In this document: positions 1 to 64,000 of the stretch, in pieces
How positions within the stretch are numbered: the first letter of the stretch is position 1
Layout: every line of letters starts with the position of its first letter
Assembly (NCBI RefSeq): GCF_004367585.1
Contig: NZ_CP038015.1
Location: 1,246,001-1,310,000, forward strand
Reading direction: 5' to 3'
Source of the DNA: Paenisporosarcina antarctica
Lineage (GTDB): Bacteria; Bacillota; Bacilli; Bacillales_A; Planococcaceae
Length of the DNA stretch: 64,000 nucleotides
Made by a program: the position numbers and the translations under genes
Notes under the pieces: generated by a model
Databases searched by the model: none
Seen by the model: the letters and a program-made list of their open reading frames with translations, nothing else
What the model was told of the DNA's origin: nothing

Positions 1-474
1 GGGGGGCTTCCAGTTGGTGCGTACGGAGGAAAACTTGAGATCATGTCTCAAATCGCTCCAAGTGGTCCGATTTATCAAGCGGGTACACTTTCAGGTAATC
101 CACTTGCGATGACAGCCGGCATTGAAACATTGTCTCGTTTAACACCAGAGACGTATGATCACTTCAATAGATTAGCTGATCAACTAGAAGCAGGATTCCG
201 TGATGCGGCATCTAAGTATCACATTCCTCACACAGTAAATCGTGCAGGGTCTATGATTGGATTCTTCTTTACAAATGAAAAAGTGACTAACTTTGATATT
301 GCAAAAACGTCTGATCTTAAGTTGTTCGCAAAATATTATCGCTTGATGGCTGAAGAAGGCATTTTCTTGCCACCTTCACAATTTGAGGGCATGTTCTTAT
401 CTGCAGCTCATACATCTGAAGATATTGCAAAAACTGTCCAAGCATTCCATAAAGTGTTTGCTCAATTAGCTTAA
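1..474 (+). CDS. hemL: glutamate-1-semialdehyde 2,1-aminomutase, 3' part
   Basis: This is the C-terminal 157 residues of the PLP enzyme that converts glutamate-1-semialdehyde to 5-aminolevulinate in the C5 haem pathway. The frame is open from base 1 and begins with [11 protein letters not shown], which in this family directly follows the catalytic PLP lysine, so the lysine lies just outside the window. The later motif [12 protein letters not shown] and the C-terminal [13 protein letters not shown] stretch are typical. The ATG at 43 is internal, not a start. The gene ends just before a hairpin terminator. Position before spoVID and valS matches the hemL locus of Bacilli. The function is secure; only the 5' end is missing, because of the window edge. 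Confidence 0.96.
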
Positions 475-481
475 AACACAC

Positions 482-515
482 GTCCTGTTACTCATTAAGA
501 GTAGCAGGACTTTTT
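482..515 (+). terminator. hemL terminator
   Basis: A 12-bp stem (GTCCTGTTACTC pairing with GAGTAGCAGGAC, one G-T pair) with a 5-nt loop is followed by a short T run, 8 bp after the hemL stop. Confidence 0.85.
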
Positions 516-534
516 GCATTGGAAGAGGTGGAGC

Positions 535-1590
535 ATGTTGCACAAAAATTGGATTGTTTTACGAACATTTTTAATAGCAGCTACAAGTGGATTCGTGTTA
601 CATTCCATCGGTATTTTTTTGCCATGGTTACTCGGACCCATGATTTCATTACTGCTATTAAGACAATATACAAAGTTAGAATTTCATTGGCCAAGAATAC
701 TTCGTCAAATGGGGTTAATATTTTTAGGTATTCAAATCGGCTCATCTTTTACCAAAAAAGCAATTGAACTTATGTGGATTGACCTTCCTTTGATGGCTTT
801 ATTAACATTCTCTGTAGTGATTGTGGCACTTCTCCTTAGCTATGTATTCATGAAAATGTCAGGTGAAACAGTTGCTACAAGTGTATTAGGTTCACTACCT
901 GGAGGCTTATCGCAAATGGTGCTTCTTAGTGAAGAAGTGAAATCGGCAAATTCGACTGTCGTCATGTTAATGCAAACCTTTCGTATATTCGTAGTCGTTA
1001 CGATTGTCCCATTTTTAACTGCATGGATTCCAAAAGGCTCCCATTTTAATGATGGATCACTTGATGTTTTGTCTTCATTTAATACGACTCATTTTATAAT
1101 TTTCGTCGTAGGAGGAATAGCTCTTTTCATAGGGATGAAAAAAATTCATTTTCCTCTTCCTGAACTTATGGCACCTATTATAGCGATGGCCATTGTGCAA
1201 TTCATAACCGATCATCCTGTTGTAGAAGTCCCATTTCTGGTGTTAATTCTTTCTCAAATATTTGTAGGTTCGCATTTAGGACTTCAGCTCGAAAAAGTAC
1301 GAGATAAATTATCTGTCCGCATGTTCAGTGCGATTGTGCTGTCAAATTTAGTTTTAATTGCATTTTGCGTTGGCTTCGCTTACGTCTTAACGGCTATTCA
1401 TCCAATTAACACGTTTTTAGATTTCTTTATAAGTGCGGCACCTGGTGGAATTGCTGAAATGTCCATCACTGCTCTAGAAACTGGGGCGGATCTATCGACA
1501 GTCACTAGTTTTCATTTATTCCGGATTTTCTTTATTTTGTTGATAGCTGGACCCTTATTGACGTATGCATTGAAAAAGTGGCTGAAATAA
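535..1590 (+). CDS. AbrB-family integral membrane protein (putative regulator/transporter)
   Basis: A 351-residue, strongly hydrophobic protein with about ten predicted membrane segments. It has the internal duplication typical of the AbrB/AmoA-type membrane family (Pfam AbrB, unrelated to the transition-state regulator). Each half carries a Gly-Pro/Pro-Gly-Gly motif: LGSLPGGLSQM in the first half and SAAPGGIAEMSITA in the second. Family members are linked to ammonia oxidation or metabolite transport, but the substrate is unknown. I chose ATG 535 because GGAAGAGGTGG lies 5-14 bases upstream; a longer in-frame TTG start at 514 would fall inside the hemL terminator. It is transcribed on its own after hemL. 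The family call is good; function is open. Confidence 0.85.
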   Translation: MLHKNWIVLRTFLIAATSGFVLHSIGIFLPWLLGPMISLLLLRQYTKLEFHWPRILRQMGLIFLGIQIGSSFTKKAIELMWIDLPLMALLTFSVVIVALLLSYVFMKMSGETVATSVLGSLPGGLSQMVLLSEEVKSANSTVVMLMQTFRIFVVVTIVPFLTAWIPKGSHFNDGSLDVLSSFNTTHFIIFVVGGIALFIGMKKIHFPLPELMAPIIAMAIVQFITDHPVVEVPFLVLILSQIFVGSHLGLQLEKVRDKLSVRMFSAIVLSNLVLIAFCVGFAYVLTAIHPINTFLDFFISAAPGGIAEMSITALETGADLSTVTSFHLFRIFFILLIAGPLLTYALKKWLK

Positions 1591-1663
1591 CTTGTACTAA
1601 AATCATAATAGCTCGTTCTCTCGCATAAAATCTTTCACATAGCATTGTGAAGGAGGACAAGAA

Positions 1664-2212
1664 TTGAATCATGTAAATTGGAAGCTACAAGAAGTATTTT
1701 ATTTCCCGGAAAGTTTTGGGGTGCCTAGTAGTGCTTCACGAATAGATGTTAAACCGCAAGTAGAATTTCAACAGTTAAATGGAGTAAGCAGTTTGCATGG
1801 CATTTACCATATTGCGGCGAACGTCGCATTTCAACCAGGTGATTGTCAACATCACGGAACATCAGAATGGATTTCGATTGAAGATTTAGATGTTAGTGGA
1901 GAAAACGGTTATTTTGAATATGCAGTGCCATTATTTGTAGAATTACCACCAACTTATGTACATGGAGACATAAAGCCTGAAATTCATTTATCAGATGTGC
2001 ATGCTTCCGTTACAGATGACCACACGTTAAAAGTTGAATGGGATGTAATGTGCTCATATGAACTTCCTTCACCACCAGAATCCTCATCAGTAGATAGTAG
2101 TTCATCAAGTAATTCTACTTCTGAGGAAAGCCTAGTGATTAAAGAAGATATTGCTTTGCCGTTTTTCTTGCGCGGTTTAAAGGATGAGTATTCCGTATTT
2201 AAAGTTAAATAA
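1664..2212 (+). CDS. spoVID: spore coat assembly protein SpoVID, short form without LysM
   Basis: A 182-residue protein whose first 130 residues resemble the N-terminal domain of SpoVID (opening NWKLQEVFYFPESFG..., then QFQQLNGVSSLHGIYHIAANV-type sequence). SpoVID is the spore-coat encasement protein that acts at the forespore surface. A Ser-rich linker (about 142-157) and a short tail ending FFLRGLKDEYSVFKVK follow. B. subtilis SpoVID is far longer and ends in a LysM domain, which is absent here; no LysM was seen in the following bases. The start is TTG, set by AGGAGG at 1651-1656. The hemL-spoVID-valS order supports the call. The ysxE gene usually found after spoVID is missing here; a similar kinase-fold gene sits next to safA at 46.35 kb. 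The short length may be native to this lineage or a truncation. Confidence 0.8.
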   Translation: MNHVNWKLQEVFYFPESFGVPSSASRIDVKPQVEFQQLNGVSSLHGIYHIAANVAFQPGDCQHHGTSEWISIEDLDVSGENGYFEYAVPLFVELPPTYVHGDIKPEIHLSDVHASVTDDHTLKVEWDVMCSYELPSPPESSSVDSSSSSNSTSEESLVIKEDIALPFFLRGLKDEYSVFKVK

Positions 2213-2396
2213 TATCTCTGTGAAACAAAAAAAGAATGGAAATTAACAGGCATAAAAGCAAAAAGTCAAATGTAGTTGGAAGGAAAATGGTGCGAATTAA
2301 TTCGAAAACTGTAATAGGTAGAATGATGTTTTTACAATAAAAACGAGTCTTTCGAAGCCAAGGGGGAAGCAGGTAGGGGTTATATCCTCTTCTCAT
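2205..2396 (-). CDS. small basic membrane protein, hypothetical
   Basis: A 63-residue minus-strand gene, convergent with spoVID and overlapping its 3' end by 8 bp. A clear ribosome binding site (AAAGGAGA) sits 6-8 bases upstream of ATG 2396. The N-terminus is Arg- and Pro-rich (MRRGYNPYLLPPWLRKTRFY). It is followed by about 38 mostly hydrophobic residues that could form one or two membrane segments, ending in FHRDII. The promoter and T-box of valS run the opposite way just upstream. I do not recognise the family. The good ribosome binding site and protein-like composition make it more likely a real gene than a shadow of spoVID. Function unknown. Confidence 0.6.
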   Translation of the reverse strand: MRRGYNPYLLPPWLRKTRFYCKNIILPITVFELIRTIFLPTTFDFLLLCLLISILFLFHRDII

Positions 2397-2420
2397 TAAA
2401 ATTTCTCCTTTCAAAAATAC

Positions 2421-2450
2421 TTGACGGCTTGATAAAAAATTCGATACAAT
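2421..2450 (+). promoter_or_regulatory. sigma-A promoter of the valS T-box transcript
   Basis: TTGACG at 2421-2426 and TACAAT at 2445-2450, with an 18-bp spacer, lie immediately before the T-box leader and after the divergent small gene. Confidence 0.75.
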
Positions 2451-2494
2451 ACTCATCAACAGTACTTAATAAAATGATTAATAAATTAATATTG

Positions 2495-2740
2495 ATGCAT
2501 AGATTGGGAATAGTAAAATGATGTTGTTATCAAAAGAGAGGAAACGTCTGGTGAAAGTTTCTGTTAACACATGTTTGAATGTCGCCCATGAGCAGTTTCT
2601 GTGAACGAACTTAAGTAGCAGAAACCGGTTTAAAGCCGTTATATAACTTTGAGAGCGTGATGATAATTTGGTCATCTGCGAATAAAGGTGGTACCGCGAA
2701 CAACTCCTTCGTCCTTTTATGTGACGATTGGAGTTTTTTC
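2495..2740 (+). promoter_or_regulatory. T-box riboswitch (tRNA-Val) controlling valS
   Basis: The leader shows the usual order of T-box parts: a 5' stem I start near 2495, an AGAGAG bulge at 2535-2540, a GGTGAAAG element near 2550, and the antiterminator T-box AAAGGTGGTACCGCG at 2684-2698. A terminator follows, with AACTCC/GGAGTT arms and a T run at 2702-2738. The triplet GTC at 2581-2583 (context GAATGTCGCCC) is the likely specifier and reads valine, matching the downstream valS. Uncharged tRNA-Val should stabilise the antiterminator and switch on valS. The T-box and terminator are directly visible; the specifier assignment is an inference from position. Confidence 0.92.
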
Positions 2741-2841
2741 GTATGGGTAAGATATAAAACGTATTAACTATACCTTAGTTTTGGTGTAGGTCAGTCTAGC
2801 TTGAGTGGCGCTTTGCGCTTTTCTATAAAAAGGAGGAACTG

Positions 2842-5490
2842 ATGATGACTGAACAACAAAAGCAGCTACCTACGAAATATGATCCTAAGTCCATCGAACA
2901 AGGACGCTATGAATGGTGGCTTGAAGGAAAGTATTTTGAAGCACAACCTGAAAGTGGCAAAGAACCATATACCATCGTAATTCCTCCTCCAAATGTAACT
3001 GGTAAATTACACTTAGGACATGCTTGGGACACGACGTTACAAGATATATTAATTCGTATGAAACGCATGCAAGGATATGATGCATTATGGTTGCCAGGAA
3101 TGGACCATGCAGGAATTGCAACTCAAGCAAAAGTAGAAGAAAAACTTCGCTCTGAAGGAAAATCCCGTTACGATTTAGGTCGTGAAACATTTGTTAAAGA
3201 AACGTGGAAATGGAAAGAAGAATATGCTGGTCATATTCGCACGCAATGGTCAAAACTTGGTTTAGGACTAGATTACTCACGTGAACGTTTCACACTGGAC
3301 GATGGTTTATCCAACGCAGTAAAAGAAGTTTTCGTTAAACTGTATAATAAGGGACTTATTTATCGTGGTGAACGTATCATCAACTGGGATCCGGCAACAA
3401 AAACAGCGTTATCGGATATAGAAGTAATCCATCAAGACGTACAGGGTGCTTTCTATCATATGCGCTACCCACTAACAGATGGCACGGGACATATTGAAAT
3501 TGCGACAACTCGACCAGAAACCATGCTTGGCGATACAGCCGTAGCGGTTCATCCTGAAGATAAACGTTATATGCATTTAATCGGTAAAACACTAACATTA
3601 CCGATCATTGGTCGTCAAATTAAGATCGTTGCAGATGACTATGCCGATATGGCATTTGGTAGTGGGGCTGTTAAAATTACTCCAGCACATGACCCGAATG
3701 ACTTTGAACTCGGTAACCGTCATGACTTAGAGCGAGTGTTAGTGATGAATGAAGATGGTACGATGAATGGTCTAGCTGGAAAGTATGAAGGCATGGATCG
3801 TTTCGAATGTCGCAAGCAAATTGTAGCGGACCTACAAGAATCGGGCGTACTATTTAAAATTGAAGAACATATGCACTCAGTAGGTCACTCTGAGCGTAGT
3901 GGAGCAGTTGTAGAACCATATTTATCAACACAATGGTTTGTTAAAATGCAGCCATTAGCTGACGAAGCGATTAATCTTCAACATGGTGACGGCAAAGTTC
4001 AATTCGTACCAGATCGATTTGAAAACACCTATATGCGCTGGATGGAAAACATTCGCGACTGGTGTATTTCACGTCAACTATGGTGGGGCCACCGCATTCC
4101 TGCTTGGTATCACATTGAAACAGATGAAATCTACGTTGGTCATGAAGCACCTGCTGACATTGAAAACTGGAAACAAGATGAAGATGTATTAGATACGTGG
4201 TTTTCATCAGCGCTATGGCCGTTTTCAACGATGGGTTGGCCAGACGAATCAAATGAAGAATTCAAACGCTATTACCCTACAGATGTATTAGTAACAGGTT
4301 ATGATATTATATTCTTCTGGGTATCACGAATGATTTTCCAAGGACTCGAATTTACGGAAAAACGTCCATTTGATGACGTATTAATTCATGGACTTGTGCG
4401 CGCTGAAGACGGACGCAAAATGTCGAAGTCTTTAGGTAACGGGATTGACCCAATGGACGTTATTGACAAATACGGTGCAGATTCACTTCGTTACTTCTTA
4501 TCAACGGGCTCATCACCAGGGCAAGATTTACGTTTCTCCATTGAAAAGGTAGAATCCGTTTGGAACTTTGCCAATAAAATTTGGAACGCATCACGTTTTG
4601 CTATGATGAACATGGAAGGCATGAAGTATGAAGATATCGATTTAAGTGGAGAAAAATCTGTTGCGGATGCATGGATTCTAACTCGCTTAAACGAAACAAT
4701 CGATCAAGTAACAAAGCAAGCTGAAAAATATGAGTTCGGTGAAGTAGGACGTACACTTTACAACTTTATATGGGATGATTTCTGTGATTGGTATATCGAG
4801 ATGGCGAAACTGCCATTACACGGTGAAGATGAAGACGCGAAGAAAATGACACGTTCAGTTTTAGCGTATACACTAGACAACACCATGCGTTTACTACATC
4901 CATTTATGCCCTTCATCACTGAAGAAATTTGGCAGAGCCTACCACACGAAGGTGAATCGATTACAATAGCGGCATGGCCGACTGTAAACGAATCATTAAC
5001 AGATAGCAAAAAAGCATCTAGCATGAAGTTGCTTTCTGATATCATTCGCTCTGTTCGAACGATTCGTGCTGAAGTACAAACACCAATGAGCAAAAAAGTA
5101 CCACTATATATCTCGGCGAAAGATGCAGAAACATTGGCAGTACTCGAAGAAAACGCGATGTACTTAGTGAAATTCTGTAATCCAGAGCCATTAGTAGTAG
5201 GTCAAGGAATTGAAGCGCCAGGTCAATGCATGTCGAGTGTAGTCTCAGGTGCAGAACTATTCCTACCATTAGAAGGTTTAATCGATATTGCAGCTGAAAC
5301 TGTGCGCTTAGAAAAAGAGCTTGAAAAATGGGCAAAAGAAGTCAAACTCGTTACAGGTAAACTGTCAAACGAACGCTTCGTTTCAAAAGCACCAGAAGCA
5401 GTCGTAGCAGAAGAACGAGCGAAACAACAAGACTATATAGAAAAACACGCAATCGTTGAAAGACGCCTAGCTGAATTGAAAAAATTATAA
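2842..5490 (+). CDS. valS: valyl-tRNA synthetase
   Basis: An 882-residue class I aminoacyl-tRNA synthetase that charges tRNA-Val, of full expected length. The HIGH signature appears as HLGH at residues 57-60 within [15 protein letters not shown]. The KMSKS loop ([10 protein letters not shown]) is near residue 526. The editing domain with [19 protein letters not shown] lies around 220-240. An anticodon-binding domain and a C-terminal coiled-coil arm (from about 810) complete the protein. The start ATG follows AAAGGAGG at 2830-2837. A tRNA-Val T-box precedes it. The next recognisable gene is folC, as in B. subtilis, but about 800 bp of repeats and insertion-sequence debris now separate them. 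Confidence 0.98.
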
Positions 5491-5504
5491 AATGTAAATA
5501 GAGT

Positions 5505-5640
5505 ATCCCTTTGCTTTCCGTTTCAGATGGACGCTTTCCGCGGGCACGGCTTCAGCCTCCTCGTCGCCAAAAACACGCTCCTGTGGGGTCTTCAGCTCGC
5601 ACTGTTTCCGCTGGAGTCGCCATCTTGCACTCCAAGCAAC
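5505..5640 (-). repeat. GC-rich dispersed repeat, copy 1 (inverted)
   Basis: On the minus strand this reads as the same roughly 130-bp element found at 6050, 7960, 22670, 26795 and 57685. It has a GGCGACTCC core, a GACCCC-CAGGAGC block, a GACGAGGAGGCT block, and ends in GCGGAAAGCGTCC followed by an AACGGAAA tail. It starts 15 bp after valS. Together with copy 2 in opposite orientation it brackets the decayed transposase. Confidence 0.85.
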
Positions 5641-5652
5641 TAAAATTGCACG

Positions 5653-5947
5653 TTAAAATTGGATAAGAATATATAAGTTACCTGATATAGTGAAATGCTT
5701 AAAAGTAGGATTATGCTGCTTTTGAAAGATAGGTGTTTTGGCAGTGAAACTATAATTACACGTTTTACATCTGAAACGTCTTTTATTAAATAAATAGGTT
5801 GGATTTACATCCTTAATCGATAAGGTCATTTGAGATGATTGAGTCCCATTTTTATAAACCGTATAGTCAATGTTTCTGACACCGCAACCTTTGCAATGTT
5901 TGGATCTTGAATATCGAGCAATAATTTAATACTAGTAGAATGTAACA
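5653..5947 (-). pseudogene. decayed ISL3-family transposase N-terminus
   Basis: On the minus strand two overlapping frames give pieces of an ISL3-type transposase. The first reads LLHSTSIKLLLDIQDPNI. After a frame change the second reads KHCKGCGVRNIDYTV, continuing to RRFRCKTCNYSFTAKTPIF. The two CxxC pairs are the N-terminal zinc-binding region of the family. The reading frame ends at 5653 and nothing of the DDE catalytic domain remains. AGTGAGTTCCCTCC at 5949-5962 and AGGGAATCTCAC at 5994-6005 may be remains of a terminal repeat. The fragment is certainly non-functional; the family call rests on the zinc-finger pattern. Confidence 0.75.
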
Positions 5948-6049
5948 AGTGAGTTCCCTCCTGGGTAATGGTTTTGGTCGACTTTTATTCTACAGGGAAT
6001 CTCACTTTTTTCTATATCAATTTGAACTTATGTTTCCTATATTCTCTTA

Positions 6050-6185
6050 GCTGATTGGAGTGTAGAGCGGCGACTCCGGTGGGATTAGCGTGACAGGTGA
6101 GACCCCGCAGGAGCACTGTTTTAGCGACGAGGAGGCTCACCGCACGCCCCACGGAACGCGTCCGCTCGGAAAGGAAATCAGCGTG
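6050..6185 (+). repeat. GC-rich dispersed repeat, copy 2
   Basis: Plus-strand copy with the same blocks: GGCGACTCC, GAGACCCCGCAGGAGC, GCGACGAGGAGGCTC, then a degenerate GGAACGCGTCCGC and GGAAATCA tail. It lies upstream of the first folC and is in inverted orientation to copy 1. Confidence 0.85.
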
Positions 6186-6282
6186 CTTGTTCTATCGAGA
6201 AGGGGATTTTATTTCACCAACGTGATAGAATAAAGTGAATTCTCATAACCTCTGGGAATATTGAGTTTGAGGAGTGACCCAT

Positions 6283-7587
6283 GTGTTTACATCAGTTGAT
6301 AAAGTAATCGAATACATTTATTCAATGGATCAAAAAACAGAGCGAAATGGTCGCTTAAGTCGTATTACTGCTATCTTGGCATCCCTAGGGAATCCACATA
6401 AAGGTTTCCGTTCTATTCACATTGCAGGGTCAAATGGAAAAGGGTCTACATTAAACGCTCTTAAAGAAATATTAATAGCTGAAGGTCTAGAAGTGGGAAG
6501 CTTTACTTCACCTCATCTTGAAAAAGTAAACGAACGCATCATGATGAATGATGTAATGATTTCAGATAATCAATTTATCAAATATATGAACGACATCTAT
6601 CCGCTTTTGCAAAAAGAACAAGTTGGAGATGGTTCAAACTTCTTTGAAATATTAACAGTCATTGCATTTATGTACTACAATGATATGAATGTAGACATTG
6701 CTTTGATCGAAACCGGCATTGGCGGGAAATTTGATTCAACGAATGTTCTAACTCCATTATTATCAATTTTAACGTCTATTTCACTTGAACATACGCAAAT
6801 TTTGGGCGATACAATAGACGCAATTGCAGTAGAAAAATCAGGTATTATTAAGCCGTTCGTACCCGTAATTAGTGCTGTGAAAGATAAACTAGCAGTGGAT
6901 GTTATTGAAAGTAAAGCTACTAGTGAAGAAGCTCCAATCTACCAATTATATAAAGACTTCTTGATTGAAAATGTTTCACAAGAAAGTAACTCACAAAATT
7001 TTTCTTATCAATTAAAAGACTATAAGTTAACGAATCTAAACTTGAAAATGATGGGCCATCATCAAGTTGAAAATGCATCGCTTGCTATTACAGCCGCGTT
7101 GTTATTAAACATGTACTATGGCTACAAGATTTCTGAAGCTAGTATTAGCCAAGGGTTGAGTACTTCAAGTTGGGCAGCTCGATTCGAAGAAGTTTTACCG
7201 AATGTCATTATTGACGGTGCACATAACCCTGCAGGTATGGAAGTTCTCCTTCAAACGATGCAACAGCGTTACCCAACAAAAAACATTCACGTTGTCTTTA
7301 CCGCACTTCAAGATAAAGACATTACATCTGTACTGCGCATGTTGGACGAAATTGCGACAACGATTACAGTGACAGAAATTTATATAAAAAATTCAGCTGC
7401 CGGCAAAGATGTTTTTGAAAAGACGAGTCATCCTCAAAAGGAATTAATCCTTAACTGGCAAGATGCACTTGAACAAACACTAACAAAAGCAGATGAGTCA
7501 AGTGTCATACTAGTAACGGGCTCTTTATATTTCATGTCGCTCGTTCGTCCATACTTAAAACAAAATGCACAAACGAAAGTAGTCTAA
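6283..7587 (+). CDS. folC: folylpolyglutamate/dihydrofolate synthase-like protein, paralogue 1
   Basis: A 434-residue Mur-ligase-fold protein of the FolC family, which adds glutamate to (dihydro)folates using ATP. Visible motifs are the P-loop IAGSNGKGST, the LIETGIGGKFDSTNV stretch, the ligase region SLEHTQILGDT with AVEKSGIIK, and the C-terminal-domain motif IDGAHNPAG. GTG 6283 is preferred because GAGGAG ends 8 bases before it; a longer GTG start at 6274 has no room for a binding site. A second folC follows at 8280 and is clearly diverged, so this is an old duplication. Both carry LEH where many FolC proteins have a DH pair. Which copy does which glutamylation step cannot be read from sequence. 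Confidence 0.85.
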   Translation: MFTSVDKVIEYIYSMDQKTERNGRLSRITAILASLGNPHKGFRSIHIAGSNGKGSTLNALKEILIAEGLEVGSFTSPHLEKVNERIMMNDVMISDNQFIKYMNDIYPLLQKEQVGDGSNFFEILTVIAFMYYNDMNVDIALIETGIGGKFDSTNVLTPLLSILTSISLEHTQILGDTIDAIAVEKSGIIKPFVPVISAVKDKLAVDVIESKATSEEAPIYQLYKDFLIENVSQESNSQNFSYQLKDYKLTNLNLKMMGHHQVENASLAITAALLLNMYYGYKISEASISQGLSTSSWAARFEEVLPNVIIDGAHNPAGMEVLLQTMQQRYPTKNIHVVFTALQDKDITSVLRMLDEIATTITVTEIYIKNSAAGKDVFEKTSHPQKELILNWQDALEQTLTKADESSVILVTGSLYFMSLVRPYLKQNAQTKVV

Positions 7588-7592
7588 TATAT

Positions 7593-7628
7593 GACCCTGC
7601 CTTACTCGTAAAGGTAGGGTTCTTTTTT
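7593..7628 (+). terminator. terminator of folC paralogue 1
   Basis: ACCCTGCCTT and AAGGTAGGGT form a stem with one G-T pair around a short loop, followed by a run of six T. Confidence 0.85.
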
Positions 7629-7879
7629 CGAAATATGAGAAAATAATAAAATTGTTGTTCCAAGAGCCCAATGTTCATGGTGTTTTTTACTATATGGAGA
7701 CTAACATGCTAAAAGAAATTTCTTTGATGTGACTCTCGTTAATTCGATTCATGTTAAGGCATGATTTTCCTTTTTTAGAAACGCTAGTTTCCTTTTCGAA
7801 AAAGTTAATTTTGTTCAATTACCTATTTTTGTTTAGTAATCTTTAGGTTGCACATAAAAATTCGTCCTTTATAAATATG
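7629..7879. other. AT-rich intergenic stretch, no gene seen
   Basis: About 250 bp of AT-rich sequence between the first folC terminator and the extended repeat. No open frame with a ribosome binding site and no clear structure were seen. Confidence 0.5.
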
Positions 7880-8115
7880 AGTATGGGTGTTTTCATTTTA
7901 CAAGATAGAACGATTTTTTATAATTATTATTATCACTGTTGATTTTTAAAGCAGGTAATTGATTGTAGTGGAGGGCGGCGACTCCGGCGGGAAAAGCGAG
8001 ACAGACGAGACCCCGCAGGGAGCGAATAGCGGACGAGGAGGCTTGTCTGCTCGCCCCGCGGAACGCGTCCGCCTGAAACGAAAATCCTTATATTTAGATA
8101 GAAGGCAATCTTATT
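7880..8115 (+). repeat. GC-rich dispersed repeat, copy 3, extended form
   Basis: The GC-rich core runs from about 7965 to 8085 (GGCGACTCC, GAGACCCCGCAGGGAGC, GGACGAGGAGGCTTG, CCGCGGAACGCGTCCGCCTG). Unlike most copies, the AT-rich flanks are also shared with copy 6 at 57590. The shared upstream block reads TTTTCATTTTACAAGAT, then an ACGATTTTTTATAATTAT-like block and TATCACTGTT. The shared downstream block resembles TATATTTAGATAGA. The element may therefore be about 230 bp long. Both strands contain chance open frames here, which I do not call as genes. Confidence 0.8.
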
Positions 8116-8228
8116 GGTCAGGTAATAGTGTAGTAGGTTTACCGTCCAAAGCGACCTGGAAATCAAAGTTGATACTGTATGGAATATCCCTTTAAACTAA
8201 TACTTAAATCATCTGTACTTTCTTAAAG

Positions 8229-8256
8229 GACCGGGCGTACTTTGTCCGGTTTTTCT
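8229..8256 (+). terminator. terminator-like hairpin before the second folC
   Basis: ACCGG and CCGGT arms around a 9-nt loop are followed by a run of T. It sits 24 bp upstream of the second folC start, with no gene directly before it. It may end transcripts coming from the repeat or act as an attenuator. Confidence 0.55.
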
Positions 8257-8279
8257 TATATTGTAAAGGAGAGCTAATA

Positions 8280-9530
8280 ATGATTCCGAAGTTTAATGAA
8301 TACAAAGAACGTTTTCAAATGGAAAGTAAACATACGATAGAACCGGGACTAGGTGCCATCACTCATGCATTAGAAAAGGTTAGGAACCCACAGCAAAATC
8401 TGAAATTTATTCATGTGGCTGGGACCAATGGTAAAGGATCTACAATAAGTATGATGAATAGTATGTTCCAAGCACATGGCGTGAAAACCGCTTGTTTTTA
8501 TTCGCCTTGTTTTATGGATGTACATGATCAAATTCAATTAAACGGAGAGAATATTTCACCTCAACAACTAGATTTTGTTTTCCTTCAAGCAAAGGAAGCG
8601 GGACTTAGCGGGTTGCTCACTGATTTCGAGCTGTTAACAGTCCTTGCATTTATGGCTTTTGAACAATTCCAACCACATATTGTATTGCTAGAAGCAGGAA
8701 TGGGTGGCAGATTTGATAGTACCAATGTCATTACACCAGTCATTTCTGTGATTCCAAGCATCGCCCTAGAACATGAACAATTTCTAGGCAACACGATTGT
8801 ACAAGTAGCTTCTCACAAAGCGGGGATTATTAAAGAAGGAATTCCAGTAGTCGTTGGTCCGCTAGAGGAATCAGCTGAACAAGTTATCTTTAAGGAAACG
8901 TTGAAAAAAAATTCACCACTTTGGAAACTCAACCAAGATTTTTCGTTTGCTCATGGAATGTATAAAAATAGTGTTGGTCACCAAATCTCTCATCTAACTG
9001 TGCCACTTCCAGGACCTCATCAACTAGACAATGCAGCACTGGCAATTCGTTCAGTTATCTATGTTATAGAGAATCTTAATATCAACATAAATGAAGAATT
9101 ACTTAGAAGAGGGTTAAAGGAAGCTTTTATTCCTGGTCGTTTTGAAAAAATTACAGATACCCTATATTTTGACGGGGCACATAACCCAGCAAGTGCAAGA
9201 GCACTCGTTAATACTGTGAAAGAAGTTTTTCCAAATACACCTATTCATTTTTATGTTGGCATGATAAAAGGTAAAGATGCTAAAACAGTATTGCGGATTT
9301 TTGAAGAAATTTCTTCAAATTTTACGTTCGTAGATTTTGAAGATGAGCGCTCAATGCCTTCATCCGCTTTGTCGAAAATTAGTGAATCACCCTATTCGGA
9401 AGTTACTAAAGAACCACTTGAATCCATACTAAAAACAAGTTCAAAAACACATGTGACAATAGTAACAGGATCCCTTTATCTCTTGTCTGAAATGCGTTTG
9501 AGAGCACTCCAATTGTTTGGAATTTTTTGA
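8280..9530 (+). CDS. folC: folylpolyglutamate/dihydrofolate synthase, paralogue 2
   Basis: A 416-residue FolC-family ATP-dependent ligase of folate metabolism. It has the canonical P-loop HVAGTNGKGST, then LLEAGMGGRFDSTNV, the region ALEHEQFLGNT with ASHKAGIIKEG, and FDGAHNPASARAL in the C-terminal Mur-ligase domain. The start is set by AAAGGAGA at 8265-8272. The P-loop (AGTNGKGS) is closer to the usual FolC form than that of the upstream paralogue. Its length is near normal. It is followed by the pilus-associated accessory region rather than directly by comC as in B. subtilis. Confidence 0.88.
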   Translation: MIPKFNEYKERFQMESKHTIEPGLGAITHALEKVRNPQQNLKFIHVAGTNGKGSTISMMNSMFQAHGVKTACFYSPCFMDVHDQIQLNGENISPQQLDFVFLQAKEAGLSGLLTDFELLTVLAFMAFEQFQPHIVLLEAGMGGRFDSTNVITPVISVIPSIALEHEQFLGNTIVQVASHKAGIIKEGIPVVVGPLEESAEQVIFKETLKKNSPLWKLNQDFSFAHGMYKNSVGHQISHLTVPLPGPHQLDNAALAIRSVIYVIENLNININEELLRRGLKEAFIPGRFEKITDTLYFDGAHNPASARALVNTVKEVFPNTPIHFYVGMIKGKDAKTVLRIFEEISSNFTFVDFEDERSMPSSALSKISESPYSEVTKEPLESILKTSSKTHVTIVTGSLYLLSEMRLRALQLFGIF

Positions 9531-9611
9531 ATATAATAGATGACAAAACTTTCTAATTTTGATAAAATGATTTTGTGTTAGATAAATAGAACTATAAAGA
9601 AGGGGGTGCAT

Positions 9612-11318
9612 ATGGACATTTCGAAACGAACTCAAAGACTGATTTGGGCTTTATGGGTAGTGATTGTTCCAGCTGGTATGTATTTTGTCTATCAGTTCGC
9701 ACCCCCAGGTCAAATCGATTGGCCAATTCTATTAGGGTTTACTGCACTAGCCGTATTAACCACTTATTTTCCTTTTAAAGTAGCGGGTACAACGATATTT
9801 TTAGTACAGTGGATCAACCTAGCTATATTCTTAAAATATGGTGTCTTCCTTGAAATGCTAGTCATGCAACTCGCCATAATTCCTTTAGCTTTCCGACTGA
9901 AAATATCATATAGTGATTTCTATCGTGCGTTATTTAATTCATTTATGTTCTTTATGGTTTCTATAATTAGTGGTATTTCTGTTATTTTAATAGGATACCA
10001 AGTTGGTTCAACCGAATTAAAAGACATAATACTGTTTGGGTTTATATATCAAATAATCAACATGTTCACTAACCATGTTATTTTATATTTGTATCTAGTA
10101 GTAACAAGGCAAGAAAATGAAGGTTTCTTTGGAACAGATACGTTATGGGATTATGCTGGATTAGTGGTGACTTTCCCATTTGGTATTATGCTCTATCTAC
10201 TGAATGTACATGTTGGTCCAATTGCTTTTCTATTACTTGGAGTTCCATTTTTAATGATTACGTTCCTTGTTCGAATGTATAGTAATTCGACGCGTGTAAA
10301 TGATGACTTGAATCAAGCAACTGAAATCGGTCATAAATTAGCAGATGTAGTTAGTAGTGATGCAATAATCGATTTGTTTTTAACAAAAATTAATAAGATG
10401 TTACCTGTGGACTATTCATACATCATTGATATCAAAGAAGGAAATATGATGTTTTTGAAAGCGATGGAAAAAAATATTGATATAGAAATCCATCATACTC
10501 ATGAAGAGTTAATAAAAAGTATTGCGGGAGAAGTATACAAAAAAGAAAAACCTATTTTATTTAATAAGCATTCCGAATGGCGCAATACGAATTTGGATTT
10601 CCTTCCTTACGATGCACAAAGCATTATATCTGTCCCTATTAGTAGAAATCAAAAAATGGAAGGTATTTTAGTTATTGCCTCACGGAAAAAATTCGCATTT
10701 GAGACGTACCAACTACAAATTATTAGTCTACTCTGTTCTTACTTTGCCGTATCACTTGAAAAAGCGAGGTATGTTCAAGAGGCAGTATCAAAAAGCGAAC
10801 GCTGTGCTTTAACGAAACTATACAATTATCGGTATTTAGAACAGCAACTCGAATTGGATATGAATGATCTATTAAATGGAAAACTTCGTCAATTATCATT
10901 ATTAATGATGGATATAGATCGCTTCAAAGGAATCAATGATACGTATGGTCATCAAAGTGGAAATGATATTCTATATGGATTAGCTAGACTTCTTGAAAAA
11001 GAATGTGAAGATTATGGCACTATAGCAAGGTATGGTGGCGAAGAGTTTGTCGTCATTCTACCAAACTTCTCAAAACAACAATCCCTACAATTAGCAGAAA
11101 ATTTACGCGCTAAAATAGAGGCCACACCATTTGAAATCCGAACAGAACTAGGGGATCAACAGCAAGTAACACTAGTAAATATCACAACAAGCATTGGCGT
11201 CTCCACCGCACCAGAAGACTGTGACGAAGCCATGGCCCTTATTCGAAACGCTGATCGTGCGCTTTATATCGGAGCGAAGCGAGAAGGTAGGAATCGGGTA
11301 GCTGAATATGTGAAATAA
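9612..11318 (+). CDS. membrane GAF-GGDEF diguanylate cyclase
   Basis: A 568-residue signalling protein predicted to make cyclic di-GMP. Residues 10-220 form about six to seven membrane segments. A GAF sensory domain spans roughly 235-390. The GGDEF catalytic domain fills the rest, with the signature ARYGGEEF near 473-480 and the usual LMMDIDRFKGINDTYGH metal-binding stretch. The product-inhibition site RxxD, expected five residues before the signature, is not present (EDYG in that position), so feedback control may be lost. ATG 9612 is preferred over GTG 9606 because AGAAGGGGG lies just upstream. Cyclic di-GMP often controls type IV pili, and this gene lies next to a pilus locus. That link is an inference. 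Confidence 0.88.
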   Translation: MDISKRTQRLIWALWVVIVPAGMYFVYQFAPPGQIDWPILLGFTALAVLTTYFPFKVAGTTIFLVQWINLAIFLKYGVFLEMLVMQLAIIPLAFRLKISYSDFYRALFNSFMFFMVSIISGISVILIGYQVGSTELKDIILFGFIYQIINMFTNHVILYLYLVVTRQENEGFFGTDTLWDYAGLVVTFPFGIMLYLLNVHVGPIAFLLLGVPFLMITFLVRMYSNSTRVNDDLNQATEIGHKLADVVSSDAIIDLFLTKINKMLPVDYSYIIDIKEGNMMFLKAMEKNIDIEIHHTHEELIKSIAGEVYKKEKPILFNKHSEWRNTNLDFLPYDAQSIISVPISRNQKMEGILVIASRKKFAFETYQLQIISLLCSYFAVSLEKARYVQEAVSKSERCALTKLYNYRYLEQQLELDMNDLLNGKLRQLSLLMMDIDRFKGINDTYGHQSGNDILYGLARLLEKECEDYGTIARYGGEEFVVILPNFSKQQSLQLAENLRAKIEATPFEIRTELGDQQQVTLVNITTSIGVSTAPEDCDEAMALIRNADRALYIGAKREGRNRVAEYVK

Positions 11319-11352
11319 AAAATACAGAGGCTAATAGTCTCTGTATTTTTTT
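11316..11352 (+). terminator. terminator of the diguanylate cyclase gene
   Basis: AAAATACAGAG and CTCTGTATTTTTTT form a strong hairpin directly after the stop codon. Confidence 0.85.
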
Positions 11353-11466
11353 GCGCAAATATACCAAAAGAACGATATAATTCAATTATAGATAAATTAT
11401 TATACATATGCAGGGGGAATTACGATCAAGAAACAAATTTCAGCTCAAGACCTTATTATATGGTTC

Positions 11467-12756
11467 ATGATGTTATTTCCATTCATTATTGATCCATGGA
11501 ATGAAGACTTATCATTCTCATTGATTAAATCAACATTTTTAATTGCGTTCATGGGAATTATATGGATTCTCGTATTGAAAGGTAAGTTGCTACAGCCTAA
11601 GTTCAAACATGAGAAAGTTAAAATTGAATACATACTGATTATTTTTATCGCATTACTTACGCTTTCCACGATCTTTTCAGCTGATATATATACTTCAGTA
11701 GTCGGGGCATGGACACGACACGAAGGTTATTTAACATGGCTTGGATATTTAAGCGTGTTTTACTTCTTCTACCGTGTAATAAATTATAATGATTTTTCAC
11801 TTGAAAGGTTAATGAAAAATCTCTTTGTTGTATCTGCGGTTATTTCAATTTATGGGATCCTTCAACATTTTGATTACGATTTCATATCTTTAATTGTTCC
11901 TTGGGAAAGTCCTACAAGCAGTATTGCTTTTTTTGATAACCCGAATTTTTACGGAACATACTTAGTTCTGACCATGGGGATTGGAATGGGTCTTTACCTA
12001 ATGGCGAGTGAAAAAAAGCCGATGCTTTTCTATGGAATTGTACTGACATTAATGACATCTGTATTACTTTATACCAACACACGAAGTGCGTGGATCGGTT
12101 TGGCAATTGTTGCTTTGTTTTACACGCTTACAATCGTAAAGCAATATAAGCTATGGAAAAAATGGGTGGTTCTACTTTTAGCAATGGGTATTATGGCAGT
12201 AGGAATTAACGCCAGTGAAGGGAATAGATATTTAGGGAAAATTTTTATCACACTAGAAGAATCAGGAGATTTACTAGATGAAGGACTAACTGGTCATGAA
12301 GGATCTTCTCGATTAATTATTTGGCAAAAAGATTTAACCATCCTTGACGATTACTTCTGGATTGGTTCAGGAGTAGACACACATGCCATTATATTCCCAG
12401 CAACCTCGGATGAACTCGAGGAATATTTTAATAATCGAACGATAATGGTTGATAAAGCGCATAATGAATACTTACAAATTGCTGTTACGATAGGAATTCC
12501 GGCCCTTCTAGTTTATATATTGTTGTTGTTCAAAGTTTATCGCAAAGCTTTTCAAGCATTAAAAGGAGCAAATAAACAACAAAAAAATATAATCTTTACC
12601 TTATTGGCTGTCATTACAGGATATCTAGTTCAAGCGATATTTAACATTAGTGTCGTTAGTGTTGCCCCTATACTGTGGATGTTCTTGGGTATTGTTTGTG
12701 GATTTTCCACTAAAATCCATATAAAATTCACAACAAAAGAAAATAATAATTATTGA
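11467..12756 (+). CDS. O-antigen ligase/Wzy-like polytopic membrane protein
   Basis: At least 429 residues with about ten to twelve membrane segments. A TRSAWIGLAI stretch near residue 203 and the motif DKAHNEYLQIAVTIGIPAL near 320 are typical of the Wzy/WaaL/PglL family (Pfam Wzy_C). These enzymes join or polymerise lipid-linked glycans, and some O-glycosylate pilins. The first canonical start is ATG 11467, but it lacks a binding site. The frame is open back to 11392, and GGGGGA at 11413-11418 precedes the in-frame codons ATT, ACG and ATC. Translation may therefore begin at a non-standard codon, most plausibly ATC 11425 giving IKKQISAQDLIIWF at the N-terminus. The position beside the pilus genes makes pilin glycosylation an attractive but unproven role. 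Confidence 0.78.
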   Translation: MMLFPFIIDPWNEDLSFSLIKSTFLIAFMGIIWILVLKGKLLQPKFKHEKVKIEYILIIFIALLTLSTIFSADIYTSVVGAWTRHEGYLTWLGYLSVFYFFYRVINYNDFSLERLMKNLFVVSAVISIYGILQHFDYDFISLIVPWESPTSSIAFFDNPNFYGTYLVLTMGIGMGLYLMASEKKPMLFYGIVLTLMTSVLLYTNTRSAWIGLAIVALFYTLTIVKQYKLWKKWVVLLLAMGIMAVGINASEGNRYLGKIFITLEESGDLLDEGLTGHEGSSRLIIWQKDLTILDDYFWIGSGVDTHAIIFPATSDELEEYFNNRTIMVDKAHNEYLQIAVTIGIPALLVYILLLFKVYRKAFQALKGANKQQKNIIFTLLAVITGYLVQAIFNISVVSVAPILWMFLGIVCGFSTKIHIKFTTKENNNY

Positions 12757-12784
12757 AAGAGTCGAATTATTGACTCTTTTTTTC
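12756..12784 (+). terminator. terminator after the O-antigen-ligase-like gene
   Basis: AAGAGTC and GACTCTT arms with an 8-nt loop, followed by a run of T. Confidence 0.85.
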
Positions 12785-12876
12785 TTTGGATATGAGATAC
12801 TTAAAGAGATAATCTACATGACAAAAAAGTATCTCGAATGATAAAGAATTAATTAAATTGAAATGAGTCGATTGAC

Positions 12877-13395
12877 ATGAAAAAATATAAAAAGAATAGC
12901 AACCAATCGGGGCTTACATTAGTTGAAGTTCTTGCTGCACTCGTTATTTTAGGAATCGTGTTTATTAGCATTATGACTGTATTTCCTCAAATGTCATTAG
13001 TTAATGAAAAAACAGAAACTAAATTAGATACTATGAATTTGGCTAGAGAAGAAATATCAAAAATTACAAATATCTCGGGTTGGACCATAGATAAGTTGGC
13101 TAATTCAGATGAAGTTATTAAATTATTAGATGTTAATTATGATTTAATTGCAGTAGAAGCTCCTTTGACAAACCCTGAGACGGGACCTAATCCGGATCCT
13201 AATCCTGAAATACCATCAAAGACTTATAAGGTTTATAAATTAAAGAACGATCAATATAGTGAGTATACCTTTGATCTCATTATTTATGACAAAGAGGATT
13301 TGGCAGGGATGGTGACTCTTTACAAAATTATTTTGAGAGTAATCAAAGATGGAAAAACCAGTAGTGAAACATATGGATATATTGAAGCTAGATAG
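12877..13395 (+). CDS. type IV pilus minor pilin (PilV-like)
   Basis: A 172-residue prepilin. After a basic leader (MKKYKKNSNQSG) comes the class III cleavage site SG-LTLVEVLAALVILGIV, with Glu at position 5 of the mature protein and a hydrophobic helix. The mature domain has no recognised fold and contains a Pro-Asn-rich loop (NPETGPNPDPNPEIP) near 106-120. The gene opens the pilus locus, 120 bp after a terminator. I see no good Shine-Dalgarno site before its ATG, which is unusual for this genome. The next pseudopilin starts 14 bp downstream. Cleavage would be by the prepilin peptidase at 27.1 kb. Confidence 0.85.
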   Translation: MKKYKKNSNQSGLTLVEVLAALVILGIVFISIMTVFPQMSLVNEKTETKLDTMNLAREEISKITNISGWTIDKLANSDEVIKLLDVNYDLIAVEAPLTNPETGPNPDPNPEIPSKTYKVYKLKNDQYSEYTFDLIIYDKEDLAGMVTLYKIILRVIKDGKTSSETYGYIEAR

Positions 13396-13409
13396 GTAGG
13401 GGAATGCTA

Positions 13410-13883
13410 ATGAAATTATTAAAAAGTGAAAAAGGGATAACATTAGTCGAACTAATTGCAGCACTTACCCTTGTCTCATTGGTTGCTGTATTAATAATGA
13501 CGACATTATCAATAGGGATACAAAGATCTGTCATAGAGAGTGAAAAAACGAAAATTCAACAAGAAGCCAATCTTATTACTTCTAAATTATTGAATATACA
13601 CAGAAGTGGTAATTGTTATCAAATTGATGTAACTGAAAATAATGATTTACAAGTATTAACATATGTTGAATCTAATCAAAGTACATGTGAAAATATTTTT
13701 AACAAAACTATTACAATTAATAATGCTGACTATGACATTAGTACCATGAATTCACCTTTACCTTTAGAAAAAATTAATCCTACCAAAGAAAATAATTCTA
13801 TTAGCATCGTGTTAACTTTGGAAAGTAGACGTACAATTAATTACGAGATAAATACAACGCTTTCTAGATATAAAACGAACTGA
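13410..13883 (+). CDS. type IV pilus minor pilin (PilW/PilJ-like)
   Basis: A 157-residue prepilin with leader MKLLKSEKG, cleavage before ITLVELIAALTLVSLVAVL, and Glu5. The rest is a small, mostly beta-type domain with two cysteines (near 69 and 88) that could form a disulfide outside the cell. ATG 13410 is chosen over 13404 because AGGTAGGGG ends 7 bases upstream of it. It lies in a tight gene row with the pilins before and after, so it is probably co-transcribed. As a minor pilin it is likely part of the initiating or tip complex. No closer subfamily could be assigned. Confidence 0.85.
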   Translation: MKLLKSEKGITLVELIAALTLVSLVAVLIMTTLSIGIQRSVIESEKTKIQQEANLITSKLLNIHRSGNCYQIDVTENNDLQVLTYVESNQSTCENIFNKTITINNADYDISTMNSPLPLEKINPTKENNSISIVLTLESRRTINYEINTTLSRYKTN

Positions 13884-13893
13884 GGGTATTTAT

Positions 13894-15168
13894 ATGAAAT
13901 ACTTAAAGAATAATGAAGGTTATGCTTTGTTACTAGTCCTATTTCTGATTGTTTTTTTAATTAGCGTATCGTCAATAGTTGCAAATGGATCATTAAATCA
14001 TTCGAAACAAGAAGTTACTACAGATATAAGTAACCAATCTATTGTTGCTGCAGAAATGGGAGTAGATTATTTTAAAGTTTTGGGGAAAGTTGAATATAAT
14101 AGAATAAAGTTTCATCATTATAATATACTAATAAACAAAATTAATTCTTATTATACTTCCCCAGAATTTTCGACTCATTCCGATATGCAAAAAGAGCAAA
14201 AAGTTAATAATATTAAAAATGATTATTTAATTAATATTGGTGAAGCAATAAATGATTATTATTCAAACTTCAGTCAAAGAATAACTGTGAATGATCAAAT
14301 TTACTATGAGTTAGGGAATATTGGAGAAGATATTCCAAGTTATCAAATTAATGAAGATAAAGTAGTAATAAACGTAAATGTTAAAGGGGTTTCGAATAAT
14401 AAGGTTTCAAATTTGAAATTTGATATGAATATCCCTTCTCCAACTCTTGTAATAACACCTGTAAAACCAATAGAAAGTAAGTGGGTTCCGCCCAGTTTTA
14501 TTGAAATGGAAAAAAAAATATTAGATCCTTCAGCACATGGCGGTATAAATAAATGTGTTGATCCATTAGTTAACATTACATGTCTTGGTGACAATTTATT
14601 AGATTTAAAACTATTAAACAATACAACAGTATTCACCACGAATTATAATTATGGAACTGGTAATTTAAATTACTCTTTAAAAAAATCCACATTTTATAAT
14701 AACGGTTTTTGGGAACTTCATAATGCTATCGGATTGAGTGACGTTACAGTATTTTCAAATAATGATGTGACAGTGAAAAATATTGATGCATCAAGCACAT
14801 ACTTTCAGGTTAAGGGGGATTTCACTGGTGAACAAGTAGAACTTAGTAATTCCACATTTAATTTAATAGGTGATTTTGTTGCGACAAAACATTTCTACGC
14901 TGTTAATACAAATCTTTGTGTCGAAGGTTCAATTAATCTACAAAAGAAAACTGTACTATCGAATGTAAACATTTATTATACAGGATCTTTAACACCATCT
15001 AATTTAAGCGGGAATAATTCGATTGTAAAATGGGTAAGTCCCGAATCACTCCGTAATGAGTGCCCGATTTCAAATCCTAATCATCCGGATGTAGATAATC
15101 CAGATGTGCCTCAGAGTCCTATAATAAGTGCGTTTTGGGAAGATCCTTACTTGAAAGTAACCTACTAA
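13894..15168 (+). CDS. large PilX-like pilus protein, paralogue 1
   Basis: A 424-residue protein. It starts with a short leader and NEG-YALLLVLFLIVFLISVSSIV, resembling PilX/GspK-type prepilins that lack Glu5. A helical section follows (SIVAAEMGVDYFKV, typical of PilX N-termini). The C-terminal half (about 230-380) has repeated short beta-strand-like segments (ELSNSTFNLIGDFVATKHFYAVNTN) that suggest a beta-helix or adhesin-like module. Three cysteine-containing loops occur there. It starts 11 bp after the preceding pilin. A tandem paralogue lies downstream. A role at the pilus tip, in the manner of modular minor pilins, is an inference. Confidence 0.75.
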   Translation: MKYLKNNEGYALLLVLFLIVFLISVSSIVANGSLNHSKQEVTTDISNQSIVAAEMGVDYFKVLGKVEYNRIKFHHYNILINKINSYYTSPEFSTHSDMQKEQKVNNIKNDYLINIGEAINDYYSNFSQRITVNDQIYYELGNIGEDIPSYQINEDKVVINVNVKGVSNNKVSNLKFDMNIPSPTLVITPVKPIESKWVPPSFIEMEKKILDPSAHGGINKCVDPLVNITCLGDNLLDLKLLNNTTVFTTNYNYGTGNLNYSLKKSTFYNNGFWELHNAIGLSDVTVFSNNDVTVKNIDASSTYFQVKGDFTGEQVELSNSTFNLIGDFVATKHFYAVNTNLCVEGSINLQKKTVLSNVNIYYTGSLTPSNLSGNNSIVKWVSPESLRNECPISNPNHPDVDNPDVPQSPIISAFWEDPYLKVTY

Positions 15169-15204
15169 ATGTTCAAATCTCAATATATACTAATTATAGT
15201 AAAC

Positions 15205-15236
15205 AAAAAGAGTCGAAAATTTCGACTCTTTTTTAC
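15205..15236 (+). terminator. terminator between the two PilX-like genes
   Basis: AAAGAGTCGAAA and TTTCGACTCTTTTTT form a near-perfect hairpin. It separates the first three pilus genes from the next unit. Confidence 0.85.
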
Positions 15237-15341
15237 AATTTATAAATAAATAAAACATGACTTTCTGCTTAATTAGTAAGATAATCATAGGTAGAGGAAG
15301 AATCTTCTGGACAATAAGACATATGAAGGGGTTAAGAGACC

Positions 15342-16763
15342 ATGAAACAAATTATAAATCAGCGAGGATATGCTCTGTTAATCGTTTTATTTACAATTAT
15401 AATATTCTTAAGCATAACTGCTCTCTTTATGAAAGGTTCTCTTAATCATGTTGCCCAAGAGAGAACTGTTAACTTGAATAACCAAGCGACTGTTGCTGCG
15501 GAGATGGGTGTAAAATTTTTTTCTATTGATATCAGTAATAATATTAAAGGCATCCTAGCTACACTTAAAAAAGAATTATCTTCTCAGGAGGAATGCAAGA
15601 AAAACAATTCATGCATTTGTCCAAACATTCAACAAAAAAAATTATCAATTGAAAATTTAACTGACGTGATAAATGATTGTCTCCAAAGTGAATTGAATAA
15701 ATTAATTGTGAGAAAATCTGATGCTTATATAGATGGGGAATATATTTTGAAAACTGAAAATAAAAATCTTAACTTTAATCTTATTCAAGAAATAGAAATT
15801 AATCCTTCTGATGAGAATGAGGAAAAAAAAGGGCATAATTTAATCCTTCACGTAAATGGTGAATCATTTGAAGAAAATACAGCACTCTTAACGGCCAAAA
15901 TATTCGTTAGTAATTTCCAACCTTCTGATATCACATCAGAAGTGAAAAACGTTTCAAATGAGAGTAACAAATTAGATAACACTAAAATTTTCCAATCAAT
16001 TCCCTCTAAATTATGTTCCTCACTAATCCAAAATGATGTAAATAATTCAGCTGGTCTTTTCAACTGTAAATTATCAGTTGGGGAGGAAGCATCTGAATTG
16101 GTATCAAATTTAGGTGACAAAAATATAAATTTAGCTGATTTGAGTATTTATGCAGAAAGTATTGAATCTTTTTGTGGAAATGGAAAAGGAAAAGGAAAAT
16201 GCAATAGTTCGAATTTAGATATATTAGGTGAGGCAATGGTATATATGCAACATGTCTCGGTGGGAAATTTTAATCAAGCAGGAGGTTTTAACTTAATCGT
16301 AAATGGTAAATTAACTTTAGGTAATGCTAACAATCTAGGTGATTATAACAAAAAGACATACATTTTAGTCAAAGAATTTGATGGTAAAAATCAATTTGAT
16401 TTGATAAATGGTACTATGATTTTTACTGGCTCAGATAATACTAGTAGTGTTTTTGATTTGAAACAATCTTTTAACTTAGTAAATTCCACAGCTTGCTTCA
16501 ATTTAGCAAAGTTTGAAAATAATACTATCAGTTTAGATAATATTAAATCAATAAAAGGTACTGGTAAACTAATTGTTCTAAACACAACTAATTCATCAAA
16601 ATTCAAAAAAGACGATATCAATGCTCCAGGAATTGATGTTAGTATACCAACAGACCCAAATGAATTTGCTGAGTTGTGTGATTTTAATAAATTTGGGTTT
16701 AATACTAAGTATACAATAGAATCACTATCTATCGATTATGTGGATAACGTGATTTATAACTAA
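15342..16763 (+). CDS. large PilX-like pilus protein, paralogue 2
   Basis: A 473-residue paralogue of the preceding protein. The N-terminus RG-YALLIVLFTIIIFLSITALFMKGSLNH aligns closely with that of paralogue 1, including GSLNH and NNQATVAAEMGVKFF. It differs in a Cys-rich insertion (ECKKNNSCICP, about 84-94) and a Gly-Lys-rich loop (CGNGKGKGKC, about 276-285). The C-terminal region again has beta-helix-like segments (FDLINGTMIFTGS, FDLKQSFNLVNSTACF). It lies 170 bp after the terminator and 11 bp before the small membrane protein gene. The two copies may be alternative tip proteins. Function is inferred from the N-terminus and context only. Confidence 0.75.
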   Translation: MKQIINQRGYALLIVLFTIIIFLSITALFMKGSLNHVAQERTVNLNNQATVAAEMGVKFFSIDISNNIKGILATLKKELSSQEECKKNNSCICPNIQQKKLSIENLTDVINDCLQSELNKLIVRKSDAYIDGEYILKTENKNLNFNLIQEIEINPSDENEEKKGHNLILHVNGESFEENTALLTAKIFVSNFQPSDITSEVKNVSNESNKLDNTKIFQSIPSKLCSSLIQNDVNNSAGLFNCKLSVGEEASELVSNLGDKNINLADLSIYAESIESFCGNGKGKGKCNSSNLDILGEAMVYMQHVSVGNFNQAGGFNLIVNGKLTLGNANNLGDYNKKTYILVKEFDGKNQFDLINGTMIFTGSDNTSSVFDLKQSFNLVNSTACFNLAKFENNTISLDNIKSIKGTGKLIVLNTTNSSKFKKDDINAPGIDVSIPTDPNEFAELCDFNKFGFNTKYTIESLSIDYVDNVIYN

Positions 16764-16774
16764 TGAGGTGAAAC

Positions 16775-17173
16775 ATGATTAATTATCTTATACTTCTATT
16801 GCTAGCACTAATTGTGTTTCCAATAGTCATATTATTCATAAAAAAGATAGATTTAAAGACGAAGTTAATGTTTTTAGTGGGTGGTTTATTAATCGCTCTT
16901 TTAGGTTTACTAGTGCAATCGACACTTAGTTTTTATTATGCACTTTTAATCATGATTGGATTGATTTTTGCAGGTGCGGTACTTTTAACAAAACAATTAG
17001 AAAAACAAAAGTTGGAAGAAGTAGAAACTCATCGTTCTGTTTCACAACCGATTCCACCGGTTTTGGAAAAACCAACTACTAAAGCTCAAGTTGAACTTGA
17101 GCTTGCACCTACAACTGTAACCGAAGTCAAAAATGATGACTGGTTAAAACCATCCAAGAAGGAGGACCAATAA
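16775..17173 (+). CDS. small membrane protein of the pilus locus, unknown
   Basis: A 132-residue protein with about three membrane segments in the first 75 residues and a charged, Pro/Thr/Glu-rich cytoplasmic or external tail. It is spaced 11 bp after the second PilX-like gene and directly abuts the next gene (stop at 17171-17173, next ATG at 17174), so all three are likely translated together. No family was recognised. Its place in the operon suggests a part in pilus assembly or anchoring. Confidence 0.7.
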   Translation: MINYLILLLLALIVFPIVILFIKKIDLKTKLMFLVGGLLIALLGLLVQSTLSFYYALLIMIGLIFAGAVLLTKQLEKQKLEEVETHRSVSQPIPPVLEKPTTKAQVELELAPTTVTEVKNDDWLKPSKKEDQ

Positions 17174-18562
17174 ATGAATAATAAATTATTTGGGACTACT
17201 TTTGCCGCCCTTCTAGGCTCATCGGTTTTATTCTTTGGTGTTACTCAAGCAGGTACATATGTAATTAATGATGTGATTTTTGCTTCAAAAGAATATGGCG
17301 ATCAAACATACATAGGTCCTTTTGATGTTTCGAATTTACCAGAGGAAGAAGCTGCTGTGACCGTTCAAACTGGCGTTAAAGGTTGGTATGATCAAGCACA
17401 AGTGAAAATCAAACTTCAAGATGTTATTGTACCTTTTCCGTTAGAAGTGGTTCAATTTAATACGGATCGTACATTAACTTCTGCTGAAGACGGTGCGAAG
17501 AATGATTTACTCTTTGATGTAACGGAGGAATCGGTAGGGACATTATTAAATCAGCAATTTTCCCCATATGTTTTTACTGATGAGGAAATCGCCAGTGCCA
17601 CTGAGGCCATACGTGTTCAATTATCTTCAGGACGAAAAGATCAAACAATCGATATTTCCAGTGTTTTATTAGCAAGTACAGCTATAGAAGCTTCGATAAC
17701 GGACGTTACTTTTGATTCAATTAAAACATCGGTGGGAATTCAGAATTTAATATTGGCACTAGATGGGTATGCAATTAATCCATTAACTACTTTCTCTTTA
17801 TTAGAGTTTATTGAAACAGTCGATATCGGTATTGTGACAGAACAAGATTTAACAACTGTGGCATCCATTTTATATGCTTCAGTTCTTCAAACGAATTTCG
17901 GTGTAGATGAGCGTAGTATTGGACCGATTATTCCAAAGACCGTTCCACTAGGTTACGAAGCTACAATTAATCGAGAACTTGGCGTAGATTTTGTTTTCAC
18001 GAATCCCAATTCAACTACTTTCACGCTAAATCTAAGTATTATTGATGCTAATTTAAATGCTTCAATAACTGGTTTACCTCTAATTTATAGCTACCAAACT
18101 ACTGTTTCGAATCAAGAAGAATTTACTCCAAAAACAATCAAACAATATAGCTCATTCGTTAATCAAAATACAATTCGTTTAAAAACAGCTGGAGCTAATG
18201 GGGTTCAAGTGACAGTCATAAAAACAATTGTGTCTGGAGAAGATGTTTTAGAAACGATAAATATTTCGAAAGATTTCTACCCACCTGTACATAAAGTGGA
18301 AGTTCATCCTTTGACAGTTATAGAAACAGCTCCTGCAGAAGGAAGCGGAGATGGCACCACACCTGATGATGGAACGACAGGTTCGACAGACGGCTCAACA
18401 GGACAACCGTCAACTGATAATGGAGATGGAACTTCAGATAACGGCTCATCAACAGGAGGATCTGGCTCAGGGAATGATTCAGGTACTGAAAATGATCCTA
18501 CTAGCGACGATACAGATCCGGAATACGATAAAGGTGGAAATGTAATACCACCAAGTAAGTAG
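17174..18562 (+). CDS. secreted VanW-like surface protein with acidic low-complexity tail
   Basis: A 462-residue protein with an N-terminal signal or anchor segment (about 6-33). Residues 45-190 resemble the YoaR/peptidoglycan-binding module usually found before VanW domains (IGPFDVSNLPEEEA at the start). Residues 225-300 resemble a divergent VanW domain (ILYASVLQTNFGVDERS, VPLGYEATINRELGVDFVFTNPN). From about 385 to the end it is Gly/Ser/Thr/Asp-rich without a sorting signal. The low-complexity tail could cross or associate with the wall. Its position among pilus genes suggests a wall-passage or surface factor. The VanW relation is moderate; the role is inferred. Confidence 0.68.
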   Translation: MNNKLFGTTFAALLGSSVLFFGVTQAGTYVINDVIFASKEYGDQTYIGPFDVSNLPEEEAAVTVQTGVKGWYDQAQVKIKLQDVIVPFPLEVVQFNTDRTLTSAEDGAKNDLLFDVTEESVGTLLNQQFSPYVFTDEEIASATEAIRVQLSSGRKDQTIDISSVLLASTAIEASITDVTFDSIKTSVGIQNLILALDGYAINPLTTFSLLEFIETVDIGIVTEQDLTTVASILYASVLQTNFGVDERSIGPIIPKTVPLGYEATINRELGVDFVFTNPNSTTFTLNLSIIDANLNASITGLPLIYSYQTTVSNQEEFTPKTIKQYSSFVNQNTIRLKTAGANGVQVTVIKTIVSGEDVLETINISKDFYPPVHKVEVHPLTVIETAPAEGSGDGTTPDDGTTGSTDGSTGQPSTDNGDGTSDNGSSTGGSGSGNDSGTENDPTSDDTDPEYDKGGNVIPPSK

Positions 18563-18579
18563 GTATAGGGGGAAGTAAC

Positions 18580-20229
18580 TTGATTCGAAAAAGACTAGGT
18601 GATTTATTAGTTGGAAATGGGCTAATTACAGAGGATCAACTAACGACTGTGTTGCAAAAAAAATCACGAGATGAAATGCTTGGCGATGCACTTTTGCAAC
18701 AAGGTATTATTACGGAGCAACAGTTACTCGAAGTGCTCGAAATTCAACTTGGAATCCCTCAAGTTCAATTATATCATTATCCATTTGACCCGAAAATTTT
18801 CAGCGTGATACCAAAGGATTTGGCAAAACGAAATCTGATTGTTCCTTTGAAAATTGATGGAGATAAATTATATGTTGCGATGAAAGATCCAATGGATTTC
18901 ATTACGATTGATGATCTGCGATTAATTAGTGGGTTTCAAATTATTCCTGCCATTGCATCTAAAGAAGACATTTTAAAAACAATTAATAAATATTACGAAG
19001 ACGAATCGTTTGATGATTTCTTGGTTGACCAAGCCGTTTCTGCTGAGAAACAAGAAGAATTGTTAGATGTGGATGCTCCAGTGGTACGGATTGTTAATCA
19101 GATTATGTCTGCAGCAGTGACGCAAAAAGCGAGTGATATTCATTTCGACCCTCAAGAAACACGTTTGTTGGTTCGATTTCGAATTGATGGAGTTTTACAT
19201 GATGAGCGAACGCTTCCTAAGTTAATGCAAGGAATGGTGACAGCTCGTATTAAGATTTTGGCAAAGTTAGATATTACCGAGCATCGGATCCCTCAAGATG
19301 GCCGGATAAAAACAAATGTTGATTTTAGAGCAATCGATTTGCGTGTCTCCACATTACCTACTGTGTATGGGGAAAAAATCGTTATGCGTATTTTGGATTT
19401 ATCAAATAACTTAACTGACATTTCAAAGCTTGGTTTGTCTGAAAAGAATTATGAGCGTTTTATGAAAGAAATAGCTAAACCAAACGGTATCGTTTTGATT
19501 TCAGGTCCAACTGGGTCTGGAAAATCTTCTACTTTATATGCTGCTCTAAACTATTTAAATGATGAAGAAGTGAATATTATTACAGTTGAAGACCCAGTCG
19601 AATATCAGCTGGAAGGAATTAACCAAATTCAAGTAAATTCAAATGTAGGGTTAACGTTTGCGGCTGGACTTCGTTCTATTCTGCGACAAGATCCTGACAT
19701 TGTCATGGTCGGAGAGATTCGTGATAAAGAAACAGTTGAAATTGCGATTCGTGCTTCATTAACGGGTCACTTAGTATTAAGTACAATTCATACCAATGAC
19801 TCGATTGCCTCTGTTACACGTTTAATGGATATGGGGGTTGAACCATTTTTAGTGACAAGTTCTATTAATGCTGTCGTTGCACAACGTTTAGTGCGACGTG
19901 TCTGTCGTGACTGTAGTGAAAAACAGGAACCGACTGTTCGTGAAATAGATATTTTCCGAAAGCGTGGAATGGATATCCAAGCGATAACAAGAGGCAAAGG
20001 TTGTCCTTCATGTGGTATGACGGGCTACCGAGGACGGATGGCCATACATGAAGTTCTTGTAATAGACGATAAAATTAAAAGCGTGATTAACCGTGGTGGA
20101 AATGCGGCTGAAATAAGAGAAATTGCTCAAGCTAATGACACGATATTTTTAATAGATGACGGATTAGAGAAAGTACGAGAAGGCAAAACGACAACAGAAG
20201 AAATTCTGCGTGTTGCCCTCCAAGATTAG
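18580..20229 (+). CDS. pilB: type IV pilus extension ATPase
   Basis: A 549-residue secretion ATPase that drives pilin polymerisation from the cytoplasmic side of the membrane. It has an N-terminal GspE/MshEN-type domain (1-150), Walker A GPTGSGKSS near 309-317, Asp-box and Walker B DPDIVMVGEIRD near 370-381, and a LSTIHTND His box. The four-cysteine zinc site (CRDC near 442, CPSC near 475) marks PilB/GspE rather than PilT. The start is TTG 18580, set by AGGGGGAAG at 18567-18575. It heads the pilB-pilT-pilC row with 8-bp and overlapping junctions. Confidence 0.93.
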   Translation: MIRKRLGDLLVGNGLITEDQLTTVLQKKSRDEMLGDALLQQGIITEQQLLEVLEIQLGIPQVQLYHYPFDPKIFSVIPKDLAKRNLIVPLKIDGDKLYVAMKDPMDFITIDDLRLISGFQIIPAIASKEDILKTINKYYEDESFDDFLVDQAVSAEKQEELLDVDAPVVRIVNQIMSAAVTQKASDIHFDPQETRLLVRFRIDGVLHDERTLPKLMQGMVTARIKILAKLDITEHRIPQDGRIKTNVDFRAIDLRVSTLPTVYGEKIVMRILDLSNNLTDISKLGLSEKNYERFMKEIAKPNGIVLISGPTGSGKSSTLYAALNYLNDEEVNIITVEDPVEYQLEGINQIQVNSNVGLTFAAGLRSILRQDPDIVMVGEIRDKETVEIAIRASLTGHLVLSTIHTNDSIASVTRLMDMGVEPFLVTSSINAVVAQRLVRRVCRDCSEKQEPTVREIDIFRKRGMDIQAITRGKGCPSCGMTGYRGRMAIHEVLVIDDKIKSVINRGGNAAEIREIAQANDTIFLIDDGLEKVREGKTTTEEILRVALQD

Positions 20230-20237
20230 GTGGATTT

Positions 20238-21278
20238 ATGAGAGAATCAATTGATCAATTACTAACGAACGCGTTTCATCAAAACGCATCAGATATTCAT
20301 ATAACCGTCGGAGTGCCTCCGATTTTTCGAGTACAAGGTGACTTAGTGAAGATTGGGTCTACACCGATTACGGATGATATGTCTAGAGAAATGGCACGAG
20401 CGATTACACCTGATAAATTATGGGATACCTTTTTAGAACTAGGCGAGCTAGATTACTCACATGTGGTAGAAAATGTTGCACGTTATCGTGTAAATGCATT
20501 TCATCAAAAAGGGAAGATCTCCATTGCGTTCCGTACGATTCCACAAATTATTCCAACGGTTGACCAGTTAAAAATGCCAAATACGTTGAAGAAATTAGCA
20601 GAAACAAAACAAGGATTAATTTTAGTGACAGGTCCTACAGGTTCAGGGAAATCAACAACTTTAGCAGCCATGATTAAACATATGAATACAGACTTAAACT
20701 TACATATCATCACATTGGAAGATCCGATTGAATATATGCATGAACACGGTACGAGTATTATCGATCAACGTGAAGTTGGCTTTGATACGAAATCCTTTAC
20801 GAGTGGACTACGTGCAGCATTAAGACAAGATCCAGATGTCATTCTCGTTGGGGAAATGCGTGACTTAGAAACCATCGGTATTGCCATCACAGCAGCAGAA
20901 ACAGGTCACTTAGTGTTAGGGACATTACATACTTCTAGTGCTGCTTCAACCATTGAACGTATTATTGACGTGTTTTCACCGGAACAACAAGCACAAGTGA
21001 GAACGCAACTTGGCGGCGTATTAAAAGCTGTAATTAGTCAACGATTAATTAAAACAGTTGATGGAAAAGGTCGTCGGGCTGCAACAGAAATATTAATTAG
21101 TAATTCTGCCATTGCGAACTTAATTCGTACAGCAAAAGTGCATCAAATACCAAATGTTATTATGACGAATCGTGCTCTTGGTATGCACATGATGGCAACG
21201 TCTGTGAAAGAGTTAGTCGAGTCCGGACAAATTTCACAAGAAATGGCTCAGCCATATCTTGAAGGAGAAGAGCATTAA
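20238..21278 (+). CDS. pilT: type IV pilus retraction ATPase
   Basis: A 346-residue hexameric ATPase that depolymerises pili and powers twitching. It has a PAS-like N-terminal part (SDIHITVGVPPIFRVQGDL), Walker A GPTGSGKST near 132-140, DPDVILVGEMRDLETI near 198, the His box LGTLHTSSAASTIERI, and the AIRT-like motif region near 295. It lacks the zinc cysteines of PilB. Its presence means the system is a retractile type IV pilus and not just a competence pseudopilus. The stop codon overlaps the pilC start by one base, so translation is coupled. Confidence 0.93.
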   Translation: MRESIDQLLTNAFHQNASDIHITVGVPPIFRVQGDLVKIGSTPITDDMSREMARAITPDKLWDTFLELGELDYSHVVENVARYRVNAFHQKGKISIAFRTIPQIIPTVDQLKMPNTLKKLAETKQGLILVTGPTGSGKSTTLAAMIKHMNTDLNLHIITLEDPIEYMHEHGTSIIDQREVGFDTKSFTSGLRAALRQDPDVILVGEMRDLETIGIAITAAETGHLVLGTLHTSSAASTIERIIDVFSPEQQAQVRTQLGGVLKAVISQRLIKTVDGKGRRAATEILISNSAIANLIRTAKVHQIPNVIMTNRALGMHMMATSVKELVESGQISQEMAQPYLEGEEH

Positions 21279-22489
21279 TGGCACGTTTCCAATATGTAGG
21301 TCGTGACCGTAAAGCCGTACGAAAAGGAATTGTACAAGCAGCGAATCAACGTGAAGCAGCCATGAAACTCCGCGATGATGGCATTCGTATTACTGAAATT
21401 AAGCAAATGGCTTCTACAACACTTCAAAAGGATATCGCTTTTGGAAATCCTGTAAAGCGCGAACAATTTATTATGTTTTTACGCCAATTTGCGACACTAA
21501 TGAGAGCCGGTGTCACGATTGTCGATTCATGTGTTATTCTGGCGCAGCAAGTAGAGTCAAAAGCATTGAGAAGAGCACTTGTAGAAATTTCCGATGATTT
21601 GAAAAGCGGGAATGCTTTATCAGAATCAGTGAAAAAATTTCCGAGAATCTTTGAACCGCTTGTTGTGAACCTTCTGCAAGCTGGTGAATTAACGGGATCT
21701 ATTGATGATTCTTTAGATACGTTAGCGCTTCATTTTGAAAAAGCTCATGCTACAAGACAAAAAGTTGTTTCGGCAATGACTTATCCAGTAATCGTTGCGA
21801 TTTTAGCGGTGGGCGTTGTTATATTCTTATTAACTTCAATCGTACCCATGTTCGTCGAAATGTTTAGTAGTTTTGGTGGTGAGTTGCCCCTACTTACTAG
21901 ATTCGTAATGGGAGCTAGTGATTTTGTACAGGGGTATTGGTATGTGTTAGTTGCTGTTGCTGGTCTATTTAGCGGAGGTTTGTGGTTACTTAGAAGAGAT
22001 GAGAAAGGTAGATATGTGCTTGATACTTTCTTATTAAAAATGCCTTTGTTTGGTAATATCCTTAAAAAAGCCGCACTGGCGCGTATGACGCGTACTCTAA
22101 GTTCTTTATTTTCAAGTTCTGTACCCATCTTAACTGCACTGACAATGGTTGAACGCGTGGTTGGCAATGAAGTCATCGGAAAAGTAATTCTTCAATCTCG
22201 TGATGGGTTAGAACGTGGTGAGTCGATGACAGGTCCTATGAAAGGTCATTGGGCGTTTCCACCACTAATCCCACATATGATTTCAATTGGTGAAGAAACA
22301 GGGGCACTTGATCATATGTTAGAGCGAGTAGCAGAGTTCTATGAAAAAGAAGTCGATGCAGAGACGGATAAGTTAAAAGCGATGATAGAGCCTTTAATGA
22401 TTGTTTTCTTAGCAGGGCTTGTAGGAACGATTGTTATGGCAATTATGCTACCTATGTTTGGTATGTTTGAGAATATGGATAATATGTAG
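21278..22489 (+). CDS. pilC: type IV pilus inner-membrane platform protein
   Basis: A 403-residue GspF/PilC family platform protein connecting the ATPases to the growing pilus. It contains the N-terminal FQYVGRDRKAVRKG segment and two T2SSF repeats (about 70-190 and 270-395). Each repeat is followed by membrane helices (VVSAMTYPVIVAILAVGVVIFLLTSIVPMF and IEPLMIVFLAGLVGTIVMAIMLPMF; these two are given as regions, not full motifs). It completes the pilB-pilT-pilC block, which is followed by 650 bp of non-coding sequence before the pilin gene. Confidence 0.92.
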   Translation: MARFQYVGRDRKAVRKGIVQAANQREAAMKLRDDGIRITEIKQMASTTLQKDIAFGNPVKREQFIMFLRQFATLMRAGVTIVDSCVILAQQVESKALRRALVEISDDLKSGNALSESVKKFPRIFEPLVVNLLQAGELTGSIDDSLDTLALHFEKAHATRQKVVSAMTYPVIVAILAVGVVIFLLTSIVPMFVEMFSSFGGELPLLTRFVMGASDFVQGYWYVLVAVAGLFSGGLWLLRRDEKGRYVLDTFLLKMPLFGNILKKAALARMTRTLSSLFSSSVPILTALTMVERVVGNEVIGKVILQSRDGLERGESMTGPMKGHWAFPPLIPHMISIGEETGALDHMLERVAEFYEKEVDAETDKLKAMIEPLMIVFLAGLVGTIVMAIMLPMFGMFENMDNM

Positions 22490-22669
22490 AGGATTTAGCA
22501 CTTTATTGTGTCAAATAAGTATTTAATAATGTAATCAGCCGTCGAGTTGTCATTATAAGATAAATTAATTCAAAATATTATTATTTGAGTCATGTGTCAT
22601 AAATGCCATTTGATGAATGACATGACAACTTAAAGGATATTCCTTTTGAATTTGTTAAGAATTTCGGCT
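22490..22669. other. AT-rich region after pilC with weak hairpins
   Basis: No gene was seen. AGTTGTCAT near 22547 can pair with ATGACAACT near 22625, and AAAGGATATTCCTTTT at about 22633-22648 forms a small hairpin. These may slow or stop transcription after pilC, but no strong terminator is present. Confidence 0.4.
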
Positions 22670-22800
22670 ATTTGATTGGAGAGAAGAGCGGTGGCTCCAC
22701 AAGGAAAAGTGTGTCCAGGTGCGTGACACCGTGGATAGTGTAGCAAACGAGGAAGCACACGGATCACCCGCGGAAAGCGCTCGTAACGGAAAGCGTCAGA
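22670..22800 (+). repeat. GC-rich dispersed repeat, copy 4, degenerate
   Basis: It has the same order of blocks as the other copies but is more diverged: GGTGGCTCC, AACGAGGAAGCACAC, CACCCGCGGAAAGCG, GTAACGGAAAGCGTC. It lies between pilC and the pilin gene, so it splits the pilus locus. Confidence 0.7.
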
Positions 22801-23047
22801 AACTCCGTTTTAAAACACTTCGTAATTACATCTAATTTTATGAATAATAAATTAAAGTATTCGTTTCGGAAATCTAATAAGACAAATAGATAGAAATAAT
22901 AATAAATTATCAACCACATGATAAGCCATATTAATAGTATTATAAGGAGAAATTTCGGTCCATGGGCTTCGTTGTCTAATTACCCGTAATAAACCTATTT
23001 AGTAGGGATTGAGATGTGTATAGTAGGTGAATTATACTTAAATAAAA

Positions 23048-23114
23048 ATGAGTACAAAGTCTATTTATCTATATATTTCGACATATAAACATGTTATTAT
23101 ACAGATGTACTCAT
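23048..23114 (+). promoter_or_regulatory. putative pilin promoter flanked by an inverted repeat
   Basis: ATGAGTACA at 23048-23056 and its exact complement TGTACTCAT at 23106-23114 flank an extended -10 type element (TGTTATTAT, 23092-23100). The TATTAT hexamer lies about 55 bp before the pilin start. The arms could bind a dimeric regulator or pair in RNA. The promoter is weak at -35. This is a reading of the sequence only. Confidence 0.4.
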
Positions 23115-23154
23115 TATAGTACTAATTTTTAGAGAAAAAAGGGAGGCTTACAGA

Positions 23155-23640
23155 ATGAGAAAATTCATTCAACAAAAGTTAAAAGATCAAAAAGGTTTAA
23201 CATTAATCGAGCTTTTAGCAGTAATCGTAATCTTAGCGATTATCGCGGCAATTGCTGTTCCAGCAATAAGCGGCATAATCCAAAATTCACGTGTAGGAGC
23301 AATAAAAGCGGATGCAATTAATATAATAAATGCCGCTAGTTTATATAATTCTGACTCACCCGAAATAGCTCAGCCTAGTGTTACACTTGCAGAGTTGAAA
23401 GCTAATGGTTTTATTGATGATGCAGGGTCATTTGAAGATCAAACTGTTGAAGTTTTTTTGGAGGATCTTTCAATAACTGGTAAAGGCATTTTAAACGCTA
23501 AGATTCAAGTCGATTTCGTTCGAGCTACTAAAGCTGAAATCTCAGAATATGCAAATGGTAGAAGAACTATTCTTACAGTTACTGCGGGTACTGATCCAGT
23601 AACTCCATTGCGATCTATTATTGCTAGTATTGCTAACTAA
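23155..23640 (+). CDS. pilA: type IV major-type pilin
   Basis: A 161-residue prepilin with a basic leader (MRKFIQQKLKDQKG) and the classical mature start LTLIELLAVIVILAIIAAIAVPA, including Glu5 and Pro22. A globular domain of about 125 residues follows. The helix and loop style also resembles ComGC and Gram-positive PilA proteins. An AGGGAGGC site precedes ATG 23155, and it has its own upstream region of about 350 bp, as expected for an abundant major pilin. It is followed 19 bp later by pilM. Calling it the major subunit is an inference from these features and from its classical helix. Confidence 0.85.
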   Translation: MRKFIQQKLKDQKGLTLIELLAVIVILAIIAAIAVPAISGIIQNSRVGAIKADAINIINAASLYNSDSPEIAQPSVTLAELKANGFIDDAGSFEDQTVEVFLEDLSITGKGILNAKIQVDFVRATKAEISEYANGRRTILTVTAGTDPVTPLRSIIASIAN

Positions 23641-23659
23641 TTTTAACGGAGCTGATTCT

Positions 23660-24613
23660 ATGAAATTCACACCCTCGTTCTTAAACAAACGCACACGCGT
23701 GGCGACGGTTACAATTGAAGAAGATGCGATCCGAATGGTAGAAGTGAAGTCAACGTCTCCTTTGCATGTTGTTTGTGCAGAGGAGCGTTCTTTGCCTTCT
23801 GGCATTATCACGGATGGCAAAATTGTGGACGCAGATGCGCTGGTGTCGATTTTAGGCGAGGTCGTGGATGAGTGGAAACTTTCCCGCAAAGCTGTTCGCT
23901 TTTTAGCACCTGACGAATATGTGATTATCCGCAAACTAACTTATCCTCCTGATGTTCGACCAGATGAGTTGAAAGGTCATTTCTTTATTGAAATTGGTTC
24001 GACACTTTATTTACCGTTCGAAGACCCCGTTTTTGATGTCGTACCTTATACGGCATCTACCGAAACAAAAGAAGCTATTTTAATCGCTTCGAAAGAAAGC
24101 ATTTTGAATACATATGAAGACGTCTTTGAAGACGTGAAAATGAAACCGATTGTTGCTGATATTGGACCACTTGCCTTGTATAGATTAGCTTTTTCGCAAC
24201 ATGATTTTTCAGGTGAGGAACATATTTTATTATTAGATGTCAAAAACGATAAGTATATCGTTTCAATTTTCCATCAACATTTCCCGTTATTTATGCGTCC
24301 CGTAGAAGTGGCTGAACCTGAAGATTCGAATTATTTTAGTGGTTCACAAACGACTAAAATGGATTCGCTCGTGGCTGAAATTGAAAAGCTCATTAATTTC
24401 TATCGCTACAATATGAATCAAGGAAATGAAGGCATTACCCATGTGTTACTTAACGGTGAGTTGGATGGATGGGAAGATTTATTACAGACACTCGAATTGC
24501 GCTTTGAAGTGAAAACGTCAACAGTAATTCGTGAAACGATTTATTTAGAAGATGGAAAAGCCATTCCTGTTCGTTTTAATCGAGCGCTCGGACTAGCTCT
24601 GAAAGAGGTGTGA
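23660..24613 (+). CDS. pilM: type IV pilus assembly protein PilM
   Basis: A 317-residue actin-like (FtsA fold) cytoplasmic protein that recruits PilN to the pilus machine. It begins with a VATVTIEEDAIRMVEVK strand pattern and contains the FLAPDEYVIIRKLTYP segment typical of PilM. ATG 23660 follows ACGGAGC with a suitable gap; a longer frame from 23621 would overlap the pilin gene. Its end overlaps the pilN start region. The order pilM-pilN-pilO is the standard alignment sub-complex. Confidence 0.85.
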   Translation: MKFTPSFLNKRTRVATVTIEEDAIRMVEVKSTSPLHVVCAEERSLPSGIITDGKIVDADALVSILGEVVDEWKLSRKAVRFLAPDEYVIIRKLTYPPDVRPDELKGHFFIEIGSTLYLPFEDPVFDVVPYTASTETKEAILIASKESILNTYEDVFEDVKMKPIVADIGPLALYRLAFSQHDFSGEEHILLLDVKNDKYIVSIFHQHFPLFMRPVEVAEPEDSNYFSGSQTTKMDSLVAEIEKLINFYRYNMNQGNEGITHVLLNGELDGWEDLLQTLELRFEVKTSTVIRETIYLEDGKAIPVRFNRALGLALKEV

Positions 24614-24615
24614 TG

Positions 24616-25386
24616 ATGTTAGTAGATATAAATTTACTTGGCGATAAGGAACGGGACCGTCCTGTCTTTGTCGTTGCAGCTATTTCACTTATTCTTTTAG
24701 GGTTAGTTACTGGACTCGTTTTTTATTTCCTTGGAAATACATATAGCAACAAACAGCAAGTTCTTGCAGCTCAAAGCGTAGAAGTTGTTGGACAACAAGC
24801 GGCCATCCAAGAGCAGATGGTCACGACAGCAGCATTAAGTGATACACAGAAATTGCAAAAGACTGTCGAGTGGGCTGAAACTTATCAATACGACACACTA
24901 CCTTTGATTCGTGAATTGACTGCGTTATTACCGGAACGCGGGTACTTCTTAAGCTTTTCATTTTCAACACCGAACCAAGTAACGATCACAACTCAATTTG
25001 ATACATCTCGTGCTACGGCGTTTTACTTAACTCAACTTAAAGCGTCTGACATGATTACAGATGTTGTTTTATCATCGGTTTCTTTTCAACCTTTAGCTGA
25101 AGAAGCTGTCGTTGAAACGGATGGTACGGTGACAGAAGTTGAGTCTACTGAAGAAATCATGCCACGTTATTTAGCTTCTTATGCAGTGACATTTTTAGAT
25201 ACACGTATGCCAGCAGATGGTACAGCTGTTCCAGTTGATCCAAGCGTACCACCTGTTGAAGGAGAAACGCCAACTGAAAGTGAAACACCTTCTGAAGAAA
25301 CAACAGAAGAGCAACCAGCTGAAACACCTGATACCGAACCACAACCTCCTGCAGATGATGCACAAGGAGATGATGCAAATGAGTAA
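24616..25386 (+). CDS. pilN: type IV pilus assembly protein PilN-like
   Basis: A 256-residue bitopic membrane protein. It starts with MLVDINLLGDKERDR, the PilN motif (INLL) that binds PilM. One membrane helix follows at about 17-40, then a coiled-coil stretch, a ferredoxin-like domain, and a Pro/Glu/Thr-rich acidic tail (from about 200). Three in-frame starts (GTG 24610, ATG 24613, ATG 24616) are possible; 24616 has the best distance from GAAAGAGG. The 3' end overlaps the PilO gene by 8 bp. The long acidic tail is unusual for PilN. Confidence 0.82.
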   Translation: MLVDINLLGDKERDRPVFVVAAISLILLGLVTGLVFYFLGNTYSNKQQVLAAQSVEVVGQQAAIQEQMVTTAALSDTQKLQKTVEWAETYQYDTLPLIRELTALLPERGYFLSFSFSTPNQVTITTQFDTSRATAFYLTQLKASDMITDVVLSSVSFQPLAEEAVVETDGTVTEVESTEEIMPRYLASYAVTFLDTRMPADGTAVPVDPSVPPVEGETPTESETPSEETTEEQPAETPDTEPQPPADDAQGDDANE

Positions 25387-26362
25387 TTTAACGAGAAAAC
25401 AAAAAGAAATTGGTCTTATTGTATTATCAAGTTTATTTTGTTTAATTATGATTGCCTATGCGTATTTCACTTTCTATGTTCCTAAGAAAGAAAGTCTATC
25501 AGTTGCTGAAACAACACTCACAACAGATAGACAAACTTTATTTGCATTAGAACAGCAGTTGGCTGATCAACCAGAAATACCGATTGTCAGTTCACTCGAG
25601 TTGCAAAAGAAAGTTCCGATTGATCCGTTGACGGAATTAATCATATTGCAAATTGAAAAAGCAGAAGTCGTGTCGAAGTCTCTAGTTCAATCAATCGGTT
25701 TTTCAGAAGGACCTTTTGTAATTGAAGCACCTCCAGAAGGGGTCGAAACACTTCAACAGCTTCTCGTCAATTTATCTATTGAAACATCATCGTATGCTAC
25801 TTTAGAAGCTTTCATTGATGAGATTGAGAAATTGGATCGCATATTAATTGTGGATAATATCTCATTCAGTTCACCTGGGGAAGTAACGACGGAAGTATTA
25901 GAACCTGCGAAGTTACAACTGTCATTGTCTTTTACGGCGTTCTACCGACCTGACCTACTAGAACTCCTTGATGAAGGGCCGAAAGTCGATACGCCTGCAC
26001 CTGCAGACAAATCGAATCCACTCCCTTCAAATGAAATTATCGAGGATGGAGAAGTGGTTGCTATAGAACCTGCCTCAACAATAACTGAAACAGTTGAGGC
26101 GTCGATTGAAGCCAGTTCAGTTACACAAGCTCCTACTACAAAACCGGTGACCAAGATTGCAACAGCACAATCTACTAAAGTTGTAGCAAAAGTACAACCA
26201 AAACAAAAATATAAAACATACACAGTAAAACCTGGAGACACTCTATTTTCCATTTCGATGCAACACTATGGAACTCGATTAGGTGAAGAGAAAATCAAAG
26301 TAGCCAATGACTTACCTTCGAATAAAGTAATGGTCAATGAAACATTAATCATTCCATATTAA
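25379..26362 (+). CDS. pilO: PilO-like pilus assembly protein with C-terminal LysM
   Basis: A 327-residue protein with a short cytoplasmic N-terminus, one membrane helix (about 10-30), a coiled coil, and a PilO-like ferredoxin domain (about 70-195). A Thr/Ala/Val-rich linker (about 200-275) leads to a C-terminal LysM domain (YTVKPGDTLFSISMQHYG through VMVNETLIIPY). LysM binds peptidoglycan, so this fusion could tie the alignment complex to the cell wall. That would replace the PilP-PilQ connection of diderm bacteria. Start ATG 25379 is set by AAGGAGA at 25364-25370 and overlaps pilN. A strong terminator follows. Confidence 0.82.
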   Translation: MSNLTRKQKEIGLIVLSSLFCLIMIAYAYFTFYVPKKESLSVAETTLTTDRQTLFALEQQLADQPEIPIVSSLELQKKVPIDPLTELIILQIEKAEVVSKSLVQSIGFSEGPFVIEAPPEGVETLQQLLVNLSIETSSYATLEAFIDEIEKLDRILIVDNISFSSPGEVTTEVLEPAKLQLSLSFTAFYRPDLLELLDEGPKVDTPAPADKSNPLPSNEIIEDGEVVAIEPASTITETVEASIEASSVTQAPTTKPVTKIATAQSTKVVAKVQPKQKYKTYTVKPGDTLFSISMQHYGTRLGEEKIKVANDLPSNKVMVNETLIIPY

Positions 26363-26368
26363 ACACAC

Positions 26369-26404
26369 AAAAACTGGAGAACCCATCATTTCTCCAGTTT
26401 TTGT
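26369..26404 (+). terminator. terminator of the pilA-M-N-O unit
   Basis: AAAAACTGGAGA and TCTCCAGTTTTT arms with a short loop, ending in a T run. Confidence 0.9.
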
Positions 26405-26794
26405 TTCATTACTTATTTATGTGCAATATGTAAAAAGCATTAAATATTCAAAATGATTAGTACCAATATATTAAGTCGAGCCTTTAATTAGTGTAATGGA
26501 GTCTTTACTCTTTCTTGGGTCGAACTGGTAAGAACTCCTCACTCGTTTCTAGCTTTGTAATTAATCTATAGTTGATTTAAATAACAGTTGAGAAAGTACA
26601 TTTGCTCCAAGATTCTTCAAAAGCATGAAACTTAGAACGCACAATAATTAGTTTTACACTCATTCACTAAACCTGAATTTCCGACAAATGCCCCTAATTT
26701 AAAGTATGTGGAGAAAATAAGAATTTTTCTGTACCTACATTTGAATATGGTAAACACTTATAATTGTCTGTTTTACATATGATGACCTAAAGGT
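26405..26794. other. AT-rich spacer, no gene seen
   Basis: About 390 bp between the pilO terminator and the next repeat. No open frame with a ribosome binding site and no clear RNA structure were seen. Confidence 0.5.
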
Positions 26795-26930
26795 TGATTG
26801 AAATGGAAGACGGCGACTCCATCGGGAATAGCATGAGCTGAAGACCCCACAGACGAGCTTGCTCGTCGAGGAGGCTGAAGCCGTGCCCCGAGGAAAGCGT
26901 CCGTCTGAAATGGAAATCAACCTCTACTAA
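26795..26930 (+). repeat. GC-rich dispersed repeat, copy 5
   Basis: It contains GGCGACTCC, GAAGACCCCACAGACGAGC, CGTCGAGGAGGCTGAAGCC, GAGGAAAGCGTCCGTCTG and GGAAATCA in family order. A stand-alone tail fragment follows at 26990. Chance frames on the minus strand are not called. Confidence 0.85.
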
Positions 26931-26989
26931 ATATATAGGGAACTGCTTTTTGTTATATTTTATGACTTGTAGGACAGTGCATACTCGTT

Positions 26990-27030
26990 GGCTCATGCGG
27001 AAAGCGTCCGCCCGTAAGGGAAATCAACTA
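26990..27030 (+). repeat. tail fragment of the GC-rich repeat
   Basis: Only the last block is present (ATGCGGAAAGCGTCCGCCCG then AGGGAAATCAA). It shows that partial copies occur, as with decayed or modular elements. Confidence 0.7.
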
Positions 27031-27088
27031 TGTTCTTTAACAGAACGTTTTCAAAATGAAATAGCAATCCTATGAAAGAGGGAAACTT

Positions 27089-27844
27089 ATGGAGATTCTT
27101 TATATAACTTTATTTTTTATCTACGGTCTTATATTCGGTTCATTCTTTAATGTTGTCGGCTTACGCGTTCCGAAAAATGAATCTATCGTAAACCCACCTT
27201 CACATTGCACGGTATGTGATCGTCGCTTAACATTCAAAGATTTAGTTCCCGTCTTTTCGTTCATTTTCTTAAAAGGAAAATGTCGAGTTTGCGGTACAAA
27301 AATTAATTGGATATATCCGGTAATGGAACTGACAACTGGTATATTATTCGCATTCGCCTACTGGAAGATTGGTTTTTCACTGGAACTAATTGTGGCTATC
27401 TTATTTGTTTCTATGTTAGTGATTATCACGGTGTCTGATTTAGCGTATATGCTGATTCCCGACAAAGTTCTTTTATTCTTCGGCATTTTACTTATTATCG
27501 CGCGCGTTTTCTCGCCTCTAGATCCTTGGTGGGATAGTATACTAGGTGCTGCTGGTGGGTTTGGACTATTGTTATTAATTGCGATATTGTCGAAAGGGGG
27601 CATGGGTGGAGGAGACATTAAATTGTTCGCCGTTATCGGACTCGTGCTCGGAATTATTCCCACTCTGCTCACGCTTTTTTTAGCGGCATTCATTGGAGCC
27701 ATTGTAGGTGTCATTCATTTAAGACGTTCAAAACAAGGACGTAAAACACCAGTGCCTTTTGGTCCGTCGATCGCACTTGCTGCAATCATTGTTTATTTTT
27801 ATGGAACATTTATCCTCGACTGGTATATGAATTTGTTATTTTAA
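27089..27844 (+). CDS. pilD: prepilin peptidase
   Basis: A 251-residue aspartic membrane protease that cleaves and N-methylates prepilins (PilD/ComC family). The N-terminal methylase part has two CxxC pairs (CTVC near 41 and CRVC near 72). The catalytic aspartates lie in the VSDLAYMLIPDKVL segment and in the GGGDIKLFAVIGL motif near 173. There are about eight membrane segments. It occupies the syntenic place of comC between folC and spoIIB and ends the pilus locus. It must process all pilins encoded here. The start follows GAGGGAAAC. comC is an equally valid symbol. Confidence 0.93.
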   Translation: MEILYITLFFIYGLIFGSFFNVVGLRVPKNESIVNPPSHCTVCDRRLTFKDLVPVFSFIFLKGKCRVCGTKINWIYPVMELTTGILFAFAYWKIGFSLELIVAILFVSMLVIITVSDLAYMLIPDKVLLFFGILLIIARVFSPLDPWWDSILGAAGGFGLLLLIAILSKGGMGGGDIKLFAVIGLVLGIIPTLLTLFLAAFIGAIVGVIHLRRSKQGRKTPVPFGPSIALAAIIVYFYGTFILDWYMNLLF

Positions 27845-27860
27845 CTCGAAAACTTTTTTT

Positions 27861-27890
27861 GACAAGCCGACACAGGTCTTGTCTTTTTTT
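27861..27890 (+). terminator. terminator after the prepilin peptidase
   Basis: GACAAG and CTTGTC arms with a partly paired inner loop, followed by seven T. Confidence 0.8.
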
Positions 27891-27932
27891 ATGCTCAAAA
27901 TGTTAGCGTTAAAAGAAAAACGGGGTGATGGT

Positions 27933-28571
27933 ATGCGTTTTTCAAAAAAATTCTCAAAGTTTTCTTATACACTTGCAATTTTACATGGTTTTTTAATTGG
28001 TGCCGTTTCAATTGGATTATTTGCAATTATGATTCAGTGGCAAGATCTTGCTGTTGAGGCCCCCGCACCAACCGCAACTGACACAGAAACACCTGAAAAA
28101 ATGGAGTCTGTAGATGCTCCAGCAAATACCGCAACAGACAATCAATTCTATGCGAAGCAATATGGGGTATTTACTGGTGCTGAAGGTGCTTCTGCTCTAC
28201 TACAATCAACTCCAGCTATGAAAACAGCTGCACTCATTATGGCGGAAGGTCAATATTATGTATGGTCAGAGGCGAGTGTTGTGGAAAGTGACGTGAAAAT
28301 TGTGGGAAGCACTGATTCTTTTAGTAAACCATTTAAAATTAATGCGTCTGCATGTAAAGAACAGGCACTGCAAAAACTGCCCATTTATCTTACACATCCA
28401 GACCCATCAAAATTTAATTTTGAGAGTACGAAAAATACAGGGGCAATTCCAAAGGATTGGGAAACCAATATTACCGCTATATCAACACTTTCGAAAGATG
28501 TCAACGTCATCCGTGTACAGCTTTTATCGCATTATTTGTCTCAAAATAACTGCCTCAAAATTGAATTTTAG
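27933..28571 (+). CDS. spoIIB: SpoIIB-like sporulation membrane protein
   Basis: A 212-residue bitopic protein with a basic N-terminus, one membrane helix (about 15-37), and a Thr/Pro/Ala/Glu-rich linker. A SPOR-like region follows (FYAKQYGVFTGAEGASALL, then AALIMAEGQYYVWSEA), the kind of domain that binds denuded septal peptidoglycan. Its place between comC and maf is exactly that of B. subtilis spoIIB, which helps septal-wall hydrolysis at engulfment. The sequence itself is weakly conserved. ATG 27933 is chosen because GGGGTG lies before it; a longer frame from 27879 overlaps the terminator. Confidence 0.75.
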   Translation: MRFSKKFSKFSYTLAILHGFLIGAVSIGLFAIMIQWQDLAVEAPAPTATDTETPEKMESVDAPANTATDNQFYAKQYGVFTGAEGASALLQSTPAMKTAALIMAEGQYYVWSEASVVESDVKIVGSTDSFSKPFKINASACKEQALQKLPIYLTHPDPSKFNFESTKNTGAIPKDWETNITAISTLSKDVNVIRVQLLSHYLSQNNCLKIEF

Positions 28572-28666
28572 CATGTGCATAATGGTCATAATGAAATTAT
28601 TGCCCTTTAGACACATTTTTCAACTTTGGCATCTTTCTGTATGATGTCAAAAAGGAGATGATTTCA

Positions 28667-29273
28667 TTGAGATTAAAGACGACAAAGCCAATTAGCATCT
28701 GCCTCACCGAGAAGAAAAGAATTACTGTCACTACTACAGGTGCCATTTGAAGTGAAGACCATAGAGGTTGATGAGCAAGCGGTCTTTGGCAGTTCACCTT
28801 CTGAGTTAGTAAGTAACATCGCCATAGAAAAAGGGTTTCGAGTGGCCGACCGCAATCAACATGCTATTGTCATCAGTGCTGATACGATGGTATTTATAGA
28901 TGATAAGCCACTAGGGAAACCAGAGAATGCCACGGAAGCGAAAAAACATTTGCGTAAATTATCAGGTCGCACGCATACGGTCATAACAGCTGTAGCTTTG
29001 TTTTTTGATGATATATGTGGTGTGTTCTGTGAGAAAACGAAAGTGACATTTTACGCGCTTTCAGAGGAATGGATTCATGATTATGTGGCAAGTGGGGATT
29101 GTTATGATAAGGCAGGCGGCTACGGCATCCAAACGGCAGGCTCATTAATGGTTGAACATATTAGTGGCGATTACAACAATGTCGTTGGTTTACCAGTTGC
29201 AGAACTGTATCGTGAAATGAAACGTTTGCAGCTAATTGAGTTCGCGACAACGGGAGCACGCAATGATAACTGA
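28667..29273 (+). pseudogene. maf: maf nucleotide pyrophosphatase, frameshifted near the 5' end
   Basis: Maf-family pyrophosphatase (house-cleaning of modified nucleotides), broken by a frameshift. From TTG 28667, behind AAAGGAG at 28651-28657, the frame reads MRLKTTKPI and then leaves the Maf frame. The true continuation LASASPRRKELLSLLQVPFE lies in another frame, which has a stop at 28674 and no usable start before 28740. Two bases appear to be missing (or one extra) at about 28690-28692, inside the signature [L]ASASPRR. The rest is intact: SADTMVFIDDKPLGKP and DKAGGYGIQ are present. Starting at GTG 28740 would remove the essential motif. The gene is probably inactive unless this is a sequencing error. 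Its end overlaps radC. Confidence 0.85.
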
Positions 29274-32200
29274 AGTAAAACCAACACTCATGATACGAGA
29301 AATTCCTCCTGCAGACCGGCCGCGCGAACGTTTAATGAACCAAGGTGCTGCCGCCCTGTCAAATCAGGAGTTGATTGCTATTTTGCTGAGGACGGGTACA
29401 AAACAAGAATCCGTCCTACATTTAGCGAATCGCGTATTAACGTTTTTTGAACAACTTCATGAGTTAAAAAACGCGACAATCGAAGAAATTATGTCGGTAA
29501 AAGGGATTGGGGAGGCGAAGGCTATTCAATTGCTTGCTGCAGTTGAACTAGGACGACGTTTAGCTCAGCAACAAACGGATGTTAAATTCACCGTGCGTTC
29601 ACCAAAAGATGCAGCTGCATATTTAATGGCAGATATGACATCTTTAAAACAAGAAAATTTCGTTGTATTATTCATGAATGTAAAAAATCAAATTTTACAC
29701 AAACATACCATTTTTATTGGCAGTTTAAATGCCAGCATTGTGCATCCTCGCGAAGTGTTTAGAGAAGCAGTCAAGCGTTCTGCCGCCTCGATAATTTGTG
29801 CACATAATCACCCGTCGGGAAACCCAGCACCTTCCCCTGAAGACATCGAAGTAACAAAGAGATTACAAGAGGCAGGACAAATAATGGGAATCGAATTACT
29901 CGATCATGGTGCGCGCTGTTCCTAGACAATCTGCATAGAAATACGCAATAAAACTAGGCAAAGATTCTACATCTTTGAACTTTACACTTAAATAGGTTGG
30001 GGAAGTTCCAACTTATCGTTAAATGTTGGTAACGATACTCTGAAACTCCGACATGCATGAGTGGTTAACTCCAAACGTGTATGAAGCTCGGTAAAGGCGC
30101 TGAAAAACAGACCTGCGATGTGGTTAGTGAAGTAAGCGGGAGGCTATTAAATCGTCATGCTGACTCACCAGGAATCCTCGTATGTACGGCTCGTAAAGGC
30201 ATAGGAAAACGAAATGAAGTTTTCCGCTTCAAGTAAATGAAGTTTAATCGTGGATTTTGTATTTGTGGTTGCAAAATCTGTACTACTCCAGTAAAGGGAT
30301 AGTGTCTTGCGTCCTTCCAACTATGGGCAAAAAGATGGTTAACGGGTTAAAGAGGACAGCTAAAACGATTATGCAAAGCTAAAGTGTAAGGAACAGCGGA
30401 ACCTTGGAAGATGATGATAAAGAGAGTTAACTCTAATGCATCTAAATTGGAGGAAATGCCAGTTGCATCTAAGGGGCAGCAGCCCGTAGTAGTGTTGAAC
30501 TTTCTGTAATGGAAATGGAGCGAAGGGGCATAGTCAGTTTCATTCTTAAGTGAAATCAACTTGTTAGGGAAGCCGCATGTGCGCACCTGATTAAAACCTT
30601 GCATTCTCCAAATAAGGAGGAACTGCAATGGAACAACAATCTAACTATCTAAAATCAGAACAAGGATTAAAAGATAAACAGGACGAGTTATATGAGAAAA
30701 CAATTGAGGGCATAAGGCAAAAGGGACAATCACCTGGTCACAAGAACTTACTGGAGTTAATGATAAGTGAAGCAACGATAGTAACGGCTATCCATCGAAT
30801 CAAAGCAAATAAAGGAAGCCGAACTGCTGGTAGCGACCATCAATTAATGAAGCCAGATGTATTAAAAAAGATTATCCCGAAATTATCGAACTTGTTCAAA
30901 ATAGCTTTCTAAATTACCGTCCAAAACCCATACGAAGAAAGTATATTCCAAAAGCAAATTCCGATGAATTACGTCCACTGGGAATACCCAGCATCATCGA
31001 TCGCATTGTACAAGAGTGTGTCAGACTAATTATGGAGCCAATTCTCGAAGCACACTTCTTTCAACATTCATATGGTTTTAGACCGATGAGGGATTCCAGC
31101 ATGGCATCCACACGAACAACTGATATTGTCCATAACACGGGACATTATTGGATAATTGAAGGAGACATCAGTAAATTCTTTGATTGTGTCAATCACACGA
31201 TTCTTATAAAAAAGTTATGGAATATGGGAATTCGGGATAGACGTGTTCTAATGGTTGTTAAGTCGATGTTAAAAGCAGGAATCATGGATGAACTGAAAGA
31301 AAATCCAATTGGTACACCGCAGGGGGGAATTATTTCTCCATTACTAGCAAATGCTTATTTACATTCATTTGACCAATGGGTAACGAGAGAGTGGGAAAAT
31401 AAAAAGACAGACTATCCTTATGCACAAAAATCTAAGCAATACTATAGATTGCGGAAAACAACAAGATTGAAAGAAACGTATCTTGTTCGATACGCAGATA
31501 ATTGGGTACTTATCACAAGTTCAAGGCGTAATGCGGAAAAGTGGAAATACAGAATCACAAAATATCTAAAAGAGCGATTAAAATTAACATTATCAGAAGA
31601 AAAAACGCTCATCACAGATATAAGAAGACGACCTATAAAATTTCTAGGCTATGAAATCAAGGCAATTAAAGGCAAGGCAAAGAATGGACATATTTTGGTC
31701 AGTAAGCCAAATCAACAACGATTAAATGAAAAAGTAAATGAGATTCATAAAACGATTAAGAAAATCAAAGGTGCCACAAAAAAAGATGATTTAATTCACT
31801 GGATTAATCTCATCAACTCGAAAATTAGAGGGTTGATTCAATATTATGAATCGACAACAAAAGTAAACGTGTACATGGCTAAATATGCAGATAAGCTACA
31901 CTATGCAGCATATTTAAAGCTAAGGAGGCATGGCGGGTATAAATTGCCTGCGAAACTTGCGGATAACCTTCGCTCCGCTCATGATCACTATCAAACGAAA
32001 ATCCCGGTGATTGAATATAACGGCCTGAAATTCGGTGTAACAAGATTAGATTTCTGTAAATGGCAAACGGCAAAAAATAAAAGTCCATCAGAGACTCCTT
32101 ATACCTAACGAGGAAGACAAATATATATGAATCGAACCGGAAAGAAACCTCTTAAAGTAAGAGCGGATGAACTTCTTAGCTTGAATTGGTCAAAAATCAT

Positions 32201-32662
32201 TAAAGCGGGGCATAAGGAAAAGCTTTATAACTTTGAGTATTTTATGAATCGTGCGTACGCATTTAATCGTGATAAGGGCAGATGTCGAGTATGCAAAGAA
32301 GTACTGCAAGGGGATAATATACGCATCCATCATATTAAACCCAAACTTCCGCTAGAGGAGGTAAATCGGGTACCAAACCTTGCATCCATGCATGAGCATT
32401 GCCATCAAATGATTCACAGCAGAAAAGACTATTCGAGTGTCGGGCATGTAAAATGGGGAAAAATCCTAGGTTTTAGAGAAAAGTTGAGCTTCATATAATG
32501 TATGAAATTGATGGAACGCCGTATGAGGTGAAAATCTCACGTACGGTGTGAAGTGGGGGAAAAGAGCTCCTAGCGAGTAATGTCGAGGTTGTCTCTTACC
32601 TATCACTATTGATTATTGGAGATCACCAGTTTATTAGTTTGAAAGAAAAGGGTTACATGTGA
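29263..32662 (+). CDS. radC: RadC (JAB/MPN domain) interrupted by a group II intron
   Basis: The gene is split: exon 1 spans 29263-29908 and exon 2 spans 32610-32662. Exon 1 encodes the helix-hairpin-helix region (VKGIGEAKAIQLLAAVELGRR) and the JAMM metal motif (HNHPSGNPAPSPED). It stops at LLDH followed by a stop codon inside the intron. Exon 2 supplies IIGDHQFISLKEKGYM. Joining g29908 to t32610 gives LLDHVIIGDHQF and a 232-residue protein in frame, the normal RadC length. ATG 29263 has GGGAGC upstream; the start overlaps maf. Without splicing RadC loses its last 17-18 residues but keeps the metal site. The biochemical role of RadC is unsettled. Confidence 0.9.
30628..32498 (+). pseudogene. 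ltrA: group II intron reverse transcriptase/maturase with HNH, degenerate
   Basis: A remnant of an LtrA-type protein with three visible lesions. First, after KPDVL a one-base loss in an A run (30868-30873) shifts the frame; the true continuation KDYPEIIELVQNSFLNYRP is out of frame until ATG 31032 or earlier. Second, the reverse-transcriptase active site reads YADN (RYADNWVLI) where YADD is expected. Third, an in-frame TAA at 32106-32108 separates the maturase part from the C-terminal HNH endonuclease (CRVC...IRIHHIKP...HEHCHQMIH). The finger and palm motif TPQGGIISPLLANAYL is intact. The start ATG 30628 follows AAGGAGG. YADN could be a natural variant, but the frameshift and stop disable the full-length protein. 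Confidence 0.88.
32515..32550 (+). ncRNA. group II intron domain V
   Basis: A compact hairpin reading CGCCGTATGAGGTG, AAAA, then TCTCACGTACGGTG matches the catalytic domain V form: two stems, a two-base bulge region and a GAAA-type loop. It lies 60 bases before the intron 3' end. Confidence 0.85.
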
Positions 32663-32696
32663 CACTGTGACACTGTGATTTTCTCCTTATATCCGT

Positions 32697-32702
32697 TATA
32701 AT
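32697..32702 (+). promoter_or_regulatory. -10 element of a likely mreB promoter
   Basis: A perfect TATAAT lies 62 bp before the mreB start. The region before it holds tandem GTGACACT repeats (32659-32678) and only a weak -35 hexamer. Confidence 0.55.
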
Positions 32703-32764
32703 CAAAGTTATGGTTTAAACTAAGCTAAGATTAACTGGCGTAGGATAGAAAGGAAGAAAATAAC

Positions 32765-33781
32765 GTGTTTGGATTTGGAGCAAAAGATGTCGGGATTGAC
32801 CTTGGCACAGCGAATACATTGGTATTCATTAAAGGAAAAGGGATCGTATTACGCGAACCTTCAGTAGTAGCTAAAAATACGCATACTGGTGACATCGTTG
32901 CTGTAGGAAACGATGCTAAAAATATGATTGGTCGTACACCTGGTTCAATCGTAGCTATTCGCCCAATGAAAGACGGGGTAATAGCAGATTTCGATATTAC
33001 AACGGCGATGATTGAATATTATTTAAAAGAAGCAATGAAAGCGGCTGGCTCAAGATGGAAAAAACCAAACGTTATGATTTGTGTACCTTATGGTATTACT
33101 TCTGTTGAGCGACGCGCGGTTATTGATGCAGCTCGTCAAGCAGGCGCAAGAGACGCTGTCACAATTGAAGAACCATTTGCAGCAGCAATCGGTTCGAACT
33201 TACCTGTTTGGGAACCTACTGGAAGCATGGTCGTCGATATTGGAGGCGGTACAACTGAAGTAGCCGTGATCTCACTTGGAGGCATTGTGACAAGCGAATC
33301 TGTGCGTGTAGCAGGTGACGCGATGGATCATGCTATTACAAGTTATATTCGTAAAATGTACAACCTAACAATTGGGGAACGAACTTCTGAAGCGATCAAA
33401 ATGGAAATCGGTTCTGCGAAAGTTATTGATAATGTTGAAAAAATGGAAATCCGTGGTCGCGACTTAGTGACAGGTCTTCCGAAAACACTTGAAATCTCTT
33501 CTGAAGAAATCTCAGAAGCACTAAGGGAGTCTGTTGCAGCGATTATCGATGGCGTCAAAAAAACGTTAGAACAAACGCCTCCAGAATTGTCTGCAGATGT
33601 CATGGAACGCGGAATCGTCTTAACTGGCGGTGGCGCATTACTAAAAAACCTAGACAAAGTAATTAGTGACGAAACAAACATGCCGGTCTTCATTGCAGAA
33701 AACCCGCTTGATTGCGTAGCAATTGGTACGGGAATGGCTCTTGATCATATGAACATGATTCGCCAAAATTCTAAACACTAA
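32765..33781 (+). CDS. mreB: rod-shape actin homologue MreB
   Basis: A 338-residue bacterial actin that directs lateral wall synthesis in filaments under the membrane. The N-terminus [21 protein letters not shown] carries the amphipathic start and phosphate-1 loop; [14 protein letters not shown] is the phosphate-2 loop; [11 protein letters not shown] is the adenosine motif. The GTG start at 32765 follows AAGGAAG. It is first in mreB-mreC-mreD-minC-minD, as in B. subtilis. It sits just downstream of the intron-split radC, so its transcription may depend on its own promoter. Confidence 0.97.
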
Positions 33782-33795
33782 GGAGTCCGTTTTTA

Positions 33796-34698
33796 ATGCC
33801 ACAATTTTTTTCGAATAAGCGATTAATTTTGCTTCTTGTCGGGGTTATTTTTCTTGTGGCATTGATCAGCTTCTCTCTCAAAGATCGTGACAATGCGTCT
33901 CTACCTGAACAAATCGTTAAAGATGTAGTTGGTTTTGGACAATCACTTTTCTCCAAACCAACACAGTACATAACAGGTGTTTTTGATAATGTCGATTCTT
34001 TGTTAAATACGTACGAAGAAAATAAACGATTAAAAGGTCGTTTAGAAGAATTCGCGAAATTGCAAGCGGATGTCAACGATTTGGCATCCGAGAATACGAG
34101 ATTACGAGAAATCGTGGACAAGCAAGACGATCTTCGAGAATACGAGCCGATTCAGGCAACTGTAATCGCGAGAAACCCTGATCAGTGGGAAAAAAAAGTA
34201 ATACTCGATAAAGGCGAAGTCCATGGGGTTAAAAAAAACATGGCGATCATTACGGCACAGGGCTTAATCGGAAAAGTAATACTCACGACACCGTTTACAT
34301 CATCTGTTGAACTTTTATCGACACAAAATCCAATCTATCGTGTATCAGCGAAGGTTATGGGTAAAAAACAAGCATTCGGCTTAATTGAAGGATACGATGA
34401 TGAGCGAAAAGAACTCATTTTAAAACGAATCGATTCTAATATTGAAATAGAAGTAGGGCAGCAAGTCATGTCTTCAGGACTTGGTGGGATTTTCCCGCAA
34501 GGTCTTTTGATTGGTGAAATTACTGAAGTCTCGACTGACGATTATGGCTTAACAAAAATGGCGTATATCAAACCAGCAGCTGATTTTCAATTACTTGACC
34601 ATGTAATAATTGCGAAACGGTTAATGACCACGGTTGATGGTGCTGACGGAGATAATACTTCGACAGATGATGTCGCTGAAGATGAGGATGCATCCTGA
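33796..34698 (+). CDS. mreC: rod-shape protein MreC
   Basis: A 300-residue bitopic membrane protein linking MreB to the wall-synthesis enzymes. It has a short cytoplasmic end, a membrane helix (10-28), a coiled coil (about 68-112), and the beta-barrel periplasm-side domain with VIARNPDQWEKKVILDKGEVHGV and GLIGKV motifs. An acidic tail ends the protein. It starts 14 bp after mreB and overlaps mreD by one base. Confidence 0.96.
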   Translation: MPQFFSNKRLILLLVGVIFLVALISFSLKDRDNASLPEQIVKDVVGFGQSLFSKPTQYITGVFDNVDSLLNTYEENKRLKGRLEEFAKLQADVNDLASENTRLREIVDKQDDLREYEPIQATVIARNPDQWEKKVILDKGEVHGVKKNMAIITAQGLIGKVILTTPFTSSVELLSTQNPIYRVSAKVMGKKQAFGLIEGYDDERKELILKRIDSNIEIEVGQQVMSSGLGGIFPQGLLIGEITEVSTDDYGLTKMAYIKPAADFQLLDHVIIAKRLMTTVDGADGDNTSTDDVAEDEDAS

Positions 34699-35219
34699 TG
34701 CGCTTTATTGTTCCGGCCATTGCAGTCGCATTATTCTATCTTGAACCCGTTTTCGGTCTGTTTTCTCCCCTCGATATTGGTGGGGAGTATCGTTATTTAA
34801 TCCCTCGATTCCTCATCATGTATTTAATATTCATATCCATCTACTATAGTCGTAATCGCGCTATGGCGTATGCATTATTCTTTGGGCTCTTGTATGATGT
34901 GTTTTTCCTTGATATTATTGGACTATATTCTTTCTTATATCCATTAATTTGTTTAATAGCTAGTTTTATAATGAGATACATTCACCAGCATTTAATTGTG
35001 ACGACCTTAATGTCACTTGTGCTAGTTACTGGACTTGAATTCGCGTTATACCAATTCTTTTCATTAATTGGATTGACGGATATTTCTCTACAAGTATTTG
35101 TGCGCGAACGCTTAGTTCCAACAATGATTGCAAACTCAATTTTCTTAGTGGTGCTCGGCTGGGCATTTAAATACGTAATCAATGCACGTTTGTTGCAAAG
35201 ATTAAATCAGCCAAATTGA
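34698..35219 (+). CDS. mreD: rod-shape membrane protein MreD
   Basis: A 173-residue integral membrane protein with five to six helices, family-typical length. It works with MreC in the elongasome. The start codon overlaps the mreC stop, which indicates translational coupling. Confidence 0.92.
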   Translation: MRFIVPAIAVALFYLEPVFGLFSPLDIGGEYRYLIPRFLIMYLIFISIYYSRNRAMAYALFFGLLYDVFFLDIIGLYSFLYPLICLIASFIMRYIHQHLIVTTLMSLVLVTGLEFALYQFFSLIGLTDISLQVFVRERLVPTMIANSIFLVVLGWAFKYVINARLLQRLNQPN

Positions 35220-35241
35220 TTTATCGCGTGAGGTGACGCAT

Positions 35242-35913
35242 TTGACGAATAAGCATCTAGTCTCTATAAAAGGAACAAAAGACGGTCTAGTGCTTCGGCT
35301 GGATGATCAATGCGCGTATGCCGATCTGGTGGAAGAAATAAAACGTAAAGTTTCGGACGAAGGCATCGAAGGACAAGCAGAGGTATTATTACAACTCGGC
35401 AATCGCTACTGTTCAGAAGGTCAAAAAAGAGAACTGATTGCCTGTGTTCACACGTCTCCGCATTTACGTGTCTCAAGAGTGCAAAGCGATGTTATATCTG
35501 TTGAAGAAAGCAATCAACGCGTTTTGGAACGTCAATCGGAAACGTTTGTCGGCATCGTGCGTTCTGGACAAGTTGTCCGAGCGGAAGGCGACTTAGTGGT
35601 CGTTGGAGATGTGAACCCAAATGGTAAGCTTATTGCAGGGGGTAATATTTTTGTTCTTGGGCGTTTAAAGGGAATCGCTCACGCCGGAGCAAAAGGCAAT
35701 AAAGAATCGGTCATCGCCGCATCATGGCTAGAAGCTACACATCTTATGATTGCTGAAGCAATAGAATTGATGACAGATGAACTGACCATATTATCGGAAC
35801 AACCGGAAATGGAATGCGCGTATTTGCATGCGAATGGCTTCATTGCTATAGATCGCTTACAAGAACTGCGTTTATTAAGACCGCAATTATCTACATTCAG
35901 AGGAGGAAGCTAA
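35242..35913 (+). CDS. minC: septum site-determining protein MinC
   Basis: A 223-residue FtsZ-assembly inhibitor acting at the poles. The N-terminal FtsZ-binding domain covers 1-100. The C-terminal beta-helix covers 110-215 and contains GQVVRAEGDLVVVGDVNPNG and GGNIFVLGRLKGIAHAG, the MinD-binding face. TTG 35242 is preferred, with AGGTGA 5 bases upstream; the longer GTG 35233 sits inside that binding site. It ends 1 base before minD. Confidence 0.94.
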   Translation: MTNKHLVSIKGTKDGLVLRLDDQCAYADLVEEIKRKVSDEGIEGQAEVLLQLGNRYCSEGQKRELIACVHTSPHLRVSRVQSDVISVEESNQRVLERQSETFVGIVRSGQVVRAEGDLVVVGDVNPNGKLIAGGNIFVLGRLKGIAHAGAKGNKESVIAASWLEATHLMIAEAIELMTDELTILSEQPEMECAYLHANGFIAIDRLQELRLLRPQLSTFRGGS

Positions 35914-35914
35914 T

Positions 35915-36712
35915 GTGGGAGAAGCAATCGTAATTACTTCAGGTAAGGGAGGCGTTGGCAAAACAACGACAACGGCTAACCTTGGGACTGCATTGGCACT
36001 TCAAGGAAAAAGAGTTTGTTTAATCGATACCGATATCGGCTTACGTAACCTAGACGTTGTGCTTGGTTTAGAAAACCGCATCATTTATGATTTGGTTGAC
36101 GTAATCGAAGGTCGTTGTAAAGTGCATCAAGCTTTAGTTAAAGATAAGCGTTTTGATGATAAATTATTCCTACTTCCAGCAGCTCAAACGACAGATAAAA
36201 ACGCTATTAATCCTGAACAAATGAAAGAACTCGTATCAGAATTAAAACGTGATTATGATTATGTCCTCATTGACTGTCCTGCAGGTATTGAACAAGGTTA
36301 CAAAAATGCAGTGGCAGGAGCAGATCGTGCAATCGTCGTCACGACACCTGAAATTTCGGCAGTGCGTGATGCGGATCGTATCATTGGCTTGCTTGAGCAA
36401 GAAGATATTGCACCTCCAAAATTAATCATTAACCGTATTCGTCAACATTTAATGAAAGCTGGCGATGCGTTAGATGTCAATGAGATTACGACGCACTTAT
36501 CAATTGATTTACTTGGTATCGTAATGGATGATGAAAGTGTTATTACATCTTCTAATAAAGGTGAACCCATTGTTATGGACCCAACTAAACGAGCAGCTCA
36601 AGGCTACCGCAACATTGCCCGTCGTATTTTAGGCGAATCTGTTCCTTTAATGTCGATGGACATAAAACGCAAAAACGTATTTTCTAGAATACTAGAAGTT
36701 CTTACTAAATAA
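35915..36712 (+). CDS. minD: septum site-determining ATPase MinD
   Basis: A 265-residue ParA-type ATPase that holds MinC at the membrane. It has the deviant Walker A SGKGGVGKTTTTANLG at 9-24, the switch region, Walker B YVLIDCPAGIE near 117, and a C-terminal amphipathic membrane-targeting helix (KRKNVFSRILEVLTK). The GTG start at 35915 follows AGGAGGAAG. It is the last gene of the mre-min operon and is followed by a terminator. Confidence 0.96.
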   Translation: MGEAIVITSGKGGVGKTTTTANLGTALALQGKRVCLIDTDIGLRNLDVVLGLENRIIYDLVDVIEGRCKVHQALVKDKRFDDKLFLLPAAQTTDKNAINPEQMKELVSELKRDYDYVLIDCPAGIEQGYKNAVAGADRAIVVTTPEISAVRDADRIIGLLEQEDIAPPKLIINRIRQHLMKAGDALDVNEITTHLSIDLLGIVMDDESVITSSNKGEPIVMDPTKRAAQGYRNIARRILGESVPLMSMDIKRKNVFSRILEVLTK

Positions 36713-36720
36713 ATTAGCTG

Positions 36721-36757
36721 AATCCCTCACTTTTTAAACTAGTGGGGGATTTTTTTA
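36721..36757 (+). terminator. mre-min operon terminator
   Basis: AATCCCTCACT and AGTGGGGGATT arms with one wobble pair, followed by a T run. Confidence 0.9.
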
Positions 36758-36779
36758 GGGGGAGATTAGACTGAATAAT

Positions 36780-37742
36780 TTGAAAACATACGAATTAAGC
36801 GTTTTACGGATTAGTATATTAAATTCACGCACAGAATGTAACTTGAAAGCTAAGCAGAGTTATCGAAATGTGAAAGCGGGATTTTCGGGTGAAGAGAAAG
36901 TAATGAAGTATCTGGAAGAAGCCCGACTAACATCTAAAGTTGAAATTTATCGAAATGTCGTGTTAGATCATGTGCAAATTGATGTCATTGTTGTGACGCC
37001 AAAGTTAATATGCATTTTGGAAGTGAAAAATATGAAAGGTGAATTTTATTTTGATCCCATCACGCAACAATTTTATCGGATAATTGATGGAAACAAAGAA
37101 GGCATGAGAAATCCAGAACTTCAATTGCAACGTGCAGTGAAACTTTTACAGGCAAGGCTTCATCGCAAAGAATTGGAAATGCCTGTTAAAGGTCTGATCG
37201 TGTTTGCGAGTCGAGCTGGGATTGTTATTAAACCACCAACACTTTTTCCAGCAATTCCAATCGATGCCGTGTGCGATTCACTTGAACGGATGGAAGCGAT
37301 GAGTCAAAAATTGATGACAACTGAAGAAATGAAAAAAGTAAAACACAGTTTGAAACAAAACTCCATTCCGGTTCATGATGATGAGTTATTGGAGAGACTC
37401 GGAATTGAGCGCGTTATGATTCTCACAGGTGTGAGATGCATGTCATGTTTTTGCGTCGGAATGCAACGAATTTATTCGACATGGCTGTGCGGTAGTTGTG
37501 GTTGTCGAGATAAGAATGCACATATGGCAACTTTGCAAGAATATCAACTGCTTTTTGGGCGACAAATTACAAGTAAAGATGTGATGTGGTGGTTGGGGAT
37601 TGAGGACAAACACTTGGTAAAACGCGTCCTCAAACAAATGTCTGAAGATAGTATGGGGACCAATCGTAGTCGACACTATAAATTGAAATTTGAACCATGG
37701 TTACTGTCGCATTTTTTAGCAACAGAAATGAAGAAATTTTAG
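36780..37742 (+). CDS. NERD-domain protein (putative nuclease-related)
   Basis: A 320-residue protein with an N-terminal NERD domain, a PD-(D/E)xK-like fold. The sequence AGFSGEEKVMKYLEE, then NVVLDHVQIDVIVVTPKLICILEVKNMKGEF carries the expected Asp and Glu-x-Lys pattern (about 33-95). Four cysteines in CMSCFCVGM and CGSCGC (about 221-243) may bind zinc. The last residues LSHFLATEMKKF match the conserved start of the 260-bp repeats that follow, so the 3' end appears to overlap or derive from the repeat. The start is TTG 36780, or CTG 36771, which has a better distance from GGGGGAGA. This gene is inserted between minD and spoIVFA. Function unknown. Confidence 0.75.
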   Translation: MKTYELSVLRISILNSRTECNLKAKQSYRNVKAGFSGEEKVMKYLEEARLTSKVEIYRNVVLDHVQIDVIVVTPKLICILEVKNMKGEFYFDPITQQFYRIIDGNKEGMRNPELQLQRAVKLLQARLHRKELEMPVKGLIVFASRAGIVIKPPTLFPAIPIDAVCDSLERMEAMSQKLMTTEEMKKVKHSLKQNSIPVHDDELLERLGIERVMILTGVRCMSCFCVGMQRIYSTWLCGSCGCRDKNAHMATLQEYQLLFGRQITSKDVMWWLGIEDKHLVKRVLKQMSEDSMGTNRSRHYKLKFEPWLLSHFLATEMKKF

Positions 37743-38424
37743 GTTACAATTGGTTAGTTGCCTCAGTTGGACAGAAAGTTATCCCAGTGAGCATCAGAGT
37801 TGCCTCAGTCAGACAAAAAGTTGCTCCATTTACAACAAAAGTTGCAATAATGATAGTGAAAGTTGGTTTACAACCAGAAAAAACAAATGGTTCATTTCGC
37901 TTTGCTCTGTTTTCGAGCAGTGTCGCTCTATTATGAGTGGGAGAGTTGTAACAATAAGAATAGAGTTACTGGGGCATTTTTTAGTAACAGAAATGAATGG
38001 ATTTTTAGGAGACAATTGGTTAGTTGCCTCAGTTACCCCAGTGAGCATCAGAGTTGCCTCAGTCGGACAGAAAGTTGCTCCATTTACAACAAAAGTTGCA
38101 ACAATAATAGTGAAAGTTGCTTTACAACCACAAAAAACAAATGGTTCATTTCGCTTTGCTCTGTTTTCGAGCAGTGTCGCTCTATTATGAGTGGGAGAGT
38201 TGTAACAATAAGAATAGAGTTACTGGAGCATTTTTTAGCAACAGAAATGAAGAAATTTTAGGAGACAATTGGTTAGTTGCCCCAGTTGGACAGAAAGTTA
38301 CCCCAGTGAGCGTCAGAGTTGTCTCAGTCGGACAGAGAGTTGCTCCATTTACAACAAAAGTTGCCTCAGTCAGACAAAAAGTTGCTCCATTTATATCAAA
38401 AGTTGCGCTAGTCGCCCAAAATCC
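37690..38424 (+). repeat. nested repeat: 21-bp units within about 260-bp tandem units
   Basis: Three long units start near 37690, 37970 and 38225. Each opens with GCATTTTTTAGCAACAGAAA, passes through a GACAATTGGTTA block, and then holds a run of 21-bp units beginning GTTG or GTTA. Units start at 37757, 37778, 37799, 37820, 37841 and 37862 (copy 1); 38032, 38053, 38074, 38095 and 38116 after a truncated unit at 38023 (copy 2); and 38276, 38297, 38318, 38339, 38360, 38381 and 38402 (copy 3). In copies 1 and 2 the run ends in ACAAATGGTTCATTTCGC and a TGCTCTGTTTTCGAGCAG block. One frame reads 7-residue units such as VASVGQK and VAPFTTK. There are no unique spacers, so it is not CRISPR. Overlapping chance frames are not called as genes. 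Confidence 0.85.
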
Positions 38425-38500
38425 ATTGAATAATTCATCTTTTCAGCCTGTAATCTCTAGTTACCAAACTGCATATACTACCCGAAAAGGGGGCTGCGGC

Positions 38501-39064
38501 ATGAAATCTGCACAAAAATGGATCATGGCATGCATTTTCACCGTTGGCATCATCGCAATTATTCAAATACAAGAACAAGATGGTCAAACTTCAAAACTTC
38601 GCACAGTGTTCACTCAAGGGAGAGACCTTCAAATAGCTCGCGAATTCGTACTCGCTCAACTTCCGTCAACTTGGCAATCTGAGCTAATTCCTGTCGTAGC
38701 AATGCAGGAACAAGACCCTATGATTCCCACGATGGCGACGTACGAATCGATGCAACCGTATGAAAATGGAGTGATTGTTTCTTACACTACACAGATAAAA
38801 GTATTTGCTCGGGAAGATGGCATCATTCTGTTTACTGGACATACGCGTCACACGGGAAAAACGATGACGGTTCTTTATAATAGCGGGGATATCGTGACGT
38901 ATGGATTTGTAGAAAACTTTTCGAATTTACCGTATACAGCAGTGTCAGCAAAAGATTTAATTGCAGAAGTGAAACCGGGATCGATGTATGTGAAAGTAGA
39001 ACGAGGAGGTAAAAGCCTCGATTCGTCTGCAGTCACAGAATGGATGAAGGATGTACTTTACTAA
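38501..39064 (+). CDS. spoIVFA: sporulation membrane protein SpoIVFA-like
   Basis: A 187-residue bitopic protein with a membrane helix (7-22) and a degenerate LytM/M23-like domain (about 85-165: YENGVIVSYTTQIKVFAREDGIILFTG, then GKTMTVLYNSGDIVTYGFVENF). It lacks the metal-binding residues, as SpoIVFA does. In B. subtilis SpoIVFA holds and inhibits the SpoIVFB protease in the outer forespore membrane. The position between minD and spoIVFB supports the call. ATG 38501 follows AAAAGGGGGC; upstream frame is repeat sequence. It overlaps spoIVFB by 14 bp. It is shorter than the B. subtilis protein. Confidence 0.82.
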   Translation: MKSAQKWIMACIFTVGIIAIIQIQEQDGQTSKLRTVFTQGRDLQIAREFVLAQLPSTWQSELIPVVAMQEQDPMIPTMATYESMQPYENGVIVSYTTQIKVFAREDGIILFTGHTRHTGKTMTVLYNSGDIVTYGFVENFSNLPYTAVSAKDLIAEVKPGSMYVKVERGGKSLDSSAVTEWMKDVLY

Positions 39065-39650
39065 TATTCGACTACATCCAATCATGCTGCCTATTATTAT
39101 TTACCTCATTGCTACTGCGCAACTCGCACATTATAGTATTATTTTTGGTTCTTTACTCATTCACGAACTAGGACATATTACAGCGGCTAAATGGACGGGT
39201 CTCAAAATGACGAGTTGCACAATTCTTCCGTATGGAGGAGAAATTAAGATAAAGAATCTCTATCTTGCTCCTCCTCATCAACAATGGCTAATTGCCATTG
39301 CTGGTCCACTGGCTACATCTATCCTTTATTTAGGCGCGCAATTTTTTGATTTTCCTGGACAAGCTTTTTTTAATCAAGTCCAGTTGACTATACTTGCGTT
39401 AAACTTACTTCCAATATTGCCCTTAGACGGGGGACAAGCCTTAAGATCTATAATTCCAAAACGCCACCACCATACACATTTAGCGATTTCAATTTGCGCA
39501 TCGACATTGCTGATTTTAGTTACATATAACCAACCTCATCTAACTTTCATTTTTGCATTTATCGCATTTCAAAATATTCGTTCGTGGCAGTATCGAAAAT
39601 ACGAAGAAGCTTATTATAAAATTGTTACGAAGCAGTTGACGCTCCCATAG
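39051..39650 (+). CDS. spoIVFB: site-2 protease SpoIVFB (pro-sigma-K processing)
   Basis: A 199-residue membrane metalloprotease. HELGH at 38-42 is the zinc site, and NLLPILPLDGG near 118-128 gives the third ligand. There are about five to six membrane segments. In Bacilli it cleaves pro-sigma-K late in sporulation. The C-terminal CBS domain present in B. subtilis SpoIVFB is missing here; the protein ends soon after the last helix. The start overlaps spoIVFA, so the two are coupled. The rplU promoter lies in its last codons. Confidence 0.88.
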   Translation: MYFTNIRLHPIMLPIIIYLIATAQLAHYSIIFGSLLIHELGHITAAKWTGLKMTSCTILPYGGEIKIKNLYLAPPHQQWLIAIAGPLATSILYLGAQFFDFPGQAFFNQVQLTILALNLLPILPLDGGQALRSIIPKRHHHTHLAISICASTLLILVTYNQPHLTFIFAFIAFQNIRSWQYRKYEEAYYKIVTKQLTLP

Positions 39651-39664
39651 AGTTATGGTAAAAT
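39636..39664 (+). promoter_or_regulatory. rplU operon promoter
   Basis: TTGACG at 39636-39641 and TAAAAT at 39659-39664 with an ideal 17-bp spacer, overlapping the end of spoIVFB. Confidence 0.8.
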
Positions 39665-39674
39665 ATTAATGTTA

Positions 39675-39779
39675 TTGTTTGTAGCACCCGTGCTACTACA
39701 ACCGCTCTGAAGAGGTTAAAGTATCTGCAAAGATCACCTCATTTTAAGGCGAGTCTTAGTCTAATAGGAGGTGCAGTAA
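39675..39779 (+). promoter_or_regulatory. ribosomal protein L21 leader
   Basis: The untranslated leader contains TTGTAGCACCCGTGCTACTAC as a hairpin, an AACCGCTCTGAAGAGGTTAAA hairpin and a GATCACCTCATTTTAAGGCGAGTC block (positions 39678-39755). This is the known L21-leader pattern of Firmicutes, where L21 is thought to repress its own operon. Identification is from memory of the motif, not from a covariance search. Confidence 0.75.
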
Positions 39780-39780
39780 A

Positions 39781-40089
39781 ATGTACGCAATTATCGAAAC
39801 TGGTGGTAAACAAGTCAAAGTAGAAAAAGGTCAAGAAATTTACATCGAATTATTAGATGTGAATGCTGAGGACGTTTTTACATTTGATAAAGTATTATTC
39901 GTAGGTGGAGACAACGTGAAAGTTGGCGTTCCTTTCGTGGAAGGTGCAACAGTTAAAGCAACAGTCGTGAAAAACGGCCGCGCTAAAAAAATCACAGTTT
40001 TCAAATATAAAGCTAAAAAGAACTACCGTCGTAAACAAGGTCATCGTCAGCCTTACACAAAACTTGTGATTGATTCGATCAATCTGTAA
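39781..40089 (+). CDS. rplU: 50S ribosomal protein L21
   Basis: A 102-residue protein starting [18 protein letters not shown] and ending with the [16 protein letters not shown] signature, which binds 23S rRNA. An AGGAGGTG site precedes ATG. It is the first gene of rplU-prp-rpmA. Confidence 0.98.
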
Positions 40090-40101
40090 GATGTGTAAAA
40101 T

Positions 40102-40440
40102 ATGATACAAGTAACGATTGAAAAAGATCAATCTGATCACATTTGTTCTTTTGAAATGAAGGGCCATGCAGATTTTGCTGAGCATGGAAAAGATTTAGTG
40201 TGTGCAGCCGCAACTGCTGTTTCTTTTGGAGCAGTAAATGCAATCGTTGAACTTACAAAAGTCATTCCTGACGTTAAGCAAGGGCAAGACGGAGGATTTC
40301 TCAAAGTCTCGTTTTCTCAGAACCTAGTTCCAAAAACAAATGAACAGGTACAATTAATTGTACAAGCGATGATTGTTTCTTTACAAACGATTGAACAAGA
40401 TTATGGACAACATATAAAAATAACCCTTCAAAAAAAGTAG
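40102..40440 (+). CDS. prp: ribosomal-processing cysteine protease Prp
   Basis: A 112-residue protein (YsxB family) that removes the N-terminal extension of L27. The catalytic pair is His in MKGHADFAEHG near residue 22 and Cys in KDLVCAAATAVSFG near 34. It lies between rplU and rpmA as in most Firmicutes. The L27 encoded downstream carries the matching cleavage motif. Confidence 0.95.
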   Translation: MIQVTIEKDQSDHICSFEMKGHADFAEHGKDLVCAAATAVSFGAVNAIVELTKVIPDVKQGQDGGFLKVSFSQNLVPKTNEQVQLIVQAMIVSLQTIEQDYGQHIKITLQKK

Positions 40441-40455
40441 GAGGTGGAACAGATG

Positions 40456-40746
40456 ATGTTAAGATTAGATCTTCAGTTTTTCGCATCGAAAAAAGGAGTA
40501 GGTTCGACCCGTAACGGTCGTGACTCACAATCAAAACGCCTTGGCGCTAAACGCGCTGATGGTCAATTCGTATCGGGTGGCTCAATTTTATACCGTCAAC
40601 GCGGTACTAAAATTCACCCGGGTGAAAACGTAGGCCGTGGTGGAGATGACACACTTTTTTCAAAAGTTGACGGAATTGTACGCTTTGAGCGTTATGGCCG
40701 TGACAAGAAAAAAGTTAGTGTATATCCTGTAGCTCAAGAAGCTTAA
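40456..40746 (+). CDS. rpmA: 50S ribosomal protein L27, with Prp-cleaved leader
   Basis: A 96-residue L27. Its N-terminus [16 protein letters not shown] has the FFA-SKK site cut by Prp, exposing the residues that reach the peptidyl transferase centre. [24 protein letters not shown] is the core signature (positions 41-64). ATG 40456 is chosen with AGGAGGTGG upstream; ATG 40453 and GTG 40444 are also in frame. A strong terminator follows. Confidence 0.97.
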
Positions 40747-40757
40747 TTCAAACAGCC

Positions 40758-40786
40758 AAAGGACTGCATAACTGCAGTCCTTTTTC
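40758..40786 (+). terminator. rplU-prp-rpmA terminator
   Basis: AAAGGACTGCA and TGCAGTCCTTTTT form a perfect hairpin with a T run. Confidence 0.92.
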
Positions 40787-40970
40787 TTTTTATTAAAAAA
40801 CTAATATGTGCAAAGTGTGTCTAGCTCAATCGCGGTTCGTTTAGCTATTAAGACTTCGAACTCAAACTGTATAACTAGAGCTGAGCTTTGTACTTTTAAT
40901 ATTTGCAATAAAATCGCATCATTTCTTTGTATACAAAGGAAATGACATTAGCATAATGGAGAGTGTGCAC

Positions 40971-41501
40971 ATGACCGACAAACCGTTTTCAGTAAATGAG
41001 GCATTGCGATTTGCACGGCATGATTTTTTAAATCAGTTGCAGCTTATCAAGATGAATATTGATCTTGCACGACTGGAAGAGGCGAAAGCGGCCATTGATC
41101 ATTACACCTCAGAAGTTAAAGCGATTTATGAATTAACTAAGTTAAACATACCGTTCACTTCAGAGTGGTTACAAACCGCAAATTGGCGTTTTTTAGGATT
41201 TCAATTCAATATTACGAGTCATATTGAAACTTCGTGTAACGAATCTTTAGATGAACAAATTTATAATGTGCTTGACCAAGCAACGAATTTGTTGCATAAC
41301 CAGTTAGATCCATTTGTGGAACAACAATTGCATATTCATATTGTAAGTATCCCGTCTGAATTTAGAATCACCTTTGAAGCAACTGGACAATGGGAATCAA
41401 TAGCACAAGAAATTTCATGCGAACCACAAGTTACACTGACCCATGAATGTAAAACGACCAAGAAATGGCGTTTTCATATAGAAGAAAGCAAGGAGGGATA
41501 G
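40971..41501 (+). CDS. spo0B: sporulation phosphotransferase Spo0B
   Basis: A 176-residue histidine phosphotransferase of the sporulation phosphorelay. It passes phosphate from Spo0F to Spo0A. The phosphorylated His is His17 within ARHDFLNQLQLIKMNIDL, forming the first helix of the dimer bundle. The C-terminal part is a degenerate kinase-like ATPase fold. ATG 40971 is preferred with GGAGAGTG six bases upstream over ATG 40956. It is followed 3 bp later by obg, as in B. subtilis. Confidence 0.9.
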   Translation: MTDKPFSVNEALRFARHDFLNQLQLIKMNIDLARLEEAKAAIDHYTSEVKAIYELTKLNIPFTSEWLQTANWRFLGFQFNITSHIETSCNESLDEQIYNVLDQATNLLHNQLDPFVEQQLHIHIVSIPSEFRITFEATGQWESIAQEISCEPQVTLTHECKTTKKWRFHIEESKEG

Positions 41502-41504
41502 TCT

Positions 41505-42794
41505 ATGTTTGTCGATCACGTAAAGATAGCCATAAAAGGCGGAGATGGCGGCGATGGTATGGTCGCGTTTCGTCGAGAAAAGTATGTACCAAATGGTGGA
41601 CCTGCAGGCGGAGATGGTGGACGCGGAGGTAGCGTAATTTTTGAAGTTGAAGAAGGATTACGTACATTAATGGATTTCCGTTACAAACGATTCTTTAAAG
41701 CAAATCGTGGAGATCACGGGCAAAGTAAAAATATGCACGGACGTGGTGCAGAAGATTTAATTATTAAAGTTCCACCTGGTACAGTTGTAATGACTGGAGA
41801 GAGTGGACCGGTTTTAGCTGATTTAGTAGAACATGGTCAACAGGCTGTAATTGCTAAAGGTGGACGAGGAGGACGTGGAAACTCACGCTTTACAACACCA
41901 CAAAACCCAGCACCAGAGATTGCTGAAAAAGGCGAACCTGGCCAAGAAATCGAAATCTTTTTAGAGTTAAAAGTATTAGCTGACGTTGGTTTAGTTGGAT
42001 TCCCAAGTGTTGGTAAATCAACCATATTATCTGTTGTATCTGCAGCGAAACCTAAAATTGCTGCTTATCACTTCACAACAATTGTTCCGAATTTAGGAAT
42101 GGTTGAAACGACAGATGGCCGTGGCTTTGCTATGGCAGATTTGCCAGGTCTTATTGAAGGGGCTAGCCAAGGTATTGGTCTTGGTCATCAGTTCTTACGT
42201 CATATTGAACGTACACGAGTTATTGTACATGTAATCGATATGTCTGGAATTGAAGGACGCGATGCTTATGAGGACTATGTAACAATTAACGAAGAACTTC
42301 GTCAATATAACTTGCGTCTAACTGAACGTCCACAATTAGTGGTTGCAAATAAGATGGATATGCCTGATTCTGAAGAAAACTTAGCAGAATTCCGAAAGAA
42401 ATTACCGGAAGATGTGAAGATTTTCCCGATTTCGGCACTTTCACGTAAAGGCTTAAACGAACTTTTATTCGCAATTGCCGATTTACTAGAAGTGACGGAA
42501 GACTTCGTTATTAACGAAATGACTGCAGAAGAATCAGACAAAACGGTTCTTTACAAACACCAATCTGCTGGTGATGGTTTCAAAGTTACGCGTGATGACG
42601 ATGGGGCATTTGTATTGAGCGGTTCATCAATCGAGCGCTTATTCAAAATGACTGATTTCTCTCGTGAAGATACAATTCGTCGTTTTGCACGTCAACTTCG
42701 CGGAATGGGTGTTGATGAAGCACTTCGGGAAAATGGCGCTGAAAATGGAGATATTGTTAGACTTCTTGAGTTCGAGTTTGAATTCATCGAATAG
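41505..42794 (+). CDS. obgE: GTPase Obg
   Basis: A 429-residue GTPase tied to late 50S assembly and, in Bacillus, to sporulation and stress signalling. It has the Gly-rich N-terminal Obg fold (1-158), P-loop GFPSVGKST near 165, [12 protein letters not shown] switch II, NKMD near 283, and a C-terminal OCT domain (about 350-429). The order spo0B-obg-pheB-pheA is conserved. Confidence 0.98.
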
Positions 42795-42809
42795 AAAGGG
42801 AGGATGGAT

Positions 42810-43265
42810 ATGAAAGACGTATCTGAACAACGATATTTTTTAGTACGTGAAGATGTGTTGACGGAAGCGATGCAAAAAACGCTTGATGCCAAGCATTTGT
42901 TGCAAAGTGGAGAAGTCGCGTCAATTTGGGACGCGGTAAAAAAAGTGGACTTATCACGTAGCGCTTTTTATAAATATCGAGATGCCGTCTTTCCCTTCCA
43001 TTCCATTGTTCGTGAACGAATTTTGACTGTGTTTCTACAACTAGAGGATCGAAATGGAACACTGGCCACATTGCTACATACAGTAGCACAGGTGCAATGT
43101 AATGTTTTGACCATCCATCAAACAATTCCTATTCAAGGGCGCGCAAATGTGACACTTTCACTAGATGTAACTGCTATGAATGTACAATTAGATGATTTTA
43201 TTCAACAATTAAAACGTTTAGATTTTGTGGAGTCAGCGGAAGTTATTAGCTCTGGCGCATCTTAA
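42810..43265 (+). CDS. pheB: ACT domain-containing protein PheB
   Basis: A 151-residue protein of the UPF0735 family. It has a short helix-turn-helix-like N-terminus and a C-terminal ACT domain (VFLQLEDRNGTLATLLHTVAQVQCNVLTI). It is encoded before prephenate dehydratase and may sense an aromatic amino acid. ATG 42810 has AAAGGGAGG at the right distance; ATG 42804 is too close. It ends 12 bp before pheA. Confidence 0.9.
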   Translation: MKDVSEQRYFLVREDVLTEAMQKTLDAKHLLQSGEVASIWDAVKKVDLSRSAFYKYRDAVFPFHSIVRERILTVFLQLEDRNGTLATLLHTVAQVQCNVLTIHQTIPIQGRANVTLSLDVTAMNVQLDDFIQQLKRLDFVESAEVISSGAS

Positions 43266-43277
43266 GGAGTGACTTAC

Positions 43278-44150
43278 ATGGGAAAACAAGCCTTCGAATC
43301 ACGTGTTGCTTATTTAGGACCAGAAGCATCCTTTACACATTTAGCGGCAGGTGAAGCATTCGCAGGTGAGTGGTTAATGCCTTATACGACGATTCCAGAA
43401 TGCATTGAAGCAGTGTCCAATGGTGAAGTTGAATTTGCTGTTGTTCCGCTTGAAAATGCATTGGAAGGATCTGTACCTTTAACCCTTGACTATTTGTTTC
43501 ACGATGTAGAATTGCATGTTTGTGCAGAAATTTTATCGCCGATTGAGCAACATTTTATGGTTCATCCTGAGCAAGTAGTGAACAAAGAAGATATCAAAAT
43601 GGTATTATCGCATCCTCACGCACTCGCACAGTGTCATAAATATTTGTATTACCGCTTTCGTGGAGTACCTCTTGAGCAGACAACTTCGACTGCAGCTGCA
43701 GCGAAATATGTGTCTGAACATCCAGAACTTACGATAGCTGCTATCGGCAATGATTTTTCCGCCAAAAAATACGGCTTAACAATTGTTGAGGCGAATATTC
43801 ACGATTTTCATTTCAATCATACTCGATTTTTTGTCCTTCAAAAGGCGAATCTCAAGCTTGATAAAAAAGGTCATGACGAAACGCCAAAAACTACACTTAT
43901 GATTACGTTGCCAGTGGACGATCGATCCGGTGCACTGCACCAAGTGTTGTCCGTATTTGCATGGCGCCAGTTGAATTTAAGTAAAATAGAATCACGGCCG
44001 TTAAAAACAGGACTTGGCCACTATTTCTTTATCGTGGATGTCCAAGAAGATGAACAAACACCGATGATGCTAGGAGCGATAGAAGAATTACGTGCTTTAG
44101 GGTGCGCAGTGAAATCTCTCGGGACATATTTTACATACAAAAAGGAATGA
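43278..44150 (+). CDS. pheA: prephenate dehydratase
   Basis: A 290-residue enzyme turning prephenate into phenylpyruvate in phenylalanine synthesis. The catalytic domain (5-185) has VAYLGPEASFTHLAA, the PLENALEGSVPLTLDYL segment and the TTSTAAAAKYV motif. A C-terminal regulatory ACT domain follows (GALHQVLSVFAWRQLNLSKIESRP), which binds phenylalanine. ATG 43278 has AAGGAG eight bases upstream. A hairpin terminator begins within the last codons. Confidence 0.96.
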   Translation: MGKQAFESRVAYLGPEASFTHLAAGEAFAGEWLMPYTTIPECIEAVSNGEVEFAVVPLENALEGSVPLTLDYLFHDVELHVCAEILSPIEQHFMVHPEQVVNKEDIKMVLSHPHALAQCHKYLYYRFRGVPLEQTTSTAAAAKYVSEHPELTIAAIGNDFSAKKYGLTIVEANIHDFHFNHTRFFVLQKANLKLDKKGHDETPKTTLMITLPVDDRSGALHQVLSVFAWRQLNLSKIESRPLKTGLGHYFFIVDVQEDEQTPMMLGAIEELRALGCAVKSLGTYFTYKKE

Positions 44151-44180
44151 ATGCATACTATGCGTCCATTCCTTTTTTAT
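44139..44180 (+). terminator. pheA terminator
   Basis: AAAAAGGAATG and CATTCCTTTTTT arms with a 17-nt loop and T run, overlapping the pheA stop. Confidence 0.85.
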
Positions 44181-44194
44181 TTTGGTGATATTGT

Positions 44195-44525
44195 AGTGAT
44201 TTTTCGTCCGACTGAGGCAACTTTATGTCTGACTGAGTCAACTTTCCGTTCCACTGTGGCAACTTTGGCTCTAACTAGGTCAACTTTCTATCCGAATGGG
44301 GCAACTAACCAATTACCTCCTAATTTTAAAAATACCCCAATCACTATGAAAGCCAATAAGCTAAAAAAGACCTATCTCTGCACGAAAACAGAGCGCAGCG
44401 AAAAAGTCCACCAGGCTTTTGTGTTTTTTTGTGATGTAGTGGAAACTTTTACTGTAAATGTGGCAACTTTCCGTCCGATTGAGGCAACTTTGACGCTCAA
44501 TGTGGCAAATAACCAATAATCTCCT
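44195..44525 (-). repeat. 21-bp repeat arrays, second locus (inverted orientation)
   Basis: On the minus strand this shows the same layout as the 37.7-38.4 kb locus. AATTGGTTAGTTGCC is followed by 21-bp units starting GTTG, then AACACAAAAGCC and a GCTCTGTTTTCGTGCAG block. In plus coordinates the CAAC unit ends fall at 44221, 44242, 44263, 44284 and 44305 (first array) and at 44467 and 44488 (second array). The units are diverged from the first locus, so the element is dispersed and old, not a recent local copy. It fills the pheA-niaR gap. No gene was seen. Confidence 0.8.
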
Positions 44526-44532
44526 AAAACTC

Positions 44533-44577
44533 AAAAAAAGACTTGAATCACTATACAAGTGATTCAGGCCTTTTTTC
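44533..44577. terminator. bidirectional terminator between repeat array and niaR
   Basis: TGAATCACT and AGTGATTCA arms with an A run on one side and a T run on the other. It can end niaR transcripts on the minus strand and read-through on the plus strand. Confidence 0.85.
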
Positions 44578-44583
44578 CTGTGG

Positions 44584-45120
44584 TCAGTTTTCATCTGCTA
44601 AAAATCCTTTTCTGCGCATTCCTGCAATTGCAGTTTCTATGTAATCACTTGAAGTGGCTGCAATTAAATGTAAATGAATACCGTCTGTTAATTCGGATAA
44701 ATAGCTAGCTCCCGTTTCTTCTACCCGTGCTATGAATAAATCAACTTCATGTCGATTGGCCACCATTATGGATGCCGTTAATTCGCCGTACACAGGGTGT
44801 TCAACGGTGACGTTTTTCACCACCACACCTGAATCGACTAAGGTATACAATTCCTCTCTCGCATCGTCTGGTGCGTGCACACAAGCAATTTGACGTTCGA
44901 ACACGTGAGTTGTAGTCGATTTCTTAATATACACATAACCTTGACTCGTAGCTAATATTGGCTCATTACGAGCTTTTAATAATGTCATGTCTCCCACGAT
45001 TACTTGTCGGCTAACCCCGGACTCTTTCGCTAAATCAGTTCCTTTTATTGGATTGGTTGCCGTCTTTAACATGGCAAGTAATTGTTGGCGTCGTTCTTCA
45101 CCTAATAATTTCTTCAACAC
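44584..45120 (-). CDS. niaR: NAD biosynthesis transcriptional repressor NiaR
   Basis: A 178-residue nicotinate-sensing repressor (YrxA family). The N-terminal winged helix covers 1-55 (LAKESGVSRQVIVGDMTLLKA recognition region). The 3H domain has its conserved histidines in THVFERQIACVH, VEHPVYGEL and DGIHLHLIA. GTG 45120 or TTG 45117 are the likely starts, behind an AAAGGGCGGG stretch. In B. subtilis it is divergent from nifS-nadBCA. Those genes are absent here, and safA is the divergent neighbour, so its targets lie outside this window. Confidence 0.92.
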   Translation of the reverse strand: MLKKLLGEERRQQLLAMLKTATNPIKGTDLAKESGVSRQVIVGDMTLLKARNEPILATSQGYVYIKKSTTTHVFERQIACVHAPDDAREELYTLVDSGVVVKNVTVEHPVYGELTASIMVANRHEVDLFIARVEETGASYLSELTDGIHLHLIAATSSDYIETAIAGMRRKGFLADEN

Positions 45121-45242
45121 AATCCCGCCCTTTACATGCATAAGTCTTGCACTTGTTCTCATAGTTTATCATGTACACCAATTAAGTGACAAAATCAAAT
45201 CGTTATTCATAGGATACATAGATGATGAGAGGGGGAAGTATT

Positions 45243-46346
45243 TTGCACGTACATGTTGTGCAAAAAGGAGATACACTATGGAAAATTTCAAGACAGTATG
45301 GTGTATCTTTTGATGAAGTGAAACGTTTAAACGCGCATTTGGCAAATCCCGATTATATTGTGCCGGGTATGAAAATCTTTGTTCCTGAGAAGTCGACAAA
45401 AAAGCAAGAGATAAAAGATCACCCTTACGCTAACGATCGTCCTGTTAAAAATAACAAGGAGGAATACGTGCCTAAGGCATTACCAAAATCATTACCAAAA
45501 TCAATGCCGAAAGCAATGCCACAACCAATGCCACAACCAAAGCCATATCCACCGATGCAACCTATCCATATACACATGCCAGAACCAAAACAGCCACAAC
45601 CTATACCTCAACCGACCATGCAAATGCCACCACAAGTTTTTCAACAACCTATTAATCAACATTTGACAATGACACAAATGGTACCTCCATATATGGGAGT
45701 TCCTTATGGCTGGGTTCCTGTACCAGATATGGATGTTCATCAGCCACAAGTGCTGCCAACAACTCCACCAATACAGAAACCACAACCGAAACCACTACCG
45801 AAACATATACCTGCACCAAAACTCCCACAAGGTTGGCAATTAGATGACTCAAGTTCATTAGGAGATGTAGAATCATCGCTCCAAGTACCGCAGTTGTCAC
45901 CACAATATCAACAACCGCCATCACCATGTGGGCCACCACCACCAGAGTACTATCAACAACAACTACAACCGGAGTACTACGAAAACCAACAAGCGCCATC
46001 ACCATGCGGCCCTCCACCACCAGCTTATTATCAACACCAGCAACCGCCTTGCGGATGTGGACAGCCAAGTTATGCGCAACCAGCTAGTGGATATATGCCA
46101 CAACAAGGTCCTTCACCTGATGTCATGCAAGAAAGTGATGAAATGATGCATCACCCGAATATGATGCCACAACAAATGATGCATGATCCGAATATGATGC
46201 CGCAACAAATGATGCATGACCCGAATATGATGCCGCAACAAATGATGCCACACCATATGATGCCGTATATGAGATGCACTCCTTGTCATATGTTGCCCGC
46301 TCCACAAGGGCAATGGGGATATCCTACACCAGTTCGTTACTATTAA
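45243..46346 (+). CDS. safA: spore coat morphogenetic protein SafA
   Basis: A 367-residue protein. An N-terminal LysM domain (about 2-47: VHVVQKGDTLWKISRQYGVSFDEVKRLN through VPGMKIFVP) targets it to the cortex-coat interface. The remainder is Pro/Gln/Met/Tyr-rich. Near the end an 11-residue motif NMMPQQMMHDP is repeated three times (33-bp DNA repeats at 46155-46250). SafA organises the inner spore coat with SpoVID. TTG 45243 is preferred because GAGGGGG lies 7-8 bases before it and the start then aligns with other SafA proteins; ATG 45222 is a longer option. Low-complexity content makes several chance frames on both strands. Confidence 0.88.
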   Translation: MHVHVVQKGDTLWKISRQYGVSFDEVKRLNAHLANPDYIVPGMKIFVPEKSTKKQEIKDHPYANDRPVKNNKEEYVPKALPKSLPKSMPKAMPQPMPQPKPYPPMQPIHIHMPEPKQPQPIPQPTMQMPPQVFQQPINQHLTMTQMVPPYMGVPYGWVPVPDMDVHQPQVLPTTPPIQKPQPKPLPKHIPAPKLPQGWQLDDSSSLGDVESSLQVPQLSPQYQQPPSPCGPPPPEYYQQQLQPEYYENQQAPSPCGPPPPAYYQHQQPPCGCGQPSYAQPASGYMPQQGPSPDVMQESDEMMHHPNMMPQQMMHDPNMMPQQMMHDPNMMPQQMMPHHMMPYMRCTPCHMLPAPQGQWGYPTPVRYY

Positions 46347-46349
46347 AAA

Positions 46350-47192
46350 GTGGAACGTGGGCATTACGTCCAATTAAAGTCAAATGTGTGGAAATGGCAA
46401 ATTGGATCCGATATGTATTCAATAAAAAAGTACGACATTCAAGAGGAAGCAGATAAAATTCGGTTTATACATGAACAATTAACTATAATGGGTGAGGATC
46501 TTATGGTGCCGATTGAGCCATATCCTGATCCACTCATTATTCAACAACCGTGGATTGATAGTGGACGAAAAGTGCAATTTAGTAACAAGGAAGATCGTTT
46601 CAAATCAATTTCTTTACTTCATCAACTTCATAACTCGGGAAGAAATATTAAATGGGAAAAATCTAGCCATTTCCAAGAAATTGATTTAATACGGAAATGG
46701 AAACATCGATTAGAAAAATGGCAACAGCTTGAAGAATTTCTTCATCAAAAACTGGGTTCTTCAAAAACAAAAGAAATTACACAATTAGCAAAAAATTCAA
46801 TAAATCAACTCGTACCAATTTCGCGTAATCGATTAACACTCTTGCACGGGGATGTCGTTCATCATAATTTCGTTCGCGATAAAAATAACAAGCTATATTT
46901 AATTGATTTTGATTTAGCCTGTTTAGGTCCAGCAGAAGTGGAACTGATTTTATGGTCGCACAGAGTGTTACCGCATTACGATTATAATCTAAAAGTACTT
47001 ATTCAAGATCATCCTTCTCTTCGCAGAATCGATTGGAATTATTTATTATTTCCAAATGAACTGATGCGTGAGTGGTTGTACGCGACGACTTTATCAGATC
47101 TTCAACTTCGGATGTTTTTACCGAAATTAAAGATTTTCACCGATAAAGCGTTACAACGTATGCCTCAATTATGGGATGAAGTGAACCCTTAA
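46350..47192 (+). CDS. phosphotransferase-fold protein (YsxE/CotS-like spore coat kinase family)
   Basis: A 280-residue protein of the aminoglycoside-phosphotransferase/choline-kinase fold. The catalytic loop LLHGDVVHHNFV is near residue 170 and the metal-binding YLIDFDLACLG is near 188. Sporulating Bacilli carry such proteins as coat components (CotS, YutH, YsxE). ysxE normally sits after spoVID but is missing there, so this may be its relocated equivalent. The GTG start has no good binding site and lies 4 bp after the safA stop, suggesting coupling to safA. No substrate can be inferred. Confidence 0.72.
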   Translation: MERGHYVQLKSNVWKWQIGSDMYSIKKYDIQEEADKIRFIHEQLTIMGEDLMVPIEPYPDPLIIQQPWIDSGRKVQFSNKEDRFKSISLLHQLHNSGRNIKWEKSSHFQEIDLIRKWKHRLEKWQQLEEFLHQKLGSSKTKEITQLAKNSINQLVPISRNRLTLLHGDVVHHNFVRDKNNKLYLIDFDLACLGPAEVELILWSHRVLPHYDYNLKVLIQDHPSLRRIDWNYLLFPNELMREWLYATTLSDLQLRMFLPKLKIFTDKALQRMPQLWDEVNP

Positions 47193-47346
47193 TGATGAAA
47201 ATCGAACAGCCGTTACTGGTTAAATGAAATATTTTAGCATAATAAATGGCTATGTAATTTGATAAGTTCGAAAAAAAGATGAAAGTTGATTGCCTGTTCT
47301 AGCCAACTGCTGTGAAGTCTTGCTTACGATAACTAGATTAAACAAA

Positions 47347-47384
47347 ACAACACCCGTGATTTTATGATTGCGGGTGTTGTTTAT
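47347..47384 (+). terminator. terminator after safA and the kinase-fold gene
   Basis: ACAACACCCG and CGGGTGTTGT arms with a 13-nt loop, followed by a T-rich tail. Confidence 0.85.
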
Positions 47385-47414
47385 ATTTAATCATGCATGT
47401 TTGGGTACTTTCTA

Positions 47415-47438
47415 CGAACATTCGTTTTGTGCTATAAT
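47415..47438 (+). promoter_or_regulatory. LexA (SOS) box over the ruvAB promoter
   Basis: CGAACATTCGTTTT at 47415-47428 matches the Bacillus LexA/DinR pattern GAAC-N4-GTTC closely, with GTTT in the second half. It lies just before an extended -10 element, TGCTATAAT (TATAAT at 47433-47438). Bound LexA would cover the promoter. ruvAB belongs to the SOS regulon in B. subtilis. Confidence 0.75.
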
Positions 47439-47468
47439 CAGTACGTTGAATGTGAGGAGAGACTTTAA

Positions 47469-48089
47469 ATGTACGATTACATAAAAGGATTGGTAACACG
47501 TGTAACTCCTGAATATATGACTGTTGAACAACAAGGTATTGGATGGCAAATATTTACGCCAAATCCATACGCTTTTCGTGTGTCGGCAGAGCCACAACAA
47601 ATCTTTACACATTTAAATGTGCGCGAAGATGCACAACTACTTTTTGGCTTCGTTTCACTCGAGCAACGAGAGCTTTTCAGGAAACTGATTCAAGTCTCTG
47701 GTATTGGCCCAAAGGGTGCTTTAGCCATACTTGCAAGTGGACAACCGTCTCAAGTGGTTCAAGCTATTGAACGGGAAGACGAGACCTTTTTAGTGAAATT
47801 CCCCGGTGTTGGGAAAAAAACAGCACGTCAAATGATTCTTGATTTAAAAGGAAAACTTGGAGACTTATCAATTGATTTCGACATGGCAAGTGGTGAAGAC
47901 GAACTTCAGTTGTTCCCAGAAACGTCAGGTAGGATTGAATTAGAAGAAGCATTTTTAGCCCTTGCTGCTCTTGGCTACTCAGAACGTGAATTGACGAAAG
48001 TACGCCCAAAATTAGATGCTCTACCAGAAGCGCTTGATACAGAGGGCTATATGAAAAAAGCGTTACAGTTGCTATTAAAACAGGGCTGA
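47469..48089 (+). CDS. ruvA: Holliday junction protein RuvA
   Basis: A 206-residue DNA-binding subunit of the RuvAB branch-migration complex. It has an OB-fold start (MYDYIKGLVTRVTPEYM), two helix-hairpin-helix motifs (VSGIGPKGALAILA and FPGVGKKTARQMILDLKG), and the C-terminal RuvB-binding domain. GAGGAGAG precedes the ATG. It starts 18 bp before ruvB and is preceded by a LexA box. Confidence 0.97.
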   Translation: MYDYIKGLVTRVTPEYMTVEQQGIGWQIFTPNPYAFRVSAEPQQIFTHLNVREDAQLLFGFVSLEQRELFRKLIQVSGIGPKGALAILASGQPSQVVQAIEREDETFLVKFPGVGKKTARQMILDLKGKLGDLSIDFDMASGEDELQLFPETSGRIELEEAFLALAALGYSERELTKVRPKLDALPEALDTEGYMKKALQLLLKQG

Positions 48090-48107
48090 TGAAGGGAGGT
48101 CATGTGC

Positions 48108-49109
48108 ATGGAAGAACGTATAATTTCAACCGAAATTTCGGAGTTTGATGAACGTTTTGAACAATCACTGCGTCCACAGTATTTATCTCAATACATTGGA
48201 CAAGAAAAAGTGAAAAATAATTTAGATATTTTTGTAAAAGCAGCTAAAATGCGTAAAGAAAGCTTGGATCATGTACTCCTGTATGGACCTCCTGGACTTG
48301 GGAAAACTACTTTAGCAGCAGTGATTGCAAACGAGATGGAAGTTAATATTCGAATGACAAGCGGCCCAGCCATTGAACGTCCTGGCGATTTAGCTGCGAT
48401 TGTCAGTTCACTTGAACCAGGTGACGTATTGTTTATAGATGAAATCCACCGTTTAAACCGTTCCATTGAAGAAGTATTATATCCGGCAATGGAAGATTTC
48501 TGTCTTGATATTGTCGTCGGGAAAGGTCCCTCAGCTCGCTCGGTACGTCTTGATTTACCACCGTTCACATTAATCGGTGCCACCACAAGAGCGGGGGCAT
48601 TATCGGCACCTCTGCGTGATCGCTTCGGGGTATTACTAAGACTTGACTACTATGACAATCAAGCTCTAACCGAAATAGTGTCTCGCAGTGCTACATTATT
48701 TGAGGCGGAAATTGACCACCCTTCAGCGGGGGAAATTGCCAGCCGTTCTCGTGGGACACCACGTATTGCGAACCGTTTATTAAAAAGGGTTCGAGATTTT
48801 GCACAAGTTCGAGGAAACGGTATAATATCAATTGATACTGCTCAAGAAGCTCTTGAATTGATGCAAGTGGATGCTCTAGGATTAGATCATATCGATCATA
48901 AATTACTTTTAGGTATGATTGAACGTTTTAAAGGAAAACCAGTTGGACTTGATACAATTGCTGCAATTATTGGAGAAGAATCAACGACGATTGAAGAAGT
49001 GTATGAGCCATACTTACTGCAAATTGGGTTCTTACAACGCACACCAAGAGGGCGTGTTGTAACGAAACTCGCATATGACCATTTCAACTACCCTTATTTT
49101 GAGGAATAA
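48108..49109 (+). CDS. ruvB: Holliday junction helicase RuvB
   Basis: A 333-residue AAA+ motor of branch migration. It has Walker [10 protein letters not shown] near 60, Walker B DEIHRL, sensor 1 GATTRAG, and a C-terminal winged helix with the RTPRGRVVT segment. ATG 48108 is chosen because AAGGGAGGT lies 8 bases upstream; ATG 48102 is too close. Confidence 0.98.
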
Positions 49110-49131
49110 TGATTAAAGGAAGTATATAACC

Positions 49132-51326
<2,195 letters not shown>

Positions 51327-51351
51327 TTCTTGTATACTAGCTGAAGACGAT

Positions 51352-51452
51352 GTTCAAAAAGTCTGCTAAATTAAGCTGTGACCTGCACGACAGGTGCATT
51401 TTAAACCTGAATTTCACAAACGGCTCTGTTTATGCTCTTTTTGAAAACATGT
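51352..51452 (+). promoter_or_regulatory. possible structured leader before yajC
   Basis: ATGTTCAAAAAG at 51350-51361 can pair with CTTTTTGAAAACAT at 51438-51451 (two-base bulge), closing about 75 bases. These hold a second hairpin, ACCTG-CACGA-CAGGT (51380-51394). A TATACT -10-like hexamer lies near 51333. It may be a regulatory leader of the yajC transcript. No known class was recognised. Confidence 0.4.
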
Positions 51453-51482
51453 TTTTTAGAAAAAAAGGGGGAAATTTAGAGA

Positions 51483-51740
51483 ATGGAAACATTAATCGGT
51501 TTATCGCCAATTATATTGATGTTTGTTGTGATGTGGTTTTTCATTATTCGACCAGCACAAAAACGTCAAAAAACAACGGCATCTATGCAATCAAGTTTAA
51601 AACGTGGTGATCGTATTGTAACGTTAGGTGGCCTTCACGCTTTAGTGGACGCTGTAGACGACACAACTGTTTTTGTAACTATAGCAGATGGTACACGCCT
51701 TCAATTCGAACGTGCGGCTATCACTCGTGTTGTCGAGTGA
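51483..51740 (+). CDS. yajC: Sec translocon accessory protein YajC
   Basis: An 85-residue protein with one N-terminal membrane helix (LSPIILMFVVMWFFIIRPAQKRQK) and a small cytoplasmic domain (LKRGDRIVTLGGLHALVDAVDD). It associates with SecDF in many bacteria. The binding site is AAGGGGG. The usual tgt-yajC order is kept. Confidence 0.95.
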   Translation: METLIGLSPIILMFVVMWFFIIRPAQKRQKTTASMQSSLKRGDRIVTLGGLHALVDAVDDTTVFVTIADGTRLQFERAAITRVVE

Positions 51741-51812
51741 CTATAAGTACGTGTTCATTTTAAAGATATGATTAACTATTAGCTTTATTTGAACAATAAC
51801 TATGTACATAAA

Positions 51813-51846
51813 AACCTGTCTTCCCTTTAGGGAGGACAGGTTTTTT
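51813..51846 (+). terminator. yajC terminator
   Basis: AACCTGTC and GGACAGGTT arms with further inner pairing (TTCCC/GGGAG), then six T. Confidence 0.9.
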
Positions 51847-51899
51847 ATGTATAATGCCCATCATTTTCTCTCATACTAAGTAGAAAAAGGGGATACATA

Positions 51900-52556
51900 A
51901 TGGGTGAAATTGGGATACTTTTCACTATAGCGTGGCGGACCATTTTTCTTTATATATTAATATTAATCATCTTTAGACTAATGGGAAAACGAGAAGTAGG
52001 AGAACTTAGCCTAATGGATTTAGTTATTTTCGTCCTCATTGCAGAGGTTGCATCGTATGCTATTGACGATCCAAAGCGCAATTTATTCGAATCTATTTTG
52101 CCAATGCTTTTATTACTATTAATTCAATTTGTAACTTCGTATATGTCATTGAAAAGTAAAAAAATTCGAGACTTAATTGATGGTGATCCGTCAGTTATAA
52201 TACGCAATGGAGAAATTATTGAATCGGAAATGCGCAAAATACGCTACAATTTAGACGACCTATTTCAACAGCTACGCGAACAACAAATTGGGTCCATTCA
52301 AGATGTGTCCTATGCTTTTTTAGAGCCTTCAGGTAATTTATCCGTATTTAAATTTGAGGGAGATCATCCTGTCTTACCGCTCATTGTTGATGGAGACATA
52401 CAAGAAGGGCATCTTAAATTAATTCAACATGATAAACAATGGTTGCTCGATGAATTAAAGCAAATTCATATTTATGATCCAAAAACGGTATTCTACTGTA
52501 GTTATGAACGAGAAAAGTTATATGTTCAATTACGAGAACGCTTTAAGTCTTCTTGA
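51900..52556 (+). CDS. DUF421/YetF-family membrane protein (YrbG-like)
   Basis: A 218-residue protein with three N-terminal membrane helices (about 8-85) and a cytoplasmic DUF421 region (RDLIDGDPSVIIRNGEII, MRKIRYNLDDLFQQLREQ). B. subtilis has yrbG in the same place. Some YetF-like proteins are spore-membrane proteins; the role here is unknown. It ends 14 bp inside the convergent spoVB gene. Confidence 0.85.
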   Translation: MGEIGILFTIAWRTIFLYILILIIFRLMGKREVGELSLMDLVIFVLIAEVASYAIDDPKRNLFESILPMLLLLLIQFVTSYMSLKSKKIRDLIDGDPSVIIRNGEIIESEMRKIRYNLDDLFQQLREQQIGSIQDVSYAFLEPSGNLSVFKFEGDHPVLPLIVDGDIQEGHLKLIQHDKQWLLDELKQIHIYDPKTVFYCSYEREKLYVQLRERFKSS

Positions 52557-54048
52557 TAAGTTTACGAAGGAGACGAATGTCGGATACATGAATTTGGCGA
52601 AATACGATCAAGCCAGCTAAAATTATTAATCCTGTAACCATGCTATCAGCGACCCAAGGCATTTCCCCTAAAGGCCATAACACAGGACGAAGAATTGTCA
52701 CTAAAATAAATATTAAATAAGGAATTGCAAAAAATGTGAAGCCTAGTCCGGCTTCTTTTTTTTGTCGCAGTGTAGCCATATGTAAAAAAGAAGTTAAACA
52801 AACACCAAAACCAATGGCTAATATCGCACCTTTTTCTTCAATTCCAGGTTGTGAAGCTAACACAAACATAACAAATAACTTTCCAAGTCCTCCATATATA
52901 GAATTCATCATGGCTGCTTTTGCTTCATGCATGGCTTGCAATATGGCATGAAGTGGGCTTTGTATGTAATAAAAAAAGAACACAGGAGCTAATAGGGCCA
53001 TATAACCTTCACCTTCAGTTACATGAAATAAAACGCGTACAATATGTTCACCATGCAAATAAAATATAGTAGCAGCAAAACACCCAGTAATAGCAGAAAC
53101 TCTCATAGCTAGAGATACTCGTTCTTGTAACATTCCACGGTTCGATCTTGCTCTGGCATCACTTACAGCAGGAACTAATACTATGGATAACGCGTACGGA
53201 ATAAACGCAGGAAACAACAGTAAAGGAATAAATACACCTGAAATCATCCCATATAAATTAGTAGCTGCCACTGCTCCAACACCGGCTACCGCTAAAGCTT
53301 TAATAAATATGATCGGTTCTAAAAACCATGTAAATGAACCGAATAATCGACTTCCAGCTGAAGGCAGAGCGACATGTAAAATAGGAGAAGAAGGATAGTT
53401 AATAGGTGTTCCGGTAACTCGTTTCACACGCTTGTATTTATACCATAAATAAATGAACGACATGAGTTCAGCTAATAACGCCATCATCATGGCGGCAGCA
53501 GCTGTCGATGCAGGGCTCGACTGAATTACAACATAGGGTAGTAACCAAGTTACGAGTCCAATACGGAAAAACTGTTCAATTAATTGTGACCAAGCGGTTT
53601 CTTCAACTTTTGCTAACCCTTGGAAATAGCCTTTAAGTATTCCGGATAATGCGGCTATTGGTATGGTAAGCAAACCAATCAGAAGTGTCTTTCCAATCGC
53701 TCCATTTTCTAGTAAGTTGGTTGCAACATAAGGAATCGTTAAATACATTAATGGAACGAAAATAATGATGGATATCCAAGTTAATTTCCAAATGGTTCTC
53801 ATGAGGCCTTGTATTTCAAGATGTTTTTTCCCAGCATACAACTCAGCTGTGATCTTAGCGACGGCAATCGGTAACCCTAACTGAATCAATGATAAGAAGA
53901 AAATAAAAGCGGGGTAAGCGGCAGTGTATATTCCAACAGCCTCTTCACCTGCTATTCGCACAAATTGAATGCGAAAAACAAAACCAAATAGCTTTGATAA
54001 AAAAACAGCCCCCATTAATACCAGCGTTCCACGTAAAAATGTCGACAA
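52543..54048 (-). CDS. spoVB: SpoVB-like polysaccharide/lipid flippase (MOP superfamily)
   Basis: About 501 residues, with 14 predicted membrane segments and the MurJ/SpoVB/Wzx fold. It begins STFLRGTLVLMGAVFLSKLFGFVFRIQ, and the KITAELYAGKK region is typical. Such proteins move lipid-linked precursors, here probably for spore cortex. I favour TTG 54048; the longer GTG 54057 leaves almost no gap to AAGGA. It lies in opposite orientation between yrbG and comN, as in B. subtilis. Confidence 0.87.
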   Translation of the reverse strand: MSTFLRGTLVLMGAVFLSKLFGFVFRIQFVRIAGEEAVGIYTAAYPAFIFFLSLIQLGLPIAVAKITAELYAGKKHLEIQGLMRTIWKLTWISIIIFVPLMYLTIPYVATNLLENGAIGKTLLIGLLTIPIAALSGILKGYFQGLAKVEETAWSQLIEQFFRIGLVTWLLPYVVIQSSPASTAAAAMMMALLAELMSFIYLWYKYKRVKRVTGTPINYPSSPILHVALPSAGSRLFGSFTWFLEPIIFIKALAVAGVGAVAATNLYGMISGVFIPLLLFPAFIPYALSIVLVPAVSDARARSNRGMLQERVSLAMRVSAITGCFAATIFYLHGEHIVRVLFHVTEGEGYMALLAPVFFFYYIQSPLHAILQAMHEAKAAMMNSIYGGLGKLFVMFVLASQPGIEEKGAILAIGFGVCLTSFLHMATLRQKKEAGLGFTFFAIPYLIFILVTILRPVLWPLGEMPWVADSMVTGLIILAGLIVFRQIHVSDIRLLRKLIKKT

Positions 54049-54143
54049 TTTTGCCACTTCCTTCTCAAGTCACACAAACTCGTATACAATATTCTTATGC
54101 GAAAATAACGATGCTTAAAACCGAAAAAGAAGGAAGTGTTTAA

Positions 54144-54503
54144 ATGAGTGCAAATTATGATGATTTATTTGAACTTGTGGGGCCTGCTTTAGAAAGTAAA
54201 ATTTATGAATTCAGGCTATATAATTACAATTCTGTGACGGAAGAGGATATTTGGCACTACTGCATAAATAAAAAGTGGAGAAAGCGTGATATTCAGGAAA
54301 TGGGAGTATCTGAAATGGTTAATGATATTTTAGGGACTTCTCCCGCACATTATATGACTCATACTCAAATTGAAGGTTTTAAATCGTCTAATTGGTTCTC
54401 AGAACTTAAACAGGAGGACCTACAAGAGCTATTGAATCCGACTAAAAAAGTACTCAAGACACAACCAGTAATAAAAAGTCGTCAGAATCTTAAGGACATT
54501 TGA
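54144..54503 (+). CDS. comN: post-transcriptional regulator ComN-like
   Basis: A 119-residue protein of the ComN/YrzD family. The central part (LYNYNSVTEEDIWHYCINKKWRKRDIQ and a VSEMVNDILGTSP helix) is conserved. In B. subtilis ComN affects comE competence transcripts and localises with DivIVA. The comN-secDF order is conserved. GAAGGAAG precedes the ATG. Confidence 0.85.
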   Translation: MSANYDDLFELVGPALESKIYEFRLYNYNSVTEEDIWHYCINKKWRKRDIQEMGVSEMVNDILGTSPAHYMTHTQIEGFKSSNWFSELKQEDLQELLNPTKKVLKTQPVIKSRQNLKDI

Positions 54504-54507
54504 CACC

Positions 54508-54550
54508 TAGCGCGACGTGTTTCATAATAACCATGTTGCGCTTTTTTTAT
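54508..54550 (+). terminator. comN terminator
   Basis: AGCGCGAC and GTTGCGCT arms with one wobble pair and a long loop, then seven T. Confidence 0.8.
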
Positions 54551-54597
54551 GTGGTAATTTTCCATTACCATTTCCAAGTTGAGGAGGAAGTTTACAT

Positions 54598-56877
54598 ATG
54601 AAAACCAGAGGCCGAATTATCGCATTTTTATTACTTATCGTAGTATTTGCGGCTTCCATTAGTACGACAGCTCAAGGGGTTTTAGATGATATTAAGTTAG
54701 GTCTTGATTTACAAGGCGGATTCGAAGTATTGTACGAAGTCGATACTTTAAAAGATGATGGAGAAGAAATTACGGAAGAAATGGTTTCTGATACCTCTAC
54801 CGCTCTATTAAACCGTATTAATGTTCTTGGGGTAAGCGAACCGAACATACAAATCGAAGGCAATAATCGCATTCGTGTTCAGTTAGCTGGTGTGGAAGAT
54901 CAAGAATCAGCCCGTGAACTATTGTCTACTCAAGCTAATTTATCATTCCGTGATGTTAATGATAAATTAATGCTAGATGGTTCGGATTTAAAAGAAGGTG
55001 GAGCGAATGGAACCTTTGATAGTAATGGAAGGCCAATAGTAACACTTGAACTAAAAGATCCATCTAAATTTGCTGATGTTACACAACAAATCAGTATGAT
55101 GCCAGTACCTACCAATGCTTTAGTTATTTGGCTAGATTTTGAAGAAGGCGTTGACTCATACGAGGCTGAACTAGGTAAAGAGAAACCGAAGTTCGTTTCA
55201 AGTCCATCAGTTAGTCAGCGAATTAATTCAAACAGTGTTGAAATCTCCGGACAATTTTCTGTAGAAGAAACGAAAAGTTTAGCAGGAGTCTTAAATGCTG
55301 GTGCATTACCGGTTAAATTAACAGAAGTTTACTCTACTTCCGTTGGTGCACAGTTTGGTGAAAAAGCGCTTCAGTCGACAGTGTATGCTGCACTAATAGG
55401 GATTGCACTTGTAGGATTATTTATGCTTCTTTATTACCGATTACCCGGATTAGTAGCTATGATTACTTTATCTGTATACGTTTACTTAATCCTTCTTATA
55501 TTCGGCTTGATAAATGGTGTTCTAACATTGCCAGGTATTGCAGCCATCGTTTTAGGCGTTGGTATGGCAGTAGATGCAAATATCATTACGTATGAACGAA
55601 TTAAGGAAGAATTACGAGTTGGGAAGTCCATTAAAACATCTTTCAAAACAGGTGCAAGTTCTTCTTTCTCAGCAATTCTTGATGCGAATATTACATCATT
55701 AATTGCAGCAGCTGTTCTATTTTACTTTGGTACAAGTTCTGTAAAAGGTTTTGCTTTAATGTTAATCATTAGTATTCTTTCAAGCTTTATCACTGCGGTC
55801 TGGGGTTCTCGACTACTTTTAGGTTTACTTATTAATAGTGGGAATTTTGATGGAAAGCCATGGTTATTTGGTGTTAACCATTCATCGATACACCCAGTTG
55901 AAGAAGAATTTGACACATTAGATTTGCCAACAAAATTTGATCGCTTTGATTTTGTTAGCATGCGTAAAAAATTCTTTACAAGTTCAATTGCGTTTATTGT
56001 GATTGGCATAATTTTACTCGGAATTTTCAAGTTAAATTTAGGAATTGATTTCTCAAGTGGAACACGTGTTGAAATCTTATCTGACAGTGCTTTAACAAAA
56101 GAGGAATTGACAACTTATTTAGAATCAATTGATCAACCTTCAGAAGATATTGTTCTTTCAGGTGACAATCAAGAAATTGGAGTTATTCGATATAAAGAAG
56201 AATTTTCCAAAGAAGAAGTCAATGCATTGAAATCGACGATTAACAAAGAATATGGTGCCGACCCAAGTGTTAGCACGGTATCTTCAACAGTCGGGCGTGA
56301 ATTAGCGAAAAATGCAATGTTTGCCTTACTTTTCGCTTCTATTGGAATTATCATTTACACAGCATTCCGCTTCGAATGGAGAATGGGTGTCGCAGCTATT
56401 GTGTCACTTTTGCATGATGTCTTCTTTATGGTGGCGTTGTTCAGTATTTTCCGTTTAGAAGTTGATATTACATTTATTGCTGCGGTTCTAACGATTGTAG
56501 GTTACTCAATTAACGATACAATTGTGACGTTTGACCGTATTCGTGAAAATATGAAACGATCGAAGAAAATTCTCGATAATGATGATTTAGCTGCCATTGT
56601 TAATAAATCTCTTCGTCAAACACTTGGCCGCTCTGTTAACACGGTCCTAACGGTAGCAATTGTAGTTATAGCGTTGTTATTGTTCGGTGCAGATTCAATT
56701 CGTAATTTCTCAATCGCGTTACTAGTCGGCTTAATTGCGGGTACGTATTCATCAATTTTTATCGCTGCACAACTTTGGTTCGTTTTGAAAAAGAAAGAAT
56801 TAAAGAAACGTGGAGAAATTGACGTGGAAGCAGATGCTAACAAGAATAAATGGGGTTCTGACGATCCTGTTGTATAA
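54598..56877 (+). CDS. secDF: protein translocase subunit SecDF (fused)
   Basis: A 759-residue fused SecD-SecF that uses the proton gradient to aid late protein export. The SecD half (1-430) has DIKLGLDLQGGFEVLYEV and the membrane motif GVGMAVDANIITYERIKEEL. The SecF half (455-759) has NLGIDFSSGTRVEI and VGYSINDTIVTFDRIREN. Twelve membrane segments in total. Fusion is normal for Bacillales. It has its own ribosome site GAGGAGG. Confidence 0.97.
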   Translation: MKTRGRIIAFLLLIVVFAASISTTAQGVLDDIKLGLDLQGGFEVLYEVDTLKDDGEEITEEMVSDTSTALLNRINVLGVSEPNIQIEGNNRIRVQLAGVEDQESARELLSTQANLSFRDVNDKLMLDGSDLKEGGANGTFDSNGRPIVTLELKDPSKFADVTQQISMMPVPTNALVIWLDFEEGVDSYEAELGKEKPKFVSSPSVSQRINSNSVEISGQFSVEETKSLAGVLNAGALPVKLTEVYSTSVGAQFGEKALQSTVYAALIGIALVGLFMLLYYRLPGLVAMITLSVYVYLILLIFGLINGVLTLPGIAAIVLGVGMAVDANIITYERIKEELRVGKSIKTSFKTGASSSFSAILDANITSLIAAAVLFYFGTSSVKGFALMLIISILSSFITAVWGSRLLLGLLINSGNFDGKPWLFGVNHSSIHPVEEEFDTLDLPTKFDRFDFVSMRKKFFTSSIAFIVIGIILLGIFKLNLGIDFSSGTRVEILSDSALTKEELTTYLESIDQPSEDIVLSGDNQEIGVIRYKEEFSKEEVNALKSTINKEYGADPSVSTVSSTVGRELAKNAMFALLFASIGIIIYTAFRFEWRMGVAAIVSLLHDVFFMVALFSIFRLEVDITFIAAVLTIVGYSINDTIVTFDRIRENMKRSKKILDNDDLAAIVNKSLRQTLGRSVNTVLTVAIVVIALLLFGADSIRNFSIALLVGLIAGTYSSIFIAAQLWFVLKKKELKKRGEIDVEADANKNKWGSDDPVV

Positions 56878-56895
56878 AGGTTTATAAATTGATGG

Positions 56896-56932
56896 GAACA
56901 GGGTATAAATAACTATACCCTGTTCTTTTTTT
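56896..56932 (+). terminator. secDF terminator
   Basis: GAACAGGGTATA and TATACCCTGTTC form a perfect 12-bp stem with a T run. Confidence 0.92.
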
Positions 56933-56977
56933 ATTCGTATAATATAATAAAAACAATATTTATTAGGAGGAAATACA

Positions 56978-57355
56978 ATGAAATTCCAATGGTCATTATT
57001 ATTTGCACTTATTTTTGCCGTTATAGTTGCCGTTTTTGCCGTAGTAAATGTTGATGTTGTCCCAGTCAATTACTTCTTTGGCACCGCACAATGGCCTCTA
57101 ATATTAGTTATTTTAGGTTCAGCATTACTAGGTGCGCTCGTGAGTGGGTCAGTTGCAATCTTCCGTTTTTTTGTATTGCAACGCCGAGTCAGCCATCTTG
57201 AAAAAGATAACACAATGAAAGAAGCACTTATTGCAACACAACAAAATGAAATCTATGCTTTAAAGAGAAATGAACCAGTACCATATCAAGACTCACAGGC
57301 TATAGACGGTTTACATGTAGAGGAAACATCAGCTGATGCACGCTCAACTAGCTAG
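56978..57355 (+). CDS. LapA-domain membrane protein (YrvD-like)
   Basis: A 125-residue protein with two membrane helices and the LapA/DUF1049 pattern (FAVVNVDVVPVNYFFG, LVILGSALLGALVSG), then a basic and coiled-coil cytoplasmic tail. B. subtilis yrvD is in the same place between secDF and recJ. Function unknown. AGGAGGAAA precedes the ATG. Confidence 0.85.
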   Translation: MKFQWSLLFALIFAVIVAVFAVVNVDVVPVNYFFGTAQWPLILVILGSALLGALVSGSVAIFRFFVLQRRVSHLEKDNTMKEALIATQQNEIYALKRNEPVPYQDSQAIDGLHVEETSADARSTS

Positions 57356-57494
57356 CATTTGAGTTAAATGCTATCTTTCTTTAATAAGTCCGGTGAGCGG
57401 CGAGAGTCCCAGACGCCAGTCGTTTATTTTTTCTTAACGATCTTAGTAAAAGCGTGACTTAATAAAATTTAAAAAATAGGCTGATTGTAAAAAT

Positions 57495-57544
57495 AAAGAC
57501 GGCTAATGAAGCGACATTGTCACTTCATTAGCCGTCTTTTATTC
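57495..57544. terminator. strong long-stem terminator hairpin
   Basis: AAAGACGGCTAATGAAG and CTTCATTAGCCGTCTTT form a perfect 17-bp stem with an 11-nt loop. It is symmetric, so it could act on both strands. It lies 140 bp after the LapA-like gene. Confidence 0.85.
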
Positions 57545-57589
57545 TTGAGAATATGGTTTAGAAAGTATATAATTTTAGTTCCATAAATC

Positions 57590-57830
57590 CAGTGTCGTAT
57601 TTTCATTTTACAAGATTGGACAATTTTTTATAATTATTTTTAAAACTAAATTGCTATCACTGTTAATTTTTTAAAAGAAGAAAGATTGTAGTGAAAGGCG
57701 GCGACTCCTGCGGGAAAAGCGTGTTCGGTGAGACCCCGCAGGAGCTTGCGACGAGGAGACTCGCGGACCGCCCGCGGAAAGCGTCCGCCTGTAACGGAAA
57801 TCACTATATTTAAATAGATGGCTTATTATT
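57590..57830 (+). repeat. GC-rich dispersed repeat, copy 6, extended form
   Basis: The core at about 57697-57803 is the clearest copy in the window: GGCGACTCC, GAGACCCCGCAGGAGC, GCGACGAGGAGACTCGC, CCGCCCGCGGAAAGCGTCCG, AACGGAAATCA. The AT-rich flanks match copy 3 at 7880-8115 (TTTTCATTTTACAAGAT, TATCACTGTT, TATATTTAAATAGATGGC). The rest of the gap to recJ (57831-58011) holds no visible gene. Confidence 0.85.
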
Positions 57831-58011
57831 CTTCAGGCTATATTGTATTGGGATAATGTGGATTAACTAATACTCTATTAATAAACTTGTACCTCCTAAA
57901 AAGGTCGTTGAAAATGATATTGGTGGAAATCCAATTTCTTCAAACGCAATATTCGTATATAACAACCAAGCTTATATGCGTTATACTGAAAGATATGAGG
58001 AAGTGAAATAG

Positions 58012-60366
58012 ATGATTGAATCTAAAAAGAGATGGCGTATGGAGCAATCAGATGACCAAATCGTTCAACATTTACAACAAGCTTTAAAACTACCACCCGT
58101 GTCTGCAAAACTCCTTGCTTCTCGAGGGTTTATTGATGTCGATAAGACAAAGGCATTTTTAAATATGAATGAAACATCAATGCATGATCCCTATATGTTA
58201 CATGATATGGATAAAGCTGTGACTCGAATTAAACAAGCAATTGCCAATGAGGAATTAATATTAGTCTATGGTGATTATGATGCGGATGGAGTGACTAGTA
58301 CATCCGTCATGATGACTGCTCTTCAACTACTCGATGCTCAAGTTACATATGTTATTCCAAATCGTTTTGTAGATGGCTATGGTCCAAGTGAACGATTATT
58401 TAAAGAAGCGTATGAAGACGGTGTAAATTTAATAATTACAGTAGATAACGGAATTTCAGGAGTCAATGAGATTCAGCTCGCCAAGGAACTAGGCATGGAT
58501 GTTATCGTAACAGATCATCATGAAGCGGGAGAAATTCTTCCTCCTGCAGATATGATTATTCATCCTAGACATCCTCTGGGCAATTATCCATTTGGTGAAT
58601 TGGCTGGAGTAGGGATTGCTTTCAAAGTGGCTCACGCCTTACTTGGTGAAGTACCTAAAGAATTATTTGAACTCGTTGCCATTGGAACAGTGGCAGATTT
58701 AGTTTCCTTGCATGATGAAAACCGCTATTTCGTACAACAAGGGATTAAGCAAATGCGCGAGTCAAAACGACCAGCGATTCAAGCGTTATGCCAAGTTGCT
58801 GGAACTGAACAAAATCTAATAGACGAAGAAACGATTGGGTTTTTATTTGGACCACGCATTAACGCTCTTGGTCGGTTAGCGGATGCAGGTCCTGGTGTTG
58901 AGCTTTTTTTATCGACAGATTCAGTTGAGGCTATGTCACTTGCTAAATTGCTAGATACACATAATAAAGAACGTCAAGGTATTGTTAGTAAAATGACAGA
59001 AGAAGCAATAGCTATGGTAGAAGCCGGAGAAACCGGGCTAGATCCTCACGTCATTATTGTGGCAAAAGAAGATTGGAATCCAGGGGTAGTAGGGATTGTA
59101 GCCTCACGACTGGTTGAGAAATACTATCGTCCAACCATTGTGCTTGGTCTTGATTCAAAAAAAGGCGTTGCTAAAGGTTCGGGTAGAAGTATTGCTGGTT
59201 TTAATTTATACAATGAACTAGCAAAAAATCGTGACATCCTGCCTCAATTTGGTGGGCATCCAATGGCTGCAGGGATGACGTTGTCAATTGAACATGTAGA
59301 GGAGTTACGTAATCGACTTCAAAACCAAGCCGAGGAAACATTATCTGAAGAAGATCTGCAACCTGTTCAAAAAGTCGATATTTCTATTAATATAAACGAA
59401 ATTGATTTAAAGTCGATCGAGTCATTAAAACAACTGGGTCCCTTTGGAATGGGTTTTCCAAAACCCATGTACTGCATCGAACGAGTAAACATAACTTCTA
59501 TGAGAAAAATTGGAGCTAATCAAAATCATGTGAAAATGGAACTAGCGGATGGACCACATACTTTGGATGCGGTTGGTTTTAGCCAAGGAAATTTAGCAGA
59601 TGAATTAACACCTGGTATTGAAGTATCATTTATTGGTGATATTCAAATTAATGAATGGAATGGCCGCAAAAAACCACAGTTCATGATTGAAGATGCGAAG
59701 ACCGATGAATGGCAACTATATGATATTCGAGGAATACGCCAAGTGAACAGGTGGAATCAAATAATTCAGCCTGAACAAACCCTTTACCTGGCATTTAATC
59801 AAAAAACAATTCAACATTTTGAGTCATTATTAAATGTTAGCATCACGCTAGTTTCTGGAAACCAACCGAGTCCAGAACCAAAACCATATATCGTCTTACT
59901 CGATATTCCACATGATGAAGAAATTTTGGAAACAATATTGACACATATTCAACCAAAACGGATTTATGCTCATTTTTATGCACCTGATTCCACCTACTTT
60001 GAAGTTATGCCTAGTCGTGATCATTTCAAATGGTATTATGGATTTTTAGTAAAACGCCCTTCATTTGATCTACAACAACACGTAAATAAGTTAGCTAAAC
60101 ATAAAGGGTGGACAACGAGCACATTATTTTTCATGACAGAGGTGTTTTTTGACCTAGGTTTTGTTAAAATGAACAATGGACGAATTGACATGCAAGAAAC
60201 AGCTGTGAAACGAGATCTTGCGGAGTCGATGATCTATCAATCACGAGAACAGCAAATGCAACTTGAACAAAAGTTGTTATATGCACCATATATGGAACTA
60301 AGACAATGGTTTGATAAACGCTTAGCCGAGCAGACCGTTCCTGAGGAGGAGCAACAATGGATTTAA
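58012..60366 (+). CDS. recJ: single-strand DNA exonuclease RecJ
   Basis: A 784-residue 5'-3' exonuclease for recombination and mismatch repair. The DHH-phosphoesterase core has [10 protein letters not shown] near 86-95, DNGISG, and TDHHEAGE near 167. The DHHA1 part with [11 protein letters not shown] is near 415, and an OB fold follows. The extra C-terminal RecJ domain (from about 565) is typical of Firmicute RecJ. Its end overlaps apt by 10 bp. Confidence 0.96.
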
Positions 60367-60869
60367 AGCAATATGTAACAATTGTTGAAGATTGGCCTAA
60401 ACCAGGTATTCGTTTTAAAGATATTACAACAATTATGGATAATGGTGATGCTTACAAATACGCTACTGATCAAATCGTCGAGTACGCGAAATTAAAGAAT
60501 GTAGATATGATTGTTGGACCTGAAGCACGTGGATTTATTATTGGGTGTCCAGTAGCATACGCGATGGCAAAAGGCTTTGCACCAGTTCGAAAAGAAGGTA
60601 AATTACCTCGTGAAGTGATTACTGCTGAATATGACCTTGAGTATGGTACAAACGTCTTAGCAATGCACAAAGATGCGATTAAACCAGGGCAACGTGTTAT
60701 GATAATAGATGACTTACTTGCAACTGGTGGAACGGTAGAAGCAACTATCAAACTCATTGAACAAATGGGCGGCGTTGTGGCTGGTTGTGCTTTCTTAATC
60801 GAGTTAACTTATCTTGATGGACGCGAAAAGTTAAAAGGCTATGATATTTGTACTTTGATGCAATACTAA
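60357..60869 (+). CDS. apt: adenine phosphoribosyltransferase
   Basis: A 170-residue purine salvage enzyme making AMP from adenine and PRPP. The PRPP-binding motif [13 protein letters not shown] is near 118-130, and [15 protein letters not shown] marks the adenine subtype. GAGGAGGAG precedes the ATG inside the recJ end. A terminator follows. Confidence 0.97.
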
Positions 60870-60879
60870 ATATAAAAGA

Positions 60880-60913
60880 GGGTGGACTTTACAAGTTCAT
60901 CTTTTTTTTTATA
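60880..60913 (+). terminator. apt terminator
   Basis: GGTGGACTT and AAGTTCATC arms (two wobble pairs) with a 3-nt loop and nine T. Confidence 0.8.
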
Positions 60914-60964
60914 CAATAGGACATACATATATATATCGAAAGCGAATGGAGTCTGGTTATCGAC

Positions 60965-63163
60965 ATGGCGAAAGACCAAGTATTTACAGCTGAAGAAGTG
61001 TTTTCATTAGTCGCTACTTACATGAATGACAATCACGTAGAGTTTGTCAAAAAGTCATATGAAATGGCGGAGTATGCTCACAGAGAACAATTCAGAAAAT
61101 CGGGAGAGCCTTATATTATTCACCCGATACAAGTAGCAGGGATATTAGCACAACTTCAAATGGATCCCGAAACAGTAGCTGGAGGGTTTTTACATGATGT
61201 CGTAGAAGATACCGACATCCATAGGGAAGATATCGTACGTGAATTTAGTGAAGAAGTTGCACTTTTAGTGGAAGGTGTCACGAAGTTAAGCAAAATTAAA
61301 TTTATGTCAAAAGAAGAACAGCAAGCTGAAAATCATCGTAAAATGTTTGTTGCCATGGCCCAAGATATTCGCGTCATATTAATAAAATTAGCAGACCGGT
61401 TACATAATATGCGTACATTGAAATTTCAACCAGTTGAAAAACAACTAATCAAAGCGAGTGAAACGCTTGAAATATTTGCGCCTCTTGCTCATCGTCTCGG
61501 AATATCTACAATTAAATGGGAACTTGAAGACATTTCATTGCGCTATTTAAATCCACAACAATACTATCGTATAGTGAATTTAATGAAACGAAAACGTAAT
61601 GAGCGCGAAGATTACTTAAACAATGTTATGGAAGGCATTAAAGTTGAACTGAAAAACGTTGAAATCGCGGCTGATTTATTTGGACGACCTAAACATATTT
61701 ATAGCATTTATAAAAAAATGGTCGTACAGGACAAACAGTTTAACGAGATTTATGACTTACTTGCTGTTCGAATCACGGTTAATAGTATTAAGGATTGTTA
61801 CGCTGTTTTAGGGATTATTCATACGTTGTGGAAGCCTATGCCTGGACGTTTCAAAGATTATATTGCTATGCCTAAACAAAACTTATACCAATCTCTTCAT
61901 ACAACTGTGGTTGGTCCACAAGGTGATCCTTTAGAAGTGCAAATTCGTACAGAAGATATGCATCGAATCGCCGAGTTTGGTTTAGCTGCTCACTGGGCTT
62001 ATAAAGAAGGTAAAAAAGTAGAGTCATCGAATAAATCGGTTGATACTAAGCTTACATGGTTTAGAGAAATTTTAGAGTACCAAAATGATTCTTCAAATGC
62101 GGAAGAGTTTATGGAGTCACTTAAATTTGATCTATTCTCTGATATGGTCTATGTATTCTCCCCAAAAGGAGATGTCATGGAACTTCCAGCAGGATCGGTT
62201 CCTATTGATTTTGCCTATAGAATCCATTCAGAAATCGGAAACAAAACGATTGGATCAAAAGTAAACGGAAAAATGGTGCCACTTGATACCAAATTAAAAA
62301 CAGGTGATATTGTTGAAATTTTAACTTCGAAACAATCTTTTGGCCCAAGTAGAGACTGGTTAAAAATAGCTCAATCGTCACAGGCTAAAAATAAGATTAA
62401 GCAATTCTTTAAAAAGCAATTACGTGACGATAATGTCCATAAAGGTCGCGAAATGATTGAAAAGGAAATTAAAGCTCAAGAGTTCGACATAAAAGAAGTA
62501 TTAAACAATGAAAATATTAAACGTGTTTGTGCTAAATACAATTTCACAAGCGAAGAAGATATGTTTGCTGCGGTTGGTTTTAATGGAATTACTGCACAAC
62601 AAGTCGTTAATCGCTTAGCTGAAAAAATGCGTAAAATTCGTGAGCAAGAAGAGGCGCTAGAAAAAATAACTAAAGAAATGCACACACCTCTAGTTCGAAA
62701 AGTCACGGAATCTGGTGTTATCGTAAAAGGAATTGATAATCTACTCATTCGTTTATCTAGATGCTGTCGTCCGGTTCCAGGCGATGAAATCGTCGGATTT
62801 ATAACAAAAGGACGCGGGGTTTCTGTTCACCGAAATGATTGTCCAAATGTGGTTGTTGCAAAGGGTAACGAGCGAATCATTGAAGTGGAGTGGAGCGACC
62901 AATTAACGACGATGAATAGAAAAGAATATCAAGTTGATATTGAAATCTCTGCATTCGATCGTGCTGGTTTATTAAACGAAGTGATGCAAGTTGTCAATGA
63001 AAGTAAAACGAACATTTCGGCTGTTAGTGGGAAAGCCGATCGAGATAAAATTGCGACCATTCATATGACGCTTATGATTACAAATACAGCTCATTTAATA
63101 AAAATAGTAGAGCGTATTAAACAAATTCCCGATATTCATTCTGTGCAACGTATGACGAATTGA
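60965..63163 (+). CDS. relA: bifunctional (p)ppGpp synthetase/hydrolase
   Basis: A 732-residue Rel protein of the stringent response. The HD hydrolase domain is intact ([26 protein letters not shown] near 74-83, RLHNMRTL), followed by the synthetase domain ([29 protein letters not shown]). A TGS domain (from about 392), a zinc-finger-like region with [10 protein letters not shown], and a C-terminal ACT domain follow. The apt-relA-dtd order is conserved. Confidence 0.97.
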
Positions 63164-63173
63164 GGTTTTAAAT

Positions 63174-63614
63174 ATGAAAGTCGTATTACAGAGAAGTTTA
63201 CATGCAAAAGTGGAAGTCAATGGGGAAGTCACGGGGCAAATTAATAAAGGTTTTGTCCTGTTAGTCGGCATCACACATGAAGACACACAAGAAGATGTTA
63301 GATACTTAGCAGAAAAAATAGCTAATCTACGTTTATTTGAAGATCATGAAGGTAAAATGAATCGATCCATTTTTGAAGAGAATGGGGCAATATTATCTAT
63401 TTCTCAGTTCACACTATATGGTGATACGAAAAAAGGCAGACGCCCTAGTTTTAGTGAAGCGGCTAAACCTGAAGTTGCAAAACCACTTTGGGATTTATTT
63501 AACGATGAGCTACGTCAAAAAAATCTTCAAGTTGAGACCGGCGTCTTTGGAGCAATGATGAATGTAACCTTAACTAACGACGGCCCAGTAACATTAATTG
63601 TTGAATCAAAATGA
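63174..63614 (+). CDS. dtd: D-aminoacyl-tRNA deacylase
   Basis: A 146-residue proofreading enzyme that removes D-amino acids from tRNA. The two signatures SQFTLYGD (about 78) and [11 protein letters not shown] (about 134) form the active-site cross-subunit motifs. It starts 10 bp after relA. Confidence 0.96.
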
Positions 63615-63711
63615 TAATAATCAAGTGAGACAAGAAAAAACTAACGGTTTCTCTTGAGGGGTGCAAAACTCAAAAACGAGCAGAAAAAGCATATAAAAAG
63701 TAAACCAAATT

Positions 63712-63738
63712 AGCATCGCATTTTAGCGGTGCTTTTTT
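63712..63738 (+). terminator. terminator downstream of dtd
   Basis: AGCATCGC and GCGGTGCT arms (one wobble pair) with a 6-nt loop and six T. The 100 bp between dtd and this hairpin hold no visible gene. Confidence 0.8.
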
Positions 63739-63837
63739 GTTAATATCGAACAAATATACCCAACTAAGAGGCTGAGTTTTTCCGCCAAATATTTATTAGT
63801 CTTGTTTAACTTAAACACCAGTTAGTTGAGCAATGGG

Positions 63838-64000
63838 TCATTGAGGAATTTCAAATTCAAATTTACCATTCAAACCTTTTAATTGGTTTTTGACATCTTC
63901 TAATTCCACATAGGATGTATGTGCGTACTGAATAATTTGTTCATCTGTCATCTTGCCCTTAATAAGATTGCGAATTATTCTGTATCTTTCATTAACTACT
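63838..64000 (-). CDS. 3' part of an unrecognised gene
   Basis: The last 54 codons of a minus-strand gene that continues past the window edge. The visible end reads NERYRIIRNLIKGKMTDEQIIQYAHTSYVELEDVKNQL in pieces and finishes FEFEIPQ. The pattern of a short linker then MTDEQIIQYA resembles the tails of Rpn/YhgA-type transposase-nuclease proteins, but the match is weak. It breaks the dtd-hisS order expected from B. subtilis, so it may belong to an inserted element. Confidence 0.6.
   Translation of the reverse strand, partial: VVNERYRIIRNLIKGKMTDEQIIQYAHTSYVELEDVKNQLKGLNGKFEFEIPQ

Follow-up and report, generated by a model that had tools for sequence, protein, structure and literature searches.

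Plasmid iterons and ParR-type centromere arrays are direct repeats of about 20–22 bp that lie on one face of the helix and are bound cooperatively. The sites of LytTR regulators have the consensus WMMGTTNRK in repeats 21–22 bp apart. Enterobacterial REP/BIME clusters comprise many repeated sites per genome, located behind genes, the REP sequences being palindromes. In STAR elements of Staphylococcus the core is T(G/A/T)TGTTG(G/T)GGCCC(C/A), and successive cores are separated by 40 bp or more (PMC3532100). BOX elements of Streptococcus pneumoniae combine a fixed end module with tandem units that vary in number; boxC closes the element, for which an RNA fold is predicted (PMC3049150).

In the window (the whole stretch of 64,000 nucleotides of Paenisporosarcina antarctica DNA that was analyzed), three plus-strand arrays at 37.7–38.4 kb and two minus-strand arrays at 44.2–44.5 kb have in common the conserved leader AATTAGGAGNNAATTGGTTA, which is followed by 21-bp units beginning GTTGCC. 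These arrays resemble STAR elements as intergenic direct repeats of unknown function with a short core, differing spacers and a variable unit number (PMC3532100). They differ in that their period is 20–21 bp, a leader precedes the units, cores are of many kinds and some loci are common to species. The STAR core TGTTGNGGCCC has one match in the window, at 28052, and none in the arrays, and the distance of 20–21 bp from core to core falls below the spacing of at least 40 bp between STAR cores. STAR elements are the nearest in description, failing on core and spacing, and BOX elements are the nearest in modular build. The latter share the end module with a variable number of units (here, leader plus units) and the enrichment between convergent genes; in contrast to BOX as described there, folding is not general here and the units keep two helical turns (PMC3049150). 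By inspection, no common sequence follows the last unit that could correspond to a closing module. Like REP/BIME clusters, the arrays supply many sites per genome behind genes, but as asymmetric direct repeats (the AAC core excepted). With iterons and ParR arrays they share asymmetric, helix-phased direct repeats and the protein binding that we infer here, whereas they are dispersed along the chromosome behind unrelated genes, and among the genes next to the arrays of the window we saw none for replication or partition. By inspection against the LytTR consensus, the spacing of about 21 fits and the core AAAGTTGCC fits only in part. The unit of only 20–21 bp, with a variable part of about 5 bases, is unlike that of a CRISPR array, where unique spacers separate near-identical repeats of similar length and cas genes accompany the array.

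Organization of the arrays in the window

The two loci contain the following elements, in order of coordinates.

36780–37742, plus strand: NERD-domain gene (PF08378), its stop codon TAG inside the first leader
37737–37756, plus strand: leader 1, degraded, TTTTAGGTTACAATTGGTTA
37757–37882, plus strand: array 1, six 21-bp units
37898–37920, plus strand: spacer block CGCTTTGCTCTGTTTTCGAGCAG, first copy, which by inspection could form a hairpin
37965–38008, plus strand: NERD 3' end, second copy, within the tandem duplication of about 254 bp
38003–38022, plus strand: leader 2
38023–38136, plus strand: array 2, one shortened and five full units
38152–38174, plus strand: spacer block CGCTTTGCTCTGTTTTCGAGCAG, second copy
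38219–38261, plus strand: NERD 3' end, third copy
38256–38275, plus strand: leader 3
38276–38422, plus strand: array 3, seven units
43269–44150, plus strand: pheA-like gene, convergent to array b
44201–44305, minus strand: array b, five units, next to the end of the convergent pheA-like gene
44306–44325, minus strand: leader b
44378–44400, minus strand: spacer block CGCTGCGCTCTGTTTTCGTGCAG, diverged copy of the block at 37898
44426–44509, minus strand: array a, four units
44510–44529, minus strand: leader a, degraded
44544–44566, minus strand: hairpin resembling a terminator, behind niaR, with a T-run after it that ends 3 nt before the leader
44584–45162, minus strand: niaR-like regulator gene with 3H and HTH_11 domains

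The first-pass annotation had described three long units with 21-bp units nested inside, and both TRF and direct reading bear this out. TRF reports a repeat at 37700–38364 (period 254, 2.5 copies) with nested 21/42-bp arrays, as well as 21-bp arrays at 44202–44306 and 44439–44508; by reading, the plus-strand copies hold six units, five plus one shortened unit, and seven units, and the minus-strand arrays four and five. Also as described earlier, copies 1 and 2 end in the spacer block (at 37898 and 38152) while copy 3 runs into unique sequence, the genes upstream are of the NERD and niaR-like types, and a diverged set lies on the minus strand. The order of this set, i.e., array, spacer block, leader, array, parallels that on the plus strand, with the diverged block between the two arrays. 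Since about 40 bp of the NERD gene 3' end recur in each long unit (37700, 37965, and 38219), the unit of about 254 bp is a local tandem duplication. A separate conserved leader opens each array, degraded at 37737 and 44529.

A mechanical ORF at 38117–39064 starts within array 2 and continues into a gene that weakly matches M23. This gene probably begins at the ATG at 38501, and annotation may therefore absorb the array into the protein. A LysM-type protein (identified by eye) at 45222–46346 contains a 33-bp tandem repeat at 46141–46248, which, unlike the arrays, is a true coding repeat.

Further copies in the genus and family

The earlier proposal hinged on the existence of further copies, and these were found. 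In the same genome, a DNA search finds 12 places, and the leader pattern with at most three mismatches has 12 matches vs. none for the reversed pattern. Across 261 genomes of the family, the leader is present in six, all of them among the nine of the genus Paenisporosarcina, and the reversed-leader control has a single match, in G233. The exact leader is present in the named records Paenisporosarcina HGH0030, TG20, P. quisquiliarum, and one Thermotogales MAG; the last (L066) was rejected as an array, being a leader-like word without units. Some stretches of G074 and G072 are identical to HGH0030 and P. quisquiliarum, and the G073 stretches examined are identical to TG20.

A leader-free pattern of three AGTTGCNNC cores 20–21 bp apart matches 12 of the 261 genomes, namely, seven of the nine in the genus plus G002, G004, G008, G101, and G177, and its reversed control matches once, in G260. 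Outside the genus, the matches in G002, G008, and G101 were read as arrays, and those in G004 and G177 were not counted as such. Bare pattern matches occur in 114 stretches of viral contigs, and window positions 38240–38424 have no match in plasmids and phages at E 0.001. Among titles and abstract openings of largely open-access literature, no paper names this array type.

Two loci of G073 (L041 and L221) contain tandem modules of about 260–320 bp, each consisting of a terminator-like hairpin, a leader and a 20-bp array; like the duplication in the window, the L041 modules are located behind NERD. At L227 (G002) and L229 (G008), a AGTTGCAAC array adjoins an opposite-strand 20-bp array with another core, ATGCTGTAAG.

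Among the first suggestions was a mobile non-coding element. The dispersed copies support a non-coding interspersed element, although several sites are common to species and not freshly mobile: more than one species carries an array behind NERD, behind niaR, and behind other genes.

Structure of the repeat unit

The unit consists of a conserved site of 14–15 bp followed by about 5 looser bases. The nine genomes counted yield 186 steps from one core to the next, of which 86 measure 20 bp, 99 measure 21 bp and one measures 24 bp. The count allowed steps of 17–24 and up to one mismatch per core in arrays with three or more cores, covered retrieved loci only (the G073 arrays in part) and left out broken units, e.g., the first of array 2. 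The 20-bp steps account for 49 of 60 in G073 and 17 of 17 in G008, and they also occur in G002 and in G072, where steps of both lengths are mixed (counts of 15 and 12); G000, G074, G075, and G076 have 21 bp only.

Column information is high in AGTTGCNNC, which the search required, and conservation is also seen where the search made no demand, at N-A-A-T after AGTTGCNNC and at the final AA. Unit positions 15–17 hold 0–0.5 bits in G071–G075, except for 0.2–1.3 bits in 11 CCC-type units of G073; the picture is less clear in G000 (0.5–0.9 bits) and G008 (0.4–1.5 bits).

Twelve pairs of orthologous loci, not all of them independent, differ at 3 of 333 core positions (0.9%), 6 of 228 leader positions and 35 of 185 gap positions (19%), the gap values being inflated where units were shuffled. 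The flanks of these pairs differ by 4–7%, with 51 of 720 substitutions downstream and 65 of 909 upstream, the latter including the ill-aligned pair L040–L032 (28/58) and falling to 37 of 851 without it. If the copies homogenize one another, the core could look as though it were under purifying selection, which counts against reading it as a binding site.

The core type differs between species at shared loci. Behind NERD it is of the CCC type in G073 (first array), G074, and G075, TCC in G072, GAC in G071, and a mixture of CCC, CTC, and TCC in G000. Behind niaR, we observed CCC, CTC, and CAC in G000, TCC (with one TCT) in G072 and G074, and GAC in G076, with no array within the 330 nt examined in G077 and G070. 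Even the near relatives G074 and G075 differ in unit make-up at one locus (e.g., L052 vs. L053). Two core types are found in each of G072 and G073; hence, any switch of core type is incomplete within a genome.

Coding potential, RNA folding, and DNA curvature

The arrays might be translated into a heptad peptide or, as the first-pass annotation had considered, be the remnant of a heptad-repeat gene; the leader would then serve as a ribosome site with a TTG or ATG start. AGGAG is present within the leader, the leader codon at position 13 (counted from 0) is TTG in 58, ATG in three and TTT in one of 62 leaders, and the frame from this codon has a median of 39 codons. This explanation is nevertheless hardly credible. 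The unit length is not always a multiple of three, with 20-bp units in G073, G072, G002, and G008; changes between orthologs show no codon rhythm (28, 18, and 24 of 259 at the three positions); a Pfam search with the 79-aa frame gave no match; and nine of the 62 leader frames stop within 12 codons. Further, only 4 nt separate AGGAG from TTG in the leader, which is short for a start site.

A structured RNA, likewise proposed at first, is not supported as something common to the arrays. Where the core is the self-complementary AAC type (GTTGCAAC), z < -2 is reached on all 15 plus strands and on 14 of the 15 minus strands, whereas the other 38 arrays reach this level on 3 plus and 7 minus strands, with mean z of -0.36 and -0.41, on average no better than controls. 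Folding thus stems from the core. Among all 110-nt stretches, z < -2 was observed for 17 (plus) and 19 (minus) of 62, and among exact arrays for 21 (plus) and 19 (minus) of 55. An Rfam search of 36000–46000 at the gathering score found nothing in the arrays; the only sequence to pass was an ordinary ribosomal protein L21 leader RNA (RF00559) at 39690–39766.

More generally, the transcribed arrays could act at the RNA level, whether by offering an RNA-binding protein repeated sites, by folding or by loading Rho. In 31 of the 40 clusters with a determined orientation, the leader arrays read in the sense direction of the upstream gene, the AGTTGCCCC units are C-rich and the AAC-core arrays fold strongly, all of which agree with such a role. 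However, RNA has no need of exact 20–21 spacing, the arrays with other cores do not, on average, fold better than controls, part of the arrays sit past a terminator and Rho loading is an ill fit to the G- and A-rich core variants. We therefore consider an RNA-level element unlikely.

A purely mechanical element, in which any sequence with a 21-bp repeat would curve the DNA within a single plane and selection acts on curvature only, would account for the two-turn spacing of the units. It appears very improbable, since the cores are conserved as sequence and the bend predicted with wedge values is not above that of column-permuted arrays (mean rank 0.53 for 32 arrays; 0.39 against plain shuffles).

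A wider class of phased arrays

The leader arrays are one family within a wider class of arrays phased at 20–21 bp with various cores. We surveyed 200 kb each of G000, G008, G052, and G080 and 80 kb of ten more genomes of the family, the stretches of G000, G008, and G052 being picked around known arrays and the other eleven arbitrary. A triple-repeat region was defined as one with a 7-mer occurring three times at equal spacing, with periods of 11–45 allowed; the shuffle control for the arrays of the wider class preserves single-base composition only. Such regions were found in eight of the 14 genomes, and in five of the eleven arbitrary stretches (G070, G007, G018, G067, and G248). The sampled stretches of G075, G080, G101, G132, G150, and G183 contain none, and G075, G080, and G101 have arrays outside them. 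The 38 triple-repeat intergenic regions include 28 with a period of 20–21.5 and eight with 41.5–42.5; the two off-period ones (12 and 37) are both in G000.

The cores of these arrays are GTTGTAA, TCCCGTT, and TCGGCTT in G000, GAAAGATC, GAATGAC, TCGAGCAC, and GTGACGA in G008, ACTAAA and GTCGCC in G018, and TTATTC in G067. Counts of 6-mer lags have peaks at 21, 42, and 63 in G000 (239, 179, and 106 vs. a median of 15) and G008 (214, 166, and 84 vs. a median of 7), and at 20 in G070 (59 vs. a median of 5). The 21-bp lag is at most twice the median in five of the 14 family samples (G080, G101, G132, G150, and G183). Five Bacilli of other families have no triple-repeat region; a weak 21-bp signal may exist there, the lag-21 counts of 8–11 exceeding the medians of 3–6. 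No lag-21 match was found in 50 kb of E. coli. Other intergenic lags, 67 in G052 (L278–L287) and 61 in G007 (L316–L319), are probably separate repeats.

The second family, GTTGTAA, has 51 matches in G000 and 0–7 in each of the other eight genomes of the genus, with nine matches of the reversed control in G070 and one in G077. Over 19 arrays, each of units 1 to 4 has a consensus of its own, as in copied elements, and this therefore supports spread by copying. Pairing of neighboring gaps in this family (GGAGG vs. CCTCC) was not above position-matched partner shuffles in a test on 48 of the 51 rows, the three at 2857474–2857516 being left out as a different variant.

Intergenic regions with an array number 12 of 139 between convergent genes and 3 of 175 between divergent genes, an enrichment of convergent over divergent regions (p = 0.006); between tandem genes they number 9 of 219 and 7 of 279. 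For the class as a whole, regions touching any gene 3' end (28/637) were not significantly richer in arrays than divergent regions (3/175; p = 0.12).

The main rival to a host function is a parasitic or neutral interspersed repeat, similar to BOX, STAR or MITE, that is copied into tolerant space behind genes and whose units turn over by slippage. The dispersed copies with a fixed leader fit this description, as do the gain and loss of units between close relatives at one locus (L052, L053, and L035) and, as the best evidence, the unit-specific sequences of the GTTGTAA family that recur at many loci. So does the convergent enrichment, which for pneumococcal repeats is argued to be a mark of tolerated parasites (PMC3049150). 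On the other hand, the occupation of the same positions in several species, the low substitution rate of the core relative to the flanks, and the phasing at 20–21 bp across unrelated cores speak against a mere parasite. We regard this explanation as possible but doubtful.

Placement relative to genes and a model of array function

The 62 distinct leaders form 42 clusters by upstream sequence. With all gene calls being simple ORF calls, the preceding gene has the same orientation as the leader in 31 clusters and the opposite one in nine, with two undetermined (p = 0.0007). The leader starts 51–66 nt after the stop codon in 10 of the 31 same-direction clusters, and in G000, G072, G073, G074, and G075 the leader itself supplies the TAG stop codon of NERD. 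A terminator is present within 110 nt upstream of the leader in 18 of the 42 clusters, at 18–39 nt in 15 of these 18, compared with 3 of 42 control windows 200–310 nt downstream, which may contain coding sequence. We do not claim a fixed terminator–leader distance that would match the footprint of RNA polymerase, a possibility we considered, because the distances spread from 3 to 59.

We suggest, with about even confidence for and against, that the arrays are phased sites for one or more putative sequence-specific DNA-binding proteins, most likely cooperative and most likely acting as a boundary. Asymmetric DNA sites of 14–15 bp would stand in rows two helical turns apart, so that every site would face one side of the helix, and the putative protein would most likely bind them cooperatively. 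The bound array would then most likely stop or stall read-through RNA polymerase between neighboring genes; alternatively, it may organize the supercoiled DNA between them. A boundary role is suggested by the leader family being located mainly behind genes in the gene direction, and partly shortly past a terminator. Computation supplies the site-plus-gap anatomy, the 20–21 bp spacing, how well core and leader are conserved, where the leader family lies, the positions common to species, and the families with other cores in this and related genomes; protein binding, cooperativity, and the boundary role are what we infer. The periods of 36 of the 38 triple-repeat regions argue for phased sites.

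Several observations count against this model. A genome with several core families would require a protein for each or a single tolerant one, convergent enrichment is also expected of tolerated parasites, and the RNA folding of AAC-core arrays is unneeded in a pure DNA mechanism. The 24 of 42 upstream clusters in which the terminator test was negative, the five family samples with a weak 21-bp lag and the non-significant 3'-end comparison of the whole class also weigh against it.

A bolder extension of the phased-site model, which we put forward as speculative and rather improbable, is that phased binding arrays would occupy much of the intergenic space of many Planococcaceae and insulate neighboring transcription units from one another. 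The site sequence prevailing at a given locus would differ between species, with AGTTGC followed by CCC, GAC, AAC, or TCC, as expected if protein and sites co-evolve. The 200-kb sample of the P. antarctica genome contains 13 array regions, scaling to approximately 250 per genome, which is an upper guess because the sample was chosen around three known arrays.

If the phased-site model is right, these bacteria would carry, throughout the chromosome, a layer of phased sites close to transcription boundaries, which annotation can mistake for small ORFs, and the two-turn spacing predicts a protein that reads one helix face. Even if parasitic, the arrays would represent a repeat class with an unusual length rule. 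Finally, the different cores at shared loci of related species would constitute a natural experiment in the co-evolution of sites and protein.
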